Below, piece by piece: positions 1 through 32,783 of a stretch of DNA of 32,783 bases. Numbering within the stretch: position 1 is the first letter of the stretch; the number at the start of each line of letters is the position of its first letter. The notes under the pieces were generated by a model. It saw only the letters and a program-made list of their open reading frames with translations. It did no database searches and was not told the origin of the DNA. Source of the DNA: an uncultured PS1 clade bacterium. Its GTDB lineage: Bacteria; Pseudomonadota; Alphaproteobacteria; MED-G09. The DNA is taken from NCBI GenBank assembly GCA_902609025.1, contig CACLQD010000011.1:1-32783 (forward strand). Reading direction: 5' to 3'. Made by a program: the position numbers and the translations under genes.

Positions 1-744
1 ATCAAGAAGTTCTTCTATCGGATACTTTTTATTAATTGGAACTAATTCATTCCTTAAATCATTATTTGTAGCATGTAGAGAGATAGCAAGCATTGAACCA
101 ATTTCATTACCAGCATCTTCAATTTTAGGTACAATTCCCGATGTTGATAAAGTTATTCTTCTTTTTGAAACTGATAGCCCAGCATCATCTGAAAAAACAT
201 TAATACCATCCCTTACACTTTCAAAATTATAAAGAGGTTCGCCCATACCCATCATTACTATATTAGTTATATCTCTTTTTGTTTTATTCCATTCAGATAA
301 CGAATCCTTAGCAACAACCATTTGGCTTACTATTTCTTGTGATGAGAGATTTCTAACTAATTTTTGAGTGCCCGTATGGCAGAATGTACAATTCAGTGTA
401 CAGCCAACCTGACTTGACACACAAAGAGTGCCTCTATTTCCATCTGGAATAAATACAGTCTCTATTTCTGATCCATCAGGAAATTTTATAAGCCATTTTT
501 GGGTTCCATCAGATGATATTTCATTCTTACTTATTTCTGGCCTTGTTAAATTAAATTGTTCATTTAATTCTTTTCTAAATTCCTTAGATAAATTTGTCAT
601 TTCTGATATGGATTTAGCTCCCCTAACATAAATCCAATTCCACAATTGGCTAGTTCTCATATTTAATTGTTTTTCTGAAACACCCATTGAGGTTAACAAT
701 GCATTAAGTTCTTTCTTATTAAGCCCGACTAAACTCTTATTCAT
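1..744 (-). CDS. rlmN: 23S rRNA/tRNA adenine-C2 methyltransferase RlmN, 3' end cut by window
   Basis: Radical-SAM enzyme that methylates C2 of A2503 in 23S rRNA and of A37 in some tRNAs. I translated the minus strand from the ATG at 744. The frame is open for about 248 codons to the window edge. The radical-SAM motif C-x3-C-x2-C lies in GCTLNCTFCHTGTQ, about residues 114-127, followed by NIVMMGMGEPL, the typical RlmN SAM-binding stretch, and by SVSKRRITLSTSG. The family is usually 360-400 residues, so about one third (including the C-terminal catalytic cysteine) is outside the window. The start overlaps the last 8 bases of the upstream methyltransferase gene, which suggests translational coupling of two RNA-modification genes. 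Identity is firm from the motifs. Confidence 0.95.
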   Translation of the reverse strand, partial: MNKSLVGLNKKELNALLTSMGVSEKQLNMRTSQLWNWIYVRGAKSISEMTNLSKEFRKELNEQFNLTRPEISKNEISSDGTQKWLIKFPDGSEIETVFIPDGNRGTLCVSSQVGCTLNCTFCHTGTQKLVRNLSSQEIVSQMVVAKDSLSEWNKTKRDITNIVMMGMGEPLYNFESVRDGINVFSDDAGLSVSKRRITLSTSGIVPKIEDAGNEIGSMLAISLHATNNDLRNELVPINKKYPIEELLD

Positions 745-1219
745 GATCGGCTCCCCCAGGAAGATCTGGTTTTTTTGAGAAAGTTCCAAATGATTTAATG
801 CGATCATACATAACTATTGCCCCAGCAATTTGAACATTTAAACAAAATTTTGTTGGAATCTTTATAACATGTTTGCATTTCTCAATTATTTCTGGAGAAA
901 GTGAACCCTTTTCTGGACCCAGTATATATGCCGCTTGCCTTGGGTGGTTAAAGTTAGGGAGATCAATAGCTTCATCAGTTAATTCAACTCCCACCAAATT
1001 ACATTTATCAGGTAATTTCATTTCCTTAGGGCTATCCCAATCATACCAAGGTAAATGATTTGGTGCTTTTGAGGTATCTGATTTTCCTGCACGAACAGAG
1101 TAATGAGCTGATATCGTAAAAATAAATTTCGCACCAAAAGCATGGGCTGATCTTACAAGATTACCCATATTCATCGGTTTAGATATACCCTCAGCTCCAA
1201 ATCCAAAATATCCACGCAT
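737..1219 (-). CDS. TrmH/SpoU-family RNA methyltransferase
   Basis: SPOUT-class RNA 2'-O-methyltransferase, 160 residues, single domain without an N-terminal substrate-binding extension. Visible motifs: SpoU motif 1 around KPMNMGNLVRSAHAFGA, motif 2 around YILGPEKGSLSPE, and motif 3 around KIPTKFCLNVQIAGAIVMYD, which form the trefoil-knot SAM site. The frame stays open upstream to 1369, but that would run into the divergent oxidoreductase gene. I chose the ATG at 1219 because family members commonly begin MRGYF and because AAGG lies about 9 bases upstream. The target RNA cannot be read from sequence. It lies head-to-tail with and overlaps rlmN. Confidence 0.88.
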   Translation of the reverse strand: MRGYFGFGAEGISKPMNMGNLVRSAHAFGAKFIFTISAHYSVRAGKSDTSKAPNHLPWYDWDSPKEMKLPDKCNLVGVELTDEAIDLPNFNHPRQAAYILGPEKGSLSPEIIEKCKHVIKIPTKFCLNVQIAGAIVMYDRIKSFGTFSKKPDLPGGADHE

Positions 1220-1271
1220 AAATATAGCCTTAATCGAGTAAATTAAGTTGGGCAAGTACCTTTTTATATTC

Positions 1272-1300
1272 TTGGCGTTATCTTTTTTTAGGTTTATGAA
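1272..1300 (+). promoter_or_regulatory. Candidate sigma-70 promoter of the oxidoreductase gene
   Basis: TTGGCG at 1272-1277 and TATGAA at 1295-1300 are separated by 17 bases, about 26 bases before the ATG at 1327. Each box matches the consensus only in part. The gap it lies in, 1220-1326, separates two divergent genes and must hold promoters for both. I saw no comparably good match for the minus-strand pair. Confidence 0.35.
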
Positions 1301-1326
1301 TAAATATTGAATTTTTGGAGGAATAA

Positions 1327-2331
1327 ATGAAAGCACTCTTATGTAAGGAATTTGGTCCGCCTGAAACATTATCTTACGAAGAAATTGAAGATCCTGTGCT
1401 AAAAGAGGGACATATTATAGTTGATATTCATTCAGCCTCAGTAAATTTTCCAGATGTCCTTATGATAGAGGACAAATATCAATTCAAACCTCCGCTACCT
1501 TTCGCACCAGGAGGTGAGGCATCGGGTGTGATTTCAGAAATTGGCGATGGTGTTGAAGGTTTTAATGTTGGTGATAGAGTTATCGCTTCATCTGGTTGGG
1601 GAAGCTTTGCTGAAAAGATATTGGTGGACCCTAATGCGTTGACTATTATTCCTGATCAGATGGATCACAATACAGCTGCAGCTTTTCTTATGACTTACGG
1701 TACATCTCATCATGCATTAAAAGATCGCGCTGATATTAAAGAAGGTGAATCTTTACTTGTTTTAGGAGCAGCCGGTGGAGTTGGTCTTGCAGCCGTTGAA
1801 CTTGGTAAAGCTATGGGCGCAAAAGTTATTGCCGCCGCCTCATCGGAAGAAAAATTACAAACATGTAAAGAACATGGTGCAGATGAAGTTCTCCTGTATC
1901 CTTCTGGTAAAATGGATAGAGATCAACAAAAGAAATTATCGGATGATATTAAAGAATTAACAAGTGGCCAAGGTGCAGATGTGGTTTATGACCCTGTTGG
2001 AGGAGATTACGCTGAACCTGCTTTAAGGGCTACGGCATGGGAAGGACGATATTTAGTTGTTGGATTTGCAGCAGGTGATATTCCAAAAATACCTCTTAAT
2101 TTAGCCTTATTGAAAGGTTGTCAAATTGTAGGTGTTTTTTGGGGTGCATTTAAAGGACGTGAAGTTGAAGCACATAATGCAAATGTTGATGAGTTATTGA
2201 AACTTTACGGAGACGGACATCTGAAGCCACATATTTCATCCATATATAGTCTTGAGGAAGGGTCAAAAGCAATAAGTGATCTTGCTGAAAGAAAAGCAAG
2301 AGGCAAGGTTATCGTTCAAGTAAGAGAATAA
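1327..2331 (+). CDS. Zinc-independent NADPH:quinone oxidoreductase (MDR family)
   Basis: Cytosolic medium-chain dehydrogenase/reductase of the quinone oxidoreductase type, 334 residues, the usual length. The N-terminal GroES-like domain (about 1-120) contains PGGEASGVISEIGDGV. The nucleotide-binding fold carries GAAGGVG at 147-153, followed by AAASSEEKL, which favours NADPH. No zinc-binding cysteine/histidine cluster is visible, so this is not an alcohol dehydrogenase. The substrate (a quinone or an enoyl/acryloyl thioester) cannot be told. GGAGGA is placed about 4-9 bases before the ATG. The next gene starts 4 bases after the stop, so the two are probably co-transcribed. Confidence 0.85.
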   Translation: MKALLCKEFGPPETLSYEEIEDPVLKEGHIIVDIHSASVNFPDVLMIEDKYQFKPPLPFAPGGEASGVISEIGDGVEGFNVGDRVIASSGWGSFAEKILVDPNALTIIPDQMDHNTAAAFLMTYGTSHHALKDRADIKEGESLLVLGAAGGVGLAAVELGKAMGAKVIAAASSEEKLQTCKEHGADEVLLYPSGKMDRDQQKKLSDDIKELTSGQGADVVYDPVGGDYAEPALRATAWEGRYLVVGFAAGDIPKIPLNLALLKGCQIVGVFWGAFKGREVEAHNANVDELLKLYGDGHLKPHISSIYSLEEGSKAISDLAERKARGKVIVQVRE

Positions 2332-2335
2332 TAAT

Positions 2336-3250
2336 TTGAATTTTCTGACAAAATTTCTTTCTACCTTACCAAGAAATATACAAGGCGCTTTCTGGCTTGG
2401 ATCATCAGTATTTGCTTTTACTGCTATGGCAGGTTTAGCAAAATATTTAGGTAATGATTTTCATGCCTTTCAAATTTCTTTTTTTAGATCTTTTTTTAGT
2501 TTGATAGTTATATCTCCATTTTTAATTAGAGCCGGCGCAGCTCAAGGAGGCGTAAAAACAAAAGTTCCGTTGTTACAAATTGTTAGAGGCACAGTAAGCG
2601 CTGTTGGTATTATGATGGGTTTTTATGCCATAGTTAATCTTCCTTTAGCAGATGCTCAGGCTATTCGTTTTTCTAGTTCACTTTTCTTGGTTCCACTTGC
2701 TGCTATCTTTCTGAAAGAAAAAATAGGTTTAAGAAGAACTATTGCTGCTTTGGTTGGATTTACAGGTGTTTTAATAATGTTAGACCCTGGTGGAGATTAT
2801 AATTTTGCTTCTTTCATGGCGCTAGGTGCAGCAATTGCTTTTGCCTTCGCGGCTATATTAGTAAATATTGTTTCGAAATATGATGAGCCTGTAACATTGA
2901 TGTTTTATTCAAATATTATCAGTGTTCTCATTATGATAATACCAGCTTTAATGTTTTGGGTAACTCCTAATTTTGATCAGATCATTCTGATTTTTATAAT
3001 GGCAATTTGTGCATCAATTGCGCATAATTTTTTCATTAGGGCATATGCAGTTGGTGAGGCATCTGTAATTGCTCCAATAGATTATATAAGGCTATTGTTT
3101 AGTGCGGCTGTTGATTTTTTGATTTTTGGAATTATTTTTGGTTTAAATACTTTAATAGGTTCAGCAATTATTATTTTAACATCACTGTACATATTAAGAA
3201 GAGAAGCTAAAGTAAAAAAAGATAAAGAACCAAATTTGGAAGAAATTTAA
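2336..3250 (+). CDS. EamA/DMT-superfamily permease
   Basis: Inner-membrane protein of 304 residues with about ten hydrophobic segments arranged as two EamA repeats (about 15-145 and 155-290), the drug/metabolite transporter fold. The first segment is GAFWLGSSVFAFTAMAGL, and the end of repeat one contains AAIFLKEKIGLRRTIAALVGFTGVLIM, a characteristic EamA boundary. The C-terminus is a lysine-rich cytosolic tail. The start is a TTG at 2336, four bases after the preceding stop, with only a weak AGAG ahead of it. The next ATG would delete half of the first membrane segment, so I keep the TTG. Substrate unknown; in this superfamily it may be amino acids, S-adenosylmethionine or other metabolites. 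Confidence 0.82.
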   Translation: MNFLTKFLSTLPRNIQGAFWLGSSVFAFTAMAGLAKYLGNDFHAFQISFFRSFFSLIVISPFLIRAGAAQGGVKTKVPLLQIVRGTVSAVGIMMGFYAIVNLPLADAQAIRFSSSLFLVPLAAIFLKEKIGLRRTIAALVGFTGVLIMLDPGGDYNFASFMALGAAIAFAFAAILVNIVSKYDEPVTLMFYSNIISVLIMIIPALMFWVTPNFDQIILIFIMAICASIAHNFFIRAYAVGEASVIAPIDYIRLLFSAAVDFLIFGIIFGLNTLIGSAIIILTSLYILRREAKVKKDKEPNLEEI

Positions 3251-3267
3251 TTAATAGGGAGATTATT

Positions 3268-4053
3268 ATGCAATTAGATGAAAATATTAGTGCTGTAATT
3301 ACTGGAGGCGCATCAGGTCTTGGTGAAGCTACAGCAAGAGAATTAGCAAAACACGGTGTGAAGTGTGCGTTGTTTGATCTTAATGCAGAAAAAGGTGAGG
3401 CAGTTGCTTCAGATATTAACGGTATTTTCTGTGAAGCTAATGTTACTGAAGAAGAAAGCGTTATAGCTGCATTTGAAAAAGCTAGAGCTGATAATGGCCA
3501 AGAAAGGATTCTTATAAATTGCGCTGGAACAGGAATTGCAATTAAAACAGCGGCTAGAAATAAAGAAACTGGCGATATTGTTCCACATCCATTGGATCCA
3601 TTTAACACAATAATTCAAATTAATTTAGTTGGCACATTTCGTTGTATAGCTCATTCAGCTGCGGGCATGATGTCACTTGACCCTAATACAGATGATGGTG
3701 GTAGAGGAGCTGTTGTTAATACTGCTTCTGTAGCAGCTGAAGATGGACAAATTGGTCAAGCTGCATATTCGGCCTCCAAAGGTGGAATAGTCGGAATGAC
3801 ACTACCAATAGCAAGAGATTTATCTCGAGAGGGAATTAGAGTAAATACAATCTTACCCGGTCTTTTTGATACTCCTTTATTTGAAGGAGCTCCAGATAAG
3901 ATCAAACAGGCGCTTGGTGCACAGGTTCCATTTCCCTCAAGATTAGGATATCCGACCGAATATGCCGAACTTGCCAGACATTTATGTGAAAATGATATGA
4001 TGAATGGAGAATGTGTAAGGCTTGATGGGGCTATTAGAATGGCACCAAGATAG
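3268..4053 (+). CDS. HSD10-like SDR, probable 3-hydroxy(-2-methyl)acyl-CoA dehydrogenase
   Basis: Short-chain dehydrogenase of 261 residues. It has the cofactor motif TGGASGLG (12-19), FDLN at the end of beta-2 (acidic, so NAD preferred), NCAG (84-87), and the catalytic set S154, Y167, K171. The insertion with ARNKETGDIVPHPLDPF (around 96-112) and the GGRGAVVNTASVAA segment are typical of type-2 3-hydroxyacyl-CoA dehydrogenases, which act in isoleucine and short-chain fatty acyl-CoA breakdown. A GGGAG-type ribosome site (AGGGAG) precedes the ATG. The gene is 17 bases downstream of the permease gene and three genes before a crotonase, which fits acyl-CoA metabolism. The exact acyl chain is inferred, not shown. 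Confidence 0.82.
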   Translation: MQLDENISAVITGGASGLGEATARELAKHGVKCALFDLNAEKGEAVASDINGIFCEANVTEEESVIAAFEKARADNGQERILINCAGTGIAIKTAARNKETGDIVPHPLDPFNTIIQINLVGTFRCIAHSAAGMMSLDPNTDDGGRGAVVNTASVAAEDGQIGQAAYSASKGGIVGMTLPIARDLSREGIRVNTILPGLFDTPLFEGAPDKIKQALGAQVPFPSRLGYPTEYAELARHLCENDMMNGECVRLDGAIRMAPR

Positions 4054-4055
4054 GC

Positions 4056-4352
4056 TTAGTGTTTTTTAGCAGTCTTATCCATTTCTTTTGCAAGTTTAAT
4101 ATCTAATTCTGTAATACCTCCTGCATCATGTGTAGATAGAGTGACATTGACTCTATTGTAAACATTAAACCATTCAGGGTGATGATCCATCTTTTCAGCA
4201 ATGAGTGCAATCCTTGTCATCCAGCTAAATGCGCTTGTAAAATCTTTGAAGATATAATTCTTTTCAATAGAATCTCTACCACGGGTTTTTTTCCAATCTT
4301 TAAGTGTTTTTAAAATTTTATTTCTTTCTTTACTTTCCAGCTTTTTAGCCAT
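4056..4352 (-). CDS. phhB: Pterin-4a-carbinolamine dehydratase (4a-hydroxytetrahydrobiopterin dehydratase)
   Basis: Small PCD/DCoH-family enzyme of 98 residues that dehydrates 4a-hydroxytetrahydropterin after aromatic amino acid hydroxylation. The signature DHHPEW (56-61) holds the catalytic histidine pair, and the C-terminal STHDAGGIT-x-x-D block (73-84) completes the site. An ATG at 4364 is in frame, but its bases form part of GGAG, the ribosome site lying 7 bases before the ATG at 4352, so I take 4352 as the start. No phenylalanine hydroxylase gene is in the window, and many bacteria carry PCD without one, so the in vivo role is open. It converges tail-to-tail with the upstream SDR gene (2 bases apart). 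Confidence 0.9.
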
Positions 4353-4372
4353 TTTTAGCTCCATTTTGTTAT

Positions 4373-4388
4373 GTTAAATTAGTTTAAC
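4373..4388. repeat. Inverted repeat upstream of phhB
   Basis: GTTAAA-TTAG-TTTAAC, arms of 6 bases with a 4-base centre, lying 21 bases upstream of the phhB start. It could be an operator or a chance match in AT-rich DNA. Confidence 0.3.
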
Positions 4389-4416
4389 AATTTTATTGTT
4401 GGGGTTGAATTCATTA

Positions 4417-4437
4417 ATTGTTATAACAATATATAAT
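4417..4437 (+). promoter_or_regulatory. 14-base palindrome abutting a TATAAT box in front of the Bax-inhibitor-1 gene
   Basis: ATTGTTATAACAAT at 4417-4430 is a perfect palindrome. TATAAT, a full consensus -10 box, follows at 4432-4437, 33 bases before the ATG at 4470. The only -35-like hexamer, TTGAAT at 4405-4410, is 21 bases away, longer than ideal. The palindrome therefore occupies the promoter spacer, where a repressor or activator dimer would act. No regulator gene is nearby. The -10 box is clear; the operator role is inference. Confidence 0.5.
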
Positions 4438-4469
4438 ATATTCAATTAATTAATAATTTGGAGTTGAAA

Positions 4470-5189
4470 ATGAACGAATTTAATCGTGCAAACACATCGG
4501 CAAGAGCCACAGATCAGGCATATGTTGATGAAGGTCTTCGTGCGCATATGCTAAGGATATACAATTATATGACTGCAGCTTTATCGCTAACTGGTATTGT
4601 TGCTTGGTTTGGTGCATCTTCAGGACTTTATCAGTCCTTAGCGGCATCTCCATTAATTTATGTCATTATGTTTGCTCCCCTTGGAGTAGTTTTTTATTTC
4701 GCATCTAAAATAAACACAATGAGTTCTTCAAAAGCACAATCCGTCTTTTGGGTTTTTGCAGGTTTAATGGGTCTTTCATTATCTTATATATTCCTTGCAT
4801 ATACTGGCGCAGCTGTATTTCAGGCATTCTTTGTAACAGCAGGTGCATTTGCTGGATTAAGTATATGGGGCTATACAACAAAAAGAGATCTCTCTGCTAT
4901 GGGTGCTTTTTTAATAATGGGTTTGTTCGGCTTAATAATTGCTTCAGTAGTAAATCTATTTGTTGGAAGTGGGCAAATGTCTTTTATTATAAGCGTCTTA
5001 GGAGTTCTTATTTTCGCAGGTCTTACTGCATGGGATACCCAAAAATTGAAACGTGATTGGCTTAATAGAGTTCAATATAGTGGACAAGAAGTTGCTGAGA
5101 AGTCAGCTATAATGGGCGCTCTAACATTGTACTTAGATTTTATTAACCTATTTCTTTTCATTCTTCAGTTTATGGGAAGAAGAGACTAA
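4470..5189 (+). CDS. Bax inhibitor-1/YccA (TMBIM) family membrane protein
   Basis: Integral inner-membrane protein, 239 residues with seven hydrophobic segments after a polar 30-residue N-terminus, as in the YbhL/YccA branch. The C-terminal signature GALTLYLDFINLFLFILQFMG and the preceding FAGLTAWDTQKLK are diagnostic. Relatives bind or leak calcium, and in E. coli YccA modulates the FtsH protease; the role here is not known. The frame also opens at a TTG at 4458, but that TTG is part of the ribosome site (GGAG six bases before the ATG at 4470), so I use 4470. The gene is divergent from phhB and has its own promoter. Confidence 0.92.
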   Translation: MNEFNRANTSARATDQAYVDEGLRAHMLRIYNYMTAALSLTGIVAWFGASSGLYQSLAASPLIYVIMFAPLGVVFYFASKINTMSSSKAQSVFWVFAGLMGLSLSYIFLAYTGAAVFQAFFVTAGAFAGLSIWGYTTKRDLSAMGAFLIMGLFGLIIASVVNLFVGSGQMSFIISVLGVLIFAGLTAWDTQKLKRDWLNRVQYSGQEVAEKSAIMGALTLYLDFINLFLFILQFMGRRD

Positions 5190-5234
5190 TTTAATAAATA
5201 ATTTTTAAGCTTATTAGAAATCTGGGAGGAAATT

Positions 5235-6017
5235 ATGGGCGAAGAATATAAAAGCTCAACAGATTATCTACTTGTAAATCTTGAAAACAATATACTTACA
5301 ATTACCCTTAATAGGCCTGAGGCATTGAATGCTTATAGACCTGAAATGCTTGTTGAGATTAGAGAAATCATTGCTCAAACTGAAGATGATCCAAATGTAG
5401 CAGTAATTGTAATTGAAGGTGCAGGCAAAGCCTTTTCAGCAGGTGTAGATTTGAAGGTTCTTCAAGGCTTTGATCCTGACTCAGGCAAAATAGGTGATCT
5501 ATTTGATAAACCCGCAGCTTTAGCTTGGGATGCATTTAGGAAAAGTCGTTGTCCTATAATTGCAAAAGTTCATGGGGCTTGTTTTACAGGTGCACTTGAA
5601 ATGGCATTGCATTGTGATTTCATTTTTACAACCCTAGATACTAAATTTGGTGATACTCATGCTAAATTTGGTTTAAGGCCCACATGGGGAATGTCACAAA
5701 CTCTATCTCAAGCTATAGGTGTTCGTAAGGCAAAGGATATGTCTTTCTCTGCTCGTACTGTTCTTGGCGATGAAGCTGTAAGATTAGGAATAGCTAATGA
5801 GGCAGTTGAAGATAAGGATGCTCTCGATGCTTTAGTTGATAAGCGTGCAGGACAAATTGCTTCTAATTCTCAAGCTTCCGTTTCAGCTTTTAAAGATCTA
5901 TATAATGTTGCACAATCAGGTTTATCCATGGATGATGCATTAAAAGAAGAATTTTCTAGAGAATATCCGGATATCAAAGATACTAATGATCGACTAGCAG
6001 GTTTTAAAAAGGATTAA
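5235..6017 (+). CDS. Enoyl-CoA hydratase/isomerase (crotonase) family protein
   Basis: Crotonase-fold acyl-CoA enzyme of 260 residues. The oxyanion-hole segments are KAFSAGVDL (65-73) and HGACFTGALE (113-122). E122 in GALEMALHCD aligns with the first catalytic glutamate of rat enoyl-CoA hydratase (Glu144). At the place of the second glutamate (Glu164) the sequence reads FGDTHAKFGL, giving H142. It may thus be a hydratase subfamily, an isomerase or another crotonase activity. GGGAGGA lies ahead of the ATG. The next SDR gene starts 4 bases after its stop, so the pair probably acts on one acyl-CoA pathway (hydration, then oxidation), which is inference. Confidence 0.85.
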   Translation: MGEEYKSSTDYLLVNLENNILTITLNRPEALNAYRPEMLVEIREIIAQTEDDPNVAVIVIEGAGKAFSAGVDLKVLQGFDPDSGKIGDLFDKPAALAWDAFRKSRCPIIAKVHGACFTGALEMALHCDFIFTTLDTKFGDTHAKFGLRPTWGMSQTLSQAIGVRKAKDMSFSARTVLGDEAVRLGIANEAVEDKDALDALVDKRAGQIASNSQASVSAFKDLYNVAQSGLSMDDALKEEFSREYPDIKDTNDRLAGFKKD

Positions 6018-6021
6018 GTCT

Positions 6022-6774
6022 GTGCGATTGAAAGATAAGAAATGTATAGTTACAGGTGGCTCAAGCGGTATTGGTGAAGCAACTGTTAGAAGATTTATTA
6101 ACGAGGGAGCAGAAGTTCTAATTGCAGATATCAATCTTGAAGATTCAAAAAAATTAACTGAAGAAATTGGTGAAGGCATTGATTATATCAAATGTGATGT
6201 AAGGCTAGAGGACGATATCATTTCTGTTTCAGAAAAAGCTTATGGCATGTGGGATCAAGTTGATGTGTTGGTTAACAATGCTGGATCTGAACTTAATCAA
6301 TCCTATGATAAGATGACAGAGGCAGAGTGGGATAATGTTCTTAACACAGATCTAAAAGGTCCTTGGTTAATGTGTAAACATATTGTGCCAAAGATGGTTA
6401 AGGCAGAATCTGGAAGTGTTATCAATATTTCCTCTTTAAATGGTCTAGTTGGTTTTCCTCTTTCAACTGCTTACGGAAGTGCTAAAGGTGGATTGGTAGT
6501 ATTTACTCGCGATATGGCGATCGAGTTAGCTTCAACTGGCGTAAGAATTAACTGTGTTTGTCCTGGAGTCATTCAAACAGATATGATGGAAAGATGGACA
6601 GATCTTATGCCTGATAAAGCTGAGGCACAGGAAATGTTAAGGAACACAATGCCGATTGGCAGAATGGGAACAGCAGAAGAAGTGGCAGGTGCAATCTTCT
6701 TTTTTGCTTCAGATGATTCTAGTTTATGCCAAGGATCTGTTTTGAGTGTTGATGGTGGATTTACTGCACAGTAA
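6022..6774 (+). CDS. SDR family oxidoreductase (FabG-like)
   Basis: Classical short-chain dehydrogenase, 250 residues. It has TGGSSGIG (11-18), an acidic IADIN after beta-2 (NAD preference), NNAG (85-88), S138, Y151 and K155 as catalytic residues, and the C-terminal SVDGGFTAQ typical of FabG-like proteins. At the position of the active-site asparagine (NxxG in helix 4) it reads TDLKG, so Asp110 replaces Asn. The start is GTG at 6022 with AAGGA 8 bases upstream inside the end of the crotonase gene; coupling with that gene is likely. Its acidic beta-2 end makes a catabolic 3-hydroxyacyl or alcohol dehydrogenase more likely than NADPH-dependent FabG, but the substrate is unknown. Confidence 0.8.
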   Translation: MRLKDKKCIVTGGSSGIGEATVRRFINEGAEVLIADINLEDSKKLTEEIGEGIDYIKCDVRLEDDIISVSEKAYGMWDQVDVLVNNAGSELNQSYDKMTEAEWDNVLNTDLKGPWLMCKHIVPKMVKAESGSVINISSLNGLVGFPLSTAYGSAKGGLVVFTRDMAIELASTGVRINCVCPGVIQTDMMERWTDLMPDKAEAQEMLRNTMPIGRMGTAEEVAGAIFFFASDDSSLCQGSVLSVDGGFTAQ

Positions 6775-6775
6775 G

Positions 6776-7177
6776 TTAAACCCAGGGCGAAGCGTAAGAT
6801 TTAAATACTTTTTTATGACCATATTTTATTTCTAAACTTTCCCTATCAATTTTTTTCAATTTCTTTACGACAAGACAATAGGATCGATCGATCATCCTTT
6901 TGATTTCACCTTCAGGAATAGACCCATTCAAGATAATAGTATTCCAATGCATTTTATTCATGTGATAGCCTGGGATAACATCCTCAAATATTTCTCTCAA
7001 AATAATAGCCTCTTCGGGATCACATTTAAGATTCACTCTTTCTATACCTTGACGTGTTGTCATAAGAGCAAAGAGCTTCTCTTTGATTTTAAAGACCTGA
7101 ACATCTGGGCCGAAAGGGTAATCTTCTCTAACTAGAGGTAATGTAAGGCAATAAGTTCTTACTGTTTTTTTATTCAT
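6776..7177 (-). CDS. MmcQ/YjbR family protein
   Basis: Small soluble protein of 133 residues of the MmcQ/YjbR (CyaY-like, double-wing) family. Visible family features: an N-terminal helix ending in TLPLVREDYPFGPDVQVFKIKEKLFAL, the NLKCDPEEAIILRE strand-helix, GYHMNKMHWNTIIL, and a C-terminal helix SYCLVVKKL. Some relatives are described as DNA-binding, but no function is established for this type. The stop lies one base from the convergent SDR stop, leaving no room for a separate terminator. The gene is downstream of the RTX gene on the same strand (9 bases apart) and could be read through from it. Confidence 0.85.
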   Translation of the reverse strand: MNKKTVRTYCLTLPLVREDYPFGPDVQVFKIKEKLFALMTTRQGIERVNLKCDPEEAIILREIFEDVIPGYHMNKMHWNTIILNGSIPEGEIKRMIDRSYCLVVKKLKKIDRESLEIKYGHKKVFKSYASPWV

Positions 7178-7186
7178 TTTTGTTAA

Positions 7187-10100
7187 TTAAATGATATACA
7201 TATCCGTCATTGTACCAGTATCTGATCCTGATAAATTAAGGATATTATCTATACCAAAAGAAAGAGCAAACTCTGCGAAAGTGAGGTCAACGCCATCCGT
7301 ACCGTTAGTAATATTACCACCCATATTAAAAGTAAAATTATCTGCACCATTAATAGTAATAACTCTATCATCTTCAAAGGTTAAACGTGTTGCATCTTTT
7401 GTCCAAAGTGTTTTGACCACTTTTGTATTAGCTGCAATCTGAATGGTATTAGATCCACTTGTATCAATAACTTCGATTGTACTATTTTTTGGCAGGAGGT
7501 TGGAAATAAAGTAAGTATCATCGCCATCCAAACCTCTTAATGTCTTAGCTTGACCATCAGTAATGATGATATTATTACCACTTGAAAAATTAAGAGTACC
7601 TGATTTAGAAGTTTCAGAGAATGGCTCCAAAACATTTTTTGATGAATCCAATTCGCTTGATAAGGAATATTTTGATTGTATTGCCGAAGTAGTTAAGTCA
7701 CTGAATTGAAGTTTTTCTATATTTGTTAGAGTATCAATACCCTCATTAGTTTGGTCAGAAGAAGAAGGATTATGTTTTACTGTTAAGCTGCCATCATCAT
7801 TATAAGTTAGTGTATAAGATTCATATGTATCTCTGAAAACTGCTGTATCACTTCCTGCGCCACCATCAATAGTATCATTTCCAGCACCACCCTCAATAGT
7901 ATCCTTGCCGGCATAACCAAAAGCAATCTCATCGCCTTCGCGAAGTACAATAGTATCATTTCCAGAATGTCCATATACTTTCGTAAATGGTGCAAAGCTT
8001 TTAAGACCCGCATTTTTTCCTTGGGCCAGATAATGCTCAAGACCAGTTTCATAGGTTCCGGCAGCTACAGCTTCTTGAGCGCTAGAATTCTCATTAAGGT
8101 AATATCTTTCATTAAAACCTGGAGCGCCTTGCTCAGAGGCATTTATAAAATTTGGTCCAGTATTCAGAATTTTATCATATTCAAAAAGGTGAAAATCTAA
8201 ATTATTTTTAACAGCTGAACCATTATTATATATTGTATCTTGTTTAAAAGTGACATATTCAATTTTTCCATCATTATCAAAATCACCCCAAGCATAAGGC
8301 TTGCCTTTCCCTGAGATTGAGGAACCTACTTCTTTTATTTCAAATCTCCCAGCTCCATCATTAAAATAAACAATAGGTTCAAAATTATAGATAGCATCAG
8401 GGCTCCTCGATCCTGCAAGATCTATATGACCATCATTATTGATATCTATCATTTGCCATGGTTCAACCCATGTCAGTCTACCTTTATAGGCATCTTGGGT
8501 TGCATTGGCTGGTATAAAATTTGTGACATCAGTAAAATTACCATTACCATTGTTCAAATTAAATTGAATATAATATCCGGCATAATAGGGTTCGTATCTT
8601 GTCCATAAGATTCCGATATCAATATCGCCATCATGATCGAAGTCAGCAGGAAATGTTAAAAGATGCATTTGATTATCTACTCCATAAATGGAGTCAGGCA
8701 TTTTAATAATATTATTTTCTGAAAATTTTCCATCATCATTTACTAAAATTAAGCTAGATGCACTACCATGACCAAAACCAACAACAAGGTCGTCATACCC
8801 ATCATTATTTATGTCAATTAAATCTGAATCTAATAGTAAATTTGAATGGCTTGACTCATTTGTTAGGGGCCAGCTGTGGAGTTTTTTATATACATCTTGT
8901 CTATTAAAGATAAAACTACCATCTTCTTGCTGCAGTAATTCATATCCCGCATCTGGTTGCATCCTGCCCATAAAAACATCATCTAAACCATCACCATTAA
9001 TATCCCCTGTAGCCATTGAATGAGCATCTACAGCTAGAGGAAAACCATCTACTGCTCCAGGAAGAGTTGGAAAAATATCTTCGGGATTAATATTTTTTCC
9101 AATCTGTTGAGTGAGTCTAAGATTTGATGGCGGAGTGATGGAGTAATCTGGATTAACTCGGTCTATTTCTGCAGCTGTATAAATATTTGATGTTATGAAG
9201 CTTAGAGAATCCGTTGCTTTAAGAAAAAGAGGTTTTGACCTTCCTGCTGCAGCATCAATAGGCATGGTGGAATTTATATCTTCATCAAATACTAATTCTC
9301 CATCTTTAACTGTAAGGGCTATAAAAGGTGTGGCTGAATTAATGCCCTTTTGAGCATATCCTTTTCCTATAGGTAGAATTACATCATTTTGCCCATCGTC
9401 ATTGACATCAAAGATAAAGACTTTTTGTGGGAACCAATTTATTAAACCAGCCTCATATGTTACCCCAGAATAAGTATAGGATTCTGTTTGAGTATCATCT
9501 TCGAAAGTGTGAACTAATTTTACATAACTTGATAAGATTGGTTTTTTAAAATACTCAGTATCGATTATTGTTTTATCAACCATAAATTCGATATATCTAC
9601 CGCCAATAATTATATCCTTTGTTGTGGGACTAATTACATGAACTTCATCACCAACTAAAGTAACCGAATAATCTTTTGAATTGCCATTTTTGTAATATAC
9701 TAGATCATCGCCTCCACCCGCATAAACGATATTATTGCCTCCATCAATAAAAAAATTTTCATAATTTTCTGTTCCATAAAAAATGGTGCCATTAAAAATA
9801 CTACCATTTTCATCATCAACAGAAAAAATTTTAGAGTCATCCATGAATTCTATGGTTGAAATATTTGTTAGGATATCTAGGGTGTTTTGCCCTTTTACAT
9901 GAGCCGATCCATCAATATAAGTTATTTCAAAATCAGTTGATGGGCCTCTTCCGGGAGCATAGGATGCTCTATCGTATCCCCCATCTCCATCAATAGTATT
10001 ATTGCCACCGTTAACAAAATATCTTTCATAATTTTCTGAACCATATATCGTATCCCCGAAAGCCGATCCATGAATTGTTTCAACACCAGAAATTGTATCT

Positions 10101-10351
10101 CTTGTTCCAAAACCATCCTCAGACCAATTTTCTTTTAGATTAATAGTTACTGCTTGAGTTGCATTCCAGAGAGCATAACCAAATTTTTCACCAGAGATAT
10201 TATCTTCTCCGGGACTAGAAACAATTGTGTGCATAATTGTAGCATTGGTAACTGTATCATTACCTTTTCCAGGATATATATTGCCTATATCAGAATCTAA
10301 TTCTGATGCATCAATTATATCGTCTTCGTCTGTTCCATTATAATCAGCCAT
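7187..10351 (-). CDS. Large RTX / FG-GAP calcium-binding repeat protein, probably secreted
   Basis: A 1054-residue acidic protein without an N-terminal signal peptide. Hemolysin-type glycine/aspartate motifs occur near the N-terminus and again at about 793-835 (GHSGNDTI, GGAGNDTIDGGAGSDTAVF). Between them are six D-x-[DN]-x-DG-x-x-[DE] calcium loops of FG-GAP/VCBS type at about 315, 450, 513, 570, 636 and 690, which suggests a beta-propeller of the integrin-alpha kind. A three-times repeated module ending in an NIxxxxFxD-like strand occurs at about 104-190, 193-265 and 828-888. RTX proteins of this build leave by type I secretion through a C-terminal signal, and the C-terminus here (about 1005-1054) lacks cysteines and ends in hydrophobic residues, as expected. 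No secretion genes are nearby. Adhesion, surface or matrix roles are possible; the ligand is unknown. The ATG lies 2 bases after the DUF2794 stop. Confidence 0.85.
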   Translation of the reverse strand: MADYNGTDEDDIIDASELDSDIGNIYPGKGNDTVTNATIMHTIVSSPGEDNISGEKFGYALWNATQAVTINLKENWSEDGFGTRDTISGVETIHGSAFGDTIYGSENYERYFVNGGNNTIDGDGGYDRASYAPGRGPSTDFEITYIDGSAHVKGQNTLDILTNISTIEFMDDSKIFSVDDENGSIFNGTIFYGTENYENFFIDGGNNIVYAGGGDDLVYYKNGNSKDYSVTLVGDEVHVISPTTKDIIIGGRYIEFMVDKTIIDTEYFKKPILSSYVKLVHTFEDDTQTESYTYSGVTYEAGLINWFPQKVFIFDVNDDGQNDVILPIGKGYAQKGINSATPFIALTVKDGELVFDEDINSTMPIDAAAGRSKPLFLKATDSLSFITSNIYTAAEIDRVNPDYSITPPSNLRLTQQIGKNINPEDIFPTLPGAVDGFPLAVDAHSMATGDINGDGLDDVFMGRMQPDAGYELLQQEDGSFIFNRQDVYKKLHSWPLTNESSHSNLLLDSDLIDINNDGYDDLVVGFGHGSASSLILVNDDGKFSENNIIKMPDSIYGVDNQMHLLTFPADFDHDGDIDIGILWTRYEPYYAGYYIQFNLNNGNGNFTDVTNFIPANATQDAYKGRLTWVEPWQMIDINNDGHIDLAGSRSPDAIYNFEPIVYFNDGAGRFEIKEVGSSISGKGKPYAWGDFDNDGKIEYVTFKQDTIYNNGSAVKNNLDFHLFEYDKILNTGPNFINASEQGAPGFNERYYLNENSSAQEAVAAGTYETGLEHYLAQGKNAGLKSFAPFTKVYGHSGNDTIVLREGDEIAFGYAGKDTIEGGAGNDTIDGGAGSDTAVFRDTYESYTLTYNDDGSLTVKHNPSSSDQTNEGIDTLTNIEKLQFSDLTTSAIQSKYSLSSELDSSKNVLEPFSETSKSGTLNFSSGNNIIITDGQAKTLRGLDGDDTYFISNLLPKNSTIEVIDTSGSNTIQIAANTKVVKTLWTKDATRLTFEDDRVITINGADNFTFNMGGNITNGTDGVDLTFAEFALSFGIDNILNLSGSDTGTMTDMYII

Positions 10352-10353
10352 TA

Positions 10354-10704
10354 TTATTTAACTAAATTTAGATTTTTATTTTTAAAATAGTTTAACAAAT
10401 AATGAAGGTTTTTGTTTCTCTTTAGAATTTGACCAGATGTAGATTTTATTAACCACTTTTCATCCACTCTTTTATTGTTATGAATTTTGGTAATTTTAAA
10501 AAGTGGCATTTCACTAGCATGCCTATAAATTGAAAAAATTGTTTCATCTTTTGTTGTATCAATTGCGTAATCTTTCCATTTTCCTGATGAAACGCCTTTA
10601 CCATATAATGAAAGAATTAAATTCAATTCTTCTTTAGAAAAGAAATTTTGTTTCTTCTGAACGGCAAGATAAGCATTACCTGTTATGATTTTGGTATTTC
10701 GCAT
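10354..10704 (-). CDS. DUF2794 family protein
   Basis: Protein of 116 residues matching the alphaproteobacterial DUF2794 family. The core FSKEELNLILSLYGKGVSSGKWKDYAID (about 22-49), then IFSIYRHASEMPLFKITK and a late GQILKRNKNL, follow the family pattern [F-x-R-x-E-L..LYG..VA.G.W.DYAID...FS.fR.A.E.PL..I.K]. Function unknown. The ribosome site at the ATG (10704) is weak, so the start is uncertain by a few codons. The 2-base gap to the RTX gene indicates co-transcription, an unusual partner for this family. In other Alphaproteobacteria I recall it near the aconitase gene, which is also the case here. Confidence 0.8.
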   Translation of the reverse strand: MRNTKIITGNAYLAVQKKQNFFSKEELNLILSLYGKGVSSGKWKDYAIDTTKDETIFSIYRHASEMPLFKITKIHNNKRVDEKWLIKSTSGQILKRNKNLHYLLNYFKNKNLNLVK

Positions 10705-10790
10705 TTTACTAGACTTTCATGAAAATCTAATCGTAATTTCGTCATAATTTCAACATCTTATTGTCAAAGTAATGTTTATTATTGATGCTT

Positions 10791-10903
10791 GAGTAACACC
10801 TACAAGTTTTAATTCCCTCTAACTTGCAGGAATTAGTAGAGTTTCCCTCCGAAGCTCATATCTCTAAAGCGACTCCTAAGCCCTTCTGGAGTCGCTTTTT
10901 TAT
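10791..10903 (+). ncRNA. Candidate small RNA with C-rich loop and own terminator
   Basis: No open frame of use exists on the plus strand here, yet the region has ordered hairpins followed by a strong plus-strand terminator. Hairpin 1 pairs TAATTCC (10810-10816) with GGAATTA (10829-10835). Hairpin 2 pairs GAGTTT (10839-10844) with AAGCTC (10852-10857) and exposes CCCTCCG in the loop, complementary to a Shine-Dalgarno site. The third hairpin is the terminator. CAAGTT (10803-10808) can also pair with AACTTG (10821-10826) in the hairpin 1 loop, allowing a pseudoknot. The 5' end is a guess: TTGTCA at 10761-10766 is a plausible -35, but the -10 is poor. Both flanking genes lie on the minus strand, so this cannot be their leader. 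It resembles Hfq-type regulators of alphaproteobacteria; targets are unknown. Confidence 0.55.
10866..10903 (+). terminator. Strong intrinsic terminator of the candidate small RNA
   Basis: AAAGCGACTCC (10866-10876) pairs with GGAGTCGCTTT (10888-10898) around an 11-base loop, followed by a T run to 10901. Read on the minus strand, as acnB transcripts would meet it, the same stem is followed by only three T, so it is chiefly a plus-strand terminator but may also slow acnB read-through. Confidence 0.85.
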
Positions 10904-10939
10904 TGGGTTTTAGATAAATTAAATTGATATATGATTTTA

Positions 10940-13720
10940 CTATTGCGAAGCCCTAAGGCTTTCAGCAGGCGGTGCAAACTTGGTAAGATCAATACCCTTA
11001 ACAGCAGTTTTATATTCTTCTATTGATGGAGTTCTTCCTAGAATGGTAGAGAGAACAACGACCGGTGTTGATGCTAAAAGAGATTCCCCTTTTTTGTTTT
11101 CTGCATCTCCAACTACTCTACCTTGAAAAAGACGAGTAGATGTTGCCATTACAGTATCTCCTTTTCCAGCTTTCTCCTGGTTACCCATACAGAGATTACA
11201 CCCAGGTCTTTCAAGATATAAAATATTCTCATATTCAACTCGAGCAGAGCTTTTAGGTGAATCATCATTAAATTCAAAACCAGCATATTTTTGTAAAACA
11301 TCCCAGTCGCCTTCTGCCTTCAACTCTTCGACGATATTATAAGTTGGCGGCGCAACAACAAGTGGAGCCTTAAAATCTACAGTTCCTTCATTGGCTTCAA
11401 TATTTTTCAGCATACGAGCAAGAATTTTCATATCACCTTTGTGAACCATGCATGATCCAACAAATCCTAAGTCTACTTTTTTATCCGCTGCATAATATGA
11501 AATAGGTCTAATGATATCGTGAGTATATCTTTTTGAAACATCATCATTTTCTACATCTGGATCGGCTATCATCGGTTCATCTATTTCATCTAGATCAATT
11601 ACAACTTCAGCAAAATATTTTGCATTCTCATCTGGGGCCAGTGCCGGCTTTTCTCCTGATTTGATTTGCTTGATTCTATTGTCGGCTATTTCAATTAATC
11701 CACTTAAAGTTTTCTCATCATTATCCATTCCTTTATCAACCATGATTTGGATACGGGATTTTGCAATCTCCAAGGATTCAATGAGAGTTTCATCTTGGGA
11801 AATACAGATTGAGGCTTTAGCCTTCATCTCGGCTGTCCAATCGGTAAATGTAAATGCCTGATCAGCAAGTAAAGTACCGATATGTACTTCAATGATTCTT
11901 CCCTGAAAAACATTCTCATTACATTGTGCTAACATTTGCTGTTGAGTGGCATGGACTACATCCCTGAAATCCATATGGTTTTTCATGCTTCCTTTAAAAG
12001 TCACTTTAACGGATTCCGGTATAGGCATTGTCACCTCTCCAGTAGCTAAAGCTAATGCTACGGTTCCAGAATCTGCTCCAAACGCAACACCTTTTGACAT
12101 ACGCGTATGAGAATCTCCGCCAATTATTATGGCCCAATCATCAACAGTGATATCGTTTAAAACTTTATGGATAACATCAGTCATCGCATGGTAAACACCT
12201 TTGGGATCTCTTGCTGTAATAAGACCAAATGTGTTCATAAATTTCATTAGTCTTGGAATATTAGCCTGTGCTTTAGAGTCCCACACTGATGCAGTATGAC
12301 AGCCAGACTGATAAGCTCCGTCAAGAGTAGGAGAAATTACTGTTGCTGCCATTGCCTCAAGTTCTTGAGTAGTCATTAAACCAGTTGTATCTTGAGATCC
12401 TACAATATTCACTTTAACTCTTACATCAGAGCCGCTGTGTAAAATAGAGTCTGATGGAACGCCTACAGCATTTCTGTTAAAGATTTTCTCAACAGCTGTA
12501 AGACCTTGACCTTCATTAGAAATTATCTGTGAAGGTGCATAAACAGACTCAAGATCAATACTAAGCACATCACAAGCAAAGGCTTGAAGTTTTTTCCCAA
12601 AAACAATTGCATATGATCCTCCTGCTTTTATGAATTCTAATTTTTGGGGTGTGAAGGATGAAGAAAGATCAGCTAGTTCGTTTTCTCCTTTTTCATCAAA
12701 AAGTTTTTTATGCTCAGTATTTATTGTCAATACAGTACCCGTTTTTACAGAATAGGCCTGTTCTAAAATTGGGTTGTTATCTTCATCCAAAGTTGGATTT
12801 CCATTGGAGTCTAGTTTTTTTACCCAATTCTTTAAATCGATACCAATACCACCAGTTACATCAACCGTTGTTAGAAAAATTGGTGAAATACCATTTGTTC
12901 CAGCAACTATCGGTGAAATATTAACAAAAGGAACATATGGGCTGCCAGGTTTTCCTGTCCACAATGCAACATTATTAACTCCTGACATTCTTGATGAACC
13001 AACGCCCATGGTTCCTTTTTCTGCTATTAACATTATCCTTTTGTCAGGATGCTGTTTCTGCATTTTTTGTATATCAGATTGTGCCTCAGCCGAAATCATG
13101 CATTTTCCATGTAATTCTCTATCTGATCTTGAGTGCGCTTCAGTCCCTGGTGAAAGGAGGTCTGTTGATATATCACCCTCAGCGGCTATATATGTAACAA
13201 TTTTAATTTCCTTATCAATCTCAGGTAATTTTGTGAAGAATTCAGCTTTTGAGTAACTTTGGAGTATTTCTTTTGCTACCTCATTGCCATCAGTAAAAGC
13301 TTTCTTTAAGCGCTCTGTATCAGCCTCATATAAAAAAACTTGAGTTTTTAGAATTTCTCCAGCCTTTAAGGCTATTGATTCCTCTGAGCCTAAGGCGAGA
13401 TCTAATAGAACCTCAATAGAAGGTCCACCTTTCATATGAGATAATAATTCAAATGCAAAATCGGAAGAAATTTCTTCGAGAGAAAATTCCTTATTAACAA
13501 TTTCTTTTAAAAATTTTGCTTTCGCAGTAGCTGCACCTGTAGTTCCAGGAAGCATATTGTAAATAAAATAATTTAAGGAGTCTTCTCTATGTTTATTTTC
13601 AGTATCTCTAATCTGAGAAATCACTTCATTAGCAAGGGCTTCATCATCTATAGGCTTAGGATTTAAGCCCATAGCTTTTCTTTCTTCTATCTCTTCTGAG
13701 TAAGATTCATATAAACTCAT
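10940..13720 (-). CDS. acnB: Aconitate hydratase B (long, Bacteroidetes-like form)
   Basis: TCA-cycle aconitase isomerising citrate and isocitrate, possibly also 2-methylisocitrate dehydratase. It is 926 residues, against 865 for E. coli AcnB. Order of domains: N-terminal HEAT-like helical domain (about 1-165), the AcnB swivel domain placed before the catalytic core (about 170-390), then the core with VGSQDTTG, GGDSHTR and the [4Fe-4S] cysteines in GFVGSCMVH and PGCNLCMGNQ. The text of long stretches (for example LNFFIYN-like NYFIYNMLPGTTGAATAKAKFLKEI and HSRSDRELHGKCM) is what I recall from Bacteroidetes AcnB rather than proteobacterial AcnB. Alphaproteobacteria normally use AcnA. Only a weak AAAGAAAG precedes the ATG, but a good promoter is present. 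Divergent from ccmG. Confidence 0.95.
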   Translation of the reverse strand: MSLYESYSEEIEERKAMGLNPKPIDDEALANEVISQIRDTENKHREDSLNYFIYNMLPGTTGAATAKAKFLKEIVNKEFSLEEISSDFAFELLSHMKGGPSIEVLLDLALGSEESIALKAGEILKTQVFLYEADTERLKKAFTDGNEVAKEILQSYSKAEFFTKLPEIDKEIKIVTYIAAEGDISTDLLSPGTEAHSRSDRELHGKCMISAEAQSDIQKMQKQHPDKRIMLIAEKGTMGVGSSRMSGVNNVALWTGKPGSPYVPFVNISPIVAGTNGISPIFLTTVDVTGGIGIDLKNWVKKLDSNGNPTLDEDNNPILEQAYSVKTGTVLTINTEHKKLFDEKGENELADLSSSFTPQKLEFIKAGGSYAIVFGKKLQAFACDVLSIDLESVYAPSQIISNEGQGLTAVEKIFNRNAVGVPSDSILHSGSDVRVKVNIVGSQDTTGLMTTQELEAMAATVISPTLDGAYQSGCHTASVWDSKAQANIPRLMKFMNTFGLITARDPKGVYHAMTDVIHKVLNDITVDDWAIIIGGDSHTRMSKGVAFGADSGTVALALATGEVTMPIPESVKVTFKGSMKNHMDFRDVVHATQQQMLAQCNENVFQGRIIEVHIGTLLADQAFTFTDWTAEMKAKASICISQDETLIESLEIAKSRIQIMVDKGMDNDEKTLSGLIEIADNRIKQIKSGEKPALAPDENAKYFAEVVIDLDEIDEPMIADPDVENDDVSKRYTHDIIRPISYYAADKKVDLGFVGSCMVHKGDMKILARMLKNIEANEGTVDFKAPLVVAPPTYNIVEELKAEGDWDVLQKYAGFEFNDDSPKSSARVEYENILYLERPGCNLCMGNQEKAGKGDTVMATSTRLFQGRVVGDAENKKGESLLASTPVVVLSTILGRTPSIEEYKTAVKGIDLTKFAPPAESLRASQ

Positions 13721-13750
13721 AGATTACTTTCTTTTGCTAATTATATCCGG

Positions 13751-13778
13751 AATATACTATTCTTCATAAGGATGTCAA
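13751..13778 (-). promoter_or_regulatory. Promoter of acnB
   Basis: On the minus strand, TTGACA (13778-13773) and TATATT (13756-13751) are spaced by 16 bases. Transcription would start near 13744, giving a leader of roughly 25 bases before the ATG at 13720. This is the best sigma-70 match in the 93-base acnB/ccmG gap. No clear plus-strand promoter for ccmG was seen. Confidence 0.6.
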
Positions 13779-13813
13779 ATTAAGGTCTGAAATTTGTTAA
13801 AAATGGTTAAAAA

Positions 13814-14311
13814 ATGAGACGCTTTTTACCTCTAATAATTTTGCTTGGTGTAATTACTTTATTTTTGTTTGGTACTTTCAAAAAAAATACACGTGTTATT
13901 CCTACGCCACTAATTGGGCAAGAAGTTCCGATAATGGGATTAGAGACAAAATTTTATGAAGATTTTCAAAAGAATGATTTAGAAGATGTTTTAAAGATTG
14001 ATAAAATTAAAATCATTAATTTTTGGGCTTCATGGTGCTTACCTTGTGAAGTCGAACACCCAATTCTAATGGGCTTAAGCAAGAAGTCAGACTTCATAAT
14101 TATTGGTGTGAATTATAAAGATACTGAAGAGGGCTCCGCTGAATTCTTGAATGAAAAAGGTAACCCCTATGATCTAGTAGTAATTGATGATGAAGGAATG
14201 ATGGGTATAGAAATGGGTTTAACAGGAGTACCAGAGACTTTTGTTGTTAATGAAGAGGGGAAGATTATTTATAGAATTGTTGGCCCTATAAATAATGAAA
14301 ATAAGTTTTAA
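13814..14311 (+). CDS. ccmG: CcmG/DsbE-type thiol:disulfide interchange protein
   Basis: Membrane-anchored periplasmic thioredoxin-like protein of 165 residues that reduces apocytochrome c or its chaperone during c-type cytochrome maturation. The N-terminal hydrophobic anchor is at about 4-20, the thioredoxin active site WCLPC is at 74-78, and the cis-proline loop GVPET is at 138-142. GVNYKD is typical of CcmG. It is slightly short at the C-terminus compared with the 175-185 residues usual in the family. No Shine-Dalgarno is evident. It stands alone: ccmA-D are not in the window although they normally adjoin. It abuts mtaB tail-to-tail with no gap. Confidence 0.88.
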   Translation: MRRFLPLIILLGVITLFLFGTFKKNTRVIPTPLIGQEVPIMGLETKFYEDFQKNDLEDVLKIDKIKIINFWASWCLPCEVEHPILMGLSKKSDFIIIGVNYKDTEEGSAEFLNEKGNPYDLVVIDDEGMMGIEMGLTGVPETFVVNEEGKIIYRIVGPINNENKF

Positions 14312-15559
14312 TTATACTGCAACGCCATGAGCAAAATTTTCATCACTACTTTTTATTAATGCAGTTATTGTTTGACCGCTTTTAATTTCTTTTTCAATTA
14401 ATTTAATTGGCGCAAATTGATTAGAGTGACCTTTGTTGTCTTTTTCAACAAATACTTCAATGTTCTTACCAACTAAATTTTCTAGATGCTTTATCTTTCT
14501 TTGCTTAGCGACATCTCTTAGTATTTTTGACCTTAGTTTGATAAGTTTATTATCATTCTGTGGCATCTTAGCAGCTGGTGTTCCTGGTCTCGGAGAAAAT
14601 GGAAAAGCATGAATCCAGTCTAATTGACATTCCTCAATAATATCTAATGTGTTTTGAAACATTTCTTCTGTTTCTGTAGGAAAGCCAACTATTAAATCAG
14701 CACCAAAAGAAATTTCAGGTCTTTTTTGCTTTAGTTGATCACATAAATCAATTGCATCCTCTCTTAAATGTCGTCTTTTCATTCTTTTGAGAATCAAATT
14801 ATCTCCCGATTGGAGTGACAAGTGAATATGTGGGAGGATTCTTTTATTATTAGCAATTAAATCAATAAGTTTTTCATCAAAACCTATTACATCCATTGAT
14901 GAAAGTCTTAATCTTTCTAACCTTGGTGCCTCACTTAAAATATATTCAATCAAGATTCCAAGACTAGCTTCTTTTTTATTTTCCATGTTCCAAGAAGCTA
15001 TATCAACTCCAGTTAATATAATTTCTTTATGTCCTTCATTAATTAGATTATTTATTTCTTTGATAATTTGTTCTTTTGATTTTGATCTTAAATTACCTCT
15101 TCCAAAAGGGATTACACAAAAAGTACATCTATGGTTGCATCCATTCTGAATTTCAACAAATGCTCTCGTTTTACTTTTATAACCATTCCTTAGAGAATTA
15201 AGAGGATCTTCATTGATCATGATGTCAGAAACAAGGTTGTTGCTATTTCTTAATAAATGAGAAGATATTTCTCTTTTTTCTGAGTTGCCTAAAACCTTAT
15301 CAACTTCCTCCATCTCTAAAAAAGATTGAGGTTCAATCTGTGCTGCACATCCCGTAACTACTATTTTTGTATTGGGTTCATCACGCCTCTTTTTTCTTAT
15401 AGAGTATTTCACCTGTCTGATAGCTTCTTCGGTAACGGCACAACTATTATAAACAGCAATATCTTTTAAACCTTTTTCAATAAGGTTTTGTTCAATTATT
15501 TCTGACTCATATGAATTGAGTCTGCATCCAAATGTAAATATTTCTGGTTCTTTACCCAT
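14312..15559 (-). CDS. mtaB: tRNA t6A37 methylthiotransferase MtaB
   Basis: Radical-SAM methylthiotransferase of 415 residues that converts t6A37 to ms2t6A in tRNAs reading ANN codons. The N-terminal UPF0004 domain carries cysteines C12, C40 and C71 for the auxiliary [4Fe-4S] cluster. The radical-SAM triad C141-x3-C145-x2-C148 lies in NGCNHRCTFCVIPFGRG. HLSLQSGDNLILKRMKRRH and DLIVGFPTET are standard. The C-terminal TRAM region (about 350-415) is present. The RGNLRSK stretch and DVIGFDEKL point to MtaB rather than MiaB or RimO. The ATG directly follows the dapF stop (no gap), so the two are one operon, the usual arrangement in Alphaproteobacteria. Confidence 0.92.
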   Translation of the reverse strand: MGKEPEIFTFGCRLNSYESEIIEQNLIEKGLKDIAVYNSCAVTEEAIRQVKYSIRKKRRDEPNTKIVVTGCAAQIEPQSFLEMEEVDKVLGNSEKREISSHLLRNSNNLVSDIMINEDPLNSLRNGYKSKTRAFVEIQNGCNHRCTFCVIPFGRGNLRSKSKEQIIKEINNLINEGHKEIILTGVDIASWNMENKKEASLGILIEYILSEAPRLERLRLSSMDVIGFDEKLIDLIANNKRILPHIHLSLQSGDNLILKRMKRRHLREDAIDLCDQLKQKRPEISFGADLIVGFPTETEEMFQNTLDIIEECQLDWIHAFPFSPRPGTPAAKMPQNDNKLIKLRSKILRDVAKQRKIKHLENLVGKNIEVFVEKDNKGHSNQFAPIKLIEKEIKSGQTITALIKSSDENFAHGVAV

Positions 15560-16405
15560 TTAAAAATCCGATATATCTATTTCTAACTTTTCTTCAATTT
15601 CATATGGTCCAGTCATTACAATATTGTTGTCGTCTTTCCAAGAAATATTTAGATCCCCTCCAGCAAAACTAATTTTTGTATCACGACCAGTAATATTTAA
15701 ACTTGCTGCAACTGCAGTTGTTGCACAAGCAGCTGAACCACATGCTTTAGTTATTCCTGTTCCTCGTTCCCAAACATCTATAAAAATATGATCATCATTA
15801 ATTGTCTCTGCAAAAGAAACATTTACTTTTTCAGCAAACATTTCGTGATGCTCAATAAAGTGGCCCATTTTTTCAATTTCGGGCTTATCTTTATTAAAGA
15901 AAAATATGGCATGAGGATTACCAACATTGACAGCACTAAAATTTGGTAATTCAAATGAAGATGGCTCTAAAGTAATTGATAATGTATTTTCAATTGGATT
16001 AGACAATGGAATTTCTGACCAGTGAAATGATGGTTCACCTATATTGACTGAAATTTTATCTCCATTTCGCCAACATTCTATATCCTTATCAACCGTTTCA
16101 ATTATTACATTATTTTTTTTTGTTTCACTTAATATTATATCGCCAACACATCTTAAAGCATTTCCACACATGCCTGACTCAGTTCCATCAGCATTCCAGA
16201 ATTTAATATGACAGTCACCATTTCTTGTTGCATTTTCAATACTAATAAATTGATCAAACTTATAATTGATCACAGCAGATTGTAGCTTGAGAATAAGATC
16301 ATTATTTATATTTAATTTATGATTTCTTGAATCATGGAATAAAAATGTATTACCAGCTCCATTCATCTTTTGAAATTCATATAAGTTTGTGTTTTCATCA
16401 TTCAT
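15560..16405 (-). CDS. dapF: Diaminopimelate epimerase
   Basis: Cofactor-free epimerase of LL- to meso-diaminopimelate, for peptidoglycan and lysine synthesis. It is 281 residues, normal length. The two catalytic cysteines are C80 in ESGMCGNALRC and C222 in TKACGSAACA. KMNGAGN near the N-terminus (13-19), NVGNPHAI (160-167) and the WERG (212-215) substrate-binding residues are all present. AGATAGGT precedes the ATG closely. It is first gene of the dapF-mtaB pair and divergent from rpsP across a 193-base gap. With asd, also in this window, it is a second aspartate-family gene. Confidence 0.95.
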   Translation of the reverse strand: MNDENTNLYEFQKMNGAGNTFLFHDSRNHKLNINNDLILKLQSAVINYKFDQFISIENATRNGDCHIKFWNADGTESGMCGNALRCVGDIILSETKKNNVIIETVDKDIECWRNGDKISVNIGEPSFHWSEIPLSNPIENTLSITLEPSSFELPNFSAVNVGNPHAIFFFNKDKPEIEKMGHFIEHHEMFAEKVNVSFAETINDDHIFIDVWERGTGITKACGSAACATTAVAASLNITGRDTKISFAGGDLNISWKDDNNIVMTGPYEIEEKLEIDISDF

Positions 16406-16454
16406 ACCTATCTTATAGAGCTGAATTTGTGTTTTTACTACTTAATTGATTAAC

Positions 16455-16483
16455 TTGACTTATATTGCTTATAAGTTCTATAT
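16455..16483 (+). promoter_or_regulatory. Promoter of the rpsP operon
   Basis: CTTGACT with TTGACT at 16455-16460, a 17-base spacer, and CTATAT at 16478-16483: the standard alphaproteobacterial housekeeping pattern. Transcription should begin near 16490, leaving an untranslated leader of about 110 bases before rpsP. Confidence 0.75.
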
Positions 16484-16489
16484 AACTCC

Positions 16490-16598
16490 ACTTTTAATTA
16501 AAAAGTTGAAATAACGGTTCACAATGAATCGCCATCCGTCAACGAGGGTTCGTCCACGGGTGTTTTTGTTGCTGAATTAAGTTTTTGAAAGGAATAAA
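16490..16598 (+). promoter_or_regulatory. Structured 5' leader of rpsP with terminator-like hairpin
   Basis: Two hairpins lie between the promoter and rpsP. The first pairs CGGTTC (16515-16520) with GAATCG (16526-16531) over a 5-base loop. The second pairs CATCCGT (16533-16539) with ACGGGTG (16556-16562), has a small CA/CC internal loop, and inside it ACGA (16542-16545) pairs with TCGT (16550-16553) over GGGT. It is followed at once by TTTTTGTTG. This is markedly GC-richer than its surroundings and looks like an intrinsic terminator or protein-binding site, so it could attenuate the operon or be bound by a ribosomal protein. The rpsP ribosome site AAAGGA is at 16588-16593. No ORF lies in this stretch. 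Function is inference. Confidence 0.55.
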
Positions 16599-16985
16599 AT
16601 GGCTGTAAAAATTAGACTTGCAAGAGGGGGTTCTAAAAAGAGACCTTATTATAGAATAGTGGTTGCAGATATAAGAGCACCAAGAGATGGAAAATATATA
16701 GAAAGGGTTGGATCTTATAATCCTCTTCTACCAAAAGATCATGAAGATAGAATCAAACTTGATATTGATAGAATTAAAGAGTGGTTATCAAAAGGTGCAA
16801 AACCAACTGATAGAGTTGCAAGATTTTTAGATGCTGAAGGAATTCTGAAAAGAGAGCCAAGAAATAATCCGCAAAAAGCAATTCCGAAAAAAGAACCAGA
16901 AGAAGCTAAAGAAGAGGCCCCAGCAGAAGAAGCTAAAGAAGAGGCTCCAGCAGAAGAGGCCCCAGCAGAAGAAGAAAAAAAATAA
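16599..16985 (+). CDS. rpsP: 30S ribosomal protein S16 with acidic repeat tail
   Basis: Small-subunit assembly protein. The first 80 residues are a normal S16 ([49 protein letters not shown]). The protein is 128 residues because of a tail from about 88 onward made of lysine/glutamate/alanine/proline, including EEAKEEAPA twice and EEAPA once. Similar alanine-rich or acidic S16 tails occur in other Alphaproteobacteria, though length varies. The ribosome site is good. It is first gene of the trmD-rplS operon; the usual rimM between rpsP and trmD is absent, with a 109-base AT-rich gap in its place. Confidence 0.97.
16899..16967 (+). repeat. Tandem 27-base repeat in the rpsP 3' end
   Basis: Two 27-base units (16899-16925 and 16926-16952) differ by a single base and are followed by a 15-base partial copy (16953-16967). 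They encode [18 protein letters not shown] and EEAPA. The high identity at the DNA level indicates recent duplication by slippage. Confidence 0.8.
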
Positions 16986-16986
16986 A

Positions 16987-17017
16987 CTAGATAATAAAAT
17001 CTATTTTTTTATTTTTT
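16987..17017 (+). terminator. Weak terminator or attenuator after rpsP
   Basis: TAGAT and ATCTA form a 5-base stem around AATAAA, followed by a long T-rich run. It lies at the head of the 109-base rpsP-trmD gap. The stem is AT-only and would be a leaky terminator at most. Nothing else was seen in this gap. Confidence 0.3.
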
Positions 17018-17094
17018 CAAAACCCGTGACAAGTGATTGCATAGGAAATAATCTTTCATTGTTTATAAAAAAATAAAATAAGAGTTTAAAAATA

Positions 17095-17796
17095 ATGACT
17101 TGGAAAGCAAATATTTTAACTTTATATCCAGAGATATATCCTGGTTATTTGAGCTATAGTTTACTTGGTAAAGCTCTTGAAAAAAAAATTTGGGAACTGA
17201 ATATATATAATTTGCGCGATTTTGGAGAAGGAAAGCACAAAACTGTTGATGATAAACCTTTTGGTGGCGGTGCTGGAATGATAATAAAGCCAGATATTCT
17301 AGGTAATGCTATTGAAGAAACACTTATTAAAAACCATGATCGACAATCTTTAGTTTATTTATCGCCTAAGGGAAGGCCCTTTAAACAAATTGATGCTAAA
17401 AATTTTTCTCAAAGTTCTGGGGTATCTATATTATGTGGTCATTTTGAAGGAATTGACCAAAGAGTCCTTGATATTTATGAAATAGAAGAAATATCAATGG
17501 GAGATTATATTTTAAGCGGTGGTGAAGTCGCTTCCTTTACTTTTTTGGATTCAATTTTAAGATTACTACCAGGTGTTCTTGGTAATGAAGCATCTATTGA
17601 GGATGAGTCCTTTTCCGACGATTTACTTGAATATCCTCAATACACCAAACCACAAGAGTATAAAAATATTAAGGTTCCAGATGTATTGCTATCTGGCAAT
17701 CATGAAGAAATAGAAAAATGGCGTAAAGAAAAATCTATTGAAATAACAAAAAAAAATAGACCTGATATGCTAAAACAGGAAAAGAGTAAGAAATAA
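17095..17796 (+). CDS. trmD: tRNA (guanine37-N1)-methyltransferase TrmD
   Basis: SPOUT methyltransferase making m1G37 in tRNAs, which prevents +1 frameshifting. It is 233 residues, near the family's 230-255. Motifs: PFGGGAGM (56-63), VYLSPKGRPF (87-96), LCGHFEGIDQRV (113-124), and the SAM-knot GDYILSGGE (136-144) with the catalytic aspartate region following. The C-terminal KYTRP-like segment reads QYTKPQEYK. A lysine-rich end (about 215-233) follows. Between rpsP and rplS, as in most bacteria. Confidence 0.96.
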   Translation: MTWKANILTLYPEIYPGYLSYSLLGKALEKKIWELNIYNLRDFGEGKHKTVDDKPFGGGAGMIIKPDILGNAIEETLIKNHDRQSLVYLSPKGRPFKQIDAKNFSQSSGVSILCGHFEGIDQRVLDIYEIEEISMGDYILSGGEVASFTFLDSILRLLPGVLGNEASIEDESFSDDLLEYPQYTKPQEYKNIKVPDVLLSGNHEEIEKWRKEKSIEITKKNRPDMLKQEKSKK

Positions 17797-17878
17797 TTTA
17801 AAAATTAGGGTGACTTATTAACAATTTATGTGTTATTTGGTCTTCCTGTTTTAATTATTAATGTTAATGTTGAATAAA

Positions 17879-18325
17879 ATGAATGTGATTGAAAATATAG
17901 AAAAACAATATCTAAATGAATTGTCTGAAGGTAAGGAATATCCGGATTTTAGATCAGGTGATACTATTGCTGTAAGCGTGGTTGTAAAGGAAGGAGAAAG
18001 AGAGAGAATTCAGATTTTTGAAGGCGTTTGTATTTCTAGATCTGGTGAAGGAATTAACCAGAATTTTACTGTAAGAAAAATCTCATACGGTGAAGGTGTA
18101 GAGAGAGTTTTCACTTTATATAGTCCATTAATAGATTCAATTAAACTTATTAGAAAAGGTAAAGTTAGACGATCAAAACTTTATTACCTAAGAACAAGAA
18201 GGGGTAAATCAGCTAGAATTGCTGAAAGACAAGATCTTCAATCAAAAAAAATAGAGAATATTGATTCAGAAGATCAAACTTCAGAAGCTGAAATGTCAGA
18301 GGAAGAAAGCGCTAAAGAAAAATAA
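17879..18325 (+). CDS. rplS: 50S ribosomal protein L19 with acidic tail
   Basis: Large-subunit protein at the subunit interface. The core has [57 protein letters not shown] and [15 protein letters not shown]. The frame opens at 17861, but family members start MN(V/I)IE, so I prefer the ATG at 17879 (148 residues). Neither start has a clear ribosome site, so this is a judgement. A 30-residue serine/glutamate-rich acidic tail follows the normal end at about 120, paralleling the tail on S16. The leuC ATG begins 22 bases after the stop. Confidence 0.94.
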
Positions 18326-18347
18326 TTCGCTTTTTGTTGGAGTCTCA

Positions 18348-19751
18348 ATGACAGAAGCAAAAACAATTTATGATAAAATCTGGGATGCGCATTTAGTTGC
18401 TGATAAGGATAATTATTCATTATTATATATTGATCGACATTTAATTCATGAAGTAACAAGTCCACAAGCTTTTGAGGGTTTAAGAATGGCGGGTAGAAAT
18501 GTTCGACATCCTGATAAAACTCTAGCTGTTGCCGATCATAATGTTCCTACAACAGATAGATCTGTAGAAATAGAGGATGAAGAATCAAAAATCCAAATTG
18601 AGGCACTTAAAAATAATTGTGCTGAATTTGGTATTAACTTCATTGATATGAGCGATATTAGACAGGGTATTGTTCACATTATAGGCCCTGAACAGGGCTT
18701 TACTCTTCCAGGTTCTACAATTGTTTGTGGAGATAGCCATACTTCAACGCATGGAGCATTTGGAGCATTAGCACATGGTATTGGAACATCTGAGGTAGAG
18801 CATGTTTTAGCTTCTCAGACATTAATACAAAAAAAAGCAAAAAATTTTAAAGTTGAGATAGTTGGGACACTAACCAGCTCTATATCCGCAAAAGATCTTG
18901 CACTATCTGTAATTGGAGCCATTGGAACTGCGGGTGGCACTGGCTATGTTATTGAGTACATGGGTAATGCAGTTGAAAGCCTTAGTATGGAAGGTAGAAT
19001 GACATTATGTAATCTTACAATAGAAGCTGGTGCTAGAGCAGGGTTAATTGCTCCTGATCAAAAAACTTTTGACTATTTAAAGGATCGACCGTTAGCTCCA
19101 AAAGGTGATATTTGGGATAAAGCAGTTAGTTATTGGAAAACTTTACCAAGTGATCCTGGGGCACATTATGATAATTCAATAAAAATTGATATTGATAACC
19201 TTTCGCCCTTAGTAACCTGGGGAACTAGCCCAGAGGATGTCATTGATATTGATGGAAATATACCAAAACCCGAGGATATAGAAGATGAAGCAAAGAAGAA
19301 TGCAATAAGGCGATCGCTAGATTATATGGGTTTGGAAGCAGGTGAGCCTATTAAAGGTACAAAAATTGATAAGGTTTTTATTGGATCATGTACAAATGGA
19401 AGAATTGAAGATTTAAGAGCAGCGGCATCAATAGTAAGTCAAAACAAGGTTTCTGATCATGTTAACGCAATTGTTGTGCCTGGATCAGGACTTGTAAAGG
19501 CCCAGGCAGAAAATGAGGGTCTGGATAAAATATTTATAGAAGCAGGGTTTGAATGGAGGGAACCAGGTTGTTCTATGTGTTTGGCCATGAATGCCGACAA
19601 ACTCCTTCCAAATGAGAGATGTGCCTCAACTTCAAATAGAAATTTTGAAGGGAGACAAGGTAGAGGGGGAAGAACACATCTTGTGAGTCCAAAAATGGCA
19701 GCAGCAGCAGCCATAGCGGGATGTTTGGCCGATGTTAGGGATTTTATTTAA
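18348..19751 (+). CDS. leuC: 3-isopropylmalate dehydratase large subunit
   Basis: Catalytic subunit of isopropylmalate isomerase in leucine synthesis, with a [4Fe-4S] cluster held by C348 (IGSCTNGR), C408 and C411 ([11 protein letters not shown]). [26 protein letters not shown] (128-153) is the substrate and dehydratase signature. 467 residues, as expected. The frame stays open upstream into rplS, but the ATG at 18348 has GGAG nine bases ahead and gives the conserved start, so I use it. leuD begins 1 base after its stop. Confidence 0.96.
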
Positions 19752-19752
19752 T

Positions 19753-20382
19753 ATGGAAAAGTTTAGTAAAATAAAAGGTATCGCTGCACCAATGCTTTCT
19801 TCTGATGGTAATCAATTTTCAATGATGATTAATATTGATACAGATATGATTATCCCCAAACAATTTTTAAAAACAATTAAAAGAACTGGTCTTGGTAAAA
19901 GCTTATTCCATGAAATGCGATATGATTTTGAAGGTAATGAAATCGAGGGCTTTATATTGAATAAGGATATTTATAGAAACTCAAAGATTATTCTTGCAGG
20001 AAATAACTTTGGATGCGGTTCCAGTCGTGAACATGCTCCATGGGCCCTGCTTGATTTTGGTATTAGAGTAATTATTGCACCTTCTTTCGCTGATATTTTC
20101 TATAATAATTGCTTTAAAAATGGCATTTTACCTATTCAACTTTCAGAAAAGTTGATCAAGGAGATAAGTGAATCTGCTTTAAAGGGAAATGAATTGCAGG
20201 TCTCACTAAGCGGCCAAATAATAAATTGTGATAACAAAGAATTTAGTTTTGAAATAGATCCATCAAATAAAAATTTTTTGATGGAAGGTCTTGATGATAT
20301 CGGTTTGACTCTTAAAGATACAAATTTAATTGATAGCTACGAAAAGGATGCTGATAATAATTTACCTTGGTATACTTTATAA
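19753..20382 (+). CDS. leuD: 3-isopropylmalate dehydratase small subunit
   Basis: Swivel subunit that pairs with LeuC, 209 residues. It has [14 protein letters not shown] (31-44), [17 protein letters not shown] around 84-100 and [21 protein letters not shown], all standard. The frame extends upstream to 19732 inside leuC, but the ATG at 19753 matches the family start and follows the leuC stop by 1 base, so the two subunits are translationally coupled. leuB follows after 12 bases. Confidence 0.96.
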
Positions 20383-20394
20383 AGGAAATCACTA

Positions 20395-21501
20395 ATGACT
20401 AATAAAATTCTAATTTTACCTGGTGATGGCATTGGCCAAGAGGTAATGATTGAGGTTGAAAAGATCATTGGTTGGTTTAATTCTAACAAAGACTTTAATG
20501 CTGAAATTGAATATGGCCTTGTTGGCGGAGCATCATATGATGCTGATGGTGTAGCAATTAGTGATGCTACAATGCAACTTGCTCAAAAATCTGATGCTGT
20601 TTTATTTGGTGCAGTCGGTGGACCAAAATGGGATGATGTTGCTTATGAACATAGACCTGAAGCTGGTTTATTGAGATTAAGAAAGGATCTCGATCTTTTT
20701 GCTAATTTAAGACCAGCAATATGCTTTTCTTCACTTTCAGATTCTTCATCATTAAAAAAAGAAATTGTTGAGAATCTCGATATTCTAATTGTTAGAGAAC
20801 TTACAGGTGGTGTTTATTTTGGAGAACCTCGTGGTATAGAGGAATTAGAGAATGGGAATAGAAGAGGTACTAATACTCAGGTCTATGAAACTTGGGAAAT
20901 TCAAAGGATTGCTGAAGTAGCATTTGAGTTGGCTAGAAAAAGAAAAAATAAAGTCACTTCGTCTGAAAAAAGAAATGTCATGGAATCAGGATTGCTTTGG
21001 TATGAAGAAGTAAAAAAAATTCATCAAGAAAAATATAATGATGTTGAATTAGATCATATGCTTGCAGATAATTGTGGAATGCAATTAGTAAGATGGCCAA
21101 AACAGTTTGATGTAATTGTTACAGATAATCTTTTTGGTGACATGTTATCTGATGTTGCAGCAATGTTAACTGGCTCTCTTGGCATGCTTCCATCTGCTTC
21201 ACTTGGTAAAGCTGTTGATGGATTATTTGAATCAGCCCTGTATGAGCCTGTTCATGGTTCTGCGCCAGATATCTCCGGTCAAGGAATTGCAAATCCTTTA
21301 GCATCTATCTTATCCTTCTCAATGGCGTTAAAGTATAGTTTTGGCAGGAATGAAGATTCAAAATTACTTGAGGATTCTATATCAAAAGTTTTAGATGATG
21401 GATCAAGAACAAAAGATATCGCTGATGATGGAGACTTTATTTCAACTAGCGAAATGGGTAATAAAGTAATTGAAAATCTTGAATTACTTAATAAGGAATA
21501 A
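20395..21501 (+). CDS. leuB: 3-isopropylmalate dehydrogenase
   Basis: NAD-dependent oxidative decarboxylase that gives 2-oxoisocaproate in leucine synthesis. 368 residues. [10 protein letters not shown] near the N-terminus, [17 protein letters not shown] (the arginines bind substrate), [15 protein letters not shown] with the catalytic tyrosine, and [10 protein letters not shown] for magnesium are present. [20 protein letters not shown] binds NAD. AAAGGA lies 11 bases before the ATG. The stop overlaps the ribosome site of asd. Confidence 0.96.
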
Positions 21502-21504
21502 GAA

Positions 21505-22515
21505 ATGGGTTTAAGGGTTGTAATAGTTGGGGCTACTGGAAATGTCGGAAGAGAAATGCTTGACATTCTTGATGAAAGAAAATTTCCTGTTGATGAAGTT
21601 TTTGCTTTAGCTTCAAGTCGTAGTAAAGGAAATGCTGTTCAGTTTGGCAATAAAGAGTTAACAGTAGAAGATCTTAGTGAGTTTGATTTTTCAAAAGCAG
21701 ATATTGCCTTATTCTCTGCAGGAGGTAAAATTTCAGGAGAATTTGCGCCAAAAGCTGCTGAAAAAAATTGTATAGTCATTGATAACTCTTCGAGATTTCG
21801 AATGGATCCTGATGTGCCACTGATTGTACCAGAGGTTAATAAAGAGGATCTCGATAATTATAAAAAAACAAAAATAATAGCAAATCCAAATTGTTCTACT
21901 ATACAAATGGTTGTGGCGTTGAAACCTCTTCATGATTTAGGAAAGATAAAAAGAGTGATTGTTTCTTCCTATCAATCTACTTCAGGTGCTGGTAAAGCAG
22001 CAATGGATGAATTATTTCAGCAAACCAAAGGAATTTATACAAATGACCCAAAAGACCCGGAAATATTTCAGACACAAATTTCTTTTAATGTGATACCTCA
22101 AATCGGCCCTTTTGTTTCTTCAGGATATACGGAAGAGGAAGAAAAGATGATTAATGAAACAAAGAAGATACTAGATAAAGATATTAATGTCTCTGCAACA
22201 TGTGTAAGGGTTCCAACTTTTATAGGTCATGCTGAGTCAGTAAATGTTGAATTTGAGAATTATATATCTGCTGAGGAAGCTTCTAATATTTTATCAGAGG
22301 CACCGGGCTGTCTAGTGGACTTAGACAACCCTGAGAACTTTACGACACCAATAGATTGTGTTGGTAATGATCATACATATATTTCAAGAATTAGAAATGA
22401 TAATTCAATAGAAAATGGTTTAAACCTATGGGTTGTTTCGGACAATTTGAGAAAAGGTGCAGCCTTAAACTCAATTCAAATTGCTGAGGTATTGTTATCA
22501 GAATATCTCAATTAG
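21505..22515 (+). CDS. asd: Aspartate-semialdehyde dehydrogenase
   Basis: NADPH-dependent enzyme reducing aspartyl phosphate to semialdehyde, at the branch to lysine/diaminopimelate, threonine and methionine. 336 residues, with GATGNVG (9-15), the catalytic cysteine C130 in NPNCSTIQM, SSYQSTSGAGKAAMDEL, and a histidine in IGHAESVNVEFE. It starts 3 bases after leuB with AAGGA inside the leuB end, and is the last gene of the rpsP-to-asd run. Its last 4 bases overlap the convergent DUF429 gene. Confidence 0.95.
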   Translation: MGLRVVIVGATGNVGREMLDILDERKFPVDEVFALASSRSKGNAVQFGNKELTVEDLSEFDFSKADIALFSAGGKISGEFAPKAAEKNCIVIDNSSRFRMDPDVPLIVPEVNKEDLDNYKKTKIIANPNCSTIQMVVALKPLHDLGKIKRVIVSSYQSTSGAGKAAMDELFQQTKGIYTNDPKDPEIFQTQISFNVIPQIGPFVSSGYTEEEEKMINETKKILDKDINVSATCVRVPTFIGHAESVNVEFENYISAEEASNILSEAPGCLVDLDNPENFTTPIDCVGNDHTYISRIRNDNSIENGLNLWVVSDNLRKGAALNSIQIAEVLLSEYLN

Positions 22516-23210
22516 ATTTTCATTTGCATTAATATTCCCTGAGAGTCTATTGTTGGCTCTAATGGGATATTTAAGTTTTTTCCTTTTAAAGTTCTTTTTG
22601 CAGACCAAAATAATGCACATGCATCCAAGAAATCATCTGAATTATAATTTCTTTTTTTTTCTTGAAGAAACTCTTTAATAAAATTTGATTCAAAACCATT
22701 ATTAATTAATATTTTATACCTTTCATCAATTCCTCTTTTTTCTTTTTTTTTGAATTCTAAAAAGCCGTTATTCATTTCTTGGAAAATTAATTCAGGGTGG
22801 GACTCATATATTTTGGTTTTCTTTTTTGATTTTAATATTAAATCTAATTCCTTTATTTTAGGAACTAAATTCCAGCTTTGCTTTGATAAACCAAGTCCAT
22901 ATTTTTTATTTAACTTATTTGCTTCATCATAGCTATTGGCTTTTAAAGTTAATCTTGATGGCGCATTAAAAATACTAGATTTTCTTTTTATCAATTTCTT
23001 TCTTGCTAATTGGTCAACTTTTCTGCCTCCTTTTTTATTGAACATATCGAGGCCAACAGGCATATCAATTAGAATTAAATCTACTTTATCATTAATTAAT
23101 TGGGTTAATGTCTTAGCAAAAAAAAATTTAGGATTTTTTAAATTATTTATGTGTGCGCTTATGCAAACCCAACCACATTTAGCTCCATCAATGCCTGCTA
23201 TATAATTCAT
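22512..23210 (-). CDS. DUF429 family protein (predicted RNase H-fold nuclease)
   Basis: Soluble basic protein of 232 residues. IDGAKCGWV (7-15), LILIDMPVGL (45-54), NAPSR (82-86), ESHPEL and DDFLDACALFWSA (near 190-204) are the family's conserved acidic and aromatic positions, consistent with an RNase H-like fold. Biochemical role unknown. The ATG at 23210 has no strong ribosome site. It is lysine-rich and very AT-rich, yet its conserved motifs are intact. It converges with asd and is divergent from sdhC. Confidence 0.8.
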   Translation of the reverse strand: MNYIAGIDGAKCGWVCISAHINNLKNPKFFFAKTLTQLINDKVDLILIDMPVGLDMFNKKGGRKVDQLARKKLIKRKSSIFNAPSRLTLKANSYDEANKLNKKYGLGLSKQSWNLVPKIKELDLILKSKKKTKIYESHPELIFQEMNNGFLEFKKKEKRGIDERYKILINNGFESNFIKEFLQEKKRNYNSDDFLDACALFWSAKRTLKGKNLNIPLEPTIDSQGILMQMKI

Positions 23211-23286
23211 TAGTTACTTTATTAACTTGTTAAAATTCTATATACACTAACGTTACAATAACAATTTTAAAAAGGAATTTTGTTTT

Positions 23287-23676
23287 ATGACTGAAATTGA
23301 GGAAAACACTAAAAATAGACCTTTGTCGCCTCATTTACAAATATACAGACCCACTATTTCAATGATTATGTCTGTTGTACACAGGTTAACTGGTTTGGCC
23401 CTTTATGCCGGAGTTAGCTTTCTTTTTTTTTGGTTTATGTCAATTTTACTGGGTCAAAATATTTATCTAATTTTCAGAGATATAATGCAAAGTTTTATTG
23501 TTCAAATTATTTTTTTCTTTTTTACATGGGCATTTTTTCATCACATGTTTGGAGGAATTAGACATTTTATATGGGATTTAGGATTAGGTTTTAGTTTAAA
23601 AAGTGTTGATATTTTGTCTTCACTTACCCTAATACTATCATTTTTATCAACAGTTTTACTCTTTTTTATTACCTAA
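23287..23676 (+). CDS. sdhC: Succinate dehydrogenase cytochrome b556 subunit
   Basis: Membrane anchor of complex II, 129 residues with three membrane helices. RPLSPHLQIYRPTISMIMSVVHRLTG (12-37) is the family signature with the quinone-site serine/arginine region, and HHMFGGIRHFIWD (about 84-96) carries the heme-ligand histidine. AAGGA lies 11 bases before the ATG. It leads the sdhCDAB operon; the 76-base gap upstream shows no convincing promoter, only a TTAAC-TT-GTTAA inverted repeat at 23222-23233. Confidence 0.93.
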   Translation: MTEIEENTKNRPLSPHLQIYRPTISMIMSVVHRLTGLALYAGVSFLFFWFMSILLGQNIYLIFRDIMQSFIVQIIFFFFTWAFFHHMFGGIRHFIWDLGLGFSLKSVDILSSLTLILSFLSTVLLFFIT

Positions 23677-23684
23677 GTTAAGCT

Positions 23685-24032
23685 ATGAATACTAAGTCAA
23701 AAGGAACTAATCATTTTATTTTACAAAGATTAACAGCCATTATCAATCTGATGGTTGGTGTACCGGCTTTCTATTTCTTCCTTAGTTATTTTGATAGTGA
23801 CTACTTAGAAATAAGAGAGTTAATGTCACGAGAATATATATGGATACCGATGGTTATCTATATACTTTCGCTATCATATCATATGAAAATAGGTATGGGG
23901 CATGTTCTTGACGACTATATTGATCATGTGTTAGCGAAAAAGTACCTATCTTTCCTCAACAATATATATGTTTATTTTGTTGCAGTAGCCTCATCAACAG
24001 CTTTAATAATTTTGGGTTTATTCGTAAATTAA
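23685..24032 (+). CDS. sdhD: Succinate dehydrogenase membrane anchor subunit
   Basis: Second anchor of complex II, 115 residues, three membrane helices. FILQRLTAIINLMVG near the N-terminus and SYHMKIGMGHVLDDYID (about 63-79) are the family marks; the histidine in the latter region binds heme b. It follows sdhC by 8 bases. After it comes an unusually long 126-base gap before sdhA. Confidence 0.9.
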   Translation: MNTKSKGTNHFILQRLTAIINLMVGVPAFYFFLSYFDSDYLEIRELMSREYIWIPMVIYILSLSYHMKIGMGHVLDDYIDHVLAKKYLSFLNNIYVYFVAVASSTALIILGLFVN

Positions 24033-24064
24033 CATTATTAATATAATAAATAGTTTTTATAGTT

Positions 24065-24085
24065 TTTATTCTTGAAAAGAATAAA
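24065..24085. repeat. Perfect 9-base inverted repeat in the sdhD-sdhA gap
   Basis: TTTATTCTT-GAA-AAGAATAAA. In RNA it makes a 9-base stem with a 3-base loop and no T tail. It could be an mRNA processing or stabilising hairpin, or an operator for an internal promoter: TTGAAA at 24072 with TATATG 16 bases on is a weak promoter match. The rest of the gap (24033-24158) shows nothing else. Confidence 0.45.
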
Positions 24086-24158
24086 TGAAAAGTTATATGT
24101 TCTATATTAAAATTGATTATATTATCGAACAATAAGATAAGTATTAGAAAGTATACTG

Positions 24159-25949
24159 ATGTCAAAATATGAATTTATAGATCACAAGTACGATGTGGTT
24201 GTAGTTGGTGCTGGAGGAGCAGGTCTTAGAGCTACACTAGGTTGCGCCCAAGCAGGCCTTAAGACAGCATGTATTTCAAAAGTATTTCCTACCAGAAGTC
24301 ACACTGTAGCTGCTCAAGGAGGTATTTCAGCTGCTTTAGGTAATATGGGAGAAGATAATTGGCGTTGGCATATGTTTGATACAGTTAAAGGTGCTGACTG
24401 GTTAGGCGATCAAGATGCTATTGAGTATTTATGTAAAAATTCACCCGAAGCAGTTTATGAACTTGAACACTTTGGTGTTCCTTTTTCCAGAACAGAAGAA
24501 GGAAAAATTTACCAGAGACCTTTTGGGGGTATGACAACGCAAAATGGAGAAGGTCCGCCCGCTCAAAGAACTTGTGCTGCTGCAGACAGAACGGGTCATG
24601 CTATTCTTCATACCTTATATGGTAAATCAATAAGTGAATCTGCCGATTTTTTTATAGAATATTTTGCTATTGATTTAATAATGTCTGAATCTGGAAGATG
24701 TGTTGGTATTGTTGCATTATGCATGGAAACAGGAGAATTACATAGATTTCATTCCTCACAAACTATACTAGCGACAGGAGGCTATGGCCGTGCATATTTT
24801 TCTGCTACATCAGCCCATACATGCACAGGCGATGGTTCAGCAATGGTCTTACGAGCAGGATTACCTCTTCAAGATATGGAGTTTGTTCAATTCCATCCAA
24901 CAGGTATTTATGGCGCAGGCTGTTTAATTACTGAAGGTTGTCGTGGCGAAGGAGGTTATCTTGTAAATTCAGAAGGTGAACGTTTTATGGAAAGGTATGC
25001 TCCAAAAGCAAAAGATTTAGCCTCTAGAGATGTTGTATCGAGGGCGATGACAATAGAAATACGTGAAGGACGAGGTGTAGGTGCAGAAAAGGACCATATA
25101 TTTCTTCATTTAGACCATATTGATGCTGATATACTTGCAGAGAGATTACCCGGTATATCAGAGTCAGCCAAAATTTTCTCCGGAGTTGATGTAACAAAGG
25201 AACCAATCCCTGTTCTACCCACAGTTCATTATAATATGGGTGGAATACCAACCAACTATATGGGTGAAGTTCTAAATCCAACTGAAGACGATGAGGATAA
25301 TACCGTGCCCGGTTTGATGGCAATCGGGGAGGCCGCTTGTGCATCTGTTCATGGCGCTAATCGATTAGGATCAAATTCATTAATTGATCTTGTTGTATTT
25401 GGAAGATCTTCTTCATTGAGATGTTCAGAAATTGTTTCGCCTGGATTAATTCCTGAGGAACTTCCTAAAAATGCAGGCTTAAACTCCATAGAGCGGCTAG
25501 AAAAATTTAGATTATCTAAAGGTCCTAAACCTACATCAGAATTGCGTTCAAATATGCAAAGAACTATGCAAAACAATTGCGCTGTTTTTAGAACTGATGA
25601 GGTTCTTCAGGAAGGAAGAGGATTAATTGCAGAAGTCTATGATAGTTTATCGGATATAGGTATAAAGGACAGATCATTAATATGGAATACAGATCTAATT
25701 GAAGCCCTTGAATTTGATAATATGATCGGACAAGCCATGGTAACAATGGCTGGTGCAGCTGAAAGGCAAGAAAGTAGAGGTAGCCATGCTAGAGAAGATT
25801 TTCCTGATCGAGATGATGAAAATTGGATGAAGCACACTCTTGCTTGGTTAAGTGAAGATGGAAAAATTAAAATTGATTATAGAAGAGTTCATGAAAGAAC
25901 TCTAACCAATGATGTAGCCTACATTCCACCAAAAGAAAGAGTTTATTGA
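24159..25949 (+). CDS. sdhA: Succinate dehydrogenase flavoprotein subunit
   Basis: Catalytic subunit of complex II with covalent FAD, 596 residues. FAD-binding [12 protein letters not shown] (14-25), the FAD-linking histidine H48 in [33 protein letters not shown] with substrate histidine and arginine, [10 protein letters not shown] and [10 protein letters not shown] are all present. The C-terminus ends RVY, a near match to the usual RxY end. The sdhB ATG begins 1 base after the stop. Confidence 0.97.
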
Positions 25950-25950
25950 T

Positions 25951-26727
25951 ATGGCAGAGCTAGTTTTACCTAAGAATTCTAGAATTAAGGAAGGAAAGCA
26001 CCATCCTTTAAAATCTGATGTAAAAAATAAAAAAACTTTCAAAGTTTATAGGTGGGACCCAGAAAATACTGAAAACCCTAGGTATGACACCTATGATATT
26101 GACATTGATGAGTGTGGACCAATGGTTCTAGATGCTTTGATAAAGATTAAAGATGAAGTTGACTCATCCCTGACATTTAGAAGGTCTTGTCGAGAGGGAA
26201 TATGTGGATCATGTGCAATGAATATTGATGGTGTAAATACACTTGCATGTACGATGGCTATTGAAGATACAAAAAAAAGAGTTGGAATTAATCCTCTACC
26301 TCATCAACCAGTTGTTAAAGATTTAGTACCTGATTTGACAAATTTTTATGCACAACATAAAAAAATAAAACCTTGGCTGAAGACAAAAGAAAAATCATCT
26401 GATACTGAATTTCCTCAATCAAAAGAAGATAGAGAAAAAATAGATGGTTTATATGAATGTATAATGTGTGCTTGTTGTTCTACATCTTGTCCAAGTTACT
26501 GGTGGAATTCAGATAAATATTTAGGTCCCGCAGCCTTACTTCAAGCTTACAGATGGATTGTTGATAGTCGTGATGAAGAAAAAGAAGAAAGATTGGATCA
26601 ACTTGATGATGAATTTAAAGTATATAGCTGTAGAACAATTATGAATTGTTCTAAAGCTTGCCCCAAGGGTTTGTCTCCAGCAAAAGCCATAGCAGGTATA
26701 AAAAAAGAACTAGCCACAAGAAAATAA
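25951..26727 (+). CDS. sdhB: Succinate dehydrogenase iron-sulfur subunit
   Basis: Electron-transfer subunit of complex II, 258 residues. The [2Fe-2S] site is C80, C85, C88 and C100 ([17 protein letters not shown]). The [4Fe-4S] and [3Fe-4S] sites are built from [17 protein letters not shown] and [17 protein letters not shown]. Directly coupled to sdhA. The zapE gene starts 29 bases downstream. Confidence 0.97.
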
Positions 26728-26756
26728 TTGATATTATATTTCTTTTTGGAGGTATA

Positions 26757-27833
26757 ATGCCAAATATCTTAACTTCATATAAAGACTTATTGGATAAAGA
26801 TATTATTCAATTTGATGAAAATCAAAATGCAACAGTCCAATCATTAAGTAAATTATTTCATTCAGAGACAAATCTTTTAACCAAGATAAAAAAATTAATA
26901 TTTAAAGAAAGAGTTTCAAAAGGTATTTACCTCTGGGGAAATGCTGGATCAGGTAAGACAATGATAATGGACATCTGTTACGATTCATTAAAAACAAATA
27001 GAAAAAAAAGAATTCATTTTCAAGAATTCATGATAGATGTTCATGATAGCCTTCATTTAATTAGGAATAACAAAACAGATAAGCCACTAATAAAAGTTGC
27101 GGAAATAATTTCAAAAGAAATTGATTATTTATTTTTTGATGAGTTTCAAGTAAATGACATTGCTGATGCCTCTATCTTAGCAAGATTATTCAATTTGTTG
27201 TTCAATTCTAATGTCTTTATTTTTTCAACTTCAAATATAATACCAAATAACCTTTATAAGGACGGGCTTCAAAGAGATAGATTTATACCTTTTATAAAAC
27301 TAATAGAAAAAGATTGTATAAATATTGAGCTATCAACGAAAAAAGATTACCGAAAAAAAAGATTAAAAAATATTAATAATTACTTCTCAAGTCTCAATGA
27401 TAAAACAGAAAAAGAAATTGAAAAAATATTTTTTGATCTTACTAGAGGTGCAAATCTAGAAAAAAAATCTATCATAGTAAAAGGTAGAGAAATTATTGTA
27501 AGTAAACATGCAAAAGGTTGCGCGAGATTTAACTTTGATGACTTATGTGGTAAAGCTTATGGTTCGGAGGACTATATAAATATCGCTAAATCATTTGATA
27601 TTATATTTATTGAAAATATCCCAAAATTATCACCAGAAAAGAAGAATGAAGTAAAAAGATTTATCATGCTCATAGACGCGTTATATGATAATTCAAAAAT
27701 AACTGTAATATCTGCAGCAGGAGAACCAGAAGATATTTATCAAAAAGGTGATTTAGAATTTGATTATAAAAGATGTGTCTCCAGGTTACATGAAATGCGT
27801 TCGAAAGAATATGTAGAATCCTATAAGAATTGA
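26757..27833 (+). CDS. zapE: Cell division ATPase ZapE (AFG1/LACE1 family)
   Basis: AAA-type ATPase of 358 residues. Walker A GNAGSGKT (61-68), Walker B YLFFDEF (124-130), then FSTSNIIPNNLYKDGLQRDRFIPFI, a strong AFG1/ZapE signature. In E. coli ZapE acts on the Z-ring; mitochondrial relatives act in protein quality control. The frame opens upstream within sdhB at 26658, but GGAGG lies 5 bases before the ATG at 26757, which I take as the start. Position between sdhB and mdh is the usual alphaproteobacterial one. It is AT-rich and lysine-rich. Confidence 0.92.
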   Translation: MPNILTSYKDLLDKDIIQFDENQNATVQSLSKLFHSETNLLTKIKKLIFKERVSKGIYLWGNAGSGKTMIMDICYDSLKTNRKKRIHFQEFMIDVHDSLHLIRNNKTDKPLIKVAEIISKEIDYLFFDEFQVNDIADASILARLFNLLFNSNVFIFSTSNIIPNNLYKDGLQRDRFIPFIKLIEKDCINIELSTKKDYRKKRLKNINNYFSSLNDKTEKEIEKIFFDLTRGANLEKKSIIVKGREIIVSKHAKGCARFNFDDLCGKAYGSEDYINIAKSFDIIFIENIPKLSPEKKNEVKRFIMLIDALYDNSKITVISAAGEPEDIYQKGDLEFDYKRCVSRLHEMRSKEYVESYKN

Positions 27834-27880
27834 TTGATCTTTTATTAAAAGAATAGTTTATACAATATATTAATTTTTAA

Positions 27881-28879
<999 letters not shown>

Positions 28880-28897
28880 ATTTTAATAGGTTGAGAA

Positions 28898-30055
28898 ATG
28901 AATATTCATGAGTATCAAGCGAAAGCAATTTTAAAAAATTTTAATGTCCCAGTACCTAAAGGTGAGATTCTCCTCTCTAAAGATAATATTTTGAAAGCCG
29001 CTAAAAATGTATCTGATAATCTCTGGGTTGTGAAAGCACAAATTCATGCAGGCGGAAGAGGTAAAGGCGGAGGAGTTAAAATTGCGAAATCCTTAGAAGA
29101 GGTTGAAACCCTAGTTGATGAAATAATGGGGATGCAGTTGATTACTCATCAAACTGGACCTGAAGGAAAAAAAGTTAGAAGAGTTTATATAGAAGAAGGA
29201 TCGAATATTTCAGAGGAATTATATTTATCTCTTTTGGTAGATAGGCAGTCATCTCAAGTTAGTTTCATTGTATCAACTGAGGGGGGAGTAAATATAGAAG
29301 AGGTTGCAGAAGAAACTCCTGAGAAAATAACTACAATTTCTATTGATCCAGATGCTGGTGTTACTGATGATGATGTAGAAAATTTATCTTCAGCTTTGAA
29401 TTTAGATGGTGATTTAAAAGCGAAAGGATCAGATTTATTTAGGAGCCTTTATACTGCTTTTGTTGAGAGTGATATGAGTCTTCTTGAAATAAATCCTTTA
29501 GTTATTACGGGAGAGAATAATATAATTTGTTTAGATGCAAAGGTTAATTTTGACTCTAATGCATTGTTTAGACACCCTGAATATAAAGAATTGATTGATC
29601 CTTCGGAAGAAGACGAAGCTGAATTAAAAGCATCAGAATTTGGTTTTAGTTATATTAAGCTTGATGGTAATATAGGGTGCCTTGTTAATGGTGCAGGTTT
29701 AGCCATGGCAACAATGGATATTATTAAACTCTATGGAGCGGAACCTGCAAACTTCTTAGATGTAGGAGGTGCTGCGACAAAAGAATTAGTAACCGAAGCT
29801 TTTAAAATTATCCTATCAGATAAGAGTGTTGAAGGAATTCTAGTTAATATCTTTGGTGGTATTATGAGATGTGATGTTGTCGCTGAGGGAATTATTAGTG
29901 CAGCTAATGAAGTGAATATTTCAGTACCATTGGTAGTTAGGCTTGAGGGAACAAATGTAGAGCTTGGAAAAAAGATTATTGAAGAGTCTGATTTATCAAT
30001 TATTAGTGCTTCAGATCTTGATGATGCATCGAAAAAGATAACAGAAGCTATATAG
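28898..30055 (+). CDS. sucC: Succinyl-CoA synthetase beta subunit
   Basis: ATP-grasp subunit, 385 residues, starting [13 protein letters not shown] as in the family. [18 protein letters not shown] (44-61) binds nucleotide; LEINPLVIT and LDAKVNFD carry metal-binding residues; the C-terminal CoA-ligase part has [11 protein letters not shown] and [16 protein letters not shown]. Works with SucD for substrate-level phosphorylation in the TCA cycle. It is followed by sucD after 9 bases. Confidence 0.97.
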
Positions 30056-30064
30056 GAAAATAAT

Positions 30065-30940
30065 ATGTCAGTTTTAATAGATAAAAATACCAAAGTTATT
30101 TGTCAGGGTATAACAGGTTCTCAGGGAACTTTTCATTCACAGCAGGCCATCGAATATGGAACTAAAATGGTAGGCGGTGTTAAACCTGGTGCTGGAGGAA
30201 GTAAACACCTTGATCTACCAGTATTTGATAATGTTAAAGACGCAGTTTCAAAAACCGGAGCAAATGCATCAGTCATTTATGTTCCTCCCCCTTTTGCGGG
30301 CGCTGCTATTCTGGAGGCTGTTGATGCGGAAATAGATCTTGTCGTATGTATTACTGAAGGAATTCCTGTTTCTGATATGGTTAAAGTAAAAAAAGCTTTA
30401 TCTAATTCAAAATCAAGGCTTATTGGACCTAATTGCCCAGGGATTATTACACCTGATCAATGTAAGATTGGTATTATGCCGGGTCATATTCATCAAAAAG
30501 GTACAGTTGGTATTGTCTCTCGTTCAGGTACATTAACTTATGAAGCTGTTGGTCAAACCACTGCATGTGGTTTAGGTCAATCAACTTGTATCGGTATTGG
30601 TGGGGATCCTGTTAATGGTACTAATTTTATTGATTGTTTAGACTTATTTCTTTCAGATGATGAAACAGAATCAATTATTATGATTGGTGAAATAGGAGGT
30701 ACTGCTGAGGAAGAAGCTGCTGAGTTTTTAAAAAATTCAAAAATAAAGAAACCTATTGTTGGCTTTATAGCAGGCTTAACTGCACCACCCGGAAGAAGAA
30801 TGGGTCATGCTGGTGCAATTATTTCTGGTGGTAAAGGAGGAGCTGATGATAAGATTGAAGCCCTGAAAGAGGCAGGAGTTGTAATTTCAAATTCGCCAGC
30901 AGGATTAGGTAAAACTTTATTAAGTGTATTAGGAAAATAA
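30065..30940 (+). CDS. sucD: Succinyl-CoA synthetase alpha subunit
   Basis: CoA-binding and phosphohistidine subunit, 291 residues. [19 protein letters not shown] (16-34) binds CoA, GPNCPGII (121-128) is conserved, and H248 in [10 protein letters not shown] is the phosphorylated histidine. The next gene, lpd, starts 1 base after its stop, where sucA would normally follow. Confidence 0.97.
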
Positions 30941-30941
30941 T

Positions 30942-32345
30942 ATGACAGATAGTTATGATATTGCGGTTATTGGCTCAGGACCAGGTGGTTATGTCTGTGC
31001 TATAAGAGCTGCACAACTTGGTTTAAATGTAATATGTATTGATAAAAGAGGAAGCCATGGAGGAACTTGCTTAAATGTTGGTTGCATTCCATCTAAAGCT
31101 TTACTTCATGCATCTGAGTTATTTATAGAAAAGAGTAAATTTTCCTCTATGGGGATTGAAGCTGATAACATTTCTTTAAACTTAAGTTCAATGATGACTT
31201 ATAAGGAAGAAGGAGTTCAAGGAAATGTTAAAGGAATAGATTTTCTCTTTAAAAAAAATAAGATTGAAAATATTTATGGTGAGGCAAAGATTATCGAAAA
31301 TAATAAAATTTCAATCAATTTGAACGATGGTGATAATAAAGAGATTGAAGCTAAAAATATTGTTATTGCTACTGGATCAATCCCAACATCAATACCTGGT
31401 GTAGAAATTACTGGTAATAAAATTATTTCATCTACTGAAGCACTTTCATTGAGTGAAGTACCTAATAGGCTAGTTGTTGTTGGAGGTGGGTATATAGGTC
31501 TTGAATTAGGCTCTGTTTGGTCAAGATTAGGATCTGAAGTTACAGTTATAGAATATTTAGATAGAATTACTCCTGGAATGGATAATGAAGTTTCATCAGC
31601 TTTGCAAAAAATATTAACAAAGCAAGGATTAAGTTTTTCTTTAAATTCACAAGTAGTATCTGTGACTGAAAATGGTTCAAATGTCTCTATTGTAGTAAAA
31701 AATAGAGAAAATAATGAGGAAGAGAATATTGAGGCTGATTATGTTTTAGTTTCTACCGGTAGGAAGCCATATATAGAAAATTTATTTAGCGATGGAATTG
31801 ATATTGAAAAAACTGAAAATGGATTTATCAAAACTGACTCTCATTTAAGATCAAATTTGGATGGTATTTGGGCGATTGGCGATGTTGTCGAAGGGCCGAT
31901 GCTTGCTCATAAAGCCGAAGAGGAAGGAATTGCTGTAGCTGAGCTTATCGCAGGTAAGCCAGGTCATGTTAATTATGATATAATTCCAAGCGTGATTTAT
32001 ACAAATCCAGAGGTTGCATCAGTTGGTATGACAGAGGAACAGCTCAAAGAGAAATCGATCGATTATTCTATTGGAAAATTTCCTTTTATGGCCAATGGAA
32101 GAGCAAAAGTTAATAATACAACCGAAGGATTTGTTAAAATTTTATCATCAAAAGACACGGATCAAATTTTAGGTGTTCACATAATTGGTGACCAAGCAGG
32201 TAATATGATTGGTGAGGCTGCAGTAGCTATGGAATTTGAGGCTACATCAGAGGATCTTGCCAGAATATGTCATGCCCATCCTACTCTTTCAGAAGCCATA
32301 AAAGAGGCGGCATTATCTGTAGATGGTAGAGCATTGCATATGTAA
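30942..32345 (+). CDS. lpdA: Dihydrolipoyl dehydrogenase (E3)
   Basis: FAD flavoprotein that reoxidises dihydrolipoyl groups of the 2-oxoglutarate and pyruvate dehydrogenase complexes and the glycine cleavage system. 467 residues. FAD site GSGPGGYV (11-18), redox disulfide C43/C48 in GGTCLNVGCIPSK, NAD site GGGYIGLELGSVW, WAIGDVVEGPMLAHKAEEEG, and the C-terminal active-site histidine in CHAHPTLSEAI. Position after sucCD suggests service to 2-oxoglutarate dehydrogenase, but sucA and sucB are not here. It converges with xerC, 5 bases apart. Confidence 0.97.
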   Translation: MTDSYDIAVIGSGPGGYVCAIRAAQLGLNVICIDKRGSHGGTCLNVGCIPSKALLHASELFIEKSKFSSMGIEADNISLNLSSMMTYKEEGVQGNVKGIDFLFKKNKIENIYGEAKIIENNKISINLNDGDNKEIEAKNIVIATGSIPTSIPGVEITGNKIISSTEALSLSEVPNRLVVVGGGYIGLELGSVWSRLGSEVTVIEYLDRITPGMDNEVSSALQKILTKQGLSFSLNSQVVSVTENGSNVSIVVKNRENNEEENIEADYVLVSTGRKPYIENLFSDGIDIEKTENGFIKTDSHLRSNLDGIWAIGDVVEGPMLAHKAEEEGIAVAELIAGKPGHVNYDIIPSVIYTNPEVASVGMTEEQLKEKSIDYSIGKFPFMANGRAKVNNTTEGFVKILSSKDTDQILGVHIIGDQAGNMIGEAAVAMEFEATSEDLARICHAHPTLSEAIKEAALSVDGRALHM

Positions 32346-32350
32346 CAAGT

Positions 32351-32783
32351 TTAATTTTGAATTTTATCATATTCCTGTTTGAGATAGTCATCATCCAAGT
32401 TTGTATATATTTGAGTTGTATCAATTGATTCATGCCCAAGTAATTTTTGTATTTTTCTGATGTTAATTCCATTTTGTAGTAAATGTGATGCAAAACTATG
32501 TCTTAATGAATGTGGTGTAGCTTCAGAGGGAATTTTACCTGGATAAATCTTTATCAATTTTTTCATGCTTCGTTGAATATCTCTCGCTGTTAGTTCTGAT
32601 TTGTCTTGTGAAGTAATTTTCATAAATAAAGGATCATTATTAACAATCTCGATATTTGTTGAAGCTCTAAGAGCTTCAATATATTTGGACACTTTTTCTT
32701 TAATGATTGGAAGAATTGGTATGTAGCGCTCTTTTTTTCCTTTACCAATAATTTTTATCTGATCATTAAATGGTGTATCAGAA
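32351..32783 (-). CDS. xerC: Tyrosine recombinase XerC, 5' part outside window
   Basis: C-terminal catalytic part of a site-specific tyrosine recombinase of the chromosome-dimer resolution type. I read the frame past the GTG at 32692 to the window edge with no stop; it contains IIGKGKKERYIPILP, the XerC/XerD beta-hairpin with the catalytic lysine, so the GTG is not the start. Then PHSLRHSFASHLL (HxxR), KLLGHESIDTTQIYTN with the second histidine and the nucleophilic tyrosine. About 143 of some 300 residues are present. XerC is preferred over XerD or a phage integrase because of the short loop spacings, tail end soon after the tyrosine, and housekeeping neighbours. Confidence 0.85.
   Translation of the reverse strand, partial: SDTPFNDQIKIIGKGKKERYIPILPIIKEKVSKYIEALRASTNIEIVNNDPLFMKITSQDKSELTARDIQRSMKKLIKIYPGKIPSEATPHSLRHSFASHLLQNGINIRKIQKLLGHESIDTTQIYTNLDDDYLKQEYDKIQN

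Follow-up and report, generated by a model that had tools for sequence, protein, structure and literature searches.

Genomic context

The window, that is, the whole 32,783-nucleotide stretch of DNA that was analysed, is a contig (C11) of a draft genome of 0.91 Mb that is 68% complete and whose nearest named relatives are marine alphaproteobacteria of the OCS116 cluster and the PS1 clade. Two genes on its minus strand, acnB (10940-13720, with the domains Aconitase_2_N, Aconitase and Aconitase_B_N) and a DUF2794 gene (10354-10704), are separated by 235 nucleotides (10705-10939), a gap with a minus-strand gene on either side, as the first-pass annotation had described it. Downstream of the DUF2794 gene, the minus strand also encodes a protein of 1054 amino acids (7187-10351) that has FG-GAP repeats as well as an RTX calcium-binding repeat. 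Within the gap lies a small RNA (sRNA) gene of three hairpins with a 3' terminator (10793-10904, plus strand; covariance-model match of 135.8 bits), approximately 105-112 nt in length. No family was assigned to this RNA by Rfam scans, whether at the gathering threshold or at relaxed ones, the best hits being chance-level matches to unrelated families; the sole Rfam match in the window was the RF01793 'ffh' sRNA at 16518-16570 (plus strand, 51.1 bits).

Distribution among relatives

Homologues were sought by DNA, protein-neighbour and covariance-model searches. In the whole-genome set the RNA adjoins DUF2794 in 11 genomes of the PS1/OCS116 family, which fall into three genera (g1, g2 and g3); in one of these, G007, the locus is split, with its halves at the ends of two contigs. 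A twelfth homologue was found in a metagenome-assembled genome (MAG) labelled Gammaproteobacteria RS466 (L051, PBXX01000020.1), which contains a PS1-type DUF2794 gene together with the sRNA (133.9 bits) and is probably misnamed or mixed. The RNA is single-copy, with one strong match per genome; the next-best matches have E values from about 0.006 upward, and the strongest of them fall on the opposite strand of the same terminator. The locus was not found in G001, G003, G005 and G014-G017, most of which are incomplete genomes.

Two of the relatives bear on which neighbour the RNA is associated with. G017 has acnB and is missing both DUF2794 and the RNA, and G008 retains the RNA beside an aconitase of the AcnA type, not AcnB. 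On these single cases, both in draft genomes, the RNA appears to travel with DUF2794 and not with a particular aconitase. The AcnA-type end in G008 (L035, 1-1301) is convergent with the sRNA, carries an Aconitase_C domain and is divided between two open frames; its position in the place of the AcnB of other genera is possibly a non-orthologous replacement.

Two covariance models, searched against about 380-385 alphaproteobacterial genomes, produced no convincing copy outside the PS1/OCS116 family, although the 385-genome search used stricter filters by which weak matches can be lost, and only the strongest out-of-family matches were inspected. Those resembled the sRNA mainly at the terminator stem and were missing the CCCTC loop described below. 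In Pelagibacterales and other orders, the loci of DUF2794 yielded no copy of the RNA (best E value 0.04, 16 bits), and no relative of DUF2794 was found on viral contigs.

Structure of the RNA and its control region

The plus-strand fold of 10787-10905 has an energy of -35.1 kcal/mol (z = -4.66), which none of 200 dinucleotide shuffles equalled. With the start of the RNA set at 10793, the minimum-energy fold (-33.1 kcal/mol) consists of hairpin 1, hairpin 2 and the terminator. Hairpin 1 (10799-10830, plus strand) is formed by CCTACAAGTT and AACTTGCAGG around the loop TTAATTCCCTCT. Its main stem is CAAGTT/AACTTG, which is conserved and has compensations in its extensions, and its loop carries CCCTCT. 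The first-pass annotation had taken this pairing for an interleaved pseudoknot, and had counted two short hairpins ahead of the terminator. One of these, the CCTCC-loop hairpin at 10839-10857, holds and is our hairpin 2 (plus strand; GAGTTTC, loop CCTCC, GAAGCTC). The pseudoknot and the other hairpin, AATTCC/GGAATT, were rejected because neither is conserved: when the aligned sequences were read directly, the AATTCC/GGAATT pairing proved to be interrupted in G004 and G006, and genera g2 and g3 do not have this hairpin. The stem of hairpin 2 is retained in genus g2, and in RS466 its basal pair has changed from GC to AU.

The Rho-independent terminator (10866-10901, plus strand) has an 11-bp stem (10866-10876/10888-10898), the loop TAAGCCCTTCT and six T, in keeping with the strong plus-strand terminator and T run first reported for it; the coordinates of that first annotation are also correct. 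Compensatory changes (AU/GC and CG/UA) are seen in its stem. The terminator loop (10877-10887, plus strand) shows strong conservation that is unusual for a plain terminator, reading CCCTTCT in nearly all homologues, CCCTTTT in G009 and CCCTCTT in G010, and it may be a further pairing site.

Upstream of the RNA, a putative sigma-70-like promoter on the plus strand (10761-10789) was recognized by eye as TTGTCA (10761-10766), a 17-nt spacer and GATGCT (10784-10789). TTG(T/C)C is found at the matching place in most relatives; the -10 element GATGCT is weak, and a consensus promoter scan did not detect this TTGTCA/GATGCT promoter. A block at 10741-10770, which contains AACATC...TTGTCAA, separates the start of DUF2794 from the divergent start of the sRNA. 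It has no differences among four g1 genomes, and its AACAT is kept throughout the family. It is possible that this block is an operator or promoter shared by DUF2794 and the sRNA. In genus g2 the block shows an imperfect palindrome, AACATCATGTT.

Covariation, divergence and coding strand

Both sides had changed in four pairs in genera g1 and g3, and in five pairs in genus g2, three of which are adjacent in hairpin 1 (ACC/GGT versus GTA/TAC). In the combined alignment both sides had changed in 16 of 28 pairs and 52 cells, 96.2% of the cells were paired, and none of 500 shuffles attained its covariation score; sliding the partner by 1-3 columns as a control reduced pairing to only 31-49%. Since the combined alignment had been fitted to the model and, in genus g2, slides the hairpin-1 pairs and misaligns G013, the within-genus counts and a hand-made pairing table are the safer evidence. 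Compensatory changes are present in two genera as well as between genera, the outcome that the covariation check across relatives had been proposed to look for.

Among the four g1 genomes, divergence expressed over column-pairs was 1.6% in hairpin 1, 0% in hairpin 2, 0% in the terminator and 33% in the spacer between the hairpins; third codon positions in the same genomes diverged by 21% in DUF2794 and 11% in acnB. Read on the plus strand, the pairing table contains 15 G-U cells against 5 A-C cells, an excess that favors this strand, bearing in mind that the cells are not independent. Taken with the single-copy synteny and the terminator, the compensations, the G-U pairs and the near-zero helix divergence make the earlier proposal of an independent plus-strand small RNA well supported.

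Proposed function of the loops

The first-pass annotation had placed its emphasis on the loop of hairpin 2 as an anti-Shine-Dalgarno (aSD) element. That loop varies by genus, being CCTCC in g1, CCCCC in g3 and A/U-rich in g2, so the CCCTCC loop is limited to genus g1. The conserved seed is instead the CCCTC of the hairpin-1 loop (10815-10819, plus strand), which is kept in 12 of 12 homologues despite changes in stem sequence and loop length. The GGAGG sites first listed as potential partners were located at 1317 and 26748 as given; the third, placed at 5222, is actually at 5225, and each shortly precedes a start codon.

We consider that this is probably a single-copy small RNA gene specific to the PS1/OCS116 family whose product acts as an Hfq-type trans repressor through its C-rich loops, a reading drawn from sequence and from analogy with characterized sRNAs. 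On the plus strand, transcription of the RNA would diverge from that of DUF2794, converge with that of aconitase and stop at the RNA's own intrinsic terminator. Hairpin 1 is predicted to display CCCUC and, in genus g1, hairpin 2 to display CCUCC, both of them C/U-rich loops. Acting in trans together with Hfq, the loops could then pair with purine-rich ribosome-binding sites (GAGGG/GGAGG) and block translation of the target messages. Such aSD pairing is plausible by analogy: NfeR1/alpha-r14, SmelA075/A099 and SisA-D have C-rich aSD seeds for which pairing with ribosome-binding sites and silencing have been shown or proposed (PMC10746234; PMC3927594; PMC12559287), and from these analogues we infer that the sRNA most likely silences mRNAs. 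An Hfq gene is present in 14 of the 18 family genomes, including the genome of the window itself; no Hfq match was obtained in G008 or G011, both of which are drafts.

A target screen of 753 orthologue pairs compared G006 with approximately 0.88 Mb of G007, using duplex energies and simple ORF calling without accessibility. In this weak screen of two genomes, one of them incomplete, no conserved targets stood out from permuted loops: 13 orthologue pairs ranked within the top 10% in each of the two genomes, compared with 10.3 +/- 2.5 for permuted loops. Among individual candidates, beta-ketoacyl-ACP synthase has AGAGGG preceding its start in both G006 and G007 and is a lead only. Further leads of the same standing are genes that, from their N-terminal sequences, we take to be isocitrate dehydrogenase and ammonium transporters.

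Alternative explanations

The outcome of the target screen, which gave no mRNA signal, is also what one might see if the sRNA were real and mainly partnered with a protein or with a further RNA such as an RNA sponge, its C-rich loops then pairing with G-rich RNA partners. Conservation of the terminator loop CCCTTCT equals that of the other loops, suggesting a partner for it too, and RNA sponges are known in Caulobacter (PMC12559287). The screen that would speak for this alternative is itself weak, however, based as it is on two genomes, one incomplete, and on simple duplex energies, and the aSD loops of alphaproteobacterial sRNAs are usually mRNA seeds (PMC10746234; PMC3927594). We regard a protein or other RNA as the main partner as unlikely.

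Somewhat less likely still is that the conserved structures belong to a cis element, either the 3' end of the aconitase message (a bidirectional terminator and 3'-UTR hairpins) or a minus-strand leader of DUF2794. The terminator is palindromic, each strand of it has a T run in G008 and G010, and in genus g1 the minus-strand fold is about equal to that of the plus strand; given such T runs in several relatives, the terminator may also end the aconitase message. Nevertheless, the G-U pairs suit the plus strand (15 versus 5), the minus-strand T run in genus g1 is TTT only, the minus strand is without a conserved ORF or leader signal, and G008 keeps the RNA though its neighbor is AcnA and not AcnB. 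An open plus-strand frame of about 30 codons with a TTG start in genus g1 raises the question of a small protein, but this frame is lost in genera g2 and g3 and crosses the terminator, and the changes lie in the spacer and are compensated in the stems, making a coding stretch highly improbable.

Comparison with known sRNA families

A trans-acting sRNA of the PS1/OCS116 family, the reading that we prefer, has its closest counterparts in alpha-r14/NfeR1 (SmelA075 and SmelA099; cuckoo RNA), which are likewise trans-encoded alphaproteobacterial sRNAs of consecutive hairpins with aSD loops and variable stems (PMC10746234; PMC3927594). The PS1 sRNA also has the architecture by which alpha-r14 is recognized, a series of two to four hairpins whose stems vary and whose loops are conserved; its own loop core is conserved in hairpin 1 and in the terminator. 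In contrast, alpha-r14 has CCUCCUCCC in every hairpin loop, whereas the PS1 sRNA has TTAATTCCCTCT, CCTCC and TAAGCCCTTCT (CCCUC/CCUCC/CCCUUCU), and alpha-r14 occurs in several copies per genome rather than one. The PS1 sRNA also has no Rfam match, occupies another locus and was seen here in the PS1 clade only. Because its motif differs, it is single-copy and it lacks an Rfam match, it is not a member of alpha-r14/cuckoo.

The alpha-r8/SisA-D sRNAs of Caulobacter likewise combine a Rho-independent terminator with an aSD-like seed that is rich in C, UUUCCUCCCU (PMC12559287). Their seed is single-stranded and lies downstream of a weak hairpin, whereas the PS1 seeds are within hairpin loops, and there are four siblings against one copy here. 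The UUUCCUCCCU 10-mer was not found in the PS1 sRNA, and a related sequence, UUUCCCUCC, is inside hairpin 2. According to the passages citing them in PMC10746234 and PMC3927594, AbcR1/AbcR2 (alpha-r15) also have partial aSD motifs in unpaired regions and target ribosome-binding sites; the PS1 sRNA had no sequence match to them in the Rfam scans and is without a tandem or sibling copy. Among the general traits of Hfq-dependent sRNAs, a terminator with six T and a host Hfq gene are present, the promoter being a weak by-eye reading.

The PS1 sRNA is best described as a new family, specific to its clade, within a kind of RNA that is already known. A fuller proposal, whose chances we judge to be evenly balanced, is that it is an uncatalogued PS1/OCS116-only family that arrived independently of alpha-r14 at a convergent multi-loop aSD design, with a fixed seed in hairpin 1 and a genus-variable one in hairpin 2, and that it is tied through a shared divergent control region to DUF2794 and not to aconitase. 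Little is known about the sRNAs of marine alphaproteobacteria that are uncultured or barely cultured, and the PS1 sRNA is a well-defined candidate, supported by covariation and having a clear seed, for which ocean metatranscriptomes can be searched directly. If the proposed mechanism is true, it would suggest that multi-loop aSD RNAs have originated repeatedly in the Alphaproteobacteria, even in small AT-rich genomes.
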